From positions 4,246,001 through 4,310,000 of the forward strand of contig NC_012914.1 in NCBI RefSeq assembly GCF_000023585.1: a stretch of DNA of 64,000 nt. The letters run 5' to 3'. Source of the stretch: Paenibacillus sp. JDR-2. GTDB taxonomy: Bacteria; Bacillota; Bacilli; Paenibacillales; Paenibacillaceae. Made by a program: the position numbers and the translations under genes. Below are positions 1 to 64,000 of this stretch, piece by piece; within the stretch, counting starts at the first letter, position 1, and every line of letters starts with the position of its first letter. The notes under the pieces are model-generated. The model made no database searches and was not told the DNA's origin. It saw only the letters and a program-made list of their open reading frames with translations.

Positions 1-240
1 AAAAAGCTCACTAATAGTGAGCTTTTCCGCCGTAAAGTGGTGCTCGATGCAGCACCAAGCACCAAATAGTGAGTATCTCCGCCTAATGCGCACGTTGATC
101 CTCACTAACTATGAGGCTATCCCCACTATTTGCGCACAAATGCCTCGCCGAGGCAGGTTTCAGCGTGGAAAGCCTCACTAACAGCGAGTCTAGCCTCACT
201 ATTAATGAAAATGCTTCCCGAAGGTTGTATTGGTACGGAA
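1..240. repeat. Cluster of CTCACTA/TAGTGAG short repeats
   Basis: This non-coding stretch carries six copies of the heptamer CTCACTA or its complement, at 7-13, 15-21 (complement), 67-73 (complement), 101-107, 174-180 and 195-201. The first two form a perfect hairpin at 6-22 with an A-run on the left and a T-run on the right, which could terminate transcription in both directions. A second hairpin, GGTGCTCGATGCAGCACC, lies at 39-56. No gene was seen. The repeats look like a locally expanded palindromic family; their role is unknown. Confidence 0.5.
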
Positions 241-285
241 AAGGGGGTGTCCCATCGTCATGTTCATGACATATGGGACACCCCC
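239..285 (-). terminator. Intrinsic terminator of the 290-2065 gene group
   Basis: A 13-bp perfect stem (243-255 with 273-285, GGGGGTGTCCCAT) encloses a loop that can itself pair. Read on the minus strand the stem is followed by TTTT. It lies directly after the stop codon of the gene ending at 290, so it closes that transcript. Confidence 0.85.
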
Positions 286-289
286 CGTT

Positions 290-691
290 TTAGTTTAATA
301 TTGTAATTTCGTAAGCGCCGACGAGATGGTCACTCAACAATTGAGTCCACACTTCTATTTCCTGCCCATTCGTTAATTCATCAACGGCCGCTATTTCTCT
401 TTTTCCATCGCTTTTCTTTTTGAAAACAAGCGTATCTTTTGTAACAACGAACCCTTTGGGCGCTTCTAAGCTCTTGTCCACGGACTCCCCTTGAAAAGTC
501 ATGGATCCTTCATAATCAACGAAATCGATTTGTTTCTTAGACTTCTGCAATTCGCTTATCGATCCAACCGACAACCATTGTCCATTATCAGGCGTTGGGG
601 TCATCTTATTCTGGTAATAGAGAAGACCCCATACAGACAACCCAGCTGCCAATACAACAATGATCAGTGTTATTTTAACTTTTGAGTTCAT
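290..691 (-). CDS. Hypothetical membrane-anchored small protein
   Basis: This 133-residue protein has one N-terminal hydrophobic segment (about residues 7-25) preceded by lysines. That fits either an uncleaved signal anchor or a signal peptide; there is no lipobox cysteine. The remaining ~105 residues are polar and strand-rich in appearance and probably lie outside the membrane. The C-terminal part weakly resembles DUF3221-type secreted domains, which is only an impression. It is the last gene of a minus-strand group with the genes at 719-1378 and 1405-2065 and is followed by a strong terminator. No function can be assigned. Confidence 0.6.
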   Translation of the reverse strand: MNSKVKITLIIVVLAAGLSVWGLLYYQNKMTPTPDNGQWLSVGSISELQKSKKQIDFVDYEGSMTFQGESVDKSLEAPKGFVVTKDTLVFKKKSDGKREIAAVDELTNGQEIEVWTQLLSDHLVGAYEITILN

Positions 692-718
692 GTCCTCTCC
701 GTCCTCCGAAATGATCGC

Positions 719-1378
719 CTAATCTTCTCTGAGAATAATCCATTTACCGTTCTCCCGCACCATGGCATAGTTTGGCTCAATAATGGAGCCGTCCTTCATA
801 AAGTAGAACACTTTTATCAATTTCATATCAGAATGGTTGATTTCTAACCACTCTTTTACGGCTTCCGCTCTTTTGTCAGGGTCGTTTTGTATCCATAATA
901 TTTTTTCAACCTTATCTCGCTGCTTGTAAAAAGAGGTTAGAACGCCCTTCTTGTCCAACTCAGCGAATTTTGCCGCATCGTTCTTCTGCATAGCCTCAAA
1001 CAAGTTAGTAATAGTCGATAATATTTCTGATGTAACGGAACTGTCAACAACAGGTGCATGATCCCCAAACAACTGCGATACATTAGCAAAAACCATTGCA
1101 TCTGCCTGTTGTAATTGTTCGTTTAACACCTTATTTTTTTCTTCAGATGCCTTTCTTTCCAATTCTAAATTGTATGTTACCTTCAGCATCTCTTTCTTCT
1201 TTGTATCCATTTCGCTCTTGGTTGAGCTGATTTCGTCTTCTTTCTCTTTTAATTCCCGGTTCGTTTCATTTAATTGTAAGCGGAGCATTTCAATTTTTTT
1301 GTTCTGTGCCAAGAATAGGAAGATTAGCACGGCAGCAAGCGAAACAGTGATCATCCAAGCTCTTTTAGCTATTTCCAT
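719..1378 (-). CDS. Hypothetical membrane protein with coiled coil
   Basis: This 219-residue protein starts with a single membrane segment (about residues 8-24). A long charged heptad-like stretch rich in Glu, Lys, Met and Leu follows (about 28-95), which should form a coiled coil. A compact C-terminal domain (about 110-219) ends in a pattern resembling small secreted NTF2-like or DUF4829-like domains, though I cannot place it in a family. It sits 26 bp downstream of the broken gene 1405-2065 and 27 bp upstream of the gene 290-691, so the three are probably one transcript of exported or anchored proteins. The function is unknown. Confidence 0.6.
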   Translation of the reverse strand: MEIAKRAWMITVSLAAVLIFLFLAQNKKIEMLRLQLNETNRELKEKEDEISSTKSEMDTKKKEMLKVTYNLELERKASEEKNKVLNEQLQQADAMVFANVSQLFGDHAPVVDSSVTSEILSTITNLFEAMQKNDAAKFAELDKKGVLTSFYKQRDKVEKILWIQNDPDKRAEAVKEWLEINHSDMKLIKVFYFMKDGSIIEPNYAMVRENGKWIILRED

Positions 1379-1404
1379 CGCACCCTTTGGCTGACGAATA
1401 TATA

Positions 1405-2065
1405 TTATCGATTTGGGGGATTTCCGAAATTGGCATTAGGCACAACCGTATAGCGGTCTAGGTATTTAATTGAGTTCGGGTCAATGACAACGGATTGAAT
1501 CCGGCTGTTATATATAATGAAATCCCAATTTTCTACTTTAAACCGTATAATCCTCATCAGTAGGCCGTTTTACGATTTGCACAGTGAACTTTAACTGTTT
1601 CTTGTCAGTTAGTTCTTGATAACCGATGAGCTTATAATCTATGATGCTGGTCATATCCGTGTACCCGCCAGTTGGGAATTCTAAAAATACGTTTGTCGTA
1701 AAGTCACTGCCAATTAATTCTTGGTATGCCTTACTGTCCCTTTCATCATAGGCCATAATAAATTTAAAGACCATATTGCGATAGGGTACCCACCATGTCC
1801 GATCCGTCTCTTTATCATACGACGGGACAGAATTCACGTAGACAGATTTGCTTTTGTTATCCCAGGCGATTGCTGCTCCTAACCCTTCCGAGATTGCCCG
1901 AATAGGAACGTATACGCTGCCGTTTATCAATTTGGGCTCGGCTGTAGTCTTAACTTCGTTGCCGTTAATAAAGATTTTGGGTACGACAGTAGCTGCATAA
2001 ACTCCAGAACTAAATAATGCAATGCAAGCAACTCCTAATAATCCTACTTTTGTATATTGTCTCAC
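1405..2065 (-). pseudogene. Frameshifted copper amine oxidase N-domain-like secreted protein
   Basis: The protein begins with a signal peptide and then has the ~50-residue stalk domain known as the copper amine oxidase N-terminal-like domain (FINGNEV...YVPIRAISEGLGA...W). This domain is common in surface proteins of Paenibacillus and Bacillus and is not itself an oxidase. The best start is GTG at 2065, because a perfect AGGAGGGG lies just upstream of it; the in-frame ATG at 2083 lies upstream of that site. The reading frame stops at 1538 (TAA). In the +1 frame clear protein-like sequence continues for about 42 codons (KVENWDFIIYNSRIQ...) to TAA at 1405. The junction is GTT TAA A. A 1-2 base indel, either a mutation or a sequencing error, explains this best. 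A programmed +1 shift at GTT-TAA is possible but unsupported. Confidence 0.6.
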
Positions 2066-2192
2066 TCTACCCCTCCTAGTCATTTTGTTGTGTATAGACG
2101 CAAATGAAATACATTATGTTTCCAAAAATGTTGAAAAATATACGTTATACAATTGCTGCTATAGCCAAAGAAATGCGATAAGCTCTCTAATA

Positions 2193-2234
2193 AAAAAAAC
2201 CGTAGGCGGTTATAAAAACTGCCTGCAGGTTTCT
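2193..2234 (-). terminator. Probable terminator after the 2275-2532 gene
   Basis: An imperfect hairpin (AAACCGTAGGCGGTT against AACTGCCTGCAGGTTT) is followed on the minus strand by seven T residues. It lies about 40 bp past the stop codon of the small membrane protein gene. Confidence 0.5.
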
Positions 2235-2274
2235 CTAGTTTATTAGGAGGTATATTTAACTCACTAATGTATGC

Positions 2275-2532
2275 TTAATTATTTTTGGTCGTATTCTTAT
2301 CTCTAAAAGAACCAACAATTCCAGTAATAAGTCCAACAATGCCAATAGTAAGTCCATATCCGCTAGCTCCATTATAAGCTAGTAAAATAACTGCTCCGAA
2401 AACGGTTAGTTGAATACCGAGTAGTTGAATTTGAAGAACAGTGGGACTGATGAGAGTTAAGAGTATTCCTGATAAATAGACAAGCATTAGTAAAATAATT
2501 ATTAAGGTTAGAATCATTAAACCAAGATGCAA
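2275..2532 (-). CDS. Hypothetical small membrane protein, TTG start
   Basis: This is an 85-residue, almost wholly hydrophobic protein with two or three membrane segments and a short charged C-terminal tail (RDKNTTKNN). The start chosen is TTG at 2532. AAGGGGTGA, a close match to the anti-SD complement, ends five bases upstream of it and overlaps the alternative GTG at 2541. It is the last gene of an AT-rich run of small unknown genes. No family was recognised. Confidence 0.5.
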   Translation of the reverse strand: MHLGLMILTLIIILLMLVYLSGILLTLISPTVLQIQLLGIQLTVFGAVILLAYNGASGYGLTIGIVGLITGIVGSFRDKNTTKNN

Positions 2533-2587
2533 GCTATTCACCCCTTTACGTTTTTTTTAGAAACAATGCCGTTTTCCGAGCAAGGGA

Positions 2588-2983
2588 TTAACTATTCTGA
2601 TCTGGCCATGAATCCCCTTCTCTTCGGCATACCCAATCATAATGCATACCGGAATCAAATGGTTCGGTGGCCAATTTAACGCCATTCTTAACCATTTCGA
2701 GACCTTCTAGATTGATCTGATCCGTGAGATAGACAAGTACATCATGTATACCACCGTCTCGCGCCGATTGGGCGATCATTGCAATTACTTCTTTTTGTTC
2801 TGTCGTCAACCCACTCAAGACTCTGTTGATCCGTTCATTCTCTACCTTAACCGGCCAGCCGTTTTCCATAATCCAACGAGGATATACGCTTGGGCGAAGC
2901 TCAACCAAATCATCAATGAATTCCTTATATCGTTCTATAGCTTGCTTTTCCATCTGTGCGCCCCATTTCATTTCACTATTCAA
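2588..2983 (-). CDS. Hypothetical protein (DUF6547-like?)
   Basis: This is a soluble 131-residue protein, acidic and helix-rich (EKQAIERYKEFIDDLVE...), ending in a Trp-rich segment (HYDWVCRREGDSW). It starts at TTG with AGAGGAA six bases upstream and lies only 13 bp after the Prp-like gene 2997-3461, so the two are probably co-transcribed. The sequence reminds me of the DUF6547 family, which I cannot confirm. Small soluble proteins with this conserved helical-plus-WD style often turn up as immunity proteins of contact toxins, but no toxin gene is in sight. Function unknown. Confidence 0.5.
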   Translation of the reverse strand: MNSEMKWGAQMEKQAIERYKEFIDDLVELRPSVYPRWIMENGWPVKVENERINRVLSGLTTEQKEVIAMIAQSARDGGIHDVLVYLTDQINLEGLEMVKNGVKLATEPFDSGMHYDWVCRREGDSWPDQNS

Positions 2984-2996
2984 CTATCGTTCCTCT

Positions 2997-3461
2997 CTAA
3001 CCCAGCCAACCAAAGATTTTCTTACTTTTCCCTAACTTAACCTCTTCAATTGTAATGAATTTCTCACCATATGTACTTTGAATGGCATACATACCTAGCC
3101 TGAGTGATTTAAATAATATAATGGCTTCTTTACTAACTCGGCCCTTAATTATGCATTTAGCAAAATTCTTTTTTGTTTCAATTTCCGCAGCATCCTCAGT
3201 AAATTGCTTTATGGAATTAATGGTATTAATGGATAAAGAAGATACGCCGGCTGCAATAATATCATAACCGTATTGAGTAAAACCAGTAGTCCCCTTGGCT
3301 ATAAAACCATAAATACTGTCATGATCTTGTGCATTAAAATAAAATGTAATAATGAAGGGATCGCGAACTTCTTCATCTAGAATAGCTCTTTGCCTTTCAA
3401 TATCTTTCTGCTGATCATAATCTTGAAAAAATGGATCAGTAATATTAATTCGATTATCCAT
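2997..3461 (-). CDS. Prp-like protein lacking the protease catalytic residues
   Basis: Residues 50-150 align with the Prp/YsxB family, the cysteine protease that trims the N-terminus of ribosomal protein L27. The family core GHA-x5-G-x-DIVCAGxS appears here as GTTGFTQYGYDIIAAGVS, and the C-terminal helix pattern (L..L..G...I...Y.....I) is also kept. The catalytic His is replaced by Thr58 and the catalytic Cys by Ala70, so proteolysis by the known mechanism is not expected. A ~45-residue acidic N-terminal extension is not typical of Prp. True prp normally sits between rplU and rpmA; this copy sits among unknown small genes. It may bind a partner without cutting it, which is inference. AAGGAG lies at a good distance from the ATG. 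Confidence 0.65.
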   Translation of the reverse strand: MDNRINITDPFFQDYDQQKDIERQRAILDEEVRDPFIITFYFNAQDHDSIYGFIAKGTTGFTQYGYDIIAAGVSSLSINTINSIKQFTEDAAEIETKKNFAKCIIKGRVSKEAIILFKSLRLGMYAIQSTYGEKFITIEEVKLGKSKKIFGWLG

Positions 3462-3523
3462 AATATTTTTACTCCTTATGAGAGCGTAAATTCAATTATA
3501 TGCTTGACCTATTCATCGGTAGC

Positions 3524-3952
3524 TTAATCAATAGTTGCTTTTGCGTTTATTGCAATACGCTTTAGATGATTTAATAGCCGATCACTATAAGAGTAGAGTA
3601 TTATATTTTCATTTCCTTTATATACATAGATAGTTGTTCGGTCCCATCGTTTAGTACTTGTAATTAGAGATATCTCTTCAATTCTCCATCTTTTAATCCT
3701 TTTAAAATAGGTATGATACATCAAGTAATCATTAGTTAACTCTACATATGATAATTTACCTAACCCAAATAGTATAAATGCCATGCCACCGATGATTGAT
3801 GAAATGCCGGCTATGACCCCAATGATTGTATGCTCGGCTATAGGTAATATGGCTAAGCAAATGAATAGAAATCCCAAAAGGATAAATTTTTTACTTGGAG
3901 TATAAATTTCCACAGCCTTCTCCTTATCTCTTTGTCGGATTAATTTTTTCAT
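3524..3952 (-). CDS. Hypothetical two-TM protein with PH-like C-terminal part
   Basis: The 142-residue protein has a charged N-terminus, two adjacent membrane segments (about residues 27-44 and 47-67) and a cytosolic C-terminal ~75 residues with alternating strands (LSYVELTNDYLMYHTYFKRIKRW). This layout, a TM hairpin followed by a small bacterial PH-like fold, is seen in YcxB-type proteins. Its ATG overlaps the stop of the upstream gene (ATGA), so translation is probably coupled. Base composition is AT-rich compared with the sugar transporter genes nearby. Function unknown. Confidence 0.5.
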   Translation of the reverse strand: MKKLIRQRDKEKAVEIYTPSKKFILLGFLFICLAILPIAEHTIIGVIAGISSIIGGMAFILFGLGKLSYVELTNDYLMYHTYFKRIKRWRIEEISLITSTKRWDRTTIYVYKGNENIILYSYSDRLLNHLKRIAINAKATID

Positions 3953-4521
3953 GAATGAATGATTGAGCTGAATCCGGTATATCCAAATGATCGGAGTTGG
4001 TCAAAACATTTTGCTTCTAGAACATGACTATTGATTATCTTAATATTGTTAAGCAATTCAATTGTCTTTGTAATTACTTCTGTTTCAAAATCACTCCATT
4101 GTATTTTCTCATTAATAATTCCTACTTTCTTCGCTCTCTTAAAAAATTTGTTTTTGTTTTGAATATAATTTCTTACTTGAATCTCAATGTTCAGCTCACT
4201 AACAGTTAGTTCATTTTCTTTCCTAACAAACTCTAGCCAAGTCCAACCGTTCTCAATGTACTTTATTGCTACATAGTTGTTCTTTTGGAGCTCGAGATAT
4301 GCATCAATTAGAGACTCAAAATGTCTGAGAATTAGTTCGGAAAATATATGCTTAGTTTCTAGACTCATCTCAGTAGATGGGAAGGGTATATATTCGATTC
4401 CATTAATAATTATAGTAAAACAACCATAAATTTGATTGAATTCTTTTGTAAAAGTCTCAATATCAACTGCTTCAAGTTCGGAAATATGATCTTCAAAGAT
4501 CTCATATTTTATCTCAAACAT
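3949..4521 (-). CDS. Hypothetical soluble protein of the AT-rich island
   Basis: This 190-residue protein has no signal peptide or membrane segment, is acidic, and has many Ile and Asn residues. The N-terminal 60 residues look strand-rich and residues 65-180 look helical. GGAGG lies seven bases before the ATG. It is the first gene of a likely operon with 3524-3952 (four-base overlap) and probably the three genes that follow. A strong hairpin sits directly upstream at 4540-4581. I do not recognise the family. Its size, AT content and company would suit an immunity-type protein, but nothing in the sequence proves that. Confidence 0.5.
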   Translation of the reverse strand: MFEIKYEIFEDHISELEAVDIETFTKEFNQIYGCFTIIINGIEYIPFPSTEMSLETKHIFSELILRHFESLIDAYLELQKNNYVAIKYIENGWTWLEFVRKENELTVSELNIEIQVRNYIQNKNKFFKRAKKVGIINEKIQWSDFETEVITKTIELLNNIKIINSHVLEAKCFDQLRSFGYTGFSSIIHS

Positions 4522-4539
4522 TAAAGTCCCTCCGATCCG

Positions 4540-4581
4540 ACAACAAACCGGCAGTAGTCTGATCTGCTGCCGGTTTGTTGT
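4540..4581. other. 15-bp inverted repeat upstream of the 4521 start
   Basis: ACAACAAACCGGCAG (4540-4554) pairs perfectly with 4567-4581. Neither side has a T-run, so it is not a standard terminator. It ends about 10 bp before the ribosome binding site of the gene starting at 4521, so it could be an operator, a leader hairpin or the end of the small gene transcript from 4758. Confidence 0.5.
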
Positions 4582-4614
4582 GATAAACTAATGTTCATGG
4601 CCAAGAATACTTTT

Positions 4615-4758
4615 TTATGTTTTATCCCTTAACTCATTTTGATCTTTTAATTCACGAAGGATGGCTTCTACTTTATCCATCTTTCTTAACATTAGATTTT
4701 GGTTTCCAATCAACCCAGCTAAGCCGATTATTAGTGCAATAAAAATAAGAATTTCCAT
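4615..4758 (-). CDS. 47-residue putative membrane peptide
   Basis: An open frame on the minus strand starts at ATG 4758 with AAGGTGAGAG immediately upstream and ends at TAA 4615. The product has an N-terminal hydrophobic segment (MEILIFIALIIGLAGLIG) and a charged, helix-forming tail (about residues 24-47, rich in Lys, Glu, Asp). This is the usual build of small Firmicute membrane peptides. The good Shine-Dalgarno sequence and codon choice support it. Function unknown; it could regulate a membrane partner. Confidence 0.55.
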   Translation of the reverse strand: MEILIFIALIIGLAGLIGNQNLMLRKMDKVEAILRELKDQNELRDKT

Positions 4759-4831
4759 TCTCTCACCTTCTATAATCCTAATTACTCTTATATCTCATTG
4801 TAACATTTATCCATTACAACTGCCCAGTATC

Positions 4832-4866
4832 GAAAGAAAAGCTACCGATCTTATACCGGCAGCTTT
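4832..4866 (-). terminator. Terminator after the lacI-type gene
   Basis: The imperfect stem AAAGCT-x-CCG / CGG-x-AGCTTT (4838-4866) is followed on the minus strand by TTTTCTTTC. It lies 60 bp past the stop at 4925 and would end the long opp-HAD-lacI operon. Confidence 0.6.
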
Positions 4867-4924
4867 ATCGTTTAATCTATTAAATTATCGTCATCCCCAT
4901 ATCATTATTTCAACACTTTAATCG

Positions 4925-5944
4925 TTAAACAACAGAAGCACCCTCCACGATTTTGCTTGCGATGATGATATGGTTCAGGCAATCGCCTTCGATGCTGCCT
5001 AGCTTATGCATGAGTAACCTGACGGACTGCGCCCCCAACTCAGTGGGCTGTAAATCCATTCCGGTCAAAGGAGGTACGGTCTGATGCATCATCGAAAGAT
5101 CGCCGCAAATGACGAATAGGGAAATATCTTCGGGAATCCGCAAGCCCAAATCTTGGATTGCGTTCATGGCGTTAAACGCCGCACGGTCGTCGTCCGCAAT
5201 AATCGCTGTAACCATCTCTCCGCTCTCCCGCAATACGCGGATTGTCTCTGCATAGCCATAACGCAAATATTGTTCCGATTGAATTCGTGGCTTGTAATGG
5301 TGCATAGCCTCCCGTATGACAATTCGATGTTTTGCCAGTGCCTCGATAAACGCCGCTTTTCTCTCCACCGAAACGGTCATCCCTTCCGTCGCGTTCAGAA
5401 ACATCAAATTCACATGCCCTCTTGCGATTAAGTAATCGCAAATATCATGCATAATCCGCCTATTATCGTTGTTTACTGTTGGCGCTTCCTTTACTTGTTC
5501 ATTTAAAATTTTTCCAACCGTAACAAAGGGCATGCCGTTCATATGGAGTAAGCGTATCCGCTCATCCTCTTCGGTGGGTCCGAGCACGATCGCGCCGTCT
5601 ATGGGATAACTGGTCAAAGAAGGTGTTTTCACCTCCAGTACCGGAAGCATATCAAGCAGCACTCTGTAGCCGTATCTTGAGGCCTCCAGCACGACACCGT
5701 TAATGAATTGGTTATGAAAGGCGCTGAAAAAGAAATTGCCATGAGGGATGGTTAGTCCAATCGCCATCGTCTTTTTCGTCACCAAGCTTCTCGCGATGTG
5801 ATTCGGGACGTAATTTAGTTCCTTGGATGCCTTGAGAACTCTTTCCGTTACTTTCTTGCTGGTCGGCCTTTTTTGACTGAACACGTTGGAGACGGTTCCT
5901 TTGGATACGCCGGCAAGACGCGCCACATCGTCGATTTTCGCCAT
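4925..5944 (-). CDS. LacI-family transcriptional regulator
   Basis: The 339-residue protein begins with the LacI helix-turn-helix and hinge (IDDVARLAGVSKGTVSNVFS, then ...NYVPNHIARSLVTKKT). A periplasmic-binding-protein-like ligand domain follows (about residues 60-335). Members bind a sugar or related effector and repress neighbouring uptake genes. It is the last gene of the operon that starts with the SBP at 12890, 19 bp after the HAD gene, so it is probably autoregulated with the transporter. Likely targets are the AAAGCG-containing sites at 13026-13099. The ligand is unknown; the family suggests a carbohydrate although the transporter is of the peptide/opp class. Confidence 0.9.
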   Translation of the reverse strand: MAKIDDVARLAGVSKGTVSNVFSQKRPTSKKVTERVLKASKELNYVPNHIARSLVTKKTMAIGLTIPHGNFFFSAFHNQFINGVVLEASRYGYRVLLDMLPVLEVKTPSLTSYPIDGAIVLGPTEEDERIRLLHMNGMPFVTVGKILNEQVKEAPTVNNDNRRIMHDICDYLIARGHVNLMFLNATEGMTVSVERKAAFIEALAKHRIVIREAMHHYKPRIQSEQYLRYGYAETIRVLRESGEMVTAIIADDDRAAFNAMNAIQDLGLRIPEDISLFVICGDLSMMHQTVPPLTGMDLQPTELGAQSVRLLMHKLGSIEGDCLNHIIIASKIVEGASVV

Positions 5945-5963
5945 GGACAGCTATTGCTCCCGT

Positions 5964-6539
5964 TTAAGCCTTAATCCGCTTGTTGGAAGCAAGTTGTTCA
6001 TTCAAGCGATCCGCCAGCTCCACGAGTGCAAGCGGCTCTTCAATTATGTAATCCGGCCGTTCCGCGGGATCCAGCGATGTTTTCGGATAGCGCGAGGTCC
6101 AGTTCAGATGTACGCTTGTAATACCCTCCTGATTAGCTCCCCTGACGTCCCGCGACAGATTATTGCCAACCATAATGATCCTCTCCTTGTCCTGCTCGCC
6201 AAGCTCCATCGCGCCCATAGCCGCTCTAAACATGCGCGGATTCGGCTTCTCGATCTTCATCTGCTCGGAGTAGATCAGTACTTCGAAGTAATCGTATAGG
6301 CCGTTTAACGAGAGCAAATTTTTGAACGATTGGGCCAAACCGTCAGCTACGATCGCCAGTCGATAACCACGCTCTGCCAGCAATCTAACCATCTCATCGG
6401 CACCGGGAATAACTTTTCCCTCTATGACCGTGCCATTCTCATCGCGTACCTCCGTACCTTCATCGATAATCGTATCCCCGCAGTCTAGAAAAATAATAAG
6501 TTCCTTCACTTCATTGTTATTCGCCTGTTCTCCGTTCAT
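5964..6539 (-). CDS. HAD-family hydrolase
   Basis: The start is ATG 6539, which overlaps the stop of the upstream ATPase gene (ATGA); longer frames are in-frame read-through. The 191 residues show HAD motif I as LDCGDTIID (nucleophile Asp, with Gly at the usual +2 acid position), motif II VADG, the conserved Lys in EKPNPRMF, and motif IV as VGNNLSRDVRGAN. Because the +2 Asp is missing and motif IV reads GN instead of GD, the exact chemistry is uncertain; it may be a phosphatase with an altered acid/base. Its place between the transporter ATPase and the LacI gene suggests action on the imported compound or its phosphate. Confidence 0.8.
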   Translation of the reverse strand: MNGEQANNNEVKELIIFLDCGDTIIDEGTEVRDENGTVIEGKVIPGADEMVRLLAERGYRLAIVADGLAQSFKNLLSLNGLYDYFEVLIYSEQMKIEKPNPRMFRAAMGAMELGEQDKERIIMVGNNLSRDVRGANQEGITSVHLNWTSRYPKTSLDPAERPDYIIEEPLALVELADRLNEQLASNKRIKA

Positions 6540-7555
6540 GCCCTTGCTCCCCTCAGTGTCAATTGTTCCGCATAGTGGCAAGCCGCCATATGGTTGTCTC
6601 CGATTTCCCGCAAAGCGGGTACCTCTTTCATGCATCTTTCCGTCTTGTATGCGCAGCGGGGATGAAAATGGCATCCGCTTGGCGGATTCGCCGGATTCGG
6701 CACCTCCCCTTCCAGGACGATCCTCTCCTTCTTCATATCCGGATCCGGCTGCGGCACGGCGGAGAGAAGCGCTTCGGTATACGGGTGTTTGGGCTGCCTG
6801 AACATGGATTCAACGCCAGCCATCTCCACCACCTTGCCCAAGTGCATGACGGCCACGCGGTCAGAAATATTCTCCACGATCGACAGATCGTGCGAGATGA
6901 ATATATAAGTGATTTTATATTGCTCTTGCAAATCCTTCAACAGATTAATGATTTGGGCTTGAATCGACACGTCCAGCGCAGATACGGCTTCATCGCATAC
7001 GATCAGCCTCGGCTGGGTAATGAGTGCCCGTGCAATAGCGATCCGCTGCCGCTGTCCGCCGGAAAAAGCATGCGGATAACGTTTAAGATAACTGACGTTT
7101 AAACCCGTTTTCTCCGCGATCTCCGACACTTTCCGTTCCACTTCCGACTTGGGCAGTTTAAAGTTGGCGATCAGCGGCTCGGATATAATATCGAATACGC
7201 TCATCCGCGGACTCAGCGAAGAGTACGGATCCTGGAATATCATCTGAATGTCTTTTCTGAACTTCTTCGCTTCGGCACCTTTCAGCTTCAGAAAATCAAC
7301 AGAATCTCCATTATCCGTTCGATAGACGACTTCCCCGGAAGAGGCATCCATCCCCCTCACGATACATCGGCCAAGCGTAGTTTTGCCGCAACCAGATTCG
7401 CCTACGATGCTTAGCGTCTCGCCTTCCTGCAGCTTGAATGAAATATCCTGCAGCACGCGTACGGGTATCGGTCTGCCAAACAGCGCTTTCTTGGACTTCG
7501 CTTTGAATTCTTTATTAAGATTTTTAATTTCCAATATGGGTTTAGCCATCGTCAT
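6536..7555 (-). CDS. Opp/Dpp-type ABC transporter ATPase (OppF-like)
   Basis: The 339-residue ATPase has Walker A GESGCGKTT, signature SGGQRQRIAIARAL, Walker B LIVCDEAVSALD and the C-terminal oligopeptide-binding ATPase extension with the CHFHPRCAYKTERC cysteine cluster typical of OppF/DppF. ATG 7555 is chosen because GGAGGGGG lies just upstream; ATG 7549 is a possible alternative. It overlaps the end of the OppD-like gene, so the two are translationally coupled. It powers uptake with the partner ATPase and the two permeases upstream in the operon. Confidence 0.93.
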   Translation of the reverse strand: MTMAKPILEIKNLNKEFKAKSKKALFGRPIPVRVLQDISFKLQEGETLSIVGESGCGKTTLGRCIVRGMDASSGEVVYRTDNGDSVDFLKLKGAEAKKFRKDIQMIFQDPYSSLSPRMSVFDIISEPLIANFKLPKSEVERKVSEIAEKTGLNVSYLKRYPHAFSGGQRQRIAIARALITQPRLIVCDEAVSALDVSIQAQIINLLKDLQEQYKITYIFISHDLSIVENISDRVAVMHLGKVVEMAGVESMFRQPKHPYTEALLSAVPQPDPDMKKERIVLEGEVPNPANPPSGCHFHPRCAYKTERCMKEVPALREIGDNHMAACHYAEQLTLRGARA

Positions 7556-8591
7556 TTCCCCCTCCCTGCTGCTCCGAATACAGGAAGCACCTGACCGTAT
7601 GACTGTCGGATATTTGCGTGCTTGGCACGGACTGCTTATTGCACACACCCTCGATCCGGTCTTTGCAGCGTTCGTAGAAGCCGCACATTGGCGGCATATT
7701 GAATGGAATAGGCACCGAGCCTTCGATTGATTCCAGCCGTTTTGTTTTATTGCCGCCTAGTCTCGGCATCGATCGCAAAAGCCCTTTTGTATACGGATGC
7801 TTTGGATTGCGGAAAATCTCCCTCATTGGCGCCTGCTCGACAATTTTACCGAGATACATGACGGCCACTTCGTCACACATTTCCGCGATAATTCCCAAAT
7901 CATGCGTCACTAACAGAATCGCCATGCCGAATTCCTGCTGCAGCCGCTTCATTAACTCTAGTACCTGGGCTTGGATCGTCACATCAAGCGCTGTCGTAGG
8001 CTCGTCAGCAATCAAAATTTCGGGATTGCATGACAATGCCATAGAAATCATAGCCCGCTGGCGCATTCCGCCAGAGAATTCATGCGGGTATTGATCAAAC
8101 CTCTTTTCCTGGTCCGATATACCGACCTTGCTCAACATCTCAAGAGCGATCTTCTTCGCTTCCTTTTTGTTCCTGGTTCGGTGGATTAAGATCGCTTCCA
8201 TAATCTGATTCCCAATCGTATACATTGGCGAGAAAGCTGTCATCGGTTCTTGAAAGATCATAGCGATCTTACGGCCGCGAATGGAGCGGATCTTACGACC
8301 GTTTGGATCCAGCGAGAGCAAATCCAACGCACCATCCTTCGTCTCTTCCGAAGAAAGGTAATCGATTGTCCCCGAAGTCTCGCATTCCTTCGGATTAATG
8401 CCGAGTAACGCCCGGCTCGTCAAGCTTTTTCCGCAGCCCGACTCGCCTACGAGACCTAACGTCCTTCCCTTTCGGATTTCGAAATCTACCCCGTCCACAG
8501 CATTCATCACTCCGTTATCCATCTTGATCCGAATTTTCAAATCCTGAACACGGAGAAGCGGATGCTGCGGTTGAGCGGTCTCTGCTGTCAT
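7542..8591 (-). CDS. Opp/Dpp-type ABC transporter ATPase (OppD-like)
   Basis: The 349-residue protein carries Walker A GESGCGKS, signature FSGGMRQRAMISMAL, Walker B ILIADEPTTALD and the C-terminal Cys-containing extension (MCGFYERCKDRIEGVC). It forms the heterodimeric motor with the OppF-like protein. GAGGGG sits seven bases before the ATG. The gene lies 33 bp after the OppC-like permease gene in the same operon. Confidence 0.93.
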   Translation of the reverse strand: MTAETAQPQHPLLRVQDLKIRIKMDNGVMNAVDGVDFEIRKGRTLGLVGESGCGKSLTSRALLGINPKECETSGTIDYLSSEETKDGALDLLSLDPNGRKIRSIRGRKIAMIFQEPMTAFSPMYTIGNQIMEAILIHRTRNKKEAKKIALEMLSKVGISDQEKRFDQYPHEFSGGMRQRAMISMALSCNPEILIADEPTTALDVTIQAQVLELMKRLQQEFGMAILLVTHDLGIIAEMCDEVAVMYLGKIVEQAPMREIFRNPKHPYTKGLLRSMPRLGGNKTKRLESIEGSVPIPFNMPPMCGFYERCKDRIEGVCNKQSVPSTQISDSHTVRCFLYSEQQGGGNDDG

Positions 8592-8624
8592 AAATATCCC
8601 CTCGCTATATTTTTGTATTTGAGC

Positions 8625-9767
8625 CTACCGTTTGTATGGATCTGCAGCGTCGCGCAAGCCGTCGCCAAGAAAGTTGAACGTTAAGACGGTGAGAATAACC
8701 GTTCCAAGCGGAATGATCTTCCACGGATACAAAGCGATATTATCAATCTTCTGCGCTTCCTGAAGCAGTACGCCCCAGCTGGTGGCAGGAGAACGAATGC
8801 CAAGCCCAAGGAAACTCATGGCCGTCTCGGCTAGAATCATGCCGGGAATCGCCAGCGTCGTTGCTACGACCAGATAGCTGATGAAGCCGGGCAGCAAATG
8901 CCTGGCGATAATTTTCGTGTCGCTGACGCCCGCGATTTTGGCGGCAACAACGTAATCTTCGTTTCTGAGGGATATAAATTTGCCTCGTACGACCCTCGCC
9001 AGCCCCGTCCATTCAATAAACGCAAAAATGATAACGATATAGAAGTACATCCTGACGACCGGAATACGCGGAGGAATCGCCGCCGACAATGCCATCCATA
9101 ACGGCAGCGTCGGGAAAGAACGTATAATCTCAATAACACGCTGAATAATGGCATCCAGCCAGCCTCCGAAATAACCGGACGCCCCGCCGATAATCAAGCC
9201 CAAGACAAAGCTGATCCCCACTCCCACTAAAGGAATGCTTAATGAGACTTGACTGCCTAGCAAAATGCGGGAAAATAAATCTCTTCCAAGCGAGTCCGTA
9301 CCCAGCAAGAAGAGGCGACCGGGCTCCTCGACTCCGATAAGATGCGTGGTTGAGGGAATCATGCCTAGAAACTTATAACGCTCGCCTTTCACGAAAAATT
9401 GAAGCGGATACTTCTTCGTATCGTTCGTAAACGTTTTGCGCATTGTCTCAGGATCGCGTCCAGATTTCAACCCGTACACGAAAGGCCGGATATGAAACTT
9501 TCCTTCCGTATCAACGAATCGCAACTTCATCGGAGGCGCATTCACGTATTTACTGTCGTAGTTTTCCAATCCGTAAGGAGCTAGGAATTGGGCGAACAAA
9601 GCCCCTGCGTAGAGAAGCGCAAGCACGATCAGGCTGACCCGTGCGAGCTTATGCTTCTTGAACCTGACGTACATAAGCTGCCATTGCGAACTGTAGTTTG
9701 CATCCTTATCTTTGGCAGGCTCAGCGCTAGACGCTTTTCGTCTTCTAAATACCGATAGTCGCCTCAT
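8625..9767 (-). CDS. Opp/Dpp-type ABC permease (OppC-like), with long external loop
   Basis: The 380-residue permease has a cytosolic N-terminus, TM1 at about residues 42-63, and five C-terminal TMs with the EAA-type motif (ARVVRGKFISLRNEDYVVAAKIAG). It is about 80 residues longer than typical OppC/DppC. The extra length lies between TM1 and TM2 (about residues 70-155) and should face outside, next to the binding protein. This longer loop recurs in opp-type importers of saccharides and larger ligands, which fits the LacI regulator, but the substrate remains unknown. It is preceded by the OppB-like gene with a three-base gap. Confidence 0.92.
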   Translation of the reverse strand: MRRLSVFRRRKASSAEPAKDKDANYSSQWQLMYVRFKKHKLARVSLIVLALLYAGALFAQFLAPYGLENYDSKYVNAPPMKLRFVDTEGKFHIRPFVYGLKSGRDPETMRKTFTNDTKKYPLQFFVKGERYKFLGMIPSTTHLIGVEEPGRLFLLGTDSLGRDLFSRILLGSQVSLSIPLVGVGISFVLGLIIGGASGYFGGWLDAIIQRVIEIIRSFPTLPLWMALSAAIPPRIPVVRMYFYIVIIFAFIEWTGLARVVRGKFISLRNEDYVVAAKIAGVSDTKIIARHLLPGFISYLVVATTLAIPGMILAETAMSFLGLGIRSPATSWGVLLQEAQKIDNIALYPWKIIPLGTVILTVLTFNFLGDGLRDAADPYKR

Positions 9768-9770
9768 AGT

Positions 9771-10769
9771 CTACGATCCCCTGAATTCTGTACGGATTTT
9801 TGGATCCAGCCACGCGAGCAAGATGTCTGAAATCAAAGTTCCGAGCACCGTAAGCAGCGCCATGAACAATAGCCAAGTCCCCGCCAGGTACATGTCCTGC
9901 CCAAGCAAGGCATTAAACATGACCGGCCCTTGAATCGGCAAATTTAGAACAATCGCCGTAATCGTAGAACCGGTAAAGATCGAAGTAAGCGACCAGCCGA
10001 ATGTGCTGACGATTGGGTTTAGCGCGGCCCTTGTCGGGTATTTAAACAGGATTTTCCGTTCCGACAAGCCTTTTGCTCTTGCCGTAACGACGTTTGGTTT
10101 GTTCAGCTCATCCAGCATTTGGCCCCGCATAACGCGAATCAAATCCGCCGTCCCGGATAGCCCGATTACAATGACGGGAATGACCATATGCTTCGCCAGA
10201 TCGATCGCCTTGTCCATTGACCAAGGCGCGTTAACGTATTCGGCGGAGAACAAACCAAGCAGCGGGTCACCGAACCAGGTATAAGAAAGGAACATCAGAA
10301 TGACGGCCATCAAGAAATGCGGCGTTGCCATTCCGAGAAAGCTTAGTCCCGAGAAGAAATAGTCGCCTGCCGAATATTGCTTGACCGCACAGTAGATGCC
10401 AATTGGAATCGCCACAAGATATTGGAAGGCCATCGTCACCAGGGACACGGTTAACGTCAGGCCCATGTACTGCTTAATGACGTCTAGCACAGGCTTGTTA
10501 TAGTTAAAGGAGAAGCCAAAATCTCCGTGCAATACGATATCCTTAACCCAAATGAAATACTGTTCGTAAACGGGACGATCAAGACCAAGGTCCGCTCTCA
10601 TCGCAGCCATGTCTTCCTGGGTGAATACTTCTCCGGCAACTGAGGCTTCAGCCGCGTAATTGGATACGTAATCGCCGGGCGGCAGCTGTATAATGTAGAA
10701 CACGATAACGGATATAAAAAACACGACCGGGATGGCCAGTAAAATACGCTTCAACGTATACTGTAGCAC
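9771..10769 (-). CDS. Opp/Dpp-type ABC permease (OppB-like)
   Basis: The 332-residue permease begins with the family hallmark LQYTLKRILLAIPVVFFISVI, has a ~60-residue external segment after TM1 and then five further TMs, and carries the conserved LIRVMRGQMLDELNKPNVVTA-like loop (broken into its parts LIRVMRGQ and VTARAKG) that docks to the ATPases. It pairs with the OppC-like protein to form the membrane channel. It is the first membrane component after the binding-protein gene, separated by ~120 bp that hold a hairpin. Confidence 0.93.
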   Translation of the reverse strand: MLQYTLKRILLAIPVVFFISVIVFYIIQLPPGDYVSNYAAEASVAGEVFTQEDMAAMRADLGLDRPVYEQYFIWVKDIVLHGDFGFSFNYNKPVLDVIKQYMGLTLTVSLVTMAFQYLVAIPIGIYCAVKQYSAGDYFFSGLSFLGMATPHFLMAVILMFLSYTWFGDPLLGLFSAEYVNAPWSMDKAIDLAKHMVIPVIVIGLSGTADLIRVMRGQMLDELNKPNVVTARAKGLSERKILFKYPTRAALNPIVSTFGWSLTSIFTGSTITAIVLNLPIQGPVMFNALLGQDMYLAGTWLLFMALLTVLGTLISDILLAWLDPKIRTEFRGS

Positions 10770-10832
10770 CTGTTATCCTCCCTTCCCTTTACCATTACGC
10801 GTCACTTGAAGCAAATGTCTTTCGAATAAACA

Positions 10833-10873
10833 TGCCGCCGCAAAGGGTGAGCTGACACTCTCCCCTTGCGGCA
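10833..10873 (-). terminator. Hairpin between SBP and permease genes (partial terminator?)
   Basis: GCCGCAA...TTGCGGC with inner GGG/CCC and GAG/CTC pairs forms a strong stem without a clean T-run. Such hairpins after a binding-protein gene commonly stabilise the upstream message or attenuate the downstream part, so that the SBP is made in excess. That role is inferred from position. Confidence 0.45.
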
Positions 10874-10892
10874 CGCTTTTACGAAATAAAGG

Positions 10893-12890
10893 TTACGGCT
10901 TTAAATAGAACTGTGCGGGATGAGCCGCTCCAAGCGAACGGAACTCGTCAGCCCAAATCAGATCTTTCGGAATGTTGCCCATCTTATTCGAAGCGGCAAT
11001 CAAGGTCGGCGTCGGGCCGGCATAACCGATTACCCATTGGTTTTTCATGTGCAACTTGACGATCTCATTGCTAAGCCGATTAATCTCTTCGGGCGTTTTG
11101 GCCGCTTTGATCTGATCCCAGTACTCTAGAATTTTGGCAATGTCACCCTCTGGTTTTACGCCCTCCTTGCCTCCCGACGAAACGTATAAGCCGTATTGTC
11201 CATACCACGGAGTCAAGACGCGAAGCGGAACAAGCGCATCTGGACGGTAAGCTACGTTAACAACGGAAATGTTCTCGATGCTGACCGGTACTTGATTGGA
11301 ATACTTCAATTCCTGCAGCGTCGCTTGATCGACGAGCTTCACGTTCGTCTTAATGCCCATATCCTCGTAATACTTCTTGAGGAGCTCAGTGTAATTAGCG
11401 CTATCCTCTGAAGAATCCATAATGGTGAGGGTCACGTCCGAACCGTCCGGGAACAGCCGGAAATTGTTCTTGTCGCGCTTCGTTAATCCAATCTCGTCGA
11501 GCAGCGCGTTCGCCCGATCTGGATCAAAGCTCGACCATTGATCCGCCCAGCCCTCCTGGTAACCGACAAGCCCTTCCTGAACGGAAGCTTGGATCGGGTC
11601 CGCGATGCCGTTCGTCACGATCTCCGTAATCTCGCTGCGATTAACGCCAATCGAAAGCGCTTCTCTAAAGCGGATATCCTGGAACAATTTGCGAAGATTA
11701 GGATCGTCTATGGTTTGGTTGAGTTGAATACCCGAAGTCATCCAAGCCGGCTGCTGCCAGGAGATAACGCGGTAATCGCCCTTCTTCTCGTTTTCCTTCA
11801 ATACGGTAAAATCCTGCGCTCCGAACGTAGACAAATTAAAGTCGCCTGCCAGCGTACCTAGAACCCGCTGACTCGGATCTTGTATTTTCGTTGCGACGAT
11901 TCGGTCCATGTAAGGCAGCTGATTGCCTTCGGGATCCGTTTTCCAATAATACGGATTCCGTTCCATAATGAACTGATCGCTATTCGGATCGTTCTTAGCT
12001 ACCCATGGCCGGAGCGTAGGAATTTGCGGATAAAGCCAGTAATAATAACCGGTTTCCTTCAGGAAAGCCGTCGTATCCTCGAAGCCCCACTGCTTGGCGA
12101 TCTCAAGTGCTTTTTCCTCGCCGACAAGCTCCGGCAGAATCGTCTTGTGGAAATGGGCCGGTGCGAAAAACCATTTATTGTCGATTGCGACACGTTCTAA
12201 AAACTGAACGCTCGGATACTTATGAACGACCTTAAACGTATAATCGTCTACCTTTGTGACCGTGGCCAGCGCCTTATCACCCGTAACCGGATCAACCGAG
12301 TAATAAGCATCGTAGATCGCCTTGCCAAAGGTTTCCTTCGTCAACATGTGCTCCCAATAGAAAAGTACATCGTCCGCCGTAAAGGGCTCACCGTCGGACC
12401 ACTTCATGCCCTCCCTAAGATGAATCGTAAACTCGGTTGAATCCTCGTTGACTTCATAGCTCTTGGCTACGTTTGGTTCGACGCCGCTGCCGTCCTTGTT
12501 GAAACGAAAAAGCGCCTCCTCCGTCGGCTGCCCGACGGACCACTTGTCGCCCGGACCTGTCCAAGCCATCTTCCAATCCCCGCCGTATTGTCCGATTTCG
12601 TCAACCACTGGCTCCACCATGACGTCAGCCTGGACTGGGAGGCGTTCCGACAACGGAGGAAGAGTACCGCCTGCTACAAGCTTGGCAAGCATAGGGGCTT
12701 CCTTGGTCGCTGTTGCGTCCGTACCGCCGCCTCCGCCACCCTTGTCTTCATCCTTGTCGGTGCCCTTGTCGCTGTTCGGCTCTCCAGCCGCATTCGACGG
12801 CGCCGGCGAATTATTATTATTCGTACACCCTGCCGCAATAATAGAAATGATAACTAATAGAACAGCCAGCAGCTTCCGCTGTCTCCTCAA
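10893..12890 (-). CDS. Family 5 extracellular solute-binding lipoprotein
   Basis: The 665-residue protein starts at TTG with GGAGGGG five bases upstream. It has a lipoprotein signal (LLVIISIIAAGCT; lipidated Cys at residue 22), a Gly/Asp/Lys-rich linker (about 28-62) and the SBP_bac_5 fold (FTIHLREGMKWSDGEPFTADDV is split here as FTIHLREGMKW and SDGEPFTADDV). It is the first gene of the operon and defines the substrate of the opp-like importer. It is ~100 residues longer than OppA or DppA, as is common for binding proteins of large or glycan ligands. The ligand cannot be read from sequence. Confidence 0.92.
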   Translation of the reverse strand: MRRQRKLLAVLLVIISIIAAGCTNNNNSPAPSNAAGEPNSDKGTDKDEDKGGGGGGTDATATKEAPMLAKLVAGGTLPPLSERLPVQADVMVEPVVDEIGQYGGDWKMAWTGPGDKWSVGQPTEEALFRFNKDGSGVEPNVAKSYEVNEDSTEFTIHLREGMKWSDGEPFTADDVLFYWEHMLTKETFGKAIYDAYYSVDPVTGDKALATVTKVDDYTFKVVHKYPSVQFLERVAIDNKWFFAPAHFHKTILPELVGEEKALEIAKQWGFEDTTAFLKETGYYYWLYPQIPTLRPWVAKNDPNSDQFIMERNPYYWKTDPEGNQLPYMDRIVATKIQDPSQRVLGTLAGDFNLSTFGAQDFTVLKENEKKGDYRVISWQQPAWMTSGIQLNQTIDDPNLRKLFQDIRFREALSIGVNRSEITEIVTNGIADPIQASVQEGLVGYQEGWADQWSSFDPDRANALLDEIGLTKRDKNNFRLFPDGSDVTLTIMDSSEDSANYTELLKKYYEDMGIKTNVKLVDQATLQELKYSNQVPVSIENISVVNVAYRPDALVPLRVLTPWYGQYGLYVSSGGKEGVKPEGDIAKILEYWDQIKAAKTPEEINRLSNEIVKLHMKNQWVIGYAGPTPTLIAASNKMGNIPKDLIWADEFRSLGAAHPAQFYLKP

Positions 12891-13018
12891 ATGAACCCCT
12901 CCATTCGTGAGTTTTGCTTCATTGACTATGCTGCGCTCCCCTTATTTCTTGCCTTAAGTAGATTCTCGGCTGCCAGGATGAAGGAAATATTCACCTCCGT
13001 AATGTTAATTTTTTGTAA

Positions 13019-13049
13019 ATTGTATGCGCTTTATTTGAAAGAATGTCAT
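13019..13049 (-). promoter_or_regulatory. Putative promoter of the opp-HAD-lacI operon
   Basis: On the minus strand ATGACA (13044-13049) and TACAAT (13019-13024) are 19 bp apart. An AAAGCGC element (13026-13033) lies in the spacer right next to the -10 box, where a repressor would block RNA polymerase. The transcript would have a ~125-nt leader. The promoter is predicted only. Confidence 0.4.
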
Positions 13050-13099
13050 CTTTTAAAGCGGTTTAAAATACGAATCCAAAAAAATATAAAGCGCTTCAC
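13026..13099. promoter_or_regulatory. Three AAAGCG[C/G]-containing operator-like sites
   Basis: Sites are at 13026-13033 (complement of AAAGCGC), 13052-13067 (TTTAAAGCGGTTTAAA, near-palindromic) and 13088-13099 (AAAGCGCTTCAC). Their spacing of about 30 and 33 bp is close to three helical turns. They resemble LacI-family operators, so the LacI protein encoded at the end of the operon is the likely ligand. A CcpA cre site is a weaker alternative because the flanking TG and CA are missing. The rest of the 12891-13298 gap, about 400 bases, holds no gene. Confidence 0.5.
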
Positions 13100-13203
13100 T
13101 AACATACCTGAACACTCGGTTTTAACTTATCCCTTTAAAAAGGCGACACTTTGCAGTGAACGCCATGCCTTACTTGCGTGGAGATTTAATCTCTTTTTCA
13201 AAC

Positions 13204-13230
13204 AAAAAAACTCCCGGAAAGGGAGTTTAA
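13204..13230 (-). terminator. Terminator of the MalEFG-type operon
   Basis: AAACTCCC (13210-13217) pairs with GGGAGTTT (13223-13230) and is followed on the minus strand by a run of T. It lies ~70 bp after the stop of the permease gene at 13299. Confidence 0.85.
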
Positions 13231-13298
13231 GATACAAAAAGCGATGCCATATGCGGAGGCTAAAATCAAACAGCTCAATTGAGTAAGCATAATCAGGT

Positions 13299-14123
13299 TT
13301 ATCCTTTGACCGCCCCTTCCGTAATGCCTTGAATAATCCACCGCTGGAAGAACGCGAAGATCAGGACAATCGGAATCGACGAAAGGATCAGCGATGCAAG
13401 AATAAGCGCCCAGTCCCGGCTGTATTTGCCGAAGAACATGTTGATCGTCAGAACAAGCGTATATTGACGGTAATCGTTCAGGAGCAGCACCGGCAGCAGG
13501 AAGTCATTCCAGAGCCACAGCAAGTTCAGCACAACAATCGTAAACGTGATGGGCATGAGCAACGGGAAAATGATCAGGAAGAACCCTTTCCACTCGCCGC
13601 AGCCGTCCATGCTCGCGGATTCGTCCAGCTCCCGGGGGATGCCTTTAACGAAACCGTGATAGAGGAAAATAGCCATATTGACGCCGAGCCCGGCGCAGAC
13701 GACTCCGAGGCCAAGCGGCGAACCCTGCAGCCCGAGATCGCGGGCCATCTTAGTCAGCGTAACCATGATCGTCTGGAACGGAATAAGCATGGACGCGACG
13801 AACAGCATGAAGATCCAGCTGCTCAGCCTACTTCTGGTGCGGGACAGCTTATAACCAGCCAGAGAACTGCACGCAACGATGCCTACTATGCCCGTTACGG
13901 TCACGATGACGGTATTCCAGCCGCTTCGGAGCATGTTCGCTTTCTTGAATGCTTCCGTGTAATTATCGAATTTTAATGCAGACGGCAAGCCCAACACGGA
14001 GTTGTATACCTCGCCCTCCGTCTTGAACGAATTGACGATAGCCATGTAGATCGGAAAGAGAAAGTAGACCGCCAGAACGGCAAGCACGACCCAGGCCAGA
14101 ACGGAATAGATGCGTCTGCTCAT
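13299..14123 (-). CDS. Sugar ABC transporter permease (MalG/CUT1-type)
   Basis: The 274-residue protein has six TMs. The CUT1 EAA loop is seen as GIPRELDESASMDGCGEWKGF, which carries the ATPase-docking Gly. Its C-terminus, RWIIQGITEGAVKG, is the usual end of MalG-like permeases. Its ATG overlaps the stop of the upstream permease gene (ATGA). With that partner and the SBP it forms a sugar importer. No ATPase gene is in the operon, which is normal for CUT1 systems that share an MsmX-type ATPase. Confidence 0.93.
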   Translation of the reverse strand: MSRRIYSVLAWVVLAVLAVYFLFPIYMAIVNSFKTEGEVYNSVLGLPSALKFDNYTEAFKKANMLRSGWNTVIVTVTGIVGIVACSSLAGYKLSRTRSRLSSWIFMLFVASMLIPFQTIMVTLTKMARDLGLQGSPLGLGVVCAGLGVNMAIFLYHGFVKGIPRELDESASMDGCGEWKGFFLIIFPLLMPITFTIVVLNLLWLWNDFLLPVLLLNDYRQYTLVLTINMFFGKYSRDWALILASLILSSIPIVLIFAFFQRWIIQGITEGAVKG

Positions 14124-15001
14124 GCTTCCACCTCGCGCTTCTTCATCATCGTTACTTGGATCATGGTGATGACGAGAATGATCAGGAACAGGATGATTGC
14201 TTTGGCGCTGGCATAGCCGTACCGGTTATTGCCTTGGTATGCTTCCTCGAGAATATTCATCGTGATGACCTGAGTGCCCCGTCCCGGACCTCCTCCGGTT
14301 AAGGCATAGACCAGATCATATACCTTGAACGAGCTGTTTAAGGTTAGGAAGATACAGATCGTCAACGCGTGAGCGATCAGCGGCAGCGTGATGTACCGAA
14401 GCATACGGAATGGTGTCGCCCCGTCGATGATTGCCGCTTCCTTCAGGTGTAAGGGAATCCCCTGGATGGCCGACATGTAAATCAGCATCAGCGTGCCGAC
14501 CCCGCCCCATAAGGATACGAGCAGAATCGACCAGAACGACACCTGAGGATCGCCGAGCCAGGACAAATCGAGGAATTTGAATACGGCGTACTCGGACAGG
14601 GCCGGAATAACCTTCGAGAAGACGAATACCCACATAAACGTGCTAATAATGACGCTCAGCATGTTCGGCATAAAGAAAATCGTCCGGAACAGCCCTTTGG
14701 CCCGCGTACGGGATTCAATGAGTATCGCCAGCAGCAGGGCGACCACGTTCTGGAAGACGACCGCGAAGATCACGTACTTGGCGGTAAACCAAATGGCCGA
14801 ACGGAAGTAACGGTCATCCCTCAGCGCCTCGACGAAATTTTGAATGCCGACGAAGCCGTAGGTCTTGTTCAGTCCGTTCCAATCCGTGAAGCTGTAGTAA
14901 GAGCCTTGGAGCATCGGGATAACCAGAAAAAGCAGATAAAGCACGAAGGCGGGCAACACGAACAAAATGAGCGAAAAGGTCGCTTTGTAGCGGGTCGTCA
15001 T
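14120..15001 (-). CDS. Sugar ABC transporter permease (MalF/CUT1-type)
   Basis: The protein has six TMs with the large N-terminal TM1 region FSLILFVLPAFVLYLLFLVIP, whose stretch is typical of CUT1 MalF-like permeases lacking the P2 loop. The EAA loop reads GIPLHLKEAAIIDGATPFRM. The start ATG 15001 is preferred because AAGGAGTGA sits eight bases upstream; an in-frame GTG 12 bases earlier overlaps that site. It is the middle gene of SBP-permease-permease. Confidence 0.92.
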   Translation of the reverse strand: MTTRYKATFSLILFVLPAFVLYLLFLVIPMLQGSYYSFTDWNGLNKTYGFVGIQNFVEALRDDRYFRSAIWFTAKYVIFAVVFQNVVALLLAILIESRTRAKGLFRTIFFMPNMLSVIISTFMWVFVFSKVIPALSEYAVFKFLDLSWLGDPQVSFWSILLVSLWGGVGTLMLIYMSAIQGIPLHLKEAAIIDGATPFRMLRYITLPLIAHALTICIFLTLNSSFKVYDLVYALTGGGPGRGTQVITMNILEEAYQGNNRYGYASAKAIILFLIILVITMIQVTMMKKREVEA

Positions 15002-15098
15002 GATTGCATTCACTCCTTAGGGAAGACATACCCCGCTCCCGCTTGCCCTAAAGGGGTCTTGCGGAAGCAGGATACGCTCGTTTTGATCCGGGTTCGGT

Positions 15099-16445
15099 TT
15101 ACTTGGCGGCTGCCGCGTTGGCTTCCTTCCATGTCTTGTCCAATTGCTTGATGACGTCTTCTTTGGACAACTTCTTGTCGAAGTAGGATTGCAGCGCTTT
15201 GCCCGACTCGTCTTTAACCGCGGATGGAATCGCAGGGTCCCTGTAGGACTGGCCTTTGTTTACGTAAACGGCGGCGTCTTCTACCCAAGGGTAAGGCTTA
15301 AAGGTATGGTTCTTGGAAACCGGGTTGAATTTCAGGCTTTGGTACAGATCGTTCGACGCTTGGTCGTCGAGGATGAAGTTGAGCAGGTCGATCGCGACTT
15401 CCTTGTTCTTGCTGGTCGGCGGTACGGACAGAGCCGTAGACACCGATACGTTGATGCGCAGCGAAGCCGGGTCGTCGTTAATCGGCAGCGGAGCAACGCC
15501 GAATTCCGCCTTGTCGTTCATCTTCAGGATGCTGTCCGCATCCCATGTGCCTTGTACCCACATAGCCGCTTTGCCGTTCGCAAAGTCGGCCGCGCCATCG
15601 TCGTTGCCTTTCTCGAATGCGCGATCCGTGCCATTCGCGTTGACAAGATCGATAATGTCGAACATCTCCTTGATGTCCGCGAAGCTGCCTTGGTCGTTGT
15701 TCATTTTATCCATGAAGTCCGGGTGACTGCTGTTGACGAGACCTCCTACCGTGAGCGGCAGGAACAATTGCGGAATCCAGCTTTCCTTGTAGCTTAGCAG
15801 GAACGGCGTCACCTTGTTGTCCTTCAGCTTCTGCACAACCGCTTTCATCTCGGTGAGCGTATTAGGCGGCGTGATGCCGAGATCGGCAAAAATCTTTTTG
15901 TTATACAAGTAGCCCCACGATAAACTTTCCATTGGCACTGCAACAACTTTGCCGTCCATGGAGACGAGGTCCTTGATGCCGTCGATCAACTTACCCGCGA
16001 GCGGCTGGTCGGACAGGTCGGTCAGGTAGCCGGCTTTGTAGAAGGTAGGCATATCGTTTCCGGCATGCAGGCTGAATACATCGGGTACGTCGCCCGTGGC
16101 GAGACGGGTTTTCAAAATCTGCGGTGCGTTATCCGCTCCCGGATATTCGGAGTTAAACGTGACTTCGATATTTTTCTCGGCCTTCTCTTTCTCCGCGAAT
16201 TTCTCGAAGTAGCCGTCGAACTGCTCGCGGAAACGGTCTAGGCCGCCGAGAAAGATCTTCAGCTCGACTTTCTTCGGCGCTCCCGAAGGTTTATTATCGG
16301 CCGACGTATTCGAAGGAGCATCGTTCGCCCCGCTTCCTTGCGTATTTCCGGCTCCCGCTCCGTTATTCGCGTTGCCTCCACCGGAGCAGGCCGCCGTTAG
16401 TCCCAGTATTGTAACCGCTGTCAAGATTGAAATCGTTTTCTTCAT
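15099..16445 (-). CDS. Family 1 sugar-binding lipoprotein
   Basis: This 448-residue lipoprotein has lipobox LTAACSGG (Cys at residue 20), a low-complexity Gly/Asn/Ser/Ala linker and an SBP_bac_1 fold (conserved PDVFSLHAGNDMPTF and the DFANGKAAMWVQGTW block, where ligand-binding Trp residues sit). AGGGAGG precedes the ATG. It delivers a sugar to the two permeases downstream. The two-component genes at 16602-19462 lie just upstream on the same strand and probably control it. The ligand is unknown. Confidence 0.93.
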   Translation of the reverse strand: MKKTISILTAVTILGLTAACSGGGNANNGAGAGNTQGSGANDAPSNTSADNKPSGAPKKVELKIFLGGLDRFREQFDGYFEKFAEKEKAEKNIEVTFNSEYPGADNAPQILKTRLATGDVPDVFSLHAGNDMPTFYKAGYLTDLSDQPLAGKLIDGIKDLVSMDGKVVAVPMESLSWGYLYNKKIFADLGITPPNTLTEMKAVVQKLKDNKVTPFLLSYKESWIPQLFLPLTVGGLVNSSHPDFMDKMNNDQGSFADIKEMFDIIDLVNANGTDRAFEKGNDDGAADFANGKAAMWVQGTWDADSILKMNDKAEFGVAPLPINDDPASLRINVSVSTALSVPPTSKNKEVAIDLLNFILDDQASNDLYQSLKFNPVSKNHTFKPYPWVEDAAVYVNKGQSYRDPAIPSAVKDESGKALQSYFDKKLSKEDVIKQLDKTWKEANAAAAK

Positions 16446-16601
16446 TTCAAGACCTCCCTAAGTATGGATAACGCTTACGTCATTGAGTATAACGGGAGGC
16501 AGCATCTTTGGCATTGGACCGCATTTGCGTGTTTTTATGGACGATATTGATATTTGGTAATTAATCGACGCGCTATTTCAGCCTAGCCCATCCGTTCGAA
16601 G

Positions 16602-17672
16602 TCACTGCTCGGCCAATTCTTTTCTCGCCTGCGCGGGCGTTATACCCGTCACTTTCTTAAAAATGCGGTGAAAATAGGTCAGGTCGGAATACCCGACGGC
16701 TTCCGCCGCGTTTTTGATCGATACGGAGGATTGCAGCAGCCGGTTCGCCTCTTCCACCCGCTTCGTCACGATGTAGTCCATGACCGTCGAGCCCGTTGCC
16801 TGCTTGAATGTCCGCGACAGATGCTCTTTACTGACGAAGTAGAGGCTCGCAATGGACTCCAGCGTGATTGGCTCCGCGAATGAACGGTTGATAAATTGGC
16901 GGATATGCTCGATATCGATGCGATGCTTGCTTTGGCGCAGCTGAATCGTCTGCTCCAGCACCGCCCCGTACGAGGATCGGAGCATGCCGATCCACTGCCC
17001 GAGCGGCGTGAAGTCGGTCACGAAGAACGAGGCTGCCTGCTCCGGAAGCGCTTTGGCGGAATCGATGCCGGCTTTCGCCATCAGTTCGTCCAGCAGCAGC
17101 ATGAAATGCTTATACAGTAAATGATGCAGCCCCGGGGCGGTGTTTGCCTGCAATCGCAGCAGCGTTTCGAGCCTCGCGAACGACTCGCGAACGTCCTCGG
17201 CCCGCAGCTCCTGAAACTGCCGCGAGATCTGCTCCTTATATTCGGTCACCACGCTCATGAGGTCCTTGTCCATGGGCTGCGCGGCATGAAGACCCCGCGC
17301 GATCCGCAGCTCCGATACCGCTTTCTCCAGCGCCCGGTTCAATTCCTCCGCCTGCACGGGTTTCAGGATATATTCATCCACTCTGGAGAGGATCGCCTGC
17401 TTCGTGTACGCGAAATCGTCGAAGCCGCTGATGACGATCTTCCGAATGAAGGGATAATCCTCCGTAAGCTTCTTAAGCAGCTCCGCGCCGTCCATTCCGC
17501 GCATGCGCATGTCTGTGATAACAATGTCCGGATGGATCTCGTTGATGATCCGCAGCCCACTTAATCCCTCTTCCGCTTCTTCCACTTGCTCGATTCCGAA
17601 TCGCTCCCAATCCGCGAGCCGCTTTATGCTGTCGCGCGTCCAGAATTCATCGTCGATGATAACCGCCTTCAT
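16602..17672 (-). CDS. YesN-type response regulator with AraC HTH
   Basis: The 356-residue protein starts at ATG 17672, overlapping the kinase stop (ATGA). Residues 1-125 are a receiver domain: acidic pair DDE, phospho-acceptor Asp in DIVITDMRMRGMDG, and Lys in EYILKP. A middle linker follows and residues ~255-356 form a double helix-turn-helix of AraC type (SIASLYFVSKEHLSRTFK and AAEAVGYSDLTYFHRIFK). It is predicted to activate the adjacent sugar importer in response to the YesM-like kinase. Confidence 0.93.
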   Translation of the reverse strand: MKAVIIDDEFWTRDSIKRLADWERFGIEQVEEAEEGLSGLRIINEIHPDIVITDMRMRGMDGAELLKKLTEDYPFIRKIVISGFDDFAYTKQAILSRVDEYILKPVQAEELNRALEKAVSELRIARGLHAAQPMDKDLMSVVTEYKEQISRQFQELRAEDVRESFARLETLLRLQANTAPGLHHLLYKHFMLLLDELMAKAGIDSAKALPEQAASFFVTDFTPLGQWIGMLRSSYGAVLEQTIQLRQSKHRIDIEHIRQFINRSFAEPITLESIASLYFVSKEHLSRTFKQATGSTVMDYIVTKRVEEANRLLQSSVSIKNAAEAVGYSDLTYFHRIFKKVTGITPAQARKELAEQ

Positions 17673-19462
17673 GTCTTCTCCCCCTCTTCTTGCGCGGGGA
17701 TGAGCAGCTTCACCGTCGTTCCCGCATTCCACTCGCTTGAGATGAACAGCCCGTATTCGTCGCCGAAGAGCAGCTTGATCCGCGCGTTGACGTTGCTTAT
17801 TCCCATGCCCTCTCCGTTCTCCTGCCCGTCCGCCGGCTGGCTGAGCTGACGGCGAATTTCGGCCAGACGCGCTTCGTCGATGCCCATGCCGTTGTCGGCG
17901 ATATCTATTTCAATCTCGTCCAGCACCTTCTCCACCCGAATGGATATCGTCCAGGCATCCATTTTCCCCTCCAGTCCGTGAACGAAGCAGTTCTCCACAA
18001 TCGGCTGAAGCGAAAACTTCGGAATCCTGCAGCCCAGACATTCCTCATCCGCATCGATCCGAATCTCGATCATGCTCTGAAAGCGCAGTTTCTGAATCTG
18101 CAGGTAGTTCCGGGCATGCTCCAGCTCGTCCGCGATCGTGACCAAGTCCGATTTCATTCGGATCGTATAGCGGAACAGATCGCTAATCGCGCGGACATGG
18201 TCATTGATCTCCGGCACGTTCCGGGACAGCGCGATGCCTCCTATCGCCTGAAGCGCGTTGTGCAGAAAATGAGGATTAATCTGCGCCTGCATCGCCTTCA
18301 CCTGGGCTGTCCGTTTCTCGATGGTGGCTTTGTACTCCGTCTGGATCAACTCCTTAATCCGGCTCAGCATGGAGTTGAACCTGCGCTCCAGCGTGCCGAT
18401 CTCATCGCTTCTCGGTTCACGGATATCCACCTCGAAGTTCTGGATTTCAACCGCCTTCATCGACTGCGTCAGCCGGATGATTGGCCGTGTCGTAATATAC
18501 GCGATGAGCACGGAAGCCGCGATCGCCACGATCGCGAACGCCAGCGCCGTTATCAAGCTGAAGTTCAGCGTCGAGGATGCGCCTTCGGTCACGTATTCAA
18601 TCGGAATGAATTTCACGACCCAGACTTGGCCCGACACGCTCGGCTGATAGAACAGGAAGCCCCGCTTCGATTCCGTATAGCCCTGTCCATCCGGTTCGGC
18701 CAATGCCGCCTTCACCATCTCCTGATCGGTCGTGATCCGCTCGGAATACGGATTATACATAACGTTGCCGTCCGCATCCGCCACGAACACCTCGCTGTTC
18801 GATTCCGAGCGGATCATCTCGAGCACGCTGTTCATCATTTTCCACCTTACCTCGAGCCTGACGCCCCCGAGCACCTCCCTGTCCGGAAACCGGTTCATGC
18901 TCCGCACGATGGAGAAGGTGTTCTGCCCGTTGTTCAGCAGCAAATTCAAGCTCTCGTGAGACTGTCCGATTGCCCCCCAGTCGACCTGCGGCGTCTTCAA
19001 CTGATCGGTCGAGATACCCGCATCCTTGTCGACGACATAGAGGCGATTTTGCGATTTCAGATACAGCGCGACCTGCGCGATGTTCTTGTTGTTGGCGCTG
19101 TATAACGACTTCAGCTTATCGATCGTATATTGGTTCACGAACGACGGTGTGCCCTCGCTCTGAATGGCACCGCCGGTTGCGTTCGGGAACAGCGTGCTGT
19201 CAAGAAGCAGCGAATAAGACACCGCCTGCAATTGATCGAATTTCTCGTCGAAATATTTGGCCGCCCATTCCATCCGCGATTCGTTCGACCGGATAACCTC
19301 CGAAGCGAGCGAATGCTTGGTCGTCTTCGTCGCGAACAGCGTGACCAGCGACAGCGGCAGCACCGCGATCAGCACCATGAGCAGCATCAGCTTGTACCGA
19401 AGACTGATTTGAAACGGGCGGACGATTCCCCCCAAAGTATTCCTGACCCACTTGGTCTTCAT
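17669..19462 (-). CDS. YesM-type sensor histidine kinase
   Basis: ATG 19462 is favoured because AAGAGGGG lies six bases upstream; an ATG six bases earlier is also possible. The ~597-residue protein has TM1 at about residues 24-44, an extracytoplasmic sensor (~45-295), TM2, a HAMP segment, the His-kinase motif QINPHFLHNALQAI (His phospho-acceptor) and an HATPase domain with DNGMGI and GMGISNV. It senses an outside signal, probably sugar or a binding-protein complex, and phosphorylates the regulator encoded next to it. Confidence 0.92.
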   Translation of the reverse strand: MKTKWVRNTLGGIVRPFQISLRYKLMLLMVLIAVLPLSLVTLFATKTTKHSLASEVIRSNESRMEWAAKYFDEKFDQLQAVSYSLLLDSTLFPNATGGAIQSEGTPSFVNQYTIDKLKSLYSANNKNIAQVALYLKSQNRLYVVDKDAGISTDQLKTPQVDWGAIGQSHESLNLLLNNGQNTFSIVRSMNRFPDREVLGGVRLEVRWKMMNSVLEMIRSESNSEVFVADADGNVMYNPYSERITTDQEMVKAALAEPDGQGYTESKRGFLFYQPSVSGQVWVVKFIPIEYVTEGASSTLNFSLITALAFAIVAIAASVLIAYITTRPIIRLTQSMKAVEIQNFEVDIREPRSDEIGTLERRFNSMLSRIKELIQTEYKATIEKRTAQVKAMQAQINPHFLHNALQAIGGIALSRNVPEINDHVRAISDLFRYTIRMKSDLVTIADELEHARNYLQIQKLRFQSMIEIRIDADEECLGCRIPKFSLQPIVENCFVHGLEGKMDAWTISIRVEKVLDEIEIDIADNGMGIDEARLAEIRRQLSQPADGQENGEGMGISNVNARIKLLFGDEYGLFISSEWNAGTTVKLLIPAQEEGEKT

Positions 19463-19616
19463 CTGCATCCCCTCTTGTACGTATGATGGCATCTACAGTT
19501 TGACCTCGGCCCTGCCAAGTTGTCAACGCTTTCATTATTCGAGGCTATGAACTTATAAGACGAGTCGCTTGATCGATGATTCACTTGAACCGTTAACAAC
19601 TCCATTCCCCTTAATA

Positions 19617-19655
19617 ACAAAATCCGCTGCAGCTGTAAGCCGAAGCGGATTTTGT
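19617..19655 (-). terminator. Terminator after the EamA gene
   Basis: ACAAAATCCGCT (19617-19628) pairs with AGCGGATTTTGT (19644-19655). It lies 40 bp past the stop at 19695 and reads as a terminator on either strand because the stem itself ends in T-rich sequence. Confidence 0.75.
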
Positions 19656-19694
19656 TGCGTCCAACATGTATTAAAAAAGAATAAGTTCCGTACG

Positions 19695-20573
19695 TCAACC
19701 TTGCCGCTGTCTTCTCTTCTCTCCGCTAATTTCTCCTACCCATATTGAGCCTAGTAACAAGACAGCGCCGATAAGTTGCTGCAATGTCATCTTCTCTCCG
19801 ATAACCAGGACTGAGATTAGTAAAGAAGTCACGGGGTCGATGTAACTCAATACCGCGATGCTTTGGCCGTTTAGTCCTTTCATGCCGGCAAAGAAAAGAT
19901 AGAAACCAATCCCGCCATGAACGATACCTAATACAAGGATCAGGATAACCTTGGTTCCGGTGACCGAAATAAGATTGAAGCCTTCCGTAAACAGTACGAA
20001 TGGGAATAGAATCATAACTGACAAGCCTAGCTGCAGAAGCGTATTGGCCAGCCCGTCCAGATCCCGAATAAACTTGTTGACTAGTGTCAATGCGGTATAG
20101 AATCCCGCCGCGATTAGTCCGTAGCCGATACCAAGCAGTTGGTGCCCGGTTGTTTCCACCCTGCCGTTTTGCAAAATAAAGAACAAACCCAGTAGAGCCA
20201 TGCCGATACATAACGCCTTTTTGAGCGACAACTTTTCTTTCAAAACGAAAGGGGAGAGCATAACGACAAGAACAGGGGCAAAATAATAGCTTAATGCCGC
20301 ATTGGCGATCGTTGTTTCTTTGTATGCCTGAAACAGAAAAATCCAGTTTCCGCTTAAAGCGATGCTTGCAACGAGCAAAGCGATAGCATTCTTTTTTACG
20401 CTGCGCCACGATACTTTCTGCTTTGTCCATACAAAGACGACAAGCAGAAATAGGGCACCGATCAAGCTCAGGAACAACGCAATTTTGCCAGAAGAAATAT
20501 CGATAAATTTTGCAAATACGCCAACTGCGCCAAAGATGATCATAGACAAGACAAAATACATTTTTTCCTTCAT
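19695..20573 (-). CDS. EamA/DMT-superfamily transporter
   Basis: The 292-residue protein has ten predicted membrane segments arranged as two five-TM EamA repeats (first half to ~142, second half from ~148). The C-terminal repeat ends ...LIGAVLLLGSIWVGE, a DMT hallmark. Members export amino acids, sugars or other metabolites, or import small metabolites; the substrate cannot be told. The first ATG (20573) has no clear ribosome site, whereas ATG 20561 has AAGGA four to five bases upstream. It is divergent from the LysR gene at 20826, which probably regulates it. Confidence 0.88.
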   Translation of the reverse strand: MKEKMYFVLSMIIFGAVGVFAKFIDISSGKIALFLSLIGALFLLVVFVWTKQKVSWRSVKKNAIALLVASIALSGNWIFLFQAYKETTIANAALSYYFAPVLVVMLSPFVLKEKLSLKKALCIGMALLGLFFILQNGRVETTGHQLLGIGYGLIAAGFYTALTLVNKFIRDLDGLANTLLQLGLSVMILFPFVLFTEGFNLISVTGTKVILILVLGIVHGGIGFYLFFAGMKGLNGQSIAVLSYIDPVTSLLISVLVIGEKMTLQQLIGAVLLLGSIWVGEISGEKRRQRQG

Positions 20574-20825
20574 TTTTTATCGCATCACTTTATTAAATTT
20601 GAAATGAAAGCACATTCCTTATCCAACAAAACCAAAATATAGCTGCAACTCCGATTTTTACGACTAATATACTTTTTTTATCATTTCGCTTATGAAAAAC
20701 ATCGTTAATTTCCTTTCGTTTGAGTTCTGTTGCAATGTAGTGTATCATCCATTTTATTATTACAAAAGCGAATGTTTGTCATGGGTTTAATGATAAAACC
20801 AGATGTATTGGATGTGAGTAATAAC

Positions 20826-21707
20826 ATGGATAAGAATATCCAGAAATATTTAGCTTTAATCAAAACAGTAGAGCATGGGAGCTTTACTAAAGCAGCTGAG
20901 GCACTTAACTATTCACAATCGGGGATCAGCCGCATGATCAGCGACTTAGAAGCAGAGTGGAGGATATCTCTTCTCGAACGAGGACGATTCGGCGTACGCC
21001 TGACTTCAGAAGGTCTTAAAGTACTTCCATACGCAAAAAATGTGTGTAGTGAATATCAGAAATTGCAAACGCAAATTGACGAATTACACGGACTCCAATC
21101 CGGATTAATTCGGATTGGAACCTTTTCAAGTGTAGCTACCCATTGGCTTCCGAATATAATCAAAGCCTTTCGAAAGGAGTATCCGAATATTGACTATGAG
21201 CTTTTGCTTGGCGATTATACGGAAATTGAAAGCTGGATTACGGAAGGGCGCGTGGATTGCGGCTTTCTAAGGCTTCCCACACAGACAGAACTGGATACGA
21301 TTTTTTTGGAGCAGGACAAGCTGCTTGTAATCCTGCCTGAAAATCACCTGCTAGCTAATTGTGATCGTTTCCCTGTCACAGCATTAAGCGAAGACCCCTT
21401 TATGCTCTTAGAGAAAGGCGCAAAGGCTGAAATATCGGAAATATTTGAGCGATGCAACATCACACCTAAGGTACAGTTTACGACCTGGGATGATTATGCC
21501 GTTATGTCGATGGTGGAAAGCGGCTTAGGCATCAGCATTTTACCGGAGCTTATTTTGAAGCGTATTCCTTACCGAATCGTAGTAAAAGAACTCGAAGTAC
21601 CTGCCTATCGCGAGATTGGCCTTGCCATGAAAGATAAGGAGTCCGCACCGCTCGCGGTCAAGCGATTTTTAGATTATTTGCAGTACAGGACTCGCGAGAA
21701 AATCTAG
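20826..21707 (+). CDS. LysR-family transcriptional regulator
   Basis: The 293-residue protein starts at ATG 20826; longer frames exist but the LysR N-terminus (MDKNIQKYLALIKTVEHGSF) begins here. Residues 1-60 form the winged HTH (FTKAAEALNYSQSGISRMI) and residues ~90-290 the LysR substrate domain. The divergent arrangement with the EamA exporter, sharing a ~250-bp promoter region, is the classic LysR layout, so it likely controls that gene. The effector is unknown. Confidence 0.92.
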   Translation: MDKNIQKYLALIKTVEHGSFTKAAEALNYSQSGISRMISDLEAEWRISLLERGRFGVRLTSEGLKVLPYAKNVCSEYQKLQTQIDELHGLQSGLIRIGTFSSVATHWLPNIIKAFRKEYPNIDYELLLGDYTEIESWITEGRVDCGFLRLPTQTELDTIFLEQDKLLVILPENHLLANCDRFPVTALSEDPFMLLEKGAKAEISEIFERCNITPKVQFTTWDDYAVMSMVESGLGISILPELILKRIPYRIVVKELEVPAYREIGLAMKDKESAPLAVKRFLDYLQYRTREKI

Positions 21708-21762
21708 AGCAAGGGTATCGGAACGTCAAAAAGCATTACAGTAATCTACTCTTACTTCAACG

Positions 21763-21805
21763 AAAATGGCAACTGATCATCTAGATCAGCTGCCATTTTG
21801 TTGTT
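21763..21805. terminator. Bidirectional terminator between lysR and the GH43 remnant
   Basis: AAAATGGCAACTGATC pairs with GATCAGCTGCCATTTT with one mismatch, followed on the plus strand by TTTTGTTGTTCTT. It ends the LysR transcript and may also stop minus-strand transcription coming from the GH43 remnant. Confidence 0.8.
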
Positions 21806-21856
21806 CTTAACTAACGCGTTCATCCCTTCTTTCACGCTTGTACTCCCCACCGCGAT

Positions 21857-22611
21857 CTACTCCACCGCCCGGTAATCCATCCAGTCGAAATGTGCCGGCG
21901 ATATCGAACGTACCCCATTGCCTGTTGCGTACATGGCGATAAATATACCGGTGAACCCGCCGGCTACTTCCGTGGCCAGCATTCTGCACTCCCCTTGCCC
22001 CATTCGGACAGGGTCCTCCTCCTCGCTTCTGGCGAAGCCAAAAACATAATCGGCTCTATCCCCGCGAATGCTCAGTACAACGGTGTCAGCGGACCACGGC
22101 ATCTCGCTTTCTACCTTCCACAGCGTGCCGAGCCTCCGGCGGAAAATCAACTTGCGCGCGCCTGCTATTTGCGTGACCGCAAGCTCGTAATGGAAGCGTT
22201 CGTTCATGTACACGGCAATACCCGCTTCTTCACCATCCTGCTTTGGCGCAAAGGTCAGGTGAGTACTTGCCCGGAATGAAAAATGCTGCTGTCTGCGCCC
22301 GACAAAAGACGGAACCCCCGTTTCATTCAAGGTATCTCCGGAGCCGTATAACGTCAGGCTGCCTTTCTTCTCGGAAAGCGACCAATTGCTTGGATCCGGC
22401 AAGCGCAGAAAATTCCAGCATGGGGCAAGCGGTGCATCTTCGAAGTCATCTCTAGCCGCAGGCTCCGTCTTGGCTTGCAACGGAAGATTTCCCGCAGGCA
22501 TGATTTCGCCGATCGCTCCGTTATCTCCAATAACAGGCCATGCATCTTCCGTCCAAGTAACGGGGGCCAATACCCGGCTGGTCTAATAACGGGATTGCTA
22601 TATTGATTCAC
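21857..22611 (-). pseudogene. GH43 beta-xylosidase remnant without its catalytic domain
   Basis: At the 5' end, GTG 22611, which has AGGAGAG eight bases upstream, begins MNQYSNPVI, the usual N-terminus of GH43 beta-xylosidases. After about nine codons the sequence jumps, out of frame, into SRVLAPVTWTEDAWPVIGDNG, which in intact enzymes lies ~300 residues later at the end of the five-bladed propeller. The remaining ~230 residues are the C-terminal concanavalin-like sandwich (GH43_C2). So roughly 900 bp coding for the catalytic Asp/Asp/Glu residues are missing and the gene cannot make an active glycosidase. An intact start and good ribosome site suggest a recent deletion. Position after the SBP gene fits a former xylo-oligosaccharide operon. 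Translation of the C-terminal domain alone, from ATG 22570, is possible but lacks a clear SD. Confidence 0.75.
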
Positions 22612-22649
22612 TATGTTCTCTCTCCTAATCCATTCCATTTCCTTAAGGC

Positions 22650-24350
22650 CTATTCACTCCAAAGCTTTACGCGGTCTTGAACATACTTCGTAAAACCTTT
22701 TTCCATCTTCTCGACACCTGCATCCAGCAGTTCCTTCTGGTAGCCGTCCCACATCTTAGCGAAGTCCTCCGGCTTCGCCATAACAATCCGCGGAATCTGC
22801 TTCCATGTAATGTCCTTCATCTTATTGGTAAGAATAGTCACTTCATCATCGCCAGGCACGGTTATATTCCAAGCCGCTCCCCATGCCTTCACCGGAAACT
22901 GATCCTCTTGCGGGAACAGGTCTTTCCAGGTTGCAGCGTTATACGCCTTGAGTGTTTCCTTATCGGCGCTTGTGTACGTGCTCACGATTTGCTCAGGGAA
23001 ATTTTTCGTATAATAATTGCCCGCGGAATCTTTGACGCCGTCACCGTAATGCGCGCCGATATTAGAATAGAAGCCTACGCCGGATTCTTGACTAAAAGCT
23101 GTATTATCGTTAATAATACGGTTCTGAACGTCCTCCGGAACTACACGTTTACCATCCTGCAATGTATATTGTTTACCTTCAATTCCCCAATTGTTAAGAA
23201 CCTGAGCTTGCTCAGAAGCCAGATAATCCAGGAATTTAATTGCTCTTACCGGATCTTTGCAGGATGTGGTAATGCCGATGCCCCAGCCAGCCATAAAGCC
23301 CGTAGACTGGAAGCGGTTATCTTTATAAGCGTCCGATAACATAACCGAGTAATGCCCGTAGGTTTGGTCAAGCTTATTGTCTGCCTTCAGAGATTTCTCG
23401 CCGTCCGCATACCCCCAATCCGCGTCGATCAAACCGATTACCCGACCGGAAGCTACCTTCGCCAGGTACTGGTCATTCTTCTCTACGAAGCTTTCTTTGT
23501 CCAGCAGCCCTATATTATACATATGGTTCAGCCACTCGAAATACTCTTTCTCGCCTTCCGTACGGTAATGATAGGTTGCTTCATTCGTTTTCGGATCAAT
23601 GTAATACTCGCCGTCCCCTGACTTGCCGGTCGTTTCCGCTGCCGGGTTGGTAACGGAAATATAGGTATGCCAATCATCCCCGTTAAGAGTGAGTCCAATA
23701 TTTTTATTCCCGTTTTCATCCGTCGGGTGCTTCTCTATATAGGATTTGATGACATTCTCGTAATCTTGCAGAGTCTTGATTTCAGGGTAACCCGCTTCCT
23801 TCACCGCGCGGTGCTGCAGCTCGAATCCGCCTCCCGCCACAAACGTTTGGCCGTCAACGGCCGAATAGGTCGGGATCACATAGATAGACGGATCGTCGTT
23901 GCTATAGCGCAACCGATTAATTTGATCGCCAAACAGCTTCTTGAGATTTGGGGCATATTTCTCGATCAAATCCGTCAGATCAAGCATAGCCCCCGCATCG
24001 ACCATTTTGTTCAAATCCCCTTTGGGGCTGATAAGATCGGGATAATCCCCGCTGGTCGCGATGAGAGCTACTTTTTGTGAAGGATCGCCAACCGCAAACT
24101 CGGCATCAAGCGTAACGCCTGTCTGCTTGGTGATCTCTTTGCCTACATCATCCTGCATATCTCTCCAGTTGGGATTGGGATCCTCGCTGAAGAACGAGAA
24201 GGTGACCGGTGAGGTTTCATTACCCTGCTCGTTTCCCGTGTTATCGCTTACAACATTGCCATTGCCGTTATTTCCCGCACATCCGGCCAACACACCTGCC
24301 GCGAGCGTAAAGACCATGCCCAGCTTCGAGATTTCCCCTGCTTTTACCAT
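22650..24350 (-). CDS. LipO/YtcQ-type solute-binding lipoprotein
   Basis: The 566-residue lipoprotein has lipobox VLAGCAGN (Cys at residue 23) and an Asn/Gly linker. The long SBP fold, with the sequence style of the YtcQ/LipO class (PDLISPKGDLNKMVDAGAMLDLTDLIEKY, broken here into PDLISPKGDLNK and MLDLTDLIEKYAPNLKKLF), is common in Paenibacillus and works with LplB/YtcP permeases. GGGGGT lies six to seven bases before the ATG. It follows the two permease genes and precedes the GH43 remnant, so its likely ligands were oligosaccharides such as xylo-oligomers; that is inference. Confidence 0.92.
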   Translation of the reverse strand: MVKAGEISKLGMVFTLAAGVLAGCAGNNGNGNVVSDNTGNEQGNETSPVTFSFFSEDPNPNWRDMQDDVGKEITKQTGVTLDAEFAVGDPSQKVALIATSGDYPDLISPKGDLNKMVDAGAMLDLTDLIEKYAPNLKKLFGDQINRLRYSNDDPSIYVIPTYSAVDGQTFVAGGGFELQHRAVKEAGYPEIKTLQDYENVIKSYIEKHPTDENGNKNIGLTLNGDDWHTYISVTNPAAETTGKSGDGEYYIDPKTNEATYHYRTEGEKEYFEWLNHMYNIGLLDKESFVEKNDQYLAKVASGRVIGLIDADWGYADGEKSLKADNKLDQTYGHYSVMLSDAYKDNRFQSTGFMAGWGIGITTSCKDPVRAIKFLDYLASEQAQVLNNWGIEGKQYTLQDGKRVVPEDVQNRIINDNTAFSQESGVGFYSNIGAHYGDGVKDSAGNYYTKNFPEQIVSTYTSADKETLKAYNAATWKDLFPQEDQFPVKAWGAAWNITVPGDDEVTILTNKMKDITWKQIPRIVMAKPEDFAKMWDGYQKELLDAGVEKMEKGFTKYVQDRVKLWSE

Positions 24351-24425
24351 CTGTATACCCCCATTTAAATTAAGATTCGTATATCGTATAAACAGGTTTC
24401 CCTGCCGATACCGCTGTCAGATCGA

Positions 24426-25322
24426 TCAGCTTTTCACCGCGCCCAGCGTCATCCCCGTAACGAAATACCGCTGCAGAAACGGATAGACCAGAAGAATCGG
24501 AACCGTAACAATGATCGTGATCGCCATTTTGACCGATTCCGGAGAAATTCTGTTCATCACTTGATTCATGTTCATCCCGTTAACCTCTTGACCGTTGCTT
24601 CCCACCTGAGTGCTCTGCAGCACTTTCATTAACTCGAACTGCAGCGTGGTCAAATGCTCCTTCGAGCCGTTGTACAAATACGTATCGAACCAGGAATTCC
24701 ATTGGCCAACCGCCAGGAACAGCGCAACCGTTGCCAGTGCGGGCAGCAATAAAGGAAGAATGACACGCCAGTAGATTGTGAAATCATTGGCTCCGTCCAG
24801 CTTGGCCGATTCCTGAAGAGCATACGGCAGCCCGTCGATAAACGAACGAATGATAAATACATTGAATGCGCTTACGAGTCCGGGCAGCACATACACCCAG
24901 AACGTCCCGATAAGATGCATATCGCGCATCAGAAGGTAAAAAGGAATAAGACCGCCCGATACATACATCGTTAGCGCAAGGAACATGGATAAAAATTTAC
25001 GTCCGTCGAATTCCGCCCGGCTTAGCACGTAAGCCAGCATGGAAGAACTGATAAGCCCCAATACCGTACCGGCCAAGGTCCGCAGCACCGAAATCTTGAG
25101 TCCGGTAAGCAGCCCTGCGAACGAGAAAATAAGCGAATAATTGTCAAACGTCAGGTGACGGGGAAAAACCGTAATGCCTCCCCTTACCGTGTCGGTTGAA
25201 TCATTAAGGGAGATAGCCAGCACATTCAGGAACGGATAAAGGGTACAGACCGCTACCAGCGAAATCACGAGGTAGACGATCACGTCAAAAAGCCGATTCG
25301 TCAGCGAGATACGAACTTTCAC
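24426..25322 (-). CDS. LplC/YtcP-type carbohydrate ABC permease
   Basis: The 298-residue permease has six TMs, the CUT1-type loop GLPYALQESAKLDGANDF and the C-terminus QRYFVTGMTLGAVKS characteristic of YtcP/LplC. It starts at GTG with AAGGAGG upstream, 15 bp after the LplB-like gene. It forms the membrane channel with that partner and presumably uses a shared ATPase encoded elsewhere. Confidence 0.93.
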   Translation of the reverse strand: MKVRISLTNRLFDVIVYLVISLVAVCTLYPFLNVLAISLNDSTDTVRGGITVFPRHLTFDNYSLIFSFAGLLTGLKISVLRTLAGTVLGLISSSMLAYVLSRAEFDGRKFLSMFLALTMYVSGGLIPFYLLMRDMHLIGTFWVYVLPGLVSAFNVFIIRSFIDGLPYALQESAKLDGANDFTIYWRVILPLLLPALATVALFLAVGQWNSWFDTYLYNGSKEHLTTLQFELMKVLQSTQVGSNGQEVNGMNMNQVMNRISPESVKMAITIIVTVPILLVYPFLQRYFVTGMTLGAVKS

Positions 25323-25337
25323 TATTTCAAGTCCTCC

Positions 25338-26297
25338 TTACATAATGCTTTCTTTGGTGATTTTCTTGAAAATGCCGTTCGCGACGAATAGCAGGATTAG
25401 ACTTACTACGGAGTTGAAAATGTTAATCGCAGTGCCGAAGGAATAACGTCCCATTCCCAGTCCGTAGTTAAGGGCATACAGGTCAAGCACTTCGGATTTC
25501 TCCTTTACCAGACTGTTGCCGAGGAGAAACTGCTTCTCGAACCCGATGCTTATCAGATGTCCGATCGACATGATCAGCAAAATAATAATCGTGGAACGGA
25601 TACCCGGCAGCGTAATATGCCAAATCTGCTTCAACCTGCTTGCACCGTCAACCCGGGCTGCCTCGTATAATTCCGGACCAATCCCGGCAATGGCGGCCAG
25701 ATAGATAATGGCGTTCCAGCCGGTTTCCTTCCAAATATCCGCGCTGGTCACCAGGTACCAGAACAAATTTTCCTTGGCCATGAACTGAATCGGCTCATGA
25801 ATGAGATGCAGGCCTAGCAAGATTTGATTCACAACGCCATTCTCCGCTGAGAGCATCTTCGTCACAATCCCCGCAACAACCACCCATGAGACAAAGTGCG
25901 GCAGATAGGAAACCGTCTGTACGAAGCGTTTCAGAAACGAAATACGGACCTCGTTCAACAGGACGGCGAAGAGGATAGGAATCGTAAAGCTTGCAATGAG
26001 CCCCATAAAACTCATCGCCAAGGTGTTTCGCAGCGCGTTAAAGAATTGATCATCCTGAAATAACATCCGGAAGTTATCAAAGCCGACCCACTTCTGGTCG
26101 AAGAAGAACTTACCTACTCGAAATTGCTGAAAAGCCATCGTCCAGCCCCATAGCGGTAAATAACTAAACAGAAAAACAAATAGGACAAACGGGACCGACA
26201 TGTAATAAAGATATCGCTGCCGAACGATGCGCTGCCAAATGCTTATGACGGACAAATCTGTACCACTCCTCTGCTCTTTTTCTTGTTCCTCTAGCAT
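25338..26297 (-). CDS. LplB-type carbohydrate ABC permease
   Basis: The protein of up to 319 residues has six TMs, the N-terminal QRYLYYMSVPFVLFVFLFSYLPL region typical of LplB and the loop GPELYEAARVDGASRLKQI. The start is uncertain. ATG 26297 overlaps a TATAAT box and has no ribosome site, whereas TTG 26255 has AGGAG about ten bases upstream and matches the usual LplB N-terminus better. It is the first gene of the importer operon, divergent from the AraC regulator at 26397. Confidence 0.9.
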   Translation of the reverse strand: MLEEQEKEQRSGTDLSVISIWQRIVRQRYLYYMSVPFVLFVFLFSYLPLWGWTMAFQQFRVGKFFFDQKWVGFDNFRMLFQDDQFFNALRNTLAMSFMGLIASFTIPILFAVLLNEVRISFLKRFVQTVSYLPHFVSWVVVAGIVTKMLSAENGVVNQILLGLHLIHEPIQFMAKENLFWYLVTSADIWKETGWNAIIYLAAIAGIGPELYEAARVDGASRLKQIWHITLPGIRSTIIILLIMSIGHLISIGFEKQFLLGNSLVKEKSEVLDLYALNYGLGMGRYSFGTAINIFNSVVSLILLFVANGIFKKITKESIM

Positions 26298-26396
26298 TAT
26301 AATAGAGCGAGTTAGACCTAATCCTTGATTTTAGGGTCTTAAAATAGCATGATTAGGACATTAGATGAGTTGTACCATGTTTAAGAAGGGAGTCTT

Positions 26397-27266
26397 ATGA
26401 GAAGCGTCCATTTGAATTGGTTTACATCCGACGAGCAATTTCTTTTTTATATCGGGTATGGCGGGCATGACGAGGACATGTACCTTCATGATCATGTGGA
26501 TTTTTCCGAGCTCGTCATTGTTTTGAACGGGAATGCCACTCATATCGTGAACACCGAAGTTTCGTTTATTAAGAAGGGGGATGTCTTTGTTATTGACGGT
26601 GCTACCTCCCATGCCTACAAGGATCCTCATGATTTCAGAATCTGCAACATCATGTACCGTCCGGACATCCTTACCTCAGCCGGCCCTGACCTGAGAACGT
26701 CCATCGGCTATCAGGCGCTTTTTGTTTTGGAACCGTTTTATCGGAATATCCAGCCTTTCAACAGCAAGCTCAGCTTGCCAATCCCGAGTCTGGAATACGT
26801 GTCCTCCCTCGCCGCCTTTATGATTGAGGAATACACGAATAAGCTTCAAGGCTATCAAACCATGCTGCGCTCGCGTTTCATGGAGCTTGTCGTCTATTTG
26901 TCCAGGCAATATCAGAATCAGGATCAGCAAGGAATCCAAGGAAATCTGATGCATTTGGCGAATGCCATTTCTTTTATGGAGGATCATTATCTCGAGCCGC
27001 TTACGCGTGAGCAGATTGCAGATAAATCAGGCATATCGGTGAGGCACTTGAACCGGATTTTTCAATCCTATTATCCAACGACGCCCTTTGCCTATCTTCT
27101 GCGCCTTCGCCTAGAGCACGCGTGCCATTTGCTTAAGACAACCCCCGTTCCAATTACGGAGGTTTCTTATAAAAGCGGCTTTAACGACAGTAACTATTTC
27201 ACCCGCCAATTCACTAAGGTTTACGGGCTAGCTCCCAAGGTATACCGCCGGGAGCAGTTTAATTGA
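26397..27266 (+). CDS. AraC-family transcriptional regulator
   Basis: The 289-residue protein has an N-terminal cupin-like sensor (HDHVDFSELVIVLNG..., about residues 15-135) and a C-terminal AraC double HTH (about 185-289: TREQIADKSGISVRHLNRIF and ITEVSYKSGFNDSNYFTRQF). GAAGGGAG precedes the ATG. It is divergent from the LplB-LplC-SBP operon with only ~100 bp between, so it probably activates that operon in the presence of a sugar. Confidence 0.92.
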   Translation: MRSVHLNWFTSDEQFLFYIGYGGHDEDMYLHDHVDFSELVIVLNGNATHIVNTEVSFIKKGDVFVIDGATSHAYKDPHDFRICNIMYRPDILTSAGPDLRTSIGYQALFVLEPFYRNIQPFNSKLSLPIPSLEYVSSLAAFMIEEYTNKLQGYQTMLRSRFMELVVYLSRQYQNQDQQGIQGNLMHLANAISFMEDHYLEPLTREQIADKSGISVRHLNRIFQSYYPTTPFAYLLRLRLEHACHLLKTTPVPITEVSYKSGFNDSNYFTRQFTKVYGLAPKVYRREQFN

Positions 27267-27271
27267 CCAAA

Positions 27272-27305
27272 TAAAAAACACCGCGCTGTATGCCAGCGGA
27301 CGGTG
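27272..27305. terminator. Bidirectional terminator between araC and the yolD-like gene
   Basis: CACCGCGCTG (27279-27288) pairs with CAGCG-GA-CGGTG (27294-27305) with a two-base bulge. The minus strand continues into six T residues, so it terminates the polymerase-YolD operon well; on the plus strand it ends the AraC transcript. Confidence 0.75.
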
Positions 27306-27317
27306 CTTTCGTAAGGT

Positions 27318-27794
27318 TCACTTAAACATCGTGGAGATATATTTGGCGATGCGGACGCTAATCTCGGCGCGGGCCGCGTCGCGAATCATGGAGAAGCGGT
27401 CCTCGTAGCCGCGGCAGACAAACTTGTAATGAATGGCTCCATGCTCGCTGTCGCTCTCCTCGAGAAAGACCCGGATATTGCGCTCCTTAAGCGCTTTGCG
27501 GACAGCGGTCAGATCAGTGTGAATATGCCCCATCAGGACGCGCGAGGCTTTCATGTACAGCTGCTTCATGGAGTAGAAAGACAGCTCGATGTCCTTGCAG
27601 TTCTTATCTACGATTGTCAGCATCATAGGGAGAAGCACGTAATCCCGGATAAGCTCAAGCTCCTCTTTGCTTGGGACGGGGACAGGTCCGGAGGCTTTGG
27701 GCGGCTCGCGCCGTTCTAAATATTGCTCCCGGTGCTCAGGCAGCATCATACGGCTGGATTCCCAGCGGCCGTTTCCTTCCAGTTTCTTGCTCAT
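27318..27794 (-). CDS. YolD-like protein with extra C-terminal domain
   Basis: The 158-residue protein has the YolD-type motif near its N-terminus (GRWESSRMMLPEHREQY). YolD proteins are partners of Y-family polymerases of the UvrX/YqjW type. The C-terminal ~110 residues (DYVLLPMMLTIVDKNCKDIE...) make it longer than usual YolD proteins; this part looks alpha/beta and I do not recognise it. Its ATG overlaps the polymerase stop, so both are translated together. It is presumably SOS-induced through the LexA boxes upstream of the polymerase gene. Confidence 0.7.
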   Translation of the reverse strand: MSKKLEGNGRWESSRMMLPEHREQYLERREPPKASGPVPVPSKEELELIRDYVLLPMMLTIVDKNCKDIELSFYSMKQLYMKASRVLMGHIHTDLTAVRKALKERNIRVFLEESDSEHGAIHYKFVCRGYEDRFSMIRDAARAEISVRIAKYISTMFK

Positions 27795-29044
27795 TTGTAG
27801 TGTCCTCCAATTTTGACGCTGCGCTCACGGGCCTGGGCTGATTCGAGCAGCGAGGACGCCCGGAGAATCGAGGTCGTTCCGAATTTATGGCGGATGGCGT
27901 CCGTGACGCGATCCAGCTTTCTTTCCTTCTCCCTGTTGCCGAACAGGGTAAGCTGATATTGGTCGTCGGGTACCAGCTTCGATAAGGTCACGCCAAGCTT
28001 GCGGACGGGAAGCCGGTCCCAATGGGCGTAAAACAACGTGCGGGCCGCAGCAAATACTTCCTTCGTAATATTCGTCGGATCGGGTACCGTCATCTGGCGG
28101 AAAAAACCGGTCGGATGGTCGAAATCCGCGCCTTGCGCGCCTGCTGCAACCACGCTGCCCATATAACCCTTGGCGCGGCTGCGGCGGCATACCTCCTCGC
28201 TTAGTTCCAGCAGAACAACGTCAATCTCCTGCGGCTTGCTGTAATCCCTGGGAAGCGTCATCTGATGGCCGACGGCTTGCTGCGCGTCATGAGTACTCGG
28301 TTTGACCGGACTCGGGTCAATGCCGTTTGCCGTCTGCCAGAACAGCTCCGCTTGAATATCGCTGTTGCGGCCCATCCGCGCCTGCAGCCTGCGCTTGAAT
28401 TCCGGCAGGGGAAGACAGCCGAGATCGCCAATCGTTGTGATCCCCATCCGTTGGAAATGCGCGGTCATCCTCGAGCCTACACCAAACATTTTGTTCACGG
28501 GAAGCGGCCATAATAAAGATTGCACCTCGGATTTCGGAAGAGTGAATTGGCCGATATCGTTTTTTTTCGCCCAAATATCGGTGGCCATCTTGGCCAGAAT
28601 CTTGTTGGAGCTGATGCCTACCCGGGCCCATACGCCGGTGTAGGTCATGATCTTGGTCTGGATCTGCGTTGCAATCTCTTCGGGAGAGCCGAAGTAAGAC
28701 AAGGAACCGGTAACGTCCAGGAACTGTTCGTCGATGGAGAAGGGCTCCACCAGATCGGTAAACGAACGAAAAATGTCGGTAATCATTAGCGAGACATCGA
28801 TATAAGCTTGCATCCGCGGCCTGATAATGACGAGATGCGGACATTTGCCCAGCGCCTCGCCAAGGGTCTCGGCGGTCGTCACGCCGTACTGCTTCGCAAG
28901 CGGACAAGCTGCCAGAATAATGCCCGAACGCCTCGAAGGATCGCCGGCAACAACAACCGGATCGTTCTTATATTCGGGATGCGCGGCCTTCTCGACGGAC
29001 GCGTAGAACGACTGGCAGTCAATCAGCATAATGACACGTTCCAT
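27791..29044 (-). CDS. Y-family DNA polymerase (DinB/UvrX type)
   Basis: The 417-residue protein starts at ATG 29044, with GGAGTGGGG upstream. It has the Y-family motifs DCQSFYASVEKA (first catalytic Asp) and EPFSIDEQFLDVTGS (second Asp and Glu), then ARVGISSNKILAKMATD, a helix-hairpin-helix thumb (MFGVGSRMTAHFQRMGITTIGDL) and a little-finger domain. It performs translesion synthesis during DNA damage. Two LexA boxes flank its -10 region. The SIDEQF variant is closer to UvrX than to classical DinB (SIDEAY). Confidence 0.92.
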   Translation of the reverse strand: MERVIMLIDCQSFYASVEKAAHPEYKNDPVVVAGDPSRRSGIILAACPLAKQYGVTTAETLGEALGKCPHLVIIRPRMQAYIDVSLMITDIFRSFTDLVEPFSIDEQFLDVTGSLSYFGSPEEIATQIQTKIMTYTGVWARVGISSNKILAKMATDIWAKKNDIGQFTLPKSEVQSLLWPLPVNKMFGVGSRMTAHFQRMGITTIGDLGCLPLPEFKRRLQARMGRNSDIQAELFWQTANGIDPSPVKPSTHDAQQAVGHQMTLPRDYSKPQEIDVVLLELSEEVCRRSRAKGYMGSVVAAGAQGADFDHPTGFFRQMTVPDPTNITKEVFAAARTLFYAHWDRLPVRKLGVTLSKLVPDDQYQLTLFGNREKERKLDRVTDAIRHKFGTTSILRASSLLESAQARERSVKIGGHYK

Positions 29045-29066
29045 AATCCCCACTCCAATACAAATG

Positions 29067-29109
29067 CGAAAGTATGTTCGTATATTATTATATACCGAAT
29101 GTATGTTCG
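29067..29109 (-). promoter_or_regulatory. SOS promoter with two LexA boxes
   Basis: CGAAAGTATGTTCG (29067-29080) and CGAATGTATGTTCG (29096-29109) each match 12 of 14 bases of the Gram-positive LexA site CGAACATATGTTCG. A minus-strand TATAAT at 29087-29092 lies between them and TTGCAT further upstream could serve as -35 with a 19-bp spacer. LexA bound at both boxes would cover the promoter. The boxes are 29 bp apart, start to start. Confidence 0.8.
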
Positions 29110-29179
29110 CTATGCAAGGGATATTTAGAGGTAATTTCAAACAGTTGGGCCAGAAGCCGATCCTGCCCTTGAAACAGCA

Positions 29180-29221
29180 AAAAGAAGCCTACTGTTCGGG
29201 TTGGAACAGCAGGCTTCTTTT
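29180..29221. terminator. Terminator of the DUF2515 gene
   Basis: AAAAGAAGCCTACTGTTC pairs with GAACAGCAGGCTTCTTTT (one mismatch), with T-runs on both strands. It sits right after the stop at 29227. Confidence 0.88.
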
Positions 29222-29226
29222 CGTTT

Positions 29227-30519
29227 TCAAGGATCCTCCTCCTGCCTCAGCTGCTGGGCAGCAAGCACGGCGAGCTCAATCTTGTTGAGCAGCAGGCCGT
29301 ACTCGCTTGTCAGTTCAAAGCTGCGGGGCAGCTTCAGCTTTCGGAAATACGGCATGATGTCGCCAGCCGAACCGAACCAGTCTTCCCGTTTCGCCGTCTC
29401 AAGCTTCTGGTTCGCCCAGGCATCGCGAAGCTCCGGGCTGTAGAGCGGCGCCGCTCCCGGCAGCAGCTTGCCGCCTAGCAATCGCTCCTTGTACAGCGCT
29501 GTTGGCAGCTCCCGGCGTATCCGGGCGAATAGATGCGGGGCATAATCCGCCCTTGACCCGGTATGGCGCGCATTCGCCGCAAAGGCCAGCGCCCCTTCCC
29601 GTACCCGGGGCACGCCAAACAAAACGGCATACAACGACTTGCCGAATTCAATCCGTTCGGACACATCGTCGAAATCCTCCATGATTAATCCCGCCAGCCG
29701 CAGCTCCCGCCCCCCTACCGTATGGTACGGGAACATCACCGCGTTCAGCTGCAGCAGCGACTGCATGCCGAAGAAGAAGGTATCGATCACGTTTTTGCGG
29801 AAGTAATCGTCCTGCACTACCCGTTGCTCAATGAAATGCTGCTCGTTCACAATAAGCGCAACCGTCAGCGGTACGGAATCGCGCCTTCGCCAGAACTGCT
29901 CCCATACCGGCCTCATAAACCGCGTTACCCCAAAAGCCGGAAGCAAATGAAACAACGGACGCTGAACGCGAACGCTCTCCTCGTAGAGCAGCAGCTGCGG
30001 ATAGGCATCGCCAAAAATAAACGTATTCGCATGCTCCAGCAGCAGAAAGACCGATTGCCGTTTATCGCCCGGGAGCAGCTGCGGCAGCCATTCGCCAGCC
30101 AGATCGGTCATATTCCACCCGCCGTTGCGGGATACGAGATGGGCTAACATCGCCCAGTGCAGCTCCGGATGACTTTGATACATCAGCCGGTAGGCTTCCG
30201 TCCGCGACACGTTATTGCGGTTAAGACGGGAGGTCTCCGCCCGAATCCGTTCGATAAGGATCTTCTCTTCCCCGCTCCAAGCGCTCGTCACGGGCTCCGT
30301 CTGCTGCTCCTCCAGCTTCCGCCACTCTTCCTCCAGCTCGGCAACCGTATCCTCGGCGAGCTTCAGCGGAGTTGCTTCCGCGAGCATCTCATGCGAAGCC
30401 TCCAGGCCATGCCATTTGCCTACCGCATAATCCCATGCCGCAGCAGGCAGAGAAAAGAATTGTTTGATTTTGCGGAGCCTTAGTCCGGTGCGGCCGCGCC
30501 TTCTCCCCCTGCTCAACAT
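29227..30519 (-). CDS. DUF2515 family protein (YppC-like)
   Basis: The 430-residue protein matches my memory of the DUF2515/YppC family of Bacillus and Paenibacillus: the central TEAYRLMYQSHPELHWAMLAH and LVSRNGGWNMTDL blocks are its hallmark. No signal peptide or clear membrane segment is seen. The N-terminus is very basic (MLSRGRRRGRTGLRLRK). GGAGGAGG precedes the ATG. The function of the family is unknown. It is a single-gene unit, divergent from the SRAP gene at 30677. Confidence 0.75.
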   Translation of the reverse strand: MLSRGRRRGRTGLRLRKIKQFFSLPAAAWDYAVGKWHGLEASHEMLAEATPLKLAEDTVAELEEEWRKLEEQQTEPVTSAWSGEEKILIERIRAETSRLNRNNVSRTEAYRLMYQSHPELHWAMLAHLVSRNGGWNMTDLAGEWLPQLLPGDKRQSVFLLLEHANTFIFGDAYPQLLLYEESVRVQRPLFHLLPAFGVTRFMRPVWEQFWRRRDSVPLTVALIVNEQHFIEQRVVQDDYFRKNVIDTFFFGMQSLLQLNAVMFPYHTVGGRELRLAGLIMEDFDDVSERIEFGKSLYAVLFGVPRVREGALAFAANARHTGSRADYAPHLFARIRRELPTALYKERLLGGKLLPGAAPLYSPELRDAWANQKLETAKREDWFGSAGDIMPYFRKLKLPRSFELTSEYGLLLNKIELAVLAAQQLRQEEDP

Positions 30520-30676
30520 CGACCGCCCTCCTCCTATCCTGGTAACACAAGTATTTGCCGTCAGGCCGCCTGTTCATGCATAATAAAAAGCAAAGAACGT
30601 ACAAGTTTTGTGGAGCTGTATTTTTGTTCCGCAAAACTCACTTTCATTCCCAAAAAACTTTTCAGGAGGACTGGCC

Positions 30677-31375
30677 ATGTGCGGAAGATATACCATCACC
30701 GTATCGCTCGAGGAGCTGATGATCCGTTATATGATCGGCGAGACGAAGGTGCCTTACCATCGTCCCAAATATAACGTAGCGCCAGGCCAGCAGGTGCTTG
30801 CCATTATTAATGACGGTCAGCGTAACCGGCTCGGCGAGCTGCAGTGGGGACTTGTTCCGCCTTGGGCCGACGATCCGAAGATCGGCAATAAAATGCTCAA
30901 TGCCCGCTCCGAGACAGCCGCCGATAAGCCGGCCTTCAAGACGCCGCTCCGCCGCAAGCGCTGCCTGATCCCGGCAGACGGCTTCTACGAATGGAAAAAG
31001 ACGGACGGCGGCAAACAGCCGATGCGTATTGTCCGCAAGGACCGCTCCGTCTTCAGCATGGCCGGTCTGTACGAGTCGTGGCTTGCGCCGGACGGCACAA
31101 CAACAATCAGCACCTGCACCATTATGACGACCTCTCCCAACGAGCTGATGGCCCCGATTCACGACCGCATGCCGGTCATTTTGCGTCCGGAGGACGAGCC
31201 CTTCTGGCTCGACCGTACCGTACAGGATCCGCAGGCCTTGCAGCGTCTTTTCCTGCCGTATGCGGCGGAAGAGCTCGAAGCCTATCCGGTATCCCCGGCA
31301 GTCGGGAGCGTCAAGAATGACACCGCCGAATGCATCGAACCGGCAGCCCCGGGCGGCCAGCTGCATCTGTGGTAG
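30677..31375 (+). CDS. SRAP (HMCES/YedK-type) abasic-site processing protein
   Basis: The 232-residue protein starts at ATG 30677 with AGGAGG upstream. Met-Cys-Gly-Arg-Tyr begins the SRAP fold; after Met removal Cys2 becomes the N-terminal nucleophile that forms a thiazolidine crosslink with abasic sites in single-stranded DNA. Other conserved pieces are YNVAPGQ, WGLVPPWA, NARSETA, CLIPADGFYEW and the active-site His in HDRMPVIL. It shields abasic sites during replication. It stands alone, near the SOS polymerase genes, without obvious shared control. Confidence 0.93.
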   Translation: MCGRYTITVSLEELMIRYMIGETKVPYHRPKYNVAPGQQVLAIINDGQRNRLGELQWGLVPPWADDPKIGNKMLNARSETAADKPAFKTPLRRKRCLIPADGFYEWKKTDGGKQPMRIVRKDRSVFSMAGLYESWLAPDGTTTISTCTIMTTSPNELMAPIHDRMPVILRPEDEPFWLDRTVQDPQALQRLFLPYAAEELEAYPVSPAVGSVKNDTAECIEPAAPGGQLHLW

Positions 31376-31400
31376 ATTACGGGTAGGACTGTAAAGGGGA

Positions 31401-31592
31401 CCACTTCATTGGATTTCATCCAATGTAAAATGCCGAAGTGGCAGATAACCCGCGCTAGGTTGGATTCACTCCAATAAATATCACCCGGATGAACTTTTTT
31501 CGCTCAAATGTCTGGATTATACTGGATGAATTCCAACAAAGCTTCAATTACTGGGCAAAGTGCACCCATCTGCTGTATAAACTCCAACGTAG
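31401..31592. repeat. Cluster of TTGGA/TCCAA short inverted repeats
   Basis: CATTGGAT-TTC-ATCCAATG (31407-31425) is a perfect hairpin, itself enclosed by CCACTTC (31401-31407) and GAAGTGG (31435-31441). TTGGA...TCCAA (31460-31474), CTGGAT twice with TCCAA (31512-31536) and ACTCCAACG near 31581 are further members. The gap holds no gene. It looks like a local array of a short palindromic family with unknown role. Confidence 0.5.
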
Positions 31593-31611
31593 GCAGCCAG
31601 TGTCTTTCGCT

Positions 31612-31640
31612 AAATAAAAAAAAGCCGACCGCAAGCGGTC
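31612..31640 (-). terminator. Terminator overlapping the spoVIF-like stop codon
   Basis: GACCGC-AA-GCGGTC (31627-31640) is followed on the minus strand by GGC and a long T-run. The TGA stop codon of the gene at 31639 is partly inside the stem, so terminating hairpin and translation end coincide. Confidence 0.8.
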
Positions 31641-31926
31641 AGCGGAACATCCCCCATAGCTTCAGCAAATGGAAGGTGTTGTTTGGATCTATTTTTTGTC
31701 CGAGGACAAAATCGATAATCTGTTCTTCCTGAATATCCGTCAGCGGTTCCTGTAAAATAGAAGTCGCTGATTTCACCAGCTTCCGCACCTTTACCCGGTC
31801 CTGCAGATCATACTTCGTGACATTGCCCAGCAACAGCCGCATCCGGTCCTTAACGACCGGATTTTTTAATTTGAATTTGACGCGTTCGACCAATTGCGGC
31901 CGAATGCCGTACTTTTGGTAACTCAC
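31639..31926 (-). CDS. Stage VI sporulation protein F-like
   Basis: The 95-residue protein has the SpoVIF pattern in its C-terminal half (VRKLVKSATSILQEPLTD, then EEQIIDFVLGQKID and a final hydrophobic helix). In B. subtilis SpoVIF helps late spore-coat assembly through GerE. The start is taken as GTG 31926: the ATG at 31944 lies in the ribosome site GGAGGTG itself. It ends in its own terminator and lies downstream of recG. The assignment rests on pattern similarity only, and a different small SpoVIF relative is possible. Confidence 0.55.
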   Translation of the reverse strand: MSYQKYGIRPQLVERVKFKLKNPVVKDRMRLLLGNVTKYDLQDRVKVRKLVKSATSILQEPLTDIQEEQIIDFVLGQKIDPNNTFHLLKLWGMFR

Positions 31927-32000
31927 TTCGGCTAACACCTCCATCCGGCATTCCGATGATTCGATCGTTTAACTATATGCCGCAAGAGGGAAGATATTGC

Positions 32001-34055
32001 TTAGTCGAGCTGTTCCCCTTGAAAAATTTGATCCTTCAGCAGTTGGACACGCATCCGTTCGAACAACGGATTCGTCCAGAAATCATCCCGTCCGGTAAGC
32101 TCCGCCGCATCATCGCGGGCAAGCTCCAGCATCTCGTATTCCGCCGCCATATCAGCGATCTTGAACTCCGGCAAGCCGCTTTGCTTCGTCCCGAAGAAGT
32201 CTCCCGGTCCCCGCAGCTCCAGATCCCGGCGCGACACCTCAAAGCCGTCATTGGTCTCCGTCATCACCTTCATTCGCTCGCGTCCGTTCTCCGACTTCGG
32301 ATCGGCCACCAGCACGCAGAACGACTGATGCGCCCCGCGCCCGACGCGCCCGCGCAGCTGATGCAGCTGCGAAAGCCCGAACCGCTCCGCGTCCATAATG
32401 ATGATAAGCGTGGCATTCGGAACGTCGACACCAACCTCAACGACCGTTGTCGCAACAAGCAGCTGCGTCTCGTTGGCGCCAAACCCGCGCATCACTTCGT
32501 CCTTCTCGGAAGCCGACAGCCGGCCGTGCAGAAGCCCGACCTTCAAATCCGGAAAAGCCTGCTGCATCTGCACGTACAGATCAATCGCATTTTGCACATC
32601 CAGCTTATCCGACTCCTCGATCAGCGGGCAGATCACGTACGCCTGGCGTCCCTCGCCAACCTCACGCCGGATAAAGCCAAGAACGCGTTCCATCATGTCA
32701 TGCTTAACCCAATACGTCTTAATCGGCTTCCGGCCGTGCGGACGCTCCTTGATCGTGGACACATCCATGTCCCCGAAGGCCGTAATGGCAAGCGTCCTCG
32801 GAATTGGAGTGGCCGTCATCGTAAGCACGTCGGGATTCATCCCTTTGCGGCGCAGAATACTCCGCTGATTCACCCCGAACCGGTGCTGCTCGTCCGTCAC
32901 GACAAGCCCCAGGCTGCGGAAAAAGACATCGTCCTGAATAAGCGCATGCGTGCCGACCAGAATATCGATCATGCCCATCTGCAGCCCGGCAAGCACATCG
33001 CGGCGCTTCTTCTCCGTCAAGCTGCCCGTCAGGAGAGCGACCTCAATCCCCGTATCCGCAAACAGCTTCTGCAGCGAGCGCAAATGCTGCTCGGCCAGAA
33101 TCTCCGTCGGCACCATAAGAGCCCCTTGATGGCCGGCTTTGATCGTGCAATACAGCGCAATTGCCGCAACGACCGTTTTGCCGGACCCGACATCCCCCTG
33201 CAGCAGGCGGTTCATCGCCGCCGGTTGGCGCATATCGGACATAATCTCGTTAACAACCTTCTTCTGGCCGTCCGTCAGCTCGAAAGGAAGCGTAGCCGCA
33301 AAGTTGCGGATCGTCTCCCCGTTCACCTGATGAACAATGCCATCCCCGCGTTTCCGCGTCAAAGAACGGTAAGCCTGCAGCTTCAGCTGAAAAAGAAACA
33401 GCTCCTCATAGACCATCCGCCGCCTGGCTTCCAGGCCTTCCTTAACCTCTTCCGGATCGTGAATCCGCTGCACGGCATCACGCCTTGCCATAAGCCCGTG
33501 GCGCTCAACAAGCTCATGCGGCAGCACTTCCTCAATCATGGAGCCGTATTGGAGAAGCGCCTGCTTGATCGTCTTGCGCATCCAGGCTTGCGTAATCCCT
33601 CCGCCTACGGAATAGACCGGTTGAAGAGTGCCTGACTTCACCATGCCTGTAGACTTGTCCGCAAATTCGGATTCCGACACGGTCATCTGCAGGCGCTGCT
33701 GCTCCCACTTGCCCGTCAGCATAATTTCTCTACCCGGCGTCAGCTGTCCTTGCAGAAAATGACGGTTAAACCAGACAGCCGTCACCAGCATATGGTCAAC
33801 CTCGATTTTGCAGGTCAGGCGCGATTTGTTTTTTCCGTACCGCTGCAAAATCCCGTTCCCGCGAATCGTCCCCTGAACCGTCACCTTCTCGCCGTCTTTG
33901 ATCTCGGCAAGCTCCCGAATACGGTAATCTTCATATCGAAATGGAAAATAATCCAGCAAATCGGCGACCGTGTGTACGCCAAAGGCGTGAAGCTCTTCTT
34001 CCTTCGGAGCGCTCACGCCTTTAATTTGCCGGACCGAATACTGTTCCAGCGTCAT
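32001..34055 (-). CDS. recG: ATP-dependent DNA helicase RecG
   Basis: The 684-residue protein has the usual RecG length. An N-terminal wedge/OB domain (about residues 1-180) binds branched DNA. The helicase core shows Walker A LLQGDVGSGKT, the DEQH box VVTDEQHRFG, TMTATPIPRTLA, and motif VI QLRGRVGRG. It reverses stalled forks and processes Holliday junctions. GAGGTAGAG precedes the ATG, 12 bp after the DegV gene, so both may be in one transcript with fakA and yloU. Gene order fakA-...-recG is conserved with B. subtilis, where sdaAB-sdaAA sit in place of degV. Confidence 0.97.
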   Translation of the reverse strand: MTLEQYSVRQIKGVSAPKEEELHAFGVHTVADLLDYFPFRYEDYRIRELAEIKDGEKVTVQGTIRGNGILQRYGKNKSRLTCKIEVDHMLVTAVWFNRHFLQGQLTPGREIMLTGKWEQQRLQMTVSESEFADKSTGMVKSGTLQPVYSVGGGITQAWMRKTIKQALLQYGSMIEEVLPHELVERHGLMARRDAVQRIHDPEEVKEGLEARRRMVYEELFLFQLKLQAYRSLTRKRGDGIVHQVNGETIRNFAATLPFELTDGQKKVVNEIMSDMRQPAAMNRLLQGDVGSGKTVVAAIALYCTIKAGHQGALMVPTEILAEQHLRSLQKLFADTGIEVALLTGSLTEKKRRDVLAGLQMGMIDILVGTHALIQDDVFFRSLGLVVTDEQHRFGVNQRSILRRKGMNPDVLTMTATPIPRTLAITAFGDMDVSTIKERPHGRKPIKTYWVKHDMMERVLGFIRREVGEGRQAYVICPLIEESDKLDVQNAIDLYVQMQQAFPDLKVGLLHGRLSASEKDEVMRGFGANETQLLVATTVVEVGVDVPNATLIIIMDAERFGLSQLHQLRGRVGRGAHQSFCVLVADPKSENGRERMKVMTETNDGFEVSRRDLELRGPGDFFGTKQSGLPEFKIADMAAEYEMLELARDDAAELTGRDDFWTNPLFERMRVQLLKDQIFQGEQLD

Positions 34056-34066
34056 TGTTCTCTACC

Positions 34067-34921
34067 TCACACTCTGCGCACGAACACAGCCATCGTGCCG
34101 GGACCCACATGGGTTCCGATTACGGCACCAACGGTTGCGTATTCAACCCCTTGAACATTGAAGCGTCCCTTGATCAGCTCGAGGAATTCCAAAGCAGCTT
34201 CCTTATTCGTGTTCCAGGCGATTGTTACAATGACCGGATCCTGGCCGCAAGCATCGCCAAGCATATCCATAATCCGCGCCATTGCTTTTTTTGTACCGCG
34301 CATTTTATCTACGGCATATACCATGCCTTCTTTGTCGAGCGACAGAATCGGCTTAATATTAAGAATAGATCCGATAAGAGCGGAAGCTTTGCCGATCCGT
34401 CCTCCTCTTTGCAAATATTCAAGCGTATCCACGAGAAAATACAGCTGCGTTTCCCGCTGCATCCGCTCGATCTCGGCCATAATCGCTTCTTTCGAAGCCC
34501 CTTCCCTAGCCATTCTGGCCGCTGCTACCACGCGCATGCCATAGGAGTAAGAAGCTGTTTTTGAATCGATAACCGTAATATCCGGGTCCCCGTCAATCAT
34601 CGAGCTGGCGATAACGGCCGACTGGTAAGTCCCGCTGACCGCACCCGACAAGTGAATCGAAATAATGGACGCCCCGGGGTCCTCCTGCAAAATGCGTTCG
34701 TATACCTCTTGATACTCCATCGGTGATGGCTGGGACGAAGTAGGCATTGCCGGTGATGACGCTACTTTCTCGAAAAACTGCTCCGTATTAATCGTAACGG
34801 CATCATAGTAAGTCTCTTCTCCGAACAGAATTTTCAGCGGAACCATCTCAATGCCGAGCTCTTGCCTCAGCGCGAGTGGAATGTCCGATGCGCTGTCGGT
34901 CACGATGCGTATGTTCCCCAT
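34067..34921 (-). CDS. DegV family fatty-acid-binding protein (FakB-like)
   Basis: The 284-residue protein has the DegV signatures VTDSASDIP (N-terminus), PTSSQPS (Ser-containing pocket) and IHLSGAVSGTYQSA. DegV/FakB proteins carry a fatty acid and present it to the FakA kinase. Here it sits 25 bp downstream of fakA, so kinase and carrier are likely co-produced for incorporation of exogenous fatty acids into phospholipids. The chain-length preference cannot be read. Confidence 0.92.
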   Translation of the reverse strand: MGNIRIVTDSASDIPLALRQELGIEMVPLKILFGEETYYDAVTINTEQFFEKVASSPAMPTSSQPSPMEYQEVYERILQEDPGASIISIHLSGAVSGTYQSAVIASSMIDGDPDITVIDSKTASYSYGMRVVAAARMAREGASKEAIMAEIERMQRETQLYFLVDTLEYLQRGGRIGKASALIGSILNIKPILSLDKEGMVYAVDKMRGTKKAMARIMDMLGDACGQDPVIVTIAWNTNKEAALEFLELIKGRFNVQGVEYATVGAVIGTHVGPGTMAVFVRRV

Positions 34922-34945
34922 ACGTCCCCTCCCAACTTATTATGG

Positions 34946-36760
34946 CTATTCCATAGCGAACAAATAAGGATATAAAGGCTGGCCGCCGGCATGAACCTCA
35001 AGCTCAATATCCGGGTATGCCTCCTCGATCCATTCGCATAATTCGGCTGTATCGGATTCTTTCGCATCCTCGCCGGTCAGGATCGTAAGCAGCTCGCCGC
35101 CCTCTTCGGCCATAGCCGCCATTAGCAGCTGGCAAGCCTCAAGCAAGGTTGGCTTGGAGGAGACAATCGTCTTCTCTTTAATCCCCATATAGTCGCCTTC
35201 TTGGATGTCTACGCCGTCAATCGACGTATTCCGTACCGCCTGCGTCACTTGGCCGGATACGACCTGCTCCGCCGCGTTCTTCATCCATGCTGCGTTACGC
35301 TCCGCCGATTCTTCTTCCTTGAAGGAAAGAATCGCTGCCAAGCCCTGCGGAATCGTTTTTGTCGGAATAACCGTTACTTCGCGTCCGCTCAGCTCTGCGG
35401 CTTGTTCTGCCGCGAGAATGATGTTGCTGTTATTAGGCAGCAGGTAGATATGCTCTGCCGGCAGCGATTCAATCGCGTTCACGAAATCCTCGGTGCTCGG
35501 ATTCATCGTCTGCCCCCCGGACAATACGATATCCACCTCGTTGCTGAGGAAAATATTCGCGATGCCTTCGCCAAGCGCAACCGCAATGATGCCGAATGGC
35601 GCAAGCTCATGCAGCTGCTCCGGCGCGACCACCTGCGCAGCCGGTCCTGCCAGCAGCTCCGTCGACGAAATATCGCCGGTCAGCGCATACTCGGGTACCG
35701 GTGCAAATGGCTCCGCCGCCGCTTCATGCTCAAGCAGATCGCGGTGCTGTTCCCGCATATTCAGAATGTGGAAGTCCGTCAGTTCGCCATAAGCCATTGC
35801 AAGGTTCAATACATCGCCAGGCTTGCGGGAATGGACATGCACTTTAATAATAACGTCGTCGGCAATGACGAGAATCGAATCGCCGTCTTTTTCAAGCGCC
35901 TTCTTGAAAGCGTATTCATTAAAAAACGTTGCAGGTTTCCCGCTGATTTTGCGATTGATAAAGAACTCCATATCGTAAAGGAACTCAATATCCTCAGTCG
36001 CCAGCTTCGATTGCGCAGATGCCGGCACGGACGGTCTTGCAACGGCCGAGGGTCTGTTCGCCGCAGCCGGCTGCGCTGCAGCCACTTCTTCAGGTGCTGC
36101 CGCTTCAGACGGGAATGCGAATACCTTCTCTTGAATCGTACCGCTATGCGTCAGATACTGAACAAAGCCCTCGTAAATAAAGACGAGACCTTGTCCGCCG
36201 GAATCAACAACGCCAACCTGCTTTAATACCGGCAGCAGATCCGGCGTGCGCTGAAGCGCTTCATTTGCCTTCGCATGAATCTCTTGCATCAGTTCAACGA
36301 CATCACTCGTTCTGCGGGCATACTGAACGGCATGCTTGGCCGCTTCTCTTGCTACCGTAAGAATCGTTCCTTCGACCGGCTTCACGACCGCTTTATAAGC
36401 CATATCAACGCCGTTTTGGAAGGCGGCAGCAATCTGCAGCGTCCCGGCTTCTTCGAGATTGGAGAGCGATTTGGCAAAGCCGCGGAATAACTGGGACAAA
36501 ATAACCCCCGAGTTGCCCCTTGCCCCCATCAGAAGTCCTTTGGACAATGCTTCAGCGGCCTTTCCCAAATGGGCGGACGGCTTGTTTCGCAGTTCGCGAA
36601 CCCCCGAGACAATCGTTAGATTCATGTTCGTACCCGTATCTCCGTCTGGCACCGGAAACACATTTAATGCATTAACCCGGTCTACATTTCTTTCTAAATA
36701 CTCCGCACCGAGCAGTGCCATGGCGGTAAAATCAGATCCGTTAATGGAGCGCTTACTCAA
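34946..36760 (-). CDS. fakA: Fatty acid kinase catalytic subunit FakA (YloV)
   Basis: The ~604-residue protein is a Dak-phosphatase-type kinase. The N-terminal DhaL-like domain holds NVFPVPDGDTGTNM with the Mg-binding Asp residues, and a middle domain follows (about 255-370). The C-terminal EDD domain contains LSGGQTMNPSTEDFVNAI and LPNNSNIILAAEQA. An Ala/Pro-rich linker (about residues 225-260) makes it longer than the usual ~550. TTG 36760 is favoured as start because GGAAGGGG lies eight bases upstream; TTG 36766 is too close. FakA phosphorylates FakB-bound fatty acids; the DegV gene is next to it. Confidence 0.93.
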   Translation of the reverse strand: MSKRSINGSDFTAMALLGAEYLERNVDRVNALNVFPVPDGDTGTNMNLTIVSGVRELRNKPSAHLGKAAEALSKGLLMGARGNSGVILSQLFRGFAKSLSNLEEAGTLQIAAAFQNGVDMAYKAVVKPVEGTILTVAREAAKHAVQYARRTSDVVELMQEIHAKANEALQRTPDLLPVLKQVGVVDSGGQGLVFIYEGFVQYLTHSGTIQEKVFAFPSEAAAPEEVAAAQPAAANRPSAVARPSVPASAQSKLATEDIEFLYDMEFFINRKISGKPATFFNEYAFKKALEKDGDSILVIADDVIIKVHVHSRKPGDVLNLAMAYGELTDFHILNMREQHRDLLEHEAAAEPFAPVPEYALTGDISSTELLAGPAAQVVAPEQLHELAPFGIIAVALGEGIANIFLSNEVDIVLSGGQTMNPSTEDFVNAIESLPAEHIYLLPNNSNIILAAEQAAELSGREVTVIPTKTIPQGLAAILSFKEEESAERNAAWMKNAAEQVVSGQVTQAVRNTSIDGVDIQEGDYMGIKEKTIVSSKPTLLEACQLLMAAMAEEGGELLTILTGEDAKESDTAELCEWIEEAYPDIELEVHAGGQPLYPYLFAME

Positions 36761-36776
36761 CGACAATTCCCCTTCC

Positions 36777-36800
36777 TAAAAGAATTGCAAAAGCAATTCT
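36777..36800 (-). terminator. Hairpin between yloU and fakA
   Basis: AGAATTGC-AAAA-GCAATTCT (36781-36800) is a perfect stem followed on the minus strand by TTTTAGG. It may attenuate transcription between yloU and fakA; the ribosome site of fakA begins right after it. Confidence 0.5.
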
Positions 36801-36817
36801 AACTTCGTAAGCATTGA

Positions 36818-37177
36818 CTAAGTAGATACCCTTACGTCTTGAACAAATATATGGACCTGGTCCACTTGAAGACCAATTACATCATTTAGGACGTACTTAA
36901 CCTTGTTCTGTATATTATGCGCGACTTCGGAAATTTTCGTGCCGTAGCTTACGATAATATGCAATTCAATATGGAGCTGTTCATTCTCCCGGCGTACCTC
37001 GACACCCTTCGACATGTTCTCTCTGCCGAGCAGCTCGGCGATGCCATCCTTAAGCTGTTTGCGGGAAGCCATCCCTACAAGCCCATAACAATCCATGGCT
37101 GCAGAGCCTGCAATCACTGCAATGCAATCATCATTCACAATTATCTGTCCAAGCTCGTTCTTAATCTGCAGTGGTAT
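36818..37177 (-). CDS. Asp23/Gls24 family protein YloU, probable ATA start
   Basis: The 119-residue product matches YloU almost along its length: AGSAAMDCYGLVGMASRKQLKDGIAEL and the C-terminal IVSYGTKISEVAHNIQNKVKYVL are the family core (quoted here only in parts). The conserved N-terminus PLQIKNELGQIIV lies upstream of the first ordinary start (GTG 37138). The only codon correctly spaced after AAAGGAG is ATA at 37177 (9 bases). CTG 37171 is 15 bases away and ATT 37183 only 3. So I annotate ATA, a rare start. The protein class is a cytosolic envelope-stress factor; in B. subtilis it is upstream of fakA, as here. Confidence 0.8.
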   Translation of the reverse strand: MPLQIKNELGQIIVNDDCIAVIAGSAAMDCYGLVGMASRKQLKDGIAELLGRENMSKGVEVRRENEQLHIELHIIVSYGTKISEVAHNIQNKVKYVLNDVIGLQVDQVHIFVQDVRVST

Positions 37178-37480
37178 GGGAATACACTCCTTTACCGTAA
37201 ATAATATGGACTAAGGATTATTGTACTATAAACCGCTTCATTATAGAAGGGCGCAAGGTAAAAACGATGACAAAATCCATCATTTCATGTAGTTTTAAGT
37301 TGCTGATACACAACAATTGTGATACGATAGTCAAGTATGTTTATGTGCAGGCTTGACCCAGGTATTTTTTAAATACAGCTTGTGCTAACAATGCAGCTAA
37401 TCGCTCAAAAAGCAAACTCTAAGCGCATGCTTGCAGGAAAGCCCGGCTTTCTTGCGGCACAAACTTAAGGAGGTGTACTC
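37178..37480. other. Divergent promoter region of yloU and rpmB
   Basis: The gap between the divergent yloU and rpmB genes holds no gene. A near-perfect inverted repeat GCAGGAAAGCC / GGCTTTCTTGC lies at 37433-37455, just ahead of the rpmB ribosome site, and could sequester it or mark a regulatory leader. TTGACC near 37354 might be a -35 box for rpmB but a good -10 was not found. Confidence 0.4.
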
Positions 37481-37669
37481 ATGTCCCGCAAATGTTTCAT
37501 TACTGGTAAATCGCCTGGTACAGGCAACCATGTATCCCACGCAAACAACAAAAACCGTCGTTCTTGGGGTGTAAACGTGCAAAAGGTTCGCATCTTGGTA
37601 GACGGCAAACCGAAACGCGTTTATGTCAGCACACGTGCACTGAAATCCGGCAAAGTAACTCGCGTTTAA
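37481..37669 (+). CDS. rpmB: 50S ribosomal protein L28
   Basis: The 62-residue protein has the L28 start [10 protein letters not shown] and the basic core [19 protein letters not shown], then the C-terminal [18 protein letters not shown] precedes the ATG. It is part of the large ribosomal subunit. As in B. subtilis, it faces the other way from its neighbours spoVM and yloU. Only one Cys is present, so there is no zinc ribbon (the C- form of L28). Confidence 0.97.
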
Positions 37670-37791
37670 TTCCGGATTTTAACCAAGCGGTCTAGCGCAA
37701 ACGGCTGACGCCGTCAATTTGGCGGCGCAGCAAACGTTTCGCTATGAAATATAAGCGTCGTATACTTGTTTATACTTTCTTATATTTAGAC

Positions 37792-37819
37792 AAAAAGCAC
37801 CTGAGCTCAGGTGCTTTTT
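37792..37819. terminator. Terminator after rpmB
   Basis: AAAAAGCACCTGAGCTCAGGTGCTTTTT is described by a perfect 14-bp palindrome (37792-37819) with T-runs on both strands. It ends rpmB and may also stop minus-strand transcription. Confidence 0.92.
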
Positions 37820-37830
37820 CTTTGTTCACT

Positions 37831-38084
37831 TCTCCGAATGCGACCCGCCCCTCTGACACTGAATGGTGGAGCCGTTTCACCTTGAATTCTAGGACTTATA
37901 AGAGTTTTCTTATAAGATGGCCTAGAATTCTACGGATCGGAACGCCTCCCGCCGCCGTTAAAATGGCGGGACCGTTCTGCCTTGAATTCTAAGGATCTAT
38001 AAGTTTACTCTTATAATTTGGCTCAGAATTCTCCGGATCAGAACGCCTCCCGCCGTCACTAAATGGCGGGACCGTTCTGCCTTG
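37831..38084. repeat. 100-bp tandem repeat of nested palindromes
   Basis: Unit 1 is 37861-37960 and unit 2 is 37961-38060, each exactly 100 bp; a third partial copy runs 38061-38084 and a degraded one precedes at 37831-37860. Each unit holds a long hairpin whose arms begin and end with GAATTC (37883-37930 and 37983-38032) and a GC-rich hairpin GAACG-CCT-CCCGCC ... GGCGGG-AC-CGTTC across the unit border. Both arms change between units, yet the pairing is largely kept. No coding potential was seen. It lies between the rpmB terminator and spoVM. Confidence 0.8.
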
Positions 38085-38116
38085 CCCACGATCGTTCGTT
38101 AAGCCGTGCATCGGAC

Positions 38117-38197
38117 CTAGTTTTTTTGGAAGGTATTCAATATTGCTTTTACGAATCCGCCCAGAAATTTCGGCAGTTTGATCGTGTAAAATTTCAT
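38117..38197 (-). CDS. spoVM: Stage V sporulation protein M
   Basis: A 26-residue frame on the minus strand begins at ATG 38197 with AGGAGGG eight to nine bases upstream and stops at TAG 38117. The peptide, MKFYTIKLPKFLGG then FVKAILNTFQKN, matches SpoVM, the amphipathic helix that binds the convex forespore membrane, recruits SpoIVA and lets coat and cortex form. Pro9, important for its shallow membrane insertion, is kept. It lies between rpe and rpmB as in B. subtilis. Expression in the mother cell (sigma E) is expected from family knowledge; I could not define the promoter. Confidence 0.95.
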   Translation of the reverse strand: MKFYTIKLPKFLGGFVKAILNTFQKN

Positions 38198-38254
38198 GCC
38201 CATCCCTCCTCAGACACGCTCATCGAAATTGGATGTGTACCAATAATATAAACG

Positions 38255-38291
38255 CAAAAATGGCTACACGAACCTTCGTTCATGTAACCAT
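38255..38291 (-). terminator. Terminator between the 38341 gene and spoVM
   Basis: ATGGCTACACGAAC (38260-38273) pairs with GTTCATGTAACCAT (38278-38291) with two mismatches; the minus strand continues with TTTTT. It separates the housekeeping transcript from spoVM, which should have its own promoter. Confidence 0.75.
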
Positions 38292-38340
38292 CCTATGCGA
38301 TGCTAAGCTGTCCTATTCCAAAGCTCCAGCTAGTATTCTA

Positions 38341-38631
38341 TTAGCCTGCCGGCATCGGATTATCCCGCATGTAGACCACGATCGCGATCACCAGAGCCGT
38401 AGCAAAATAAACGATTATTGCAGAAACGATAAAGGAAATCCGCGGTCCCCAGGTAGAGAAACGCTTGAAGCATTTGATGGCGACATACAAAGCCACCAGG
38501 GAGCAGACGTACTTGATAGGCGAGCTGATGGCCGTAAAAAGCCCAAGCAGAACGCCTGCTGTTATCGCGTAAAAAGCGATCCAGAACAATTTCTTCCAAA
38601 TACTTTCCTCTAACTCGAAATCCTCATCCAC
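38341..38631 (-). CDS. Hypothetical three-TM protein at the thiN position
   Basis: The 96-residue protein has an acidic N-terminus (MDEDFELEE) and three or four hydrophobic segments (about residues 14-32, 36-52 and 63-86). In B. subtilis the spot between rpe and spoVM holds thiN (thiamine pyrophosphokinase); this protein is unrelated to it by sequence. It starts five bases after rpe ends and so shares its transcript, ending at the terminator 38255-38291. No function known. Confidence 0.6.
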   Translation of the reverse strand: MDEDFELEESIWKKLFWIAFYAITAGVLLGLFTAISSPIKYVCSLVALYVAIKCFKRFSTWGPRISFIVSAIIVYFATALVIAIVVYMRDNPMPAG

Positions 38632-38636
38632 ACTCG

Positions 38637-39281
38637 TTACCGAAGCGCAGCAATCGCGGCCGCGCGATCCCTTTCCCCGAATACGGCATTGCCTGCAACA
38701 AGCACATTCGCACCGGCTTCTACAACCTGCTTAGCAGTAACACTGTTAATACCGCCGTCCACTTGCACATGAACATGGCCGAGGCCGCGTTCATTAAGCA
38801 TTTTGCGCAGCTGGCGAAGTTTATTGAGCGACTCCTCGATAAAGGCTTGTCCGCCAAAACCAGGGTTAACCGTCATAATTAGAATCAGGTCAACGTCCCC
38901 CAGAATATGTTCCAGAACCGACAACGGCGTGCCTGGATTCAGCGCAACGCCGGCAGGCAGACCTAGATCCTTGATCTGCTGGATCGTGCGGTGCAGGTGT
39001 ACCGTTGCTTCGGCATGAACCGTAATCCGGTCCGCTCCAGCGGCTGCATAGCTCGGAATCGACAGCTCCGGACGTTCAATCATCAGATGCACGTCAAATG
39101 GAAGCTTTGTAGCCGGACGTACCGCCGCGATAACCGGAGGACCGAATGTTAAGTTCGGCACAAAATGCCCGTCCATAACATCGACGTGAATCCAATCCGC
39201 TCCTGCCTCTTCCGCTGCTTTGATCTCGTCTCCAAGCCGTGCGAAATCCGCCGACAGGATAGATGGTGCGATAATTGCCAT
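38637..39281 (-). CDS. rpe: Ribulose-phosphate 3-epimerase
   Basis: The 214-residue TIM-barrel enzyme interconverts ribulose-5-P and xylulose-5-P in the pentose phosphate pathway. Seen are [13 protein letters not shown], the metal-binding and catalytic [17 protein letters not shown] block, [19 protein letters not shown], and VDGGIN with the second catalytic Asp. It follows rsgA by five bases and keeps the B. subtilis order. Confidence 0.97.
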
Positions 39282-39286
39282 ATGGT

Positions 39287-40213
39287 TTAGTACCTCCGCT
39301 TTCTCTCTTTCATTTCCGTCATAAACGTCAAATAGTTCTGATGGCGGCTAGGCGCGATAGAGCCCTCCTCGACCGCCTTCAGCACTGCGCATCCCGGCTC
39401 ATGCACATGGGTGCAGGCCCGGAATTTGCAGTCCGGCGCAAGCTCACGCATCTCGCGGAAGCAATACCCCAGATCCTCAATGCCAAGCTCCGTGAAATCA
39501 AGCTGGCTGAAGCCCGGCGTATCCGCCACGTAACCGCCGCCTATCTCGACGAGTTCTACATGGCGCGTTGTATGCTTGCCCCGGCCAAGTCTGTTGCTGA
39601 TCTCGTTTGTCTCGAGCTCAAGGCCCGGCACAAGAGCGTTCAGAAGCGAGGATTTGCCTACGCCCGATTGACCCGCGAAGACCGCTACATGCCCTTTAAG
39701 GCGGTCATGCAGCTCCTCAACGCCTACGCCTTGGCGAGAACTGGTTCCGTATACTTCATAGCCAATAGCCGTGTAAATCCGGTTTACCGCTTCGGCAGCG
39801 GCTATGGCTTCTTCCGTCTCTTCGCCGTTCTGCTCCAAATCCTGCTTGCTTAAGCAGAGCACCGCCTCAATACCCGAATGCTCGATATGGACGAGGAATT
39901 TGTCAAGCAGCTGCAAATTCAAGGTAGGCTCCGTCACGGAGAAGACAAGGATAGCCAGATCGACATTGGCGACCGGCGGCCGGATCAGCTCGGAAGAGCG
40001 GGGCAGGAGTTCCTCTACCGTTCCCTCCCCGTTTTCCGTTAAGCTGTACACCACGTCATCGCCTACAAGCGGCGTTAAACCTCTCTTCTTGAATACGCCG
40101 CGAGCACGGCATTGCACCGTTTGCCCCGGCGATTCCGCATCATGCGGCAATACGTAGTAATAACCGCTGAGCGCCTTGACGATTCTTCCCTTGGCTTCAC
40201 TATTGCTGCTCAT
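39287..40213 (-). CDS. rsgA: Ribosome small-subunit-dependent GTPase A
   Basis: The start is ATG 40213 inside the last codons of prkC; a longer upstream frame is antisense-like and has no family match. The 308-residue protein has an OB fold (about 1-70), a circularly permuted GTPase (G4 LSKQDL, G1 [15 protein letters not shown]2-like [10 protein letters not shown]3 DTPGF) and a C-terminal zinc motif [16 protein letters not shown]. It helps the late maturation of the 30S subunit. Coupling to prkC and prpC matches B. subtilis, where the kinase phosphorylates this GTPase (CpgA). Confidence 0.96.
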
Positions 40214-42404
40214 CTTGGCCTCCGTTGTCAGTGCTTTCTGTCGGATCCGCATTTGCCGGCTGATCCGGACTTTCGGTTTTCTCTGTCGGGTCGGTACTGG
40301 TCTCCGTGCCTGTATTGTTAGTGCCGCCGTTATTGCTGTTGCCGGATCCCGGTATGGTAAGCGAAGAGGAATTCGAACCTTGCGCCAGCTCCTCATAAGT
40401 GATCGTGCGCGTATCCACGAATTGACCATCCCGGTATACCGTCACTCTGGCTTCCGTATTCGGCGCCAAAATGACTTGCACGGGGAAGGATTGGGTATCT
40501 TGAATTTGGCGCTTGCCCCATTCGATATCCTGACCGCGAGCATCGGAATATACGATCCGGATTTCGCTTGTTTTCCCCGCTTCGGCCGGCGAAATCGTTA
40601 CGTTGAACGTATGGTTCTTCGCATCCTTCGGCGGACCGGAGCTTACGGTAATCGTTATTTTCGATCCTTTAGGCACCGGATCGTTAGGCTTGAACTGATT
40701 CTGGTCAATAACGGATCCTTTGCTTTGCGTGTAGCTTGGCTCTTCCAGAATGTCGTCATCCTGCAGGACCAGCCCGTTGGACTTCACGATATCCTTGGCT
40801 TCGGCAACGGTATGGCCGATCAGATTCGGCATCGGAATCGTTTCGCGGCCTTTGCTCACCATAAACTTGACGGTCGCCGTCTTCGGATCGAATTCCGAGC
40901 CAAACTCCGGCGTCTGGCTTATGATCGTGCCCGGATCCTGATCGCTGAATACTTGCTCCGCTGAAATCTGATCATCAGGCACGCCGAGCGCTATCAGATC
41001 ATCCTTGGCCTCCTGCAGCTGCTTGCCCTTATAGTCGGTTATCTTCTCCAGCACGGCACCGTCGCTGACGGACAGCTGAATCCAAGAGCCTTCCTTCACC
41101 CGCATATTGGCCTTGTCCTGCGCAAAGACCTGGCCCGCAGGCACATCGCCCATAAACTCGTGAATAACGGGCTCCTTGACCCTGAGCCCTTTTTCCTCGA
41201 GCATAGCCCTAGCTACATCCTCCTGCTTGCCGACTACGAAAGGCACGTCCACTTCCGGCACGTCAAGCTTGTTCAACAGAGCAAAGAAGCCCCATATAAT
41301 CAAGCCTAATATGACCAGGGTTACCGCTACGATCGTTGTTGGGCGCTTCCAGCCTTTAGGCTTTCCGCTTGCTTTCTCGTCTTTCCATTCCGCTTCCGGC
41401 TGACTCGATGCAGCAGCAGCCTTATTCGCTCGCTCAAGGGGAGCGGATGCCTCAACAGGCGGCGGAACAGGCGTTAATTCGTACTGCTGCGCAGAGGCGA
41501 GCATATCGCCCCGTATCGCGGGCATCACGCGTGTCTCATCGAGATCGCTGCCGCTTGTGAACGTCGCCTTCGGCTCGCTCAAACGGCTTGGCTTAAGACA
41601 AGTATCCAGGTCGTTAAGCATCTCGCGGGCCGATTGATAGCGTTCATTCGGGTTTTTGCGCATCGCGCGCAAAATCACGTTTTCCACACTCTGCGGAATG
41701 TGAGGATTCACCTTCCTAGGCTCCTCGAACTCCTCCTGCAAATGCTTGAGCGCAACGCTGATCGGGCTTTCTCCGAAGAACGGAAGCTTCCCCGTCAGCA
41801 TCTGGTAGAGCACAATGCCGAGAGAGTACAGGTCGGACTTCTCCCCCGTGCTGATCCCTTTGGCATGCTCAGGCGAAAAATAATGAACCGAACCGACAAC
41901 CGATCCGGTCTGCGTAATCGTAGAGGAAGTTACGGCACGGGCAATCCCGAAGTCCGTTACCTTCACTCTTCCGTTCTTGCCAATCAAGATGTTATGAGGC
42001 TTAATATCGCGATGAATAATATGATTCTGATGGGCGTGCTCCAGCGCATCGCAGATCTGCACGGCAATACGCACCGCTTCGTCGGCCTGCAGCGGCGCAC
42101 GCTCATGAATAATTTCGTTAAGATTATGACCTTCGATATATTCCATTACGATGTAGTGAGTATCCTCTTCCTGTCCTACATCGTAAATACTGACGACATT
42201 CGGATGAGACAGAGAGGCAGCCGACTGCGCTTCCCTGCGGAATCTCCGAATAAATTCTTCGTCATGGACGAATTGCTGTCTCAGAATCTTTACTGCGACA
42301 TTACGGTTCAGCAGAATATCATGCGCCTTATAGACAAGCGCCATTCCGCCTCCGCCGATTCTCGTTAAAATTTCATAGCGACCACCTAATTGATGTCCGA
42401 TCAT
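40200..42404 (-). CDS. prkC: PASTA-domain Ser/Thr protein kinase PrkC
   Basis: The 734-residue protein has an N-terminal Hanks kinase (G-loop IGGGGMALVYKA, Lys in VAVKIL, catalytic HRDIKPHNIL, DFGIA), a cytosolic linker, one TM (about 363-388) and three extracellular PASTA repeats (about 390-455, 457-522, 524-592). An additional ~85-residue beta domain and a low-complexity Ser/Asn/Thr/Asp tail follow. It senses muropeptides and controls germination and wall homeostasis in related bacteria. Its ATG overlaps the prpC stop (ATGA), coupling the kinase to its phosphatase. Confidence 0.96.
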   Translation of the reverse strand: MIGHQLGGRYEILTRIGGGGMALVYKAHDILLNRNVAVKILRQQFVHDEEFIRRFRREAQSAASLSHPNVVSIYDVGQEEDTHYIVMEYIEGHNLNEIIHERAPLQADEAVRIAVQICDALEHAHQNHIIHRDIKPHNILIGKNGRVKVTDFGIARAVTSSTITQTGSVVGSVHYFSPEHAKGISTGEKSDLYSLGIVLYQMLTGKLPFFGESPISVALKHLQEEFEEPRKVNPHIPQSVENVILRAMRKNPNERYQSAREMLNDLDTCLKPSRLSEPKATFTSGSDLDETRVMPAIRGDMLASAQQYELTPVPPPVEASAPLERANKAAAASSQPEAEWKDEKASGKPKGWKRPTTIVAVTLVILGLIIWGFFALLNKLDVPEVDVPFVVGKQEDVARAMLEEKGLRVKEPVIHEFMGDVPAGQVFAQDKANMRVKEGSWIQLSVSDGAVLEKITDYKGKQLQEAKDDLIALGVPDDQISAEQVFSDQDPGTIISQTPEFGSEFDPKTATVKFMVSKGRETIPMPNLIGHTVAEAKDIVKSNGLVLQDDDILEEPSYTQSKGSVIDQNQFKPNDPVPKGSKITITVSSGPPKDAKNHTFNVTISPAEAGKTSEIRIVYSDARGQDIEWGKRQIQDTQSFPVQVILAPNTEARVTVYRDGQFVDTRTITYEELAQGSNSSSLTIPGSGNSNNGGTNNTGTETSTDPTEKTESPDQPANADPTESTDNGGQDEQQ

Positions 42405-43171
42405 CCGTTGTCACCTCCTCGATAAGCAGCGCTTTCCTCCTGAAGAAGCACGACCGTAACATTGTCGTCTCCTCCGGCTTGCAGCGCCAATTGAATGAGG
42501 CGATCCGCTTTATCATCCAATCCCAGCCCTTCCTCACGAACCGTCTGCAGCATCTCTTCGTCGCTGACCATATTGGTCAGACCGTCGCTGCAGAGCAGCA
42601 AAACATCGTTATCGGACAAAGCTGCGGTATAAATATCTACCTCGACTTGCGCGTCCGTGCCAACAGCACGGGTAATAACATTGCGGCGCGGGTGATGCGC
42701 CGCTTCCTCCAGGCTGATCTGGCCGGATTTGACCAGTTCATTGACGAGGGTATGATCCTCCGTCAATTGCGCAATTCCATCTGCGGTAATGAGATAGGCG
42801 CGGCTGTCCCCGATATGCCCGATAATCAATTGCTGTTCCTTGTACAGGGCAGCTACGATTGTCGTTCCCATATTGTAGTACTGCTCGTTGCGTGATGCCA
42901 TATCGTAGACGACGTCATTAGCCATGACAAGCGCCTGGCGAATCAGCATTTTCCCCTCTTGCATCGATAAATCCGCCTTCGACGCGCTCTTCTCGAGCAT
43001 GTCTCTGAACGTATTAACCGCCAGCTGGCTCGCTACATCCCCGGCTTGATGGCCGCCCATTCCGTCGGCGACAATCGCTAAAGTAATGCCGTTATCCAGC
43101 TGTCCTACCCACGAACGATCTTCGTTAATATGACGAATTCGTCCGACATCGCTTCGGTTTGCCGTAATCAA
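42401..43171 (-). CDS. prpC: PP2C-type protein phosphatase PrpC
   Basis: The 256-residue phosphatase starts at TTG 43171, seven bases after rlmN, with GAGGTGATC upstream. PP2C metal-binding motifs are present: RHINEDR, VADGMGGHQAGDVAS, HIGDSRAY, CSDGLTN and GGDDNVTVV. It removes phosphate from PrkC and its targets. The gene pair is conserved across Firmicutes. Confidence 0.96.
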   Translation of the reverse strand: MITANRSDVGRIRHINEDRSWVGQLDNGITLAIVADGMGGHQAGDVASQLAVNTFRDMLEKSASKADLSMQEGKMLIRQALVMANDVVYDMASRNEQYYNMGTTIVAALYKEQQLIIGHIGDSRAYLITADGIAQLTEDHTLVNELVKSGQISLEEAAHHPRRNVITRAVGTDAQVEVDIYTAALSDNDVLLLCSDGLTNMVSDEEMLQTVREEGLGLDDKADRLIQLALQAGGDDNVTVVLLQEESAAYRGGDNG

Positions 43172-43177
43172 CCGTGA

Positions 43178-44224
43178 TCACCTCGTCGTGGACTCCATAT
43201 GTTTCGCCCTCAATTGGCCGCATGCAGCCGCAATATCATGGCCTTGCTCCCTGCGGATCGTGCAATTGATTTTGTTCTTTTCCAGAATGCGCTGGAATTC
43301 GAAAATGTCATTGCGCGGCGTGCGTACATAGTTCCTCTCCGGCACGTGGTTAACCGGGATCAGGTTGACATGGCACAACATGCCTTGAAGCACGTCGGCA
43401 AGCTCCTGAGCATGCTCAGCCTGGTCGTTAACGCCGCCGATCAAGGCGTATTCAAACGTGATGCGGCGGCCGGTCTTCGCAATATGATTGCGGCAGGCTG
43501 CCATTACATCCTCGAACGGGAAGCGGCGGTTAACCGGCATCAGCTTGGATCTGAGCTTGTCATTAGGCGCATGGATCGAGATGGCAAGGTTGATTTGCGT
43601 ATTCTCTTCCGTAAATTTATACATGCTTGGTACGATACCGCTTGTCGAAACGGTGATATGGCGCTGGCCGATATTCAGACCCTTCTCATGAATCATAATA
43701 CGCAGGAAGGTCATCGTGGCGTCATAATTTTCGAATGGTTCGCCGGAACCCATAATAACGATGCTTGATACGCGTTCCCCTGTGGCATCCAGCATCTGCT
43801 GGGCCGTTACCACTTGCGCAACAATCTCGCCGGCGGTCAGATTGCGTTTCAGACCGCCAAGCGTCGAGGCGCAGAAGGTACAGCCAATCCGGCAGCCTAC
43901 CTGCGTCGTTACGCAGATGCTGTTGCCGTACTCATGGCGCATAATAACGGTCTCGATCGCATGGTTGTCATGCAGGCCAAACAGGAATTTGACCGTGCCG
44001 TCCTTCGACTCGAATTTTGTTATCTCCGACAGCGTCACGAACTGGAAGGATTCTTCCAGCTTCTCGCGAAGCGGTTTCGGCAGATTGGACATCTCTTCAA
44101 AGCTCTTCACGCGCTTAACGTACAGCCAATCGAACAGCTGTCCGCCGCGGAAAGCCGGCTCGCCGTTCTCTTTCATCCAGTCTTGAAGCTGGTCGAGGTT
44201 ATAGTCATAAATTATTGGTTTCAT
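43178..44224 (-). CDS. rlmN: Dual-specificity RNA methyltransferase RlmN
   Basis: The 348-residue radical SAM enzyme methylates C2 of A2503 in 23S rRNA and A37 of some tRNAs. The cluster-binding motif is [11 protein letters not shown]. The catalytic cysteine that receives the methyl group is in the C-terminal DIAAACGQL. The ribosome site is weak (AAGAAG). It follows rsmB after a 97-bp gap without a recognisable signal. Confidence 0.96.
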
Positions 44225-44321
44225 CTTCTTATTATCACACCTGACTCTGAAATAGCGCGCCTGTTATGCCGGCGCTGATGATTTATTTTACCACAAACGC
44301 CCATGCCGAGCCACAAGGGCC

Positions 44322-45797
44322 CTACGGGCGTCTGCGGAGACGGGCAATAAAGAAACCGTCGCTGCCGTAATGATGCGGAAGCAGCTGCGCTTGTCCGTCG
44401 AATGAACTGTCGATAATGCCTTTCTCGCGCAGCGGCGCGAGAGCTTCCTCCGGCCATTCCGCGTCAAGCTGGAATTCGGGATGCTCCTTCAGGAAAACCG
44501 CCACCTGTTCTTCGTTCTCGGTACTCTCAATCGTACAGGTGCTGTACACCAGCGTTCCGCCAGGCTTAACCAGTCCTGCCACAGCCCCGAGCAGCCGGCG
44601 CTGAATCGCCGCGATCTCGGCGACATCGCCGGCTGTTTTCGTCCATTTGATTTCCGGCTTGCGGCGGATAACGCCAAAACCCGAACATGGCGCGTCCAGC
44701 AGCACCGCATCGATCGAAGCCGGGGCAAACCGTTCGCCCAGCTTGCCGGCATCTTCGGTGATCGCCTCGATATTTTGAAGGCCGAGACGTACCGCCTGAT
44801 CGACGATAAGCTGGCGCTTGTGCGGATGAAGGTCGTTGGCATAGACCTTGCCTTTGCCGCTCATCAGCTCCGCCATATGGGTTGTTTTCCCGCCCGGCGC
44901 CGCGCAGCAATCCAGCACCTGCATGCCCGCCTTAGGCGCGACCACCTCGGCAACCAGCATGGAGCTTTCGTCCTGCATCGTCCAGAGACCATCGCGGAAG
45001 CCTTCCGTATCGGCCAGATTGCCCCCGCGTCGCACTACGATACCGGCAGGCGCAAGTCTTGAAGCTTCAGCATCGCCGCCCTGTTCGGTCAGCAGGCTAA
45101 GCACCTCGTTTCGCGATGAGCGGAGCGGATTGACGCGAACGCTGGCATGCGGCGGCTCATTGCCCGAAGCGCAGATCGCTTCGGCTGTTTCCGCGCCGTA
45201 TGCTTTGACCCAGCGTTCAACCAGCCACTCCGGATAAGAATATCTGACGGAGATCTGCACGACAGGATTCTTGTCCGCGATGGCATCAACCGTCAGCTCT
45301 GCACGGTTCCGGTCAATGCTGCGAAGAATGCCGTTCACCATTCCTGAAATTCCCTGATGTCCTCTGCGCTTTGCAATGGTTACCGCCTCGTTCACCGCAG
45401 CATGGGCCGGAATACGGTCAAGATACAGCAATTGATAAGCGCTCATGCGCAATAGCTGATGGACCCAAGGCTCCAGCTTGCGCAGCCCTTTGGCCGCGAA
45501 TTTGCCAAGCCAATGATCCAGTGTCAGCTGGCGCTGAATTGTTCCGTACACGAGCTCGGTTACAAGAGCAGCGTCCGCGCGCTGCAGCTGTGCTTCCTGC
45601 AGGACACGGTTGAGCTGCAGGTTGCTGTACGCACCAGTCTCCGCCACCTTTACCAGGGTATCAAGCGCAAGCTCGCGCGGCGTACGGACGCGTGCCGGGC
45701 GCTGTTCCTTGCGCCCCTCCTGTCCAGGTCCGCGGCCATGGCCTTTTCCGCCTGGCTTCCGCTTTGGCCGCGATTTAAAAGTTTCCCGTTCGCTCAT
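44322..45797 (-). CDS. rsmB: 16S rRNA (cytosine-967-C5)-methyltransferase RsmB
   Basis: The 491-residue protein has a basic, disordered N-terminus (about 1-38, rich in Gly, Arg, Lys), a NusB-like RNA-binding domain (about 40-165) and an m5C methyltransferase domain with DCCAAPGGKTTHMAEL, LDAPCSGFGVI and the second catalytic Cys in YSTCTI. Its ATG overlaps the fmt stop (ATGA). The basic tail is longer than in the E. coli or B. subtilis enzymes and may aid rRNA binding. Confidence 0.95.
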   Translation of the reverse strand: MSERETFKSRPKRKPGGKGHGRGPGQEGRKEQRPARVRTPRELALDTLVKVAETGAYSNLQLNRVLQEAQLQRADAALVTELVYGTIQRQLTLDHWLGKFAAKGLRKLEPWVHQLLRMSAYQLLYLDRIPAHAAVNEAVTIAKRRGHQGISGMVNGILRSIDRNRAELTVDAIADKNPVVQISVRYSYPEWLVERWVKAYGAETAEAICASGNEPPHASVRVNPLRSSRNEVLSLLTEQGGDAEASRLAPAGIVVRRGGNLADTEGFRDGLWTMQDESSMLVAEVVAPKAGMQVLDCCAAPGGKTTHMAELMSGKGKVYANDLHPHKRQLIVDQAVRLGLQNIEAITEDAGKLGERFAPASIDAVLLDAPCSGFGVIRRKPEIKWTKTAGDVAEIAAIQRRLLGAVAGLVKPGGTLVYSTCTIESTENEEQVAVFLKEHPEFQLDAEWPEEALAPLREKGIIDSSFDGQAQLLPHHYGSDGFFIARLRRRP

Positions 45798-46744
45798 GCT
45801 TCGCCACCGCCAAATACAGCATCGGAAGACAGTCGTGCGCCAGGCAGCCAGTCCGCAACCGTCATAACCCGCTTGCCTGAAGGCTGAACCTCAAGCAAGC
45901 GAAGCAGCCCGTCACCGGTCTGTACGTCAATACCGGAGGTGCTTGCGGCAACTACGGTACCCGGAGCAGCGGATTCGTTACCCGCCTTGCCGTCAGGCTT
46001 CGCGCATGCCCATACTTTAAACACTTCGCCGTTCAGGTATGTAAAAGCGCCTGCCATCGGAGATAATCCGCGTACCTGGTTAAAGATGCTGCGCGCCGGC
46101 TTGCTCCAGTCGATCCGCTCATCCTCGCGCGTTAAGTTTGGCGCATACGTAGCCAGTTCGTTATCCTGGGGCTCGGCCTGCAGTTCGCCTGCAAGAAGGG
46201 CAGGGAGCGTACGTCCCAGCAATTCAGCGCCGGCAGCGCTCAGCTTTTCGAACAAAGTACCCGAAGTATCCTCGTCCGTAATCGGAACTTCAATCTTGCT
46301 GATCATATCGCCGGTATCGAGACCTTCCGCCATATACATAATCGTTACGCCGGTAACCGTCTCGCCGTTAATAATCGAGCGCTGGATCGGAGCACCGCCG
46401 CGGTAGCGCGGCAGCAGCGAGCCATGCACGTTGATGCAGCCAAGCCGCGGGATGTCCAAAAGCGCCTTCGGCAAAATTTGTCCGTAAGCGGCTGTAACAA
46501 TCAGATCCGGTTGAAGCTCGGCGATGGCCGCAACCGCTTCAGCGCTGCGCATCCGCTCCGGCTGAAGGACCGGCAGGCCAAATGCAAGAGCCGCTTCCTT
46601 CAGAGGAGGCGGCGTCAACACGCGTTTGCGTCCTTTCGGTCGGTCTGGCTGCGACACGGCAGCAACTACATCGTAGCCCTGCTCGATCAAAAGCCGCAAA
46701 GAAGGAACGGCGAATTCCGGCGTTCCCATAAATACAATACGCAT
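45794..46744 (-). CDS. fmt: Methionyl-tRNA formyltransferase
   Basis: The start is ATG 46744 (MRIVFMGTPEFAVPSL); upstream in-frame codons belong to def. The 316-residue enzyme formylates Met-tRNAi. Seen are CINVHGSLLPRYRGGAP (folate site with Asn, His, and the SLLP motif), DTGDMI (catalytic Asp) and the C-terminal OB domain. It is coupled to def, whose product removes the formyl group, with a four-base gap. Confidence 0.97.
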   Translation of the reverse strand: MRIVFMGTPEFAVPSLRLLIEQGYDVVAAVSQPDRPKGRKRVLTPPPLKEAALAFGLPVLQPERMRSAEAVAAIAELQPDLIVTAAYGQILPKALLDIPRLGCINVHGSLLPRYRGGAPIQRSIINGETVTGVTIMYMAEGLDTGDMISKIEVPITDEDTSGTLFEKLSAAGAELLGRTLPALLAGELQAEPQDNELATYAPNLTREDERIDWSKPARSIFNQVRGLSPMAGAFTYLNGEVFKVWACAKPDGKAGNESAAPGTVVAASTSGIDVQTGDGLLRLLEVQPSGKRVMTVADWLPGARLSSDAVFGGGEA

Positions 46745-46748
46745 TCCT

Positions 46749-47234
46749 TTACTCGCCGCCTTTTCTTTGTCTTGCCGTAATGTCATATACATTTTGCGCA
46801 ATATCCGTGAACAGAATGCCATTCAGATGATCAATCTCATGCTGGAACGCAACCGCGAGGAAGCCGCTTGCCTCTACCGTAAACGGATTGCCTTCCCCGT
46901 CCTGCCCGTTTATAACGATCCGCTCGTAACGCTTTACGTCGCCGTTCAGGTTCGGAATGCTGAGGCAGCCCTCCGGACCAACCTGCTCGCCTTCATTTTC
47001 AACAATAACGGGATTAACCATCGAGATCAGACCTGTCTCGTCGCCGATATCCACAACAATGACGCGCTTCGATATGCCGATCTGCGGAGCCGCAAGCCCT
47101 ACGCCGTCCGCGTCATACATGGTCTCTGCCATATCCTTCAGAAGCTTTTGCAGATTGGAGTTGAATTTCGTTACTTCCTTTGCCGTCTCGCGGAGCACCG
47201 GATCGGGTTCTTTCACAATAATACGAATGGCCAT
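46749..47234 (-). CDS. def: Peptide deformylase
   Basis: The 161-residue metalloenzyme has the three motifs GVGLAAPQIG, EGCLS (metal-binding Cys) and QHEIDHLNG (two His, catalytic Glu). It removes the formyl group from new proteins. Motif II EGCLSIPN and the short C-terminus make it a type 1 deformylase. GGAAGG precedes the ATG, and fmt follows. Confidence 0.97.
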   Translation of the reverse strand: MAIRIIVKEPDPVLRETAKEVTKFNSNLQKLLKDMAETMYDADGVGLAAPQIGISKRVIVVDIGDETGLISMVNPVIVENEGEQVGPEGCLSIPNLNGDVKRYERIVINGQDGEGNPFTVEASGFLAVAFQHEIDHLNGILFTDIAQNVYDITARQRKGGE

Positions 47235-47267
47235 GGCCGTTACCTTCCTTTACAATCGTTATCTATT

Positions 47268-49769
47268 TTATAAAATGACTTGTGGGTCGACATCGATGCT
47301 AAACTGCACCAGCTTTGCCTGTGAGCCCTCCACAAAAGGCGCCATTGCATGCCTTAGCAGCGCGGGTATGTCGATGTTTCCACGATATTTTATCACACAT
47401 TGAAAACGGTAGCGATCTTTCATTCTAGAAATTGGCGAGGCGACCGGCCCAAGAATATCCATCGCCCTTGGCAGACCGCCTTCAAGCGGGCCAAGAACCC
47501 CTTCATCCGACGCCAGCCCCCTAAGCCGCTCGGCAAACTGTTCGCTGACCGAAGACAGCAGAGGCAGCTGTTCATGCGACATCGTCACCAGAACCAGCCG
47601 GCAATAAGGCGGATAGCCCATCACGCTCCGGTGCTTCAGCTCTTCCCGCACAAATGCGGCATAATCATGATGCTGGGCGGTAAGAATGGCATAATGCTCG
47701 GGAGAATACGTCTGAATGATAACCTCCCCGGGAAGATGATGGCGCCCGGCGCGTCCCGCTACCTGCGTCAGCAGCTGGAACGTCCGCTCCGCCGAACGGA
47801 AGTCCGGCAGATTGAGCGACGTATCAGCGGCTATTACGCCAACCAGCGTAACGTACGGAAAGTCGAGTCCCTTCGCGACCATCTGCGTGCCCAGCAGCAC
47901 ATCGGCCTTCCGCTCGCCGAATTGCTTCAGCAGCTTCTCGTGAGAATGCTTCTCGGAGGTTGTATCCACATCCATCCGGATCACCCGGATCCCCGGGAAC
48001 AGCTTCGCCAGCTCTTCCTCTACCCGCTGCGTCCCTGTCCCGAAATAGCGGATATGCTCGCTGCTGCAGGACGGGCATTCTTTCGGAGCCAGCTCGGCAT
48101 GCCCGCAATAATGGCATCGCAACGCCCGTGATTTCTGATGGTAGGTCAGCGAAATATCGCAATGCGGACAAGCAGCCGTATAACCGCAGGAGCGGCACAT
48201 CACGAAGGTGGAATAGCCCCGCCGGTTAAGCAGCAGCACCGACTGCTCGCCGCGTTCCAGCCTGTCGGCCAGCGCGGCATGCAGCTTCCGGCTGAACATC
48301 GACCGGTTGCCGTCCTGCAGTTCGCCGCGCATGTCAATGACTTGCACCGGCGGCATCGGACGGCTGCCGACCCGCTCCGGCATTGGCAGCAGAGCCGACT
48401 CCTTGCCGGGCGCAGGCTGGCGGCTGGCGGCGGCGAACGATTCCAGCGACGGCGTCGCTGAGCCAAGCACAACCGCTGCCCCATGCTGCCTTGCGCGCCT
48501 TACCGCGACATCCCGCGCATGGTATTTCGGGCTCTCCTCCTGCTTGTAGGAGGATTCATGCTCTTCATCAATAATAATAAGCCCAATCCGCTCAAAAGGT
48601 GCAAAAATCGCGGAACGAGCGCCGATTGCGACCTGTACGCGGCGGCTCCGGATTTTGCGCCACTCGTCATAACGCTCGCCGTTCGACAGCCGGCTGTGCA
48701 GCACGGCGACGGCTTCGCCAAAGCGTCCTTTGAATCGCTCCACCATCTGCGGAGTAAGCGAAATTTCCGGTACCAGCACTATTGCCTGCTTGCCTAGCTC
48801 CAGGCAATGCTGGATCGACTGCATATAGACCTCGGTCTTGCCGCTTCCCGTAACACCATGAAGCAGCAATACCTGCGGCTCGCCGCGGCTTACCGTGCCG
48901 GCAATCCGCTCGTACACGTCCTGCTGGCCGGGCATAAGCGGCAGCGGTACGGTCCGCTCGAAATCCCGGCCTGCGTACGGATCCCGTTCCTGCTCTACCT
49001 CATGAAGGCCAAGCAGGCCCTTGTCCGCAAGCGCCCGAACGCTGGCAGGCGAACCGCCTGCTTCCGCCAGCAGCGCCTGCAGCGGCATCGCCTCGCCGCG
49101 CTCCAGCATGAAGGCGAGCAGCTCCCGCTGCTTCCCGGCTCGGGCTGGAAAGTTCGCCAGCGCTTCGCGTGCCGCAGCTTCATCATCCGGCGGAAACACG
49201 GTAAGCACCTTTCGGATCGCCAGACGGTCGCGGATCGAAGTCTGCTCCTGAAGCAGCCCGTCGCGGAGCGCCTCTTTTATAGCTGCCGTCTGCTCCGGAT
49301 ACCGCTGCTGCAGCGTTTCCAGCTTAAGCTGCTTCTGCCTGCCGATCCACGTCAGCATCTCCTCCGGCAGCAGCGCCGTCAGACCGTAGTCCTCTGCCGT
49401 ATAATCCGGATCATCGTTCAGACTGATATACCGTTCCGCTTTCCCTTTCAGAGCGGCCGGAATCATGGCCTGCAGCGCCGTCGTCCATGAGCAGCAATAT
49501 TTGTCGCTCATCCATTTGGCCAGCTCAATCAGATCGGGCAGCAGCGGCGGAACCGGATCAAGCAGCTCGGATACGGCCTTAAGCTTCATGGGATCCACAT
49601 CCGCCGTCTCCGCGAGCTCAATGACAAAGCCCTGCAGGACCCGTGGGCCAAAAGGAACGCCTACCCGGCTGCCGACCTCAATCCAGTTCTCCATGCCGGG
49701 AGGCACTTTATAGTCAAACGGCCGGTCCGTTTGTCGGCTCGGCACGTCTACGATCACTTTGGCAATCAT
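47268..49769 (-). CDS. priA: Primosomal protein N' (PriA helicase)
   Basis: The 833-residue protein has an N-terminal DNA-binding domain, Walker A LHGVTGSGKTEVYMQ, DEEH box LIIIDEEHESSYKQEE, and the zinc-binding Cys cluster (CRSCGYTAACPHCD, then CHYCG and CPSC), followed by helicase domain 2 with QVAGRAGR. It restarts collapsed replication forks. Its ATG overlaps the coaBC stop. The gene order coaBC-priA-def-fmt is as in B. subtilis. Confidence 0.97.
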   Translation of the reverse strand: MIAKVIVDVPSRQTDRPFDYKVPPGMENWIEVGSRVGVPFGPRVLQGFVIELAETADVDPMKLKAVSELLDPVPPLLPDLIELAKWMSDKYCCSWTTALQAMIPAALKGKAERYISLNDDPDYTAEDYGLTALLPEEMLTWIGRQKQLKLETLQQRYPEQTAAIKEALRDGLLQEQTSIRDRLAIRKVLTVFPPDDEAAAREALANFPARAGKQRELLAFMLERGEAMPLQALLAEAGGSPASVRALADKGLLGLHEVEQERDPYAGRDFERTVPLPLMPGQQDVYERIAGTVSRGEPQVLLLHGVTGSGKTEVYMQSIQHCLELGKQAIVLVPEISLTPQMVERFKGRFGEAVAVLHSRLSNGERYDEWRKIRSRRVQVAIGARSAIFAPFERIGLIIIDEEHESSYKQEESPKYHARDVAVRRARQHGAAVVLGSATPSLESFAAASRQPAPGKESALLPMPERVGSRPMPPVQVIDMRGELQDGNRSMFSRKLHAALADRLERGEQSVLLLNRRGYSTFVMCRSCGYTAACPHCDISLTYHQKSRALRCHYCGHAELAPKECPSCSSEHIRYFGTGTQRVEEELAKLFPGIRVIRMDVDTTSEKHSHEKLLKQFGERKADVLLGTQMVAKGLDFPYVTLVGVIAADTSLNLPDFRSAERTFQLLTQVAGRAGRHHLPGEVIIQTYSPEHYAILTAQHHDYAAFVREELKHRSVMGYPPYCRLVLVTMSHEQLPLLSSVSEQFAERLRGLASDEGVLGPLEGGLPRAMDILGPVASPISRMKDRYRFQCVIKYRGNIDIPALLRHAMAPFVEGSQAKLVQFSIDVDPQVIL

Positions 49770-51001
49770 TCTTCGCCCCGACCTCCGCTTTGGGCAGCTC
49801 CCTCCGAAAGGCGCCGGGCTGCAATCGTCAGAATGCGCTGAGCCGTCTCGCGCTTGGACAGCAGCGGCATCGCTTCAATTAATCCGCTTGGTCCGTATAA
49901 CTGTACGATATTCGTGTCCCCGTTAAAGCCTGCGCCTTCCTGGCTGACATCGTTGCCCACGATAAGATCGGCATTTTTTCGCTTCAGCTTGTCCATGGCG
50001 TACTTCTCCAGCTGCTCCGTCTCCGCCGCAAAACCGATCAAGAGCTGATGCGTCTTCCGCTCGCCAAGCGTCTGCAAAATATCCGTCGTCTTCTCCAGCT
50101 CAAGCGTTAAGGTTTCGCCGGACTTCTTGATCTTCTGACCGTGTCTGGTCACCGGACGGTAATCCGCTACGGCTGCCGATTTAACCACAATATCCGATTC
50201 TTCGAACCGTTCCAGCACGGCATCAAGCATCTGCCGCGCCGATTCTACCCGTATAACCTTCACGCCGGCTGGCGGATCAACGGATGTTCTTCCCGCGATA
50301 ACCGTAACCTCAGCCCCCATCACCTTGGCGGCCTCCGCGATGGCAAAGCCCATTTTGCCGGAAGAATCATTCGTTAAATAACGGACCGGATCAAGACGCT
50401 CCATCGTGCCTCCCGCCGTTACCAGCACGCGCTTGCCAGCAAGCGTTCCATGCTCCTTCGCTTTCAGAAGGGAATGTACCGCAATGACGATATCCTCCGG
50501 TTCCGCAAGACGGCCTTTTGCCACGTAACCGCAAGCAAGCTGACCCGTTCCCGGCTCCACAAACATCACGCCGCGGGATGCCAGCAGCTCCAGATTGCGG
50601 ACAACCGCCGGATGCTCATACATATGTACGTTCATGGCCGGAGCGACCAGAACCGGACTTGTTGCTGCAAGCAGAGTTGTGCTCAGCATATCGTCGGCCA
50701 AGCCGTTTGCCACTTTCCCAATAATATTCGCAGTTGCAGGCGCAATTACGACCAGATCGGCACGGTCCGCCAAATCAATGTGAGTGACGACCGAAGGGTC
50801 TTTCTCGTCAAACGTATCGATGTGCACCGGATGGCGGGACAAGGTCTGCAGCGTGAGCGGCGTAATAAATTTGGTTGCCGATTCCGTCATAATGACATGG
50901 ACCTCGGCCCCTGCCTGAACAAGCTTGCTGCAGAGCGCCGCGCCTTTATAGGCTGCAATGCCGCCGGTAATGCCTAATACTATCGTTTTTCCTCTCAACA
51001 T
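49766..51001 (-). CDS. coaBC: Bifunctional CoaBC (pantothenoylcysteine decarboxylase/synthetase)
   Basis: The 411-residue protein has an FMN-binding CoaC half (LGITGGIAAYKGAAL, HIDLADRAD, PAMNVHMYEHP, GYVAKGRLAEP) and a CoaB half (VTAGGTMERLDPVRYLTN, ADYRP, then DKLKRKNADLIVGNDV with the Lys/Asn residues). It makes 4'-phosphopantetheine in CoA synthesis. In B. subtilis it directly follows rpoZ; here ~6 kb of other genes lie between. GGGGGAAACAGT precedes the ATG. Confidence 0.96.
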   Translation of the reverse strand: MLRGKTIVLGITGGIAAYKGAALCSKLVQAGAEVHVIMTESATKFITPLTLQTLSRHPVHIDTFDEKDPSVVTHIDLADRADLVVIAPATANIIGKVANGLADDMLSTTLLAATSPVLVAPAMNVHMYEHPAVVRNLELLASRGVMFVEPGTGQLACGYVAKGRLAEPEDIVIAVHSLLKAKEHGTLAGKRVLVTAGGTMERLDPVRYLTNDSSGKMGFAIAEAAKVMGAEVTVIAGRTSVDPPAGVKVIRVESARQMLDAVLERFEESDIVVKSAAVADYRPVTRHGQKIKKSGETLTLELEKTTDILQTLGERKTHQLLIGFAAETEQLEKYAMDKLKRKNADLIVGNDVSQEGAGFNGDTNIVQLYGPSGLIEAMPLLSKRETAQRILTIAARRLSEGAAQSGGRGEE

Positions 51002-51208
51002 ACTGTTTCCCCCGATTTATGCCGTTAATCTATGTATTGACCGTTTAGGTGAGACCCATTCGCGCTTTTTCCTATCATACCATAGGTCATCCTAATTTGT
51101 AGCCTGCGCCATTCCCAGATGGAGGAATGGAAATCTTCTATTCAAATCCGTATACTAGAGAGTAGCTATTATTTTTTTTCTAATCCTAACAGAGGTGAGA
51201 GCAACTCC

Positions 51209-52117
51209 ATGGACGAACTGAAACGAGCTTACGAAACAATGGGTCTTCCTGAAAACGCTTCGAAAGAAGAGGTCGATAAGCGTTACACCACCTTAATGCG
51301 ACAAGCTCGGGCAAGACAAAGAGAGAACCCGGACGGAACCGACCAGGCAGACTTTGAGGAAGTAACGCGCGCTTACCGGTATATCCTCGGCGAAGACAAC
51401 CGGAAAGCCAATGAGGCATTCAACCAGCAGGAATACGGCAAGTACAAAAAAATGGCCGGCTCCGCGGAGAAAGTAGACCATTTCTGGCGCTACTACAAGT
51501 TCCACGTGCTTGGCGGCATCATTGCCATCATTCTTGTTATCGTTGGCATTAACAGCTACCTGGACCACCGGGCTGAGCAGGAGCGTCTCGCCAAGCTTCC
51601 GCCGGTAGACTTGTCCATTATGTTCCTTGGCGAGTATTACATGAGCGACAGCACGGGCAAGCAGACCGAAGAAGCGGATATCGAAGAAGCGCTCATTAAG
51701 CAGTTCCCGGAATTCAAGCGCTTTAAAGTCAATTTCACGTATGTACCGCTGGATGCAAAGGATCAAATGGACATTGCCTCCCAGCAAAAAGCCATGGTCG
51801 TACTCGCGACGGAACGCCCGGACATCTATATTACGGATACGGCTGCGTTTAACTGGGTTGGCCCGCAAGGCGCGTTCATGAATCTGGACTCGCAGACGGA
51901 CATTACCAAGCTGCTTAAGCCGGAGGACAGCTTCAAGCAAAAAACGGAAGAGGATCAGGCCGAGCATACGTACGGCGTAAAAATCTCCGGCAGCCCGATT
52001 ATCGGAAATATTCCGATGCAAGCCAAAGACAATTATATCGCCAGCGTTCGCGAAGGCTCCAAAAACACCGAAAAAGCACTTCAATTCATCGAGAAATTCC
52101 TCGAGACCAAACAATAG
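51209..52117 (+). CDS. Degenerate J-domain membrane protein with exported C-terminal domain
   Basis: The 302-residue protein starts at ATG 51209 (AGGTGAGA upstream). Residues 1-65 resemble a J domain (AYETMGLPENASKEEVDKRY ... DFEEVTRAYRYILG) but the essential HPD tripeptide is absent, so Hsp70 stimulation is not expected. A linker follows, then one TM (about residues 102-120: GGIIAIILVIVGINSY) and an outside domain of ~180 residues whose DIYITDTAAFNWVGPQGAF region looks like a solute-binding-protein fragment. The orientation implies J-like part inside, binding-like part outside. It is a lone plus-strand gene divergent from coaBC and ends in its own terminator. Function unknown. Confidence 0.65.
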   Translation: MDELKRAYETMGLPENASKEEVDKRYTTLMRQARARQRENPDGTDQADFEEVTRAYRYILGEDNRKANEAFNQQEYGKYKKMAGSAEKVDHFWRYYKFHVLGGIIAIILVIVGINSYLDHRAEQERLAKLPPVDLSIMFLGEYYMSDSTGKQTEEADIEEALIKQFPEFKRFKVNFTYVPLDAKDQMDIASQQKAMVVLATERPDIYITDTAAFNWVGPQGAFMNLDSQTDITKLLKPEDSFKQKTEEDQAEHTYGVKISGSPIIGNIPMQAKDNYIASVREGSKNTEKALQFIEKFLETKQ

Positions 52118-52124
52118 GATAAGT

Positions 52125-52161
52125 AAAAGGAGCAAGTTCCCAAGGGGAGCTTGCTCCTTTT
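52125..52161. terminator. Terminator between the J-like and HAD genes
   Basis: AAAAGGAGCAAG (52125-52136) pairs with CTTGCTCCTTTT (52150-52161), ending in T on the plus strand and on the minus strand as well. It serves the convergent genes ending at 52117 and 52160; the HAD stop codon overlaps its edge. Confidence 0.88.
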
Positions 52162-52747
52162 ATGTTTGGAGAAACCGGTTGACCTGATTCATCCAGTCAC
52201 CCTGCTCATCGGCGAGAAGAGTCGTCCAGCCGCGCAGCTCGGGTTCCTTGAAGTTTTTCGCCTGATCGTCAACGAACAAGATCGCCTTTGATTCGAAATG
52301 CTGCTCAACCCGTTCGTAGATTGGAGCATCCGGCTTACAGCAGCCGGCTGTACTGGAAATGGTCACGCTGTGCAAATATGGACGGAGCGGGGCAACGATA
52401 GGCTCCAGCCATTCCAAGCGGTGGTTGCTGAGCAGATGGATCTTGGCATGCTCGCTCCAGCCCGGAATTTGATCCGCGGCGGGCAGCGGCGTAATTTGCG
52501 ACAACAGCTTTATTCTAGCCTCATCCCTATCGATTGCCGGGAACCGGCCGCAGATCTCGCCCCAAAATTCATCTTCGGTTATATGGCCCGTCCACAAACT
52601 CACACGGATCTCTTGTTTGAATTGGGACAGCTTGTCGCATGGCAGTCCATACCGCAATACAAGCTCCTGCCAAAACCCCGGCGAAAAATTCGCCGCAATC
52701 ACGCCGGCTACGTCTAGAACCAACTCCGGTTTTACTTTCACAGTCAA
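52160..52747 (-). CDS. HAD-superfamily hydrolase-like protein
   Basis: The start is TTG 52747, five bases after GAGGAGG; longer frames exist without a ribosome site. The 195-residue protein has motif I as LVLDVAGVIA (nucleophile Asp followed by Ala-Gly-Val), motif II HLLSNH, motif III CCKPDAPIYERV (Lys) and motif IV LFVDDQAKNF. The second Asp of the usual DxD is missing, as in the DxxGV type represented by YihX. It is probably a small phosphatase. It has no clear operon partner, sitting between two terminators. Confidence 0.75.
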   Translation of the reverse strand: MTVKVKPELVLDVAGVIAANFSPGFWQELVLRYGLPCDKLSQFKQEIRVSLWTGHITEDEFWGEICGRFPAIDRDEARIKLLSQITPLPAADQIPGWSEHAKIHLLSNHRLEWLEPIVAPLRPYLHSVTISSTAGCCKPDAPIYERVEQHFESKAILFVDDQAKNFKEPELRGWTTLLADEQGDWMNQVNRFLQT

Positions 52748-52907
52748 AGCCGCCTCCTCACGGATAATCTCATTACATCCTCCTACTAATTCAAGCCATT
52801 TCAAGTCTTTTCCTGCTCTATAGCCACACTTGAATCGACGGTGCATGAACACAATCCGTTGGCCTGGCTTAACGACGTGTCACATCGCCAAGGAGTTTTC
52901 AAAGGGT

Positions 52908-52946
52908 AAAAAGAAGAGGCTTAACGATGCCCCGCATCGTTAAGCC
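52908..52946 (-). terminator. Terminator of the deoR-lutABC operon
   Basis: GGCTTAACGATGC (52918-52930) pairs perfectly with 52934-52946 around CCC; the minus strand continues TCTTCTTTTT. It lies ~140 bp after the lutC stop. The half-arm GGCTTAACGA also occurs at 52866-52875 and CTTAACGACG near 52993, so the element has sister copies around it. Confidence 0.75.
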
Positions 52947-53084
52947 ATGTAAAATCGCCGGGATCCGCAGAAATGACAGATGCGGTGTCCCTTAACGACG
53001 AGGTGCAAGCTGATGACTAATAAAGCCCGCAGGCTCTAATCCGGCGCCAGAAGCGCCAGCCCAAGCTTGAGGGGATGCACAAAT

Positions 53085-53825
53085 TCAACCAATCAGCAAA
53101 GCATAGACTACGCCGGGTCCGTGGACGCCGATCGTCAAATCATTCTCGATATCGGCCGAACGGCTTGGACCGGAAATAAAGTGAATCCCGGCCGGCAGCT
53201 GCTCGCGTCCCGCTTCATCGAAATTTATCAAGATCTCGCCTAGTCGCGTCTTTAAGCGCTCAAGCGGGATCAGAACAAACAATACCGTTGGCAATAGGCT
53301 TACCGAGCGGCCTTTATCCTCCGAGGATAAGACGGTTACGGAGCCGGTATAAGCGGCCGCATAGTCGGCAATTACAATACCGAAGTCCGATTCCGCAGCT
53401 CGCGCTCTCCAGTTCTCCCCTGCCTCGCTGTTCCATACGCGGACTTCCGCTCCCGATGCGGCAAGCGCCTCCTCGAGTCCAAGCTCGCTTAACTCCGGCT
53501 GATTTTGCCGGATGACGTATTTGGCGCTAAGCGCATCCGCTTTTTCCGCGATAAACCGCTTAGCCGCTTCCATGTCGGCAAGCCGCTCCACATGCCCGCC
53601 GGCTGCCTTGAAGTTCGACTCGAACCGGTCCATGCGCTCCTCAAGCGGCCATTCAAAGGCTTGCCAGAAATCCGGGGCGCCACGGAACGGATGCTCCGGC
53701 GCCGAAGTCATCCGGGGATGTCCCAGCTTCTGGGCGATCCCGTTCATGAACGTCTCCTGCTTGCGCTTTGATTCTTCCGCTAACCGCCTCAGCCACTCCT
53801 CATGGGAATCAACCTGCTTAGCCAT
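53085..53825 (-). CDS. lutC: Lactate utilization protein C
   Basis: The 246-residue protein starts at ATG 53825, overlapping the lutB stop; GGGAGG precedes it. It has the LUD domain (FGIVIADYAAAYTGSVTVLSS, LLPTVLFVLIP, IHFISGPSRSADIENDLTIGVHGPG, quoted in parts). With LutA and LutB it forms the membrane-associated lactate oxidase complex that turns L-lactate to pyruvate. Confidence 0.94.
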   Translation of the reverse strand: MAKQVDSHEEWLRRLAEESKRKQETFMNGIAQKLGHPRMTSAPEHPFRGAPDFWQAFEWPLEERMDRFESNFKAAGGHVERLADMEAAKRFIAEKADALSAKYVIRQNQPELSELGLEEALAASGAEVRVWNSEAGENWRARAAESDFGIVIADYAAAYTGSVTVLSSEDKGRSVSLLPTVLFVLIPLERLKTRLGEILINFDEAGREQLPAGIHFISGPSRSADIENDLTIGVHGPGVVYALLIG

Positions 53826-55332
53826 GACCGTTGCCTCCCTCGCTGTCTCTGCCCTGCACAATGGCTTCCATCCGGCTGCGCATGTCGGGAGCAACCTCCT
53901 TCAATCCATGGCGCAGCTCCTGCTCAAGCGTCCCCCATTGTTCGCGGAACGACTTTTTCGGCAGGCTTGGCGTTACCCGGTACGTATTCCAGCCTTTAAG
54001 AGGACCAAGCTTCAGACGGATTCCCCCGTCTCTTACCACAAGCTTTTGTCCCAGCTTGCCTAGCTTCACAAGGCCGGCATAACGCTTCGAGCTGCCCATT
54101 ACGGCAGCAAAGCCTTTCATCCCAATCGACTCTGCCGCATTGCCATGCCCTTGCTCCAGCTTGCGCCGGCGCAAATAAATCAGCATCTCGTGAAGCGGAA
54201 TTTTGACCGGACAGGCCTCGTAGCAGGCGCCGCACAAGCTTGATGCGTTGGCGATATCGTCCCACTCCGCTACATTTTTCTGCAATGCAGGAGTCAGTAC
54301 GGCACCGATAGGACCGCTGTAAGTACCGCCGTATGCGTGTCCGCCGATGTGACGGTACACCGGACAAGCGTTTAGACAAGCGCCGCAGCGGATGCAATTC
54401 AAGAGTTCCTGGAACTCGGGATCGCCCAGCTGCAGGGACCGTCCGTTATCGACGATAATAATATGCATCTCATCCGGTCCGTCCGCGTCAACATCGCGTC
54501 TTGGACCGGTTATGCCGGACATGTAAACCGTCAGCTTCTGCCCTGTCGCCGACCGCGGCAGCAGAGTAGCCATAACCTCCAGATCCGCCCAGGACGGAAT
54601 AATCCGCTCCATCCCCATCAGCGTAATCTGCGTCTTCGGAACGGTTGTAACCATCCGTGCGTTTCCTTCGTTCTCGAAGAGCACCATCGAGCCGGTCTCG
54701 GCAATCGCGAAGTTGCAGCCGGTCATCCCGATATCCGCCTCCAGGAACTTCTCCCGCAGCTTCTTGCGCACAAAGCCCGCAAGAATGGATGTATCGGGAG
54801 CAAGCGTCTCGCCCGCTTCCTGAGACAGAAGATCGGCCACCTGATAACGATTCTTGTGAATAGCCGGGATAATAATATGGGAAGGCGTCTCGCCGGCCAG
54901 CTGGATGATATACTCGCCAAGATCCGTTTCGATGGCTTCAACGCCGATGGACTCAAGCTCATGATTCAAATGCAGCTCTTCCGTAACCATCGATTTCGAC
55001 TTTACAACCGACTTCGCCTGCTTGCGCTGCGCAATCTCAAGAGACAGCTTCACCGCTTCGGCAGACGTCTCGGCAAAATGCACATGCACGCCGTTAGCGC
55101 GCGCCTGATTCGCAAACATATTCAAATAGTAATCCAGATGAGCTATCGTATGAAGCCGGATTTGCCGTCCGCGCTCCCGCCAGTCATCCCAATTGCCATG
55201 CTCGGCGGAAGCCTGCTTTTTGCCGTTCCGAAGACGTTCCGTTGTGAACTTGACCGCTTTGCGCAGGAACTCGTCGTTCAGCGCCAATTCTGCGCGTTCT
55301 TTTACCGTTGATGCCGTACCAGCCGTACTCAT
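53818..55332 (-). CDS. lutB: Lactate utilization iron-sulfur protein B
   Basis: The 504-residue protein has an N-terminal LUD domain (GCNFAIAETGSMVLFENEGN) and two [4Fe-4S] ferredoxin-type motifs (CIRCGACLNACP and CGACYEACP) near residues 315-375. A C-terminal DUF3390-type tail follows (about 400-504). It passes electrons within LutABC. Its ATG overlaps the lutA stop (ATGA). Confidence 0.95.
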   Translation of the reverse strand: MSTAGTASTVKERAELALNDEFLRKAVKFTTERLRNGKKQASAEHGNWDDWRERGRQIRLHTIAHLDYYLNMFANQARANGVHVHFAETSAEAVKLSLEIAQRKQAKSVVKSKSMVTEELHLNHELESIGVEAIETDLGEYIIQLAGETPSHIIIPAIHKNRYQVADLLSQEAGETLAPDTSILAGFVRKKLREKFLEADIGMTGCNFAIAETGSMVLFENEGNARMVTTVPKTQITLMGMERIIPSWADLEVMATLLPRSATGQKLTVYMSGITGPRRDVDADGPDEMHIIIVDNGRSLQLGDPEFQELLNCIRCGACLNACPVYRHIGGHAYGGTYSGPIGAVLTPALQKNVAEWDDIANASSLCGACYEACPVKIPLHEMLIYLRRRKLEQGHGNAAESIGMKGFAAVMGSSKRYAGLVKLGKLGQKLVVRDGGIRLKLGPLKGWNTYRVTPSLPKKSFREQWGTLEQELRHGLKEVAPDMRSRMEAIVQGRDSEGGNGHG

Positions 55333-56057
55333 GCTTGCTTCACCCCTTCATACAAGAGCTCTGCCAAATGCATCACCTTTACCGGCTGATTGCGGTACCG
55401 CAGGTTGCCGGCAATATTCATCAGACAAGCCAGATCAAGCCCAACCAGCACTTCGGCCTCCGTCTCCAGCACATGGTCCACCTTCTCCGTTACCATCGCG
55501 CCGGAAATATCGGCCATCTTTACCGCAAACGTGCCGCCAAAGCCGCAGCAATCCTCCGCGAAAGGAAGCGGAACAAGCTCAAGCCCCTGCACATGGCGCA
55601 TAAGCTCCATCGGTTCTTCCTTAATCCCTAGCAGCCTGCTGCCATGACAGGAAGGATGGTACGTTACTTTGTGCGGGAATACCGCGCCAACGTCTTTTAC
55701 GCCAAGCACTTGAACTAGAAATTGCGTAAATTCATAAGATTTGCGTTGAAGCTTCAATGCCCGCTCATGCATAACCGGATCCGCTTCAAACAGCTTGGGA
55801 TAATGATGAATCATGCCCGTACAGGAGCCGGAGGGCGAAATAACGAAGTCCGAGTCCTCGAATGCATCGAGAATCGTCTTTGCGCTCTCCCGCGCTTCCT
55901 TCCAATAACCGCTGTTGAAGGCGGGTTGGCCGCAGCAGGTTTGTACCGTTGGAAAATGCAGTTGAATTCCGTACTTGGCCAGAAGTCTGACCATTGCCTC
56001 TCCCACTCGGGGATATATCGTGTCGCTAAGACAGGTGATAAATAATGAGACCTTCAC
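55329..56057 (-). CDS. lutA: Lactate utilization protein A (CCG-domain oxidoreductase)
   Basis: The 242-residue protein starts at GTG 56057 with GAGGTGACGAG upstream. It has two cysteine-rich CCG domains, seen as TCCGQPAFNSG (about residue 40) and DCCGFGGTF (about residue 165), typical of the GlpC/LutA type that bind [4Fe-4S]. It belongs to LutABC. It follows the DeoR gene by 28 bp, so regulator and pathway are one transcript. Confidence 0.95.
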   Translation of the reverse strand: MKVSLFITCLSDTIYPRVGEAMVRLLAKYGIQLHFPTVQTCCGQPAFNSGYWKEARESAKTILDAFEDSDFVISPSGSCTGMIHHYPKLFEADPVMHERALKLQRKSYEFTQFLVQVLGVKDVGAVFPHKVTYHPSCHGSRLLGIKEEPMELMRHVQGLELVPLPFAEDCCGFGGTFAVKMADISGAMVTEKVDHVLETEAEVLVGLDLACLMNIAGNLRYRNQPVKVMHLAELLYEGVKQA

Positions 56058-56085
56058 CTCGTCACCTCACAAACGTATCGATTCG

Positions 56086-56844
56086 TTAAACCATCGTAAC
56101 CGGGATTGAACGCTCGGATAGCCCGGCTGCAGCTTCCTGTGAAAGCCGGCGGTCCGTGATAATGGCGTCGACCTCAGCCAGATCACCTACATGGGTAAAT
56201 GCCTGAACGCCAAACTTGCTGGAATCCGCAAGCAGGATGACCTGCTCCGCAATACCGAGCATCTTATGTTTAATGCGTGCCTGGAGCTCATTCGATTCGC
56301 TGATGCCGCGCTCCAGATGCACACCCTTGCAGGATAAAAACAGCTTGTTTACATGATAGGTTTCGAGTGACCGTTCCGCGAGCGGCCCTACATAGGATAA
56401 AGAACGCGAAGCCAGAATGCCGCCGGTCGAGATCACTTCGATCTTCTCCTTATTGCTTAGGGCGACGGCAACTTTAATCGAATTGGTCAAAACAGTGAGA
56501 GAAATATCCGGTAGAATCGATGCCATATACCATGCTGTGGAACTGGCGTCCAGCAAAATCCGGTCATTCGGCTTAATCAGCTTGACCGCTTCTTCCGCAA
56601 TACGTCGCTTCTCGTCTGCATGCATAATTTCGCGCTCCGCCACCGGAGTCTCCGGCTGCGCATCCTTCACGCTGACCGCGCCGCCATGCGAGCGGCGAAG
56701 CCGTCCCGCCTGTTCCAGGCGGTCGAGATCCCGTCGGATCGTCTCCTCCGTAACCTGGCAAAGCTCGCTCAGCTCCGATACCCGGATGCTGCCCCGCTCA
56801 TTCACCAATCGAACTATCGTTTCGTACCGTTCCGCAACCAGCAT
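56086..56844 (-). CDS. DeoR-family transcriptional regulator
   Basis: The 252-residue protein has the DeoR N-terminal HTH (RVSELSELCQVTEETIRRDLDRLE, in parts) and a sugar-phosphate sensor domain (DRILLDASSTAWYMA, VLTNSIKVA, STGGILASRSLSYVGP, LLADSSKFG). DeoR members usually respond to a sugar phosphate. It is the first gene of a transcript with lutABC, whereas B. subtilis uses a GntR-type LutR elsewhere, so lactate use may be tied to sugar status here. AGAGGTAGG precedes the ATG. Likely operator at 57014-57043. Confidence 0.92.
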   Translation of the reverse strand: MLVAERYETIVRLVNERGSIRVSELSELCQVTEETIRRDLDRLEQAGRLRRSHGGAVSVKDAQPETPVAEREIMHADEKRRIAEEAVKLIKPNDRILLDASSTAWYMASILPDISLTVLTNSIKVAVALSNKEKIEVISTGGILASRSLSYVGPLAERSLETYHVNKLFLSCKGVHLERGISESNELQARIKHKMLGIAEQVILLADSSKFGVQAFTHVGDLAEVDAIITDRRLSQEAAAGLSERSIPVTMV

Positions 56845-57013
56845 AGCCTACCTCTTTCTCTTTCTTCTCAATTTTTCCATACCTATCGATTTTAAGGCCA
56901 AGCTATTTATTATACAACGAAGGATCAGAACCAGAAGAAACAACATGTTGGGTTAACAGGAATCCCATAACTTGCGAGCCATTTTTGTTTCCCCTCCGAT
57001 TAGATTTGTTTTT

Positions 57014-57043
57014 GTTTGTTTATATGTTAACATGTTTGTTTAT
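57014..57043. promoter_or_regulatory. 10-10-10 operator upstream of deoR-lutABC
   Basis: Two perfect direct repeats GTTTGTTTAT (57014-57023 and 57034-57043) flank a perfect palindrome ATGTTAACAT (57024-57033). The repeats lie 20 bp apart, two DNA turns, so they face the same side. The site lies ~170 bp upstream of the DeoR ATG. The DeoR protein itself is the likely binder. The remainder of 56845-57102 contains no gene. Confidence 0.6.
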
Positions 57044-57102
57044 TTTTGAAAACTGTTATTTCAAACAAAAACGGACATGACCGGAACCGGCAAAAAAACA
57101 AA

Positions 57103-57138
57103 AAAATAGGATGGAGCTGATCAGCTCCATCCTATTTT
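57103..57138. terminator. Terminator after rpoZ
   Basis: AAAATAGGATGGAGCTGA (57103-57120) is the first half of a perfect 36-bp palindrome, with A- and T-runs on both sides. It lies 13 bp after the rpoZ stop codon and separates it from the lut operon. Confidence 0.93.
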
Positions 57139-57150
57139 CAATCAAACTTA

Positions 57151-57360
57151 TTATTCATCTTTATCTATTGTTTGTTCAACAATTACGATGTCGTGGAAGA
57201 TCTCTTCCAGTGCAACACCAACAAATTTACGGGATTTCGGGTTGCGAAGCTCGGATTTCTCCCCGTTACGCAGCATGCGCGCGCGTCTCGAAGCCGCAAC
57301 TACAAGCGAATATTTGCTGTCTACTTTTTTCACCATTTCATCAATCGATGGATACAACAT
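57151..57360 (-). CDS. rpoZ: RNA polymerase omega subunit
   Basis: The 69-residue protein has the omega core YPSIDEMVKKVDSKYSLVVA and the RRARML and VALEEI segments. It binds and stabilises beta-prime during polymerase assembly. GAGGTGAAG precedes the ATG; it follows gmk by 17 bp. Confidence 0.95.
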   Translation of the reverse strand: MLYPSIDEMVKKVDSKYSLVVAASRRARMLRNGEKSELRNPKSRKFVGVALEEIFHDIVIVEQTIDKDE

Positions 57361-57377
57361 TGTTCTTCACCTCTCGC

Positions 57378-57995
57378 TCAGACTTTCTCAATAGCCGCTG
57401 ACAGCTCTCCCAGATGGGAATAATACCGGTCTCTCCGGCAATGCTCAGCTGTAATAATACTTTGAATACGGTGGCACGCGGCGTCGATCTCATCGTTAAC
57501 AACCGCATAATCATAATGACGGATCAGGTTCATTTCTTCAACCGCTACCGTCATCCGGTTATTGATCGTATCCTGGGTTTCCGTTCCCCTGCCCGTAATA
57601 CGGGACTTCAGCTCGTCAAGCGAAGGAGGAAGCAGGAAGACAAACACGCCTTCCGGGAACTTCTCTTTCACTTTCAACGCGCCTTGAACTTCAATCTCCA
57701 GAATAACGTCCTTGCCGCTTGCAAGCGTACTCTCCACAAAATCGCGAGGAGTACCATAGCAATTGCCAACATATTCGGCATGTTCGAGGAGTGCGTCTTT
57801 TGCAATCATCTCCTTGAACTGCTCTTTCGTCTTGAAGAAATAATTAATACCATCGATTTCGCCTTGTCTTGGCTTCCGGGTCGTAGCAGAAACGGAATAG
57901 ACAAGCTCAGGCACCTTTTGGCGAAGGACGGAACACACGGTTCCTTTTCCTACGCCTGAAGGTCCGGACAATACAATCAACAATCCCTTATCCAT
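57378..57995 (-). CDS. gmk: Guanylate kinase
   Basis: The 205-residue enzyme starts at ATG 57995 with GGGGAG upstream; the longer frame upstream is remA in another frame. P-loop [15 protein letters not shown]-binding [13 protein letters not shown] and ILEIEVQGA are present. It phosphorylates GMP to GDP. Order remA-gmk-rpoZ as in B. subtilis. Confidence 0.97.
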
Positions 57996-58008
57996 ATTAC
58001 TCCCCGTA

Positions 58009-58269
58009 TTATTCGTCGTTATCGTCATCCTTGGTCGACAAGCGATGCGCAACTGTCTCTGGCTGCACCGCCGATAAAATGACATGATCGCTGTCCGTAA
58101 TGATGACAGCACGCGTGCGTCTTCCGTAAGTCGCGTCAATCAGCATATGTCTGTCACGTGCTTCTTGAATAATTCGTTTAATTGGTGCCGACTCCGGACT
58201 AACAATTGAAATAATGCGATTGGCCGAAACAATATTGCCGAAGCCGATATTAATAAGTTTAATAGCCAA
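58009..58269 (-). CDS. remA: Extracellular matrix regulator RemA
   Basis: The 86-residue protein starts at TTG 58269 with GGAGGGGG about seven bases upstream, giving [14 protein letters not shown], the usual RemA N-terminus (DUF370). Conserved [20 protein letters not shown] follows with DNA-contacting Arg residues. RemA forms octameric rings that bend DNA and controls biofilm matrix and osmoprotection genes. In B. subtilis yloC (yicC-like) precedes it; here it is absent. Confidence 0.94.
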
Positions 58270-58583
58270 GTCAGGTTCCCCCTCCGGTCTTCCTCGTGCA
58301 ACTCCCGTATAAATCATATATTTGTATAAATGTATTGGACCCTGATGAATTGCTCCACCGTGCCAAATAACGACAGAACCATTGCACTATTGTTGACGAA
58401 AAAAGTCCGGAGCATACGTTCTACGCCGCGCCTTCACGCCTGTTCCCGCTATTCCGGGGACACTGCCTGTCCCGGGAAAGATGCAGCCGGTCAAACAGGC
58501 AGCCCGATCCATTGTTATATAGTTTAATGGATTTTGAAGAAACGAACAAGAGAAAACAAGATAAATTGCGAAAACAGACTATT
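58270..58583. other. Intergenic region upstream of remA
   Basis: About 310 bp without a gene. Inverted GC-rich elements occur near 58440-58485 (for example CCCGGGACAGG, which can pair with CCTGTCCCGGG) but no riboswitch, T-box or clear promoter could be identified. The usual upstream gene yicC/yloC is not here. Confidence 0.4.
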
Positions 58584-60488
58584 TTATCGTCTTTGCACCC
58601 CTGTTTTCGCCCATACGTAGTCCGTCAACTCCGCCGCCATCTCGTAGAACATAAACGGTGTCATGAAGTAAATGCCCTTGAAATGACGGATAGCGGTATC
58701 AAGCAGCTCCCGGGAGATCCGAACGCCCTCCGCGCGTCCCTCCGCACCCTCAAGTCCCGCCATCCGCTTCCGTACTTCGTCGGATAATTGAATGCCCGGA
58801 ACCTCGTTATGCAGGTATTCGGCATTGCGCCCGCTCGCAAGCGGCATAATGCCGATGAACACGGGAACAGGCAAATGCTTTGTCGCTTCCGCGATTTTCT
58901 CAATAAGTACCGGATCATAGACCGGCTGGGTCATGATATAATCCGCGCCGGATGCGATCTTTTTCTCCAGCCGCTGGACCGCCTTGTCCAAATGCTTGAC
59001 GTTTGGATTAAACGCAGCGCCAACGACGAATTTGGCCTTCTGCTTAAGCGGCTTGCCCGAGAAGGCGATACCATCGTTAAGCTGCTTGGTCATTCGGATC
59101 ATCTCGAAGGAAGTCAGATCGTATACCGAACTGGAATCGGGCAAATCGCCGAAGCGCGCCGGATCGCCGGTAACCGCCAGCACATGGTCGATTCCGAGTG
59201 CGTCCAATCCCATCAGATGCGACTGCGTTCCAATCAGATTGCGGTCCCGGCAGGCAATATGGACGAGCGGCCGCAATCCGATTCGCTCCTTCACCAGCGC
59301 GGCAAGCGCCAGGTTGCTCATACGGGTCACCGCCAGCGAGTTGTCCGCCATCGTAATGGCATCCGCTCCGCAGGCTTTAATGGCTGCTGCTCCAGCCATA
59401 AATTTCGTAATATCCAGATCGCGCGGAGGATCCAGCTCAACAATAACCGCATGTCTTACTCTTACGGTGTCCACCAGCGATGGTTCCGAATTAATCGGCG
59501 TGTCCGCCCGCTCCCCGGAAGCATTCTTCACGACCTCAGCCGGTTCCGCCTCTATTACGATAATCTCCGCCTCCGGGGAGTCGGCTATCGCAACGGCTGC
59601 TGCCCCGTTTTGCGGCTTATAATCTTTCAACGCTTTCGCCATGGCCGCAATGTGCTCCGGCGTTGTTCCGCAGCATCCGCCGATGATCCGCGCGCCGCGG
59701 TCCGCAAATTGCAGGGCGGTCTCGGCAAAATAATCCGGCCCAGCCGAATACTTGTATTTGCCGTCAACATAATCCGGAATACCCGCGTTCGGGAAAATCG
59801 ATAGCGGGAGCTCTACCGGTCCCCCAATCGACTCAACCGCCCGCATAATTCCGTTTGGACCGCTCCGGCAGTTGAAACCGACAACATCCGCTCCCTCGTC
59901 CTTCAATAAAGTGAAGGCATCCAGCAAGCCGGTACCGTCCTGCGTGCGTCCGACATCCTGGGCGGCAAACTGGCAAATGACAGGCAGCTGGGTCAGCTTG
60001 CGGGCAAGTCCCAGTGCCAGGCGCATTTCGTCAAAATCATAAAACGTTTCGAACAGAATTCCGTCCACGCCTTCAACAAGCAAAGCGTCGAGCTGACGCT
60101 CAAACGCATGGCTGACTTCGGATGTCCGCACATCCTTCAGCTTGCCGGCTCGGATCGAGCCAACAGCGCCAACCACGTAGGCATCCTCGCCGGCCGCCGC
60201 TTTCGCAATCCGCACCCCGGCACGGTTAATCGCTTCCATATCCGGCTCCAGGCCGTATTTAGACAACTTGACCAGATTGGCCGAGAAGGTGTTGGTCTCG
60301 ATTACGCGCGCCCCCGCCTCATAGTACCGGCGATGGACGCCTTCAATGACATCCGGACGGGTCATATTCAATTCTTCGTAAGAAACGCCGACAGGGAACC
60401 CCATCTGATACAGATAGGTTCCCATCGCGCCGTCCCCGGTCAAGATACGCTGCTTAAGCTTCGTTCTTAAATCGGGCTTCATATTCAT
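58584..60488 (-). CDS. Bifunctional homocysteine S-methyltransferase / methylenetetrahydrofolate reductase (YitJ type)
   Basis: The 634-residue protein has an N-terminal homocysteine methyltransferase half (DGAMGTYLYQMG, FNCRSGPNG and zinc-binding GGCCGTTPEHI, to about residue 290), a variable linker (~290-345) and a C-terminal MTHFR half (ITMADNSLAVTRMSN, HIACRDRN, LAVTGDPARFGD, MTQPVYDP). It makes methionine from homocysteine while reducing CH2-THF, so the B12-independent enzyme YitJ is the model. No SAM riboswitch is seen directly upstream, because dapF ends only six bases before it, making an operon. Confidence 0.94.
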   Translation of the reverse strand: MNMKPDLRTKLKQRILTGDGAMGTYLYQMGFPVGVSYEELNMTRPDVIEGVHRRYYEAGARVIETNTFSANLVKLSKYGLEPDMEAINRAGVRIAKAAAGEDAYVVGAVGSIRAGKLKDVRTSEVSHAFERQLDALLVEGVDGILFETFYDFDEMRLALGLARKLTQLPVICQFAAQDVGRTQDGTGLLDAFTLLKDEGADVVGFNCRSGPNGIMRAVESIGGPVELPLSIFPNAGIPDYVDGKYKYSAGPDYFAETALQFADRGARIIGGCCGTTPEHIAAMAKALKDYKPQNGAAAVAIADSPEAEIIVIEAEPAEVVKNASGERADTPINSEPSLVDTVRVRHAVIVELDPPRDLDITKFMAGAAAIKACGADAITMADNSLAVTRMSNLALAALVKERIGLRPLVHIACRDRNLIGTQSHLMGLDALGIDHVLAVTGDPARFGDLPDSSSVYDLTSFEMIRMTKQLNDGIAFSGKPLKQKAKFVVGAAFNPNVKHLDKAVQRLEKKIASGADYIMTQPVYDPVLIEKIAEATKHLPVPVFIGIMPLASGRNAEYLHNEVPGIQLSDEVRKRMAGLEGAEGRAEGVRISRELLDTAIRHFKGIYFMTPFMFYEMAAELTDYVWAKTGVQRR

Positions 60489-60494
60489 TTCTCC

Positions 60495-61331
60495 CTATTT
60501 CCATTCGCCGCGGTATACTTCGGCTGCAGGTCCAGTCATATAAACATGATTATCTGCTTCGTTCCATTCAATCGTCAGGTCTCCGCCTTTAAGCGTTACA
60601 ACCGCAGTACGGTCCGTTAAGCCGTTCAATACGGAGGAAACGACCGTTGCGCATGCGCCGGTGCCGCAAGCCAGCGTTGGTCCGGCTCCGCGCTCCCAAA
60701 CGCGCATCTCCGCATGCTCGCGGGAGATTACGGTAACGAACTCCACATTGATTTTGCGCGGGAACATCGGATGAGTCTCTAGCTTGGGTCCCCAAGTTGC
60801 AAGATCAAAGTTAGCGGCATCGTCCACATAGATCACGCAATGAGGGTTGCCCATCGATACCGCCGTGAACCGGAATTCGCGGCCGTCCACTTCAATCGGA
60901 TGCTCGATTACGCGGTCTTCGTCAACCGTTGTAGGCACTTGCAGGCCGTTCAGAATCGGCGCGCCCATATCAACGCGAACCTGCTGAACTTTGCCGTCCG
61001 CTACTTCCAGTTGAACCGTCTGCGCACCGGCGCCAAGCGTTTCGATCGTTAACTCCTCTTTATCCGTAAGACCGTTATCGTAAATGTATTTCGCCGCGCA
61101 GCGAATCGCGTTGCCGCATTGCTCCGCCTCCGAACCGTCGGAGTTGATGATGCGCATGCGGAAATCCGCCACTTCCGAAGGAAGGATGTACACCAGTCCG
61201 TCAGCGCCGATACCGAAGAACCGGTTGCACTGGTTTTTCGCCAGCTCCGCTACATTGCCCGGCAGCTGCTGCTCGCCGGCGATAACGATAAAATCATTCC
61301 CCAAACCATGCATTTTTGTAAACTTCATCAT
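60495..61331 (-). CDS. dapF: Diaminopimelate epimerase
   Basis: The 278-residue enzyme epimerises LL- to meso-diaminopimelate for lysine and peptidoglycan. Seen are FTKMHGLGNDFI, the first catalytic Cys in EQCGNAIRCAAKY and the second in LACGTGACATV. GGGGGAAC precedes ATG 61331; a second ATG follows at once. The next gene is the methionine gene, so aspartate-family amino acid genes are paired. Confidence 0.96.
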   Translation of the reverse strand: MMKFTKMHGLGNDFIVIAGEQQLPGNVAELAKNQCNRFFGIGADGLVYILPSEVADFRMRIINSDGSEAEQCGNAIRCAAKYIYDNGLTDKEELTIETLGAGAQTVQLEVADGKVQQVRVDMGAPILNGLQVPTTVDEDRVIEHPIEVDGREFRFTAVSMGNPHCVIYVDDAANFDLATWGPKLETHPMFPRKINVEFVTVISREHAEMRVWERGAGPTLACGTGACATVVSSVLNGLTDRTAVVTLKGGDLTIEWNEADNHVYMTGPAAEVYRGEWK

Positions 61332-61443
61332 GGTGTTCCCCCTTTACTGCAGCCAATGGATAAAATAAGCTATCATTTTTCCTTAGCATACCGCAAAGCA
61401 AAGGGAAACGCTATTCATAATTCCGATCATCATTTGTACTTCG

Positions 61444-64000
61444 TTACACATTTTTGAACGCCATTTTTGCCGGTTTGCTTTTAGGCTTGCTCGTTCCAAG
61501 CACGCTGCCGATACCCATCAGGAAGGTTGGAATGCCGGCGGCCACAAATACCAGACACCATTCGCGGAAATTGAGCGGTACCGTCTTGAAGATCGGCTGA
61601 AGCATCGGAATGTAGAGCACCCCGATCATCAGGATCAAGGACGATAGAACGGCCAGCACCAGGTAACGGTTCTGGAACAGGTTGCGATGGAAGATGGAAC
61701 GCGAGCTGCGGCAGTCAAAGACGTGAATGAGCTGGGCCAATACCAACGTGGCAAAAGCGACCGTCTGCGCCTTGGTAAGCTGCTCTGCGGCTGTACCCGG
61801 AGCAAGTTTTAACGTAATCCAGAAGGCGCCTAGCGTACATACCCCGATCAATACGCCGCGGCTGATGATTTTCCAGCCCAGCCGTCTCGCAAATACGCTT
61901 TCCTTGGCCGAGCGCGGCTTCTGCTGCATCAAGTCTTTCTCCGCCTGGTCGACCCCCAGCGCCATAGCCGGCAAGCCGTCCGTCACAAGGTTAACCCACA
62001 AGATCTGAATCGGCACGAGCGGAAGCGGAAGGCCCGCCATCATCGCCAGGAACATCGTCAGAATCTCGCCGACGTTGGATGCCAGCAGGTAACGGATGAA
62101 CTTGCGGATATTCTCATAAATGCTCCGGCCTTCTTCGATGGCCGACACGATCGTTGCAAAGTTGTCGTCACTTAATACAAGCGCGGAAGCTTCCTTCGAG
62201 ACATCCGTGCCGGTAATGCCCATTGCAATGCCGATATCGGCTGCTTTAATTGCCGGTGCATCGTTAACGCCGTCGCCGGTCATGGCAACCACATGCCCTC
62301 GTCTCTGCAGCGACTTAACGATCCGCAGCTTATGCTCCGGCGATACGCGGGCGAAGACATAGATGTTGTCGACATGCTTGTCGAGCTGATCATCCGTCAT
62401 ATTTTCCAATTGGCTGCCGCTAAGCGCTACGCCGCCGCGCGGCATGATGCCAAGCTGGTGAGCGATAGCTTCAGCGGTCAATTGATGATCACCCGTGATC
62501 ATCACCGTCTTGATGCCTGCCCTGCGGCAGGTCGCAATCGCATCGCGCACCTCGCGGCGCGGCGGGTCGATCATCCCGGTCAAGCCGACAAATACAAGCT
62601 GGCATTCCACATCGCTTTCCGTCTCCGTCGTTTCGCCGCTGCGGATATCCCGGTAAGCTAGGCCAAGCACGCGCAGAGCGTTTTGCGCCATTTCTTCCGC
62701 GGCATCCGCGCATTTTTTCTTGAGCGTTGCGGTAAACGGCACAACCTTGCCGTCCCATAACACGTAGCTGCAATGATCCATCAGCATATCGGAAGCGCCT
62801 TTCGTATACACAACCTTGCCTCCCTGGTGCGAGACAAGAACGCTCATCCGCTTCCGTTCGGAATCAAACGGAAATTCCTTTTCCCTCTTATATAAGCCTT
62901 CCAGCGATTTCGCGGACATCCCAAGCTTAGCGGACAGTACGGTAAGAGCGCCTTCCGTCGGGTCTCCTTTCAGTACCCATTCTTCCTGTGCCTCTTTGCT
63001 TTTCCGTTTCTTCGATTCCTGCTGTTCCGCCTGCGTAATAGTCGCGTTATTGCAAAGCGCCGATACTTGCAGGAGACGTTTGAGGGAGATATCATGCTTC
63101 ACTTCTACCATGGCGCCATCCTCAAAAGCAGCTCCAACCGGCTCATAGCCTTCGCCCGTCACCTGGAGATGACGGCCGCCCAGCCAAATGTTCGTGACGG
63201 TCATTTTATTTTGCGTCAGCGTGCCCGTCTTGTCGGAGCAGATAACCGAAGCACAGCCTAACGTTTCCACGGAAGGCAGCTTGCGGACAATCGCCTTCCG
63301 TTTAATCATCCGCTGTACGCCAAGGGCAAGCGCAATCGTAACGATGGCCGGGAGCCCTTCCGGAATAGCCGCTACGGCCAGGCTGACACCGGCGAGGAAC
63401 ATGCCGTAGGCAGGCTGTCCATGCAGAATGCCGGCAACAACGACCATAATCGTAAGTCCGATCGCAACGGCGATTAATATTTTGCCAAGCTGCTCCAGTC
63501 TGTGCTGAAGCGGCGTTTCCATTGATTCGGTCTGCTGAATGAGTCCCGCGATTTTACCCATTTCCGTTTCCATGCCCGTCCGGACAACAACCCCTTTGGC
63601 TGTCCCGCGGGTAAGCATGGTGCCCATAAAGCCCAAATTCCGTTGGTCGCCCAGCGGCAGGTCTTCTTCGTGAATAGCTGCGGCATGCTTGCCGACCGGC
63701 ACCGATTCGCCCGTCAAGGCAGATTCCTCGGCATAGCAGCTGTTTGCTTCAATCAGCCGGATGTCGGCCGGAATGCGGTCGCCGCTTTCGAGCAGCAGAA
63801 CATCACCGTTAACAAGCTCTTTGGCTGCAATCATCAATTGCTGTCCGCCGCGAATAACTTTTGCCGTAGGCGCTGACAGTTCCTTGAGGGCACTAAGGGA
63901 TTTCTCCGCACGGAATTCCTGAATGAAGCCCAATATCGCATTAATCGCGATAATGGCCACAATCGTCACGGCATCCAAATATTCGCCCAAGAGCCCCGAT
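61444..64000 (-). CDS. Ca2+-transporting P-type ATPase (YloB-like), N-terminus cut by window edge
   Basis: The visible ~852 residues begin inside the first TM region ([20 protein letters not shown]) and no true start is present; about 60-80 residues should lie beyond the right edge. Motifs: [14 protein letters not shown] (actuator), [14 protein letters not shown] with the phosphorylated Asp, [17 protein letters not shown] and [22 protein letters not shown], followed by six C-terminal TMs. It is a P2A SERCA-like Ca2+ pump. B. subtilis yloB, active in spores, lies at the same place upstream of remA-gmk; its neighbours here are different. Confidence 0.93.

Follow-up and report, generated by a model that had tools for sequence, protein, structure and literature searches.

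Prp (YsxB) is a ribosomal-processing cysteine protease (PF04327; S. aureus structures 4PEO and 7KLD), and its active form requires both a catalytic histidine, His22, and a catalytic cysteine, Cys34. In the S. aureus enzyme Gly29, Asp31 and Ser38 contact the substrate or order the loop, Gly21 and Gly29 are hinges, and the mutants G21A, D31A and S38A are inactive (PMC9405229). The protein is a dimer, and the substrate is bound partly at the dimer interface (PMC9405229). Prp is an antibiotic target, and a review treats it only as an active protease.

We analysed a window of 64,000 nucleotides from the genome of the soil bacterium Paenibacillus sp. JDR-2 (7.18 Mb, one contig), which contains a gene for a catalytically dead relative of Prp, here named pseudo-Prp. 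It shares with Prp the fold, the glycine hinges, Asp31, Ser38 and the order of helices and strands. However, it has no catalytic histidine or cysteine, carries an extra N-terminal helix, lies outside the rplU-prp-rpmA operon, and has a patchy, accessory distribution. Pseudoproteases such as iRhoms also have a protease fold, have lost the catalytic residues and are kept by selection; the likeness is by concept only, and the fold of iRhoms is unrelated. No description of dead Prps was found in a literature search that had most subscription papers outside its coverage. Within the literature searched, pseudo-Prp is an undescribed pseudoenzyme branch of the known Prp family.

The window protein and its predicted fold

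The gene has the following features, all on the minus strand.

2997..3461, minus strand: pseudo-Prp gene, encoding a catalytically dead Prp paralog of 154 aa (ORF, Pfam, alignment, predicted structure)
3472..3478, minus strand: ribosome-binding site TAAGGAG, 10 nt 5' of the ATG (sequence)
3357..3461, minus strand: N-terminal extension, residues 1-35, with a predicted helix at 10-28
3228..3293, minus strand: former active-site region, residues 57-78 (Gly21-Phe42 of S. aureus Prp), with Gly57, Gly65, Asp67 and Ser74 retained
3288..3290, minus strand: Thr58 codon, at the place of catalytic His22 in S. aureus numbering (alignment)
3252..3254, minus strand: Ala70 codon, at the place of catalytic Cys34 (alignment)

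The start codon is ATG. The Pfam model Peptidase_Prp (PF04327) matches residues 38-134 with 60.1 bits (E 2.5e-16) at a curated cut-off of 27 bits, in agreement with the family membership proposed in the first-pass annotation. The NCBIfam Prp equivalog models also match the protein, though weakly and with scores far under their cut-offs (best score 40.5 bits vs 135). In the alignment with S. aureus Prp, His22 corresponds to Thr58 and Cys34 to Ala70, exactly the replacements named in that annotation, and Gly21, Gly29, Asp31 and Ser38 correspond to Gly57, Gly65, Asp67 and Ser74. Thus the window protein lacks both residues required of active Prp and has all four of its substrate-loop residues.

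An AlphaFold2 model was built from the alignment of the clade described below. Its core is confident, with block means mostly 85-97 across residues 41-140. The block mean is 67 at residues 61-70, which form a flexible loop, and both ends are disordered. The added N-terminal helix, residues 10-28, is modelled at modest confidence. The extension itself, also claimed at first pass, is real: its residues 20-36 are conserved among most relatives and are largely helical by prediction. All 12 PDB matches of the model found by Foldseek at E<=0.001 are Prp structures (4PEO, 7JVS, 7KLD, 2G0I, 2G0J, 2IDL), with TM by target of 0.71-0.81 and E of 2.9e-8 to 9.2e-7. Since there is no other fold among these matches, the predicted fold is that of Prp; structure prediction against this fold had been set as a test at first pass.

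The dead clade and its maintenance

The clade comprises 18 sequences. None of the 18 has the catalytic histidine or cysteine, and 71 of 71 readable canonical Prps have both. The position of Cys34 is occupied by alanine in 17 members and by serine in one, and that of His22 by Glu, Ser, Thr or Ile. Because both residues are lost in every member, this is no chance match. On the other hand, Gly21, Gly29 and Ser38 are retained in all 18 sequences and Asp31 in 16. The stretch that corresponds to Gly21-Phe42 has a mean entropy of 0.89 bits, and the remainder of the domain 1.37 bits (one-sided Mann-Whitney p 0.008); for the loop alone the difference from the rest of the domain is not significant (p 0.15).

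A maximum-likelihood tree unites the dead sequences in a single group (support 100/98, 100% of bootstraps), and a broken remnant, mislabelled canonical on account of its low score, falls inside this group in an earlier tree that included it. The dead Prps are thus a discrete clade of single origin. Its deeper placement in the tree, which is based on 122 columns without a fixed root, is uncertain. The clade lies outside the group of canonical Prps of Paenibacillaceae, and therefore recent duplication of the host prp was ruled out as the source of the window gene. Profile scores also separate the two kinds, with canonical Prps below 90 bits and clade members with a largely intact domain at about 125 bits or more.

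Members were found in 13 of 297 genomes of the same family, including two remnants (G200, G245) and a copy whose 5' end is disrupted (G172). Among named relatives, the nearest is that of Paenibacillus glycanilyticus (67%). A second, sister family of the order Paenibacillales has five more members, one of them frameshifted (G753). To judge from these genomes, the distribution in Paenibacillales is sporadic. The deepest member (G604) belongs to another class, with kinship to the window genome at the phylum level only, and its genome is the sole carrier among 10 of its order. In 399 genomes drawn from the class (other Bacilli), no member was found at E<=1e-23 apart from the window genome. The search of viral contigs and plasmids returned no relatives, and a phage or plasmid origin was rejected; the only phage matches were two weak, unannotated records at 34-36% identity.

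The dN/dS ratios between related intact members are 0.06-0.18, and therefore purifying selection acts on and maintains the dead protein. The ratio for the window gene and that of P. glycanilyticus is about 0.12, a value that rests on near-saturated dS. Truncated or frameshifted copies do occur in four hosts, G200 (locus L044), G245 (L045), G172 (L042) and G753 (L134), and hence the gene is dispensable. These copies could suggest that the window gene, too, is a decaying pseudogene. However, it has an intact frame and a ribosome-binding site, and, given the low dN/dS, such decay is scarcely credible. It is also very improbable that pseudo-Prp is still an enzyme whose catalytic residues have migrated. 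Indeed, Cys103 was invariant in the first alignment of 12 sequences, but it is replaced by Phe or Val in other members, and no histidine is conserved in the clade, which ruled out this candidate. Homologs carrying the catalytic pair elsewhere, a case raised at first pass, were sought and none was found. We conclude that the window protein is very likely a dead Prp kept by selection.

Gene neighbourhood and candidate targets

Pseudo-Prp is surrounded by small genes on the minus strand.

2588-2983, minus strand: DUF6547 gene, downstream of pseudo-Prp
3524-3952, minus strand: membrane protein gene, upstream of pseudo-Prp
1538-2083, minus strand: gene of a secreted Cu_amine_oxidN1 protein

The first-pass annotation had looked to a conserved neighbourhood as a sign of dedicated function. 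No conserved operon partner was found across the loci of the relatives, where the neighbours differ, and an isochorismatase-like gene is common only to close relatives within one genus. The 116 neighbour proteins include 11 GNAT acetyltransferases, five Cu_amine_oxidN1 proteins, three SUKH proteins and three proteins with RCC1 repeats. These recurring neighbours are accessory genes, and their associations are post hoc and partly come from shared ancestry.

The suggested role in immunity was not supported: no toxin family was recognised adjoining pseudo-Prp in the window or among the relatives' neighbours within the 25 commonest families listed. Some neighbours have no family, and a toxin could have been overlooked. 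A defence role was not supported either. The 25 families listed by PADLOC for the neighbours are all DNA methyltransferases, with only two neighbour proteins each. No phage link was found, and a promoter scan did not exceed shuffled sequence in its number of matches.

Genes with RCC1 repeats were observed within about 4 kb of pseudo-Prp at L033:4300-5157, L040:11986-12888, L043:10364-11854 and L134:4771-6309, fused with SUKH-1 in L043 and with Cu_amine_oxidN1 in L134. Such genes are rare in some carrier genomes, and some of these loci are of one genus and thus not independent. Secreted Cu_amine_oxidN1 genes lie near pseudo-Prp in the window (1538-2083) and at L033:3191-4168, L133:5389-6099 and L137:5358-6221; this co-occurrence is possibly above background, though post hoc.

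The canonical prp of the host (L001) is situated between rplU and rpmA, away from pseudo-Prp, and has intact GHAKYADRGKDIICAGVS. Given this gene, the essential Prp function is presumably supplied by the normal host protein, to which the dead clade is only about 29% identical. The host L27 starts with MLKLDLQLFASKKG, a cleavable N-terminus. This start of rpmA is the only Prp-type N-terminus judged convincing among 49 motif sites in the host genome, and the idea of a second L27-like target was not borne out; several further short frames that carry it close to a possible start seem to be spurious. The DNA pattern encoding LQLFA occurs with identical sites and context at G000:C1:4032997, 4244783 and 4655766, with one site lying immediately to the left of the window. 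These are probably copies of one mobile element.

The deepest member (G604, L138:6430-6864) starts with MKNKKVIKLLGALFLILVIISAQTMIFAQS, preceded by AAAAGGAG; a strong ribosome-binding site lies before this start. Its N-terminus, judged by eye, resembles a typical signal peptide, and the protein is apparently an exported one with the Prp fold. Most members have no signal peptide.

Possible roles of pseudo-Prp

Retention under selection in scattered relatives probably reflects a non-cutting job such as protein binding. The loss of catalysis, the kept loop scaffold and selection together argue for a binding role without cleavage. The peptide-binding loop of Prp would be preserved, with Gly21 and Gly29 as hinges, Asp31 as an anchor and Ser38 forming hydrogen bonds with the substrate backbone. 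This loop and the N-terminal helix may clasp a partner protein or a peptide in extended form without cutting it, making pseudo-Prp a candidate factor for binding or shielding, with a role that is accessory and dispensable. Binding of a peptide or partner is plausible, and we hold it tentatively. Two members without Asp31 speak against peptide binding, and neither a conserved neighbour nor a further protein of the genome with an L27-like motif offers a partner.

The retained loop residues could instead be structural, and one possibility is co-option of the Prp fold for an accessory role of an unrelated kind, perhaps at the cell envelope. The scattered loci among acetyltransferase, secreted Cu_amine_oxidN1, SUKH and RCC1-repeat genes, together with the signal-peptide-like start in G604, are consistent with this. 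However, most members have no such start, and the associations with neighbours are weakened by their post hoc nature and shared ancestry; such recruitment is rather unlikely. Regulation of the host Prp through mixed dimers or competition for pre-L27, a dominant-negative effect that would slow ribosome maturation, is unlikely as well. The dimeric state of Prp with the substrate partly at the interface (PMC9405229), the cleavable L27 of the host and the presence of canonical prp in 19 of 19 hosts examined agree with it. However, almost every one of these genomes has canonical prp, and its coexistence with pseudo-Prp says little. A retained dimer interface would also be unexpected in a clade that is no offshoot of the Paenibacillaceae prp and has such low identity to the host protein. 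If the signal peptide of the G604 member is right, that protein could not act on cytosolic L27, and its export would mean that the members may lack one common target. It is doubtful that the branch as a whole is an ancient pseudoprotease whose ligands are not L27 but peptides from surface or exported proteins, with one or more members at work outside the cytosol.

As to the family, not every match to PF04327 can be annotated as a protease. A selected non-cutting branch, if true, would offer a natural peptide-binding version of Prp with which to study how substrates are recognised; it might also have a regulatory part in ribosome maturation.

Follow-up and report, generated by a model that had tools for sequence, protein, structure and literature searches.

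ARC6 is a single-pass membrane protein. ARC6 and cyanobacterial Ftn2 (ZipN) are described in plastid division as joining the inner and the outer machinery, and their plan of an inside part, a membrane passage and an outside part is also that of the protein encoded at 51209-52117 in the window, by which we mean the whole 64,000-nucleotide stretch of the Paenibacillus sp. JDR-2 genome (7.18 Mb) analyzed here. In the available text on ARC6/Ftn2 a J-like domain lies inside and the region across the membrane meets PDV2 (PMC3196505, PMC5471200); the original prediction that no characterised protein has such a plan was thus too strong. The likeness is one of plan only: ARC6 is presented, in the portions available, with a conserved stromal region after the J-like domain and with a different outer domain.

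Two further systems resemble the cytosolic side of the protein. Tim16/Pam16, placed in the mitochondrial import motor by the accessible parts of two papers (PMC3196505, PMC10423991), is the J-like partner of Tim14. It has a J-like fold without HPD that docks to a J domain, a likeness of fold only, and lacks the outer SBP lobe found here. Proteins of the CJD1/CPP1 type share with the window's protein a membrane-anchored J-like domain without HPD, as far as the available text goes (PMC3196505; PMC10423991), and differ in having three or four TMs; that text mentions no SBP-like outer domain. According to the excerpts available, CJD1 bound no Hsp70 in yeast and failed to replace DnaJ, while its J-like domain bound ARC6 in a yeast two-hybrid assay and a double mutant gave no functional link between the two (PMC3196505).

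On the outer side, the nearest known proteins are the SBP_bac_1 sugar-binding proteins (PF01547; structures 9xf5 and 4ovj), which share a one-lobe fold with our protein and, in its relatives, also the sequence of that lobe. In contrast to them, our protein has no second lobe, is anchored by a TM that leads to a cytosolic domain, and was seen with no adjoining permease. The open-licence literature searched yielded no description of half-SBP membrane proteins or of this particular protein. It seems that the half-SBP family is the new part, HPD-less J-like membrane proteins being already known.

Gene limits and genomic context

The features of the locus are collected in Table 1, and the gene limits originally proposed agree with our reading.

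Table 1. Features of the locus encoding the J-like/half-SBP protein (window coordinates).
Feature	Position	Strand	Basis or remark
Sigma-A-like promoter, TGGAAA-17-TATACT	51128..51156	+	consensus scan
Ribosome-binding site, GAGGTGA	51192..51198	+	10 nt before start
Gene, 302 aa	51209..52117	+	ATG 51209, stop 52115-52117
J-like domain, cytosolic (predicted), residues 1-75	51209..51433	+	Pfam, profile, model, dN/dS
HPD-equivalent, R34-A35-R36	51308..51316	+	alignment to DnaJ
Juxtamembrane helix, residues 76-99 (YGKYK...DHFWRYYKFH)	51434..51505	+	conservation
TM segment, residues 100-117	51506..51559	+	limits by eye; model has one helix, 80-129
Extracytoplasmic domain (predicted) like SBP lobe 1, residues 132-302	51602..52114	+	fold, sequence
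Possible terminator hairpin 3' of gene	52142..52159	+	scan

A longer frame starting at ATG 51119 is less likely to be the gene, since it would overlap both the promoter-like site and the ribosome-binding site. Among 81 loci, 59 have GAGGTGA no more than 35 nt from the start, and in 69 the preceding 120 nt contain TATACT. The scans themselves performed near chance, with 3 promoter sites in the region against 1.3 expected and 2 terminators against 1.6. Upstream lies a divergent coaBC-like gene (named by eye), and the genes downstream point toward the gene under study; separate transcription appears to us evenly balanced, in a judgement made jointly with the whole adaptor reading discussed below. 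The nearest named homologue is that of Paenibacillus glycanilyticus (98%).

Neighbours that recur across the 81 loci, named by eye as coaBC-like (11 loci), lut-like (28-34), queC-like (31) and queD-like (16), stand mostly on the opposite strand, while same-strand neighbours include a DegV-like gene in 10 loci and a FabH-like gene in 8, again named by eye. Gene context was considered as a functional clue and rejected, as the recurrent neighbours vary by locus and are mostly on the other strand. No ABC permease adjoins the gene in the window, and inspection by eye recognised none in the 30 largest of the neighbour clusters from the 81 loci; an ABC-ATPase-like gene was nearby in 6 of the 81.

Two observations concern the surroundings and the gene copies. 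In the window, positions 53085-56057 of the minus strand hold three lutABC-like genes (by eye) with an adjacent DeoR-type regulator, and it is this cluster that flanks the gene in the 28-34 loci. In two deposited assemblies (L073 and L092) the gene appears to be frameshifted, with match lengths that are not multiples of three, which may reflect either a sequencing error or a real loss.

The J-like domain

Residues 1-75 had been predicted to form a degenerate J domain without HPD, and Pfam, a family profile and structure models all agree. The Pfam DnaJ model matched residues 7-66 with 26.4 bits in hmmscan, 1.4 below the cutoff of 27.8, and with 29.3 bits, above the cutoff, in the genome search; among 32 homologues, 31 had a DnaJ match at E<=0.1. 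A profile of the family searched against the PDB retrieved J domains, with a best E-value of 5e-7. AlphaFold2 models had a pLDDT of 88 for the whole protein (70 sequences) and of 83 for residues 1-90 alone, and both the J fold and the SBP-like outer lobe were modelled, in line with the structural check proposed for the original prediction. Helices I-III and the conserved hydrophobic positions of the J fold are in place.

Structural comparison of the J segment is consistent with this assignment. With Foldseek, 21 of the best 22 matches carried J domain, DnaJ or Hsp40 in their titles, with weak E-values (best 0.04). With VIA-align, Tim16 (2guz_B) was matched at Z 7.2 (rmsd 2.2, 62 residues), on a par with a number of true J domains, among them that of a DnaK complex (5nro_B, Z 7.0), while unrelated helical chains reached about 6, so that, for a small helical domain, a Z of around 7 does not settle the matter. 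Given the weak Foldseek E-values and the closeness of unrelated chains in Z, it is the sequence evidence that carries the J-domain claim.

The survey of homologues for HPD found none among the J-bearing relatives in any of three overlapping sets (0/32, 0/70 and 0/117). In the models helix II, residues 19-39, extends through the HPD position. Among 70 aligned sequences, the position of the histidine is R in 65 and K in 5, that of the proline (residue 35) is S in 42 and A in 18, and that of the aspartate is R in 42. Residues 27-28, which align with the K-R pair of DnaJ helix II, are mostly T/F/E/S/D and T/L/I, respectively, and all 70 sequences have an acidic residue at position 23. K24, the counterpart of DnaJ K23, is kept in 58/70. 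For DnaJ itself, the available text reports that K23, K26 and the HPD aspartate were placed at the DnaK contact by modelling and co-evolution (PMC5519331); a further source, likewise available in part, describes the DnaJ-Hsp70 interface as differing between partner pairs (PMC7289447). Judged from the alignment, the J-like domain is without the residues that Hsp70 needs. Some Hsp70 contact is nevertheless conceivable, since the J features besides HPD are largely intact and K24 corresponds to a co-evolving DnaJ contact.

This domain is nonetheless under purifying selection. From seven close homologues (21 pairs), dN/dS was 0.064 for the J segment, 0.000 for residues 76-99, 0.044 for the TM, 0.018 for the linker and 0.053 for the outer domain. 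A decaying J domain was considered and rejected on the value of 0.064. Elsewhere in the same genome (G000:C1:6936698-6936829, L002), a large protein with TPR-like repeats, recognised by eye, starts with another degenerate J domain, in which YPPE stands in place of the expected YHPD.

Juxtamembrane helix and topology

Residues 76-99 are the most conserved segment of the protein, with a mean conservation of 0.80 compared to 0.54-0.65 elsewhere, and show no nonsynonymous change across the 21 pairs. A YYK-x-H motif ahead of the TM is also common to relatives without a J domain (L135-L138, L143), and TM forms of this kind read IWDYYKxH, as opposed to FWRYYKFH in our protein. The flank N-terminal to the TM is more positive than the C-terminal flank in 70/70, in agreement with the predicted single TM and cytosolic J-like part. 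A topology with the J-like domain inside, one TM and the SBP-like domain outside (N-in, C-out) is thus supported by sequence and model. An outside position of the outer domain is indicated by this charge pattern and, independently, by relatives that carry the same domain behind a lipobox.

The outer domain

The outer domain, 171 residues long, had been described as SBP-like, and this part of the prediction holds, with SBP matches at Z of about 11 over some 130 residues; what is present corresponds to one lobe and not to the two-lobed fold. Residues 131-302 matched the SBP 9xf5 at Z 11.6 (rmsd 3.0, 130 residues), and SBP matches at Z of at least 10.6 ran throughout the best 50 listed. The best Foldseek match was 4ovj at 1.1e-3, none reaching E 0.001, including those of the whole model. 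The matched ranges of the SBP chains mostly span 250-330 residues, of which only about 120-140 are aligned and a large middle part is skipped.

At the sequence level, SBP_bac_1 was detected weakly in 8 of the 32 homologues (best E 0.007), whereas relatives without the J domain exceed its cutoff. In one of these, L135, the SBP_bac_1 match falls into two stretches and is best at profile positions 277-301. A profile of the domain (A5) also reaches SBP-length frames of 444-645 aa, with E-values of up to 3.7e-7. The skipped middle, the split match of L135 and what is known of maltose-binding protein lead us to infer that the outer domain would be lobe 1 only of an MBP-type SBP, with lobe 2 gone. 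The domain has the lobe-1 fold and sequence of SBP_bac_1 and lacks a two-lobed ligand cleft; it is too short to include a second lobe and would not be expected to close around a ligand in the manner of SBPs.

Distribution and architectures of the family

The protein is not a chance find, since whole-protein matches were obtained in 33 of 40 related genomes, its own included, and in 24/24 others of the genus; in one of the 33 (G025) the outer half only was matched. Searches with the outer domain gave matches in 243/245 genomes of the window's family, in 33/37 genomes in the class of G483, and in 40/398 genomes across the phylum, some of these to full SBPs. By sequence, the half-SBP is the common core of a protein family. 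The homologue sets share members between analyses; set A2 comprised 69 of 80 loci, leaving out near-copies (L037, L041, L042, L052, L054, L055, L057, L065 and L104) and the frameshifted L073 and L092.

The 182 distinct frames were sorted into 117 with J domain and TM, 43 with a lipobox and 22 termed TM. Inspected by eye, the last group contains 17 frames with IWDYYK, another TM form (L263), the frameshifted J gene of L073, and three lipoproteins missed by the lipobox pattern (L213, L237 and L239). Judged by frame length, 57 of the 58 genomes compared have a single half-SBP, either in a J-length frame or in a lipoprotein-length one and never in both. In one set, all 28 genomes have one half-SBP, of J length in 5 and shorter in 23. 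A second set, of 30 genomes that carry J-length frames and were selected because they have at least two matches, has one such frame in 29 cases and four in G619, their other matches being SBP-length frames save for one weak match in a 156-aa frame. As regards the exception, the three of its four J-length frames that were fetched (G619:C1, L278-L280) match the J profile, two of them without the YYK motif.

A tree built from 140 domains has all of its 84 J rows (the 117 thinned by shared 4-mers) on one side of a branch with 100/99 support. Repeated anchor swapping within the family was considered and rejected, as the tree places the J rows on a single branch and the lipoproteins in a group apart; this agrees better with two old forms, one or the other of which was lost. 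The J-like domain was apparently gained once, at a later stage, and is now maintained by selection.

A second inner module is found in other classes of the phylum. In L272, L273 and L277 an N-terminal Prok-RING_1 domain (PF14446) occupies the position of the J domain and is followed by a TM and the same half-SBP; it scores above the cutoff, with E-values of 2.8e-11 to 7.4e-14. SBP_bac_1 reaches 8.8e-12 in L272 and 1.3e-12 in L277, and 26.0 bits, exactly the cutoff, in L273. The RING-type frames are L272, L273, L276, L277, L282-L293, L295 and L296, and the zinc-ligand pattern occurs in 15 distinct ones; L294, labelled LIPO in the tree by pattern, may also be a RING form. In the class of G423, 56/60 genomes match one RING-type protein, many through full SBPs only, and in 44/60 the match covers both parts, starting within the RING domain (residue <=19) and reaching the lobe (residue >=190). 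These proteins have the plan of the window's protein with a RING-like zinc domain replacing the J-like one, belong to another class of the phylum and occupy a part of the tree separate from the J rows. The plan of a small N-terminal domain, a TM and a half-SBP therefore exists with two inner domains. For Bacillus, the available text describes a separate Prok-RING_1 protein, of 61 aa, with a role in promoting plant growth (PMC4029887); this is not direct evidence on the half-SBP family.

Possible roles

The original prediction was that the protein may connect a signal from outside with a chaperone-like contact in the cytosol. This idea is not supported, given the loss of HPD and of the helix-II basic pair, the lack of room for a second lobe, and the existence of relatives without a J domain (a lipoprotein form and a TM-only form). 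Our preferred reading, to which we give about an even chance, is that of a single-pass membrane adaptor, in which the half-SBP docks a protein partner outside and the J-like domain, with no involvement of DnaK, docks one in the cytosol. On the outer face, the lobe would have lost solute trapping and would dock a protein partner instead; half of the cleft is missing, which makes it unlikely that a solute is still trapped, and binding to another protein is the simpler explanation. On the inner face, the J-like domain may dock a cytosolic protein independently of DnaK, comparable to those of Tim16, CJD1 and ARC6, and docking of another protein is probably its likeliest use given the loss of the Hsp70 residues and, by analogy, the results for CJD1. 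The juxtamembrane helix may couple or position the inner and outer parts, and the core function shared by the family would be carried by the outer lobe. With less support, the likeliest outer partners might be components of SBP-dependent sugar ABC importers.

A more specific role, possible if unlikely, is that of a general controller of sugar ABC importers, in which the half-SBP would mimic SBP lobe 1 and dock CUT1-type permeases, the inner domain would touch a shared ATPase or regulator, and one copy would serve many importers. The retained part does match MBP-type SBPs across one lobe, and genomes carrying it are rich in SBPs. Using first-look SBP_bac_1 candidates as a proxy for SBP number, in a comparison confounded by phylogeny that covered 390 genomes of a 396-genome table, the median was 29 in 30 carriers vs 5 in 360 others, and at least 15 candidates were found in 27/30 vs 41/360; with the window's family excluded, 23 carriers remained and the median was still 28. 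The carriers, defined as the 30 of the 40 phylum-wide matching genomes with the match in a frame of <=343 aa (nine genomes with full-SBP-length frames, among them the RING-type G797, and G856, which is absent from the table, were not counted), hold 10-150 such candidates, beside the one half-SBP that is typical of the family. However, large SBP repertoires may merely explain the origin of the domain, and 41 SBP-rich genomes among the 360 have no half-SBP match, although five of them (G299, G337, G399, G494 and G517) match the RING-type query over RING and lobe. The carrier clades are also few, and the neighbour clusters showed no permease. SBP richness suits an importer-related role and also a simple origin from abundant SBPs.

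A broader and rather unlikely proposal is that bacteria have a class of transmembrane adaptors, so far undescribed, with the half-SBP as the outer part and with swappable inner modules or a lipid anchor, acting as a single-copy hub that would control or assemble the numerous SBP-dependent sugar importers of these Bacillota. The inner modules of such a class would be J-like in Paenibacillaceae and relatives and Prok-RING in another class.

We regard as improbable that the protein is a Tim16-like Hsp70 regulator, whose J-like domain would pair with the J domain of DnaJ or with DnaK and hold it at the membrane unstimulated. The membrane-anchored J fold without HPD, the place of Tim16 among the tied best VIA-align matches and the retention of K24 would agree with it. 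On the other hand, the basic pair of helix II is gone and position 23 is acidic throughout, the analogue CJD1, in the text available, neither bound Hsp70 in yeast nor replaced DnaJ (PMC3196505), and relatives do without the J domain. At least as improbable is that the J-like domain binds no partner itself and only assists folding, insertion or turnover as an N-terminal plug; TM forms without it do exist and share the juxtamembrane motif, but the constraint on the J segment is near that on the outer domain. Least probable is a transmembrane sensor, in which binding of a small ligand by the outer lobe would be signalled via the TM to the J-like domain, since, despite its SBP ancestry and the selection acting on the inside, TM and outside parts alike, half of the SBP cleft is absent and the lipoprotein form has no cytosolic part to receive a signal.

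Implications

The adaptor reading brings together a bacterial J-like domain that is under strong selection despite the loss of the residues Hsp70 needs and half an SBP that appears to have been reused repeatedly as a fixed outer domain with exchangeable inner parts. Since nearly all genomes compared have one copy of the half-SBP and almost every genome of the window's family has a match to it, much could be learned directly from a knockout. If the partners are sugar importers, the family would bear on how uptake is coordinated in bacteria with very many SBPs.
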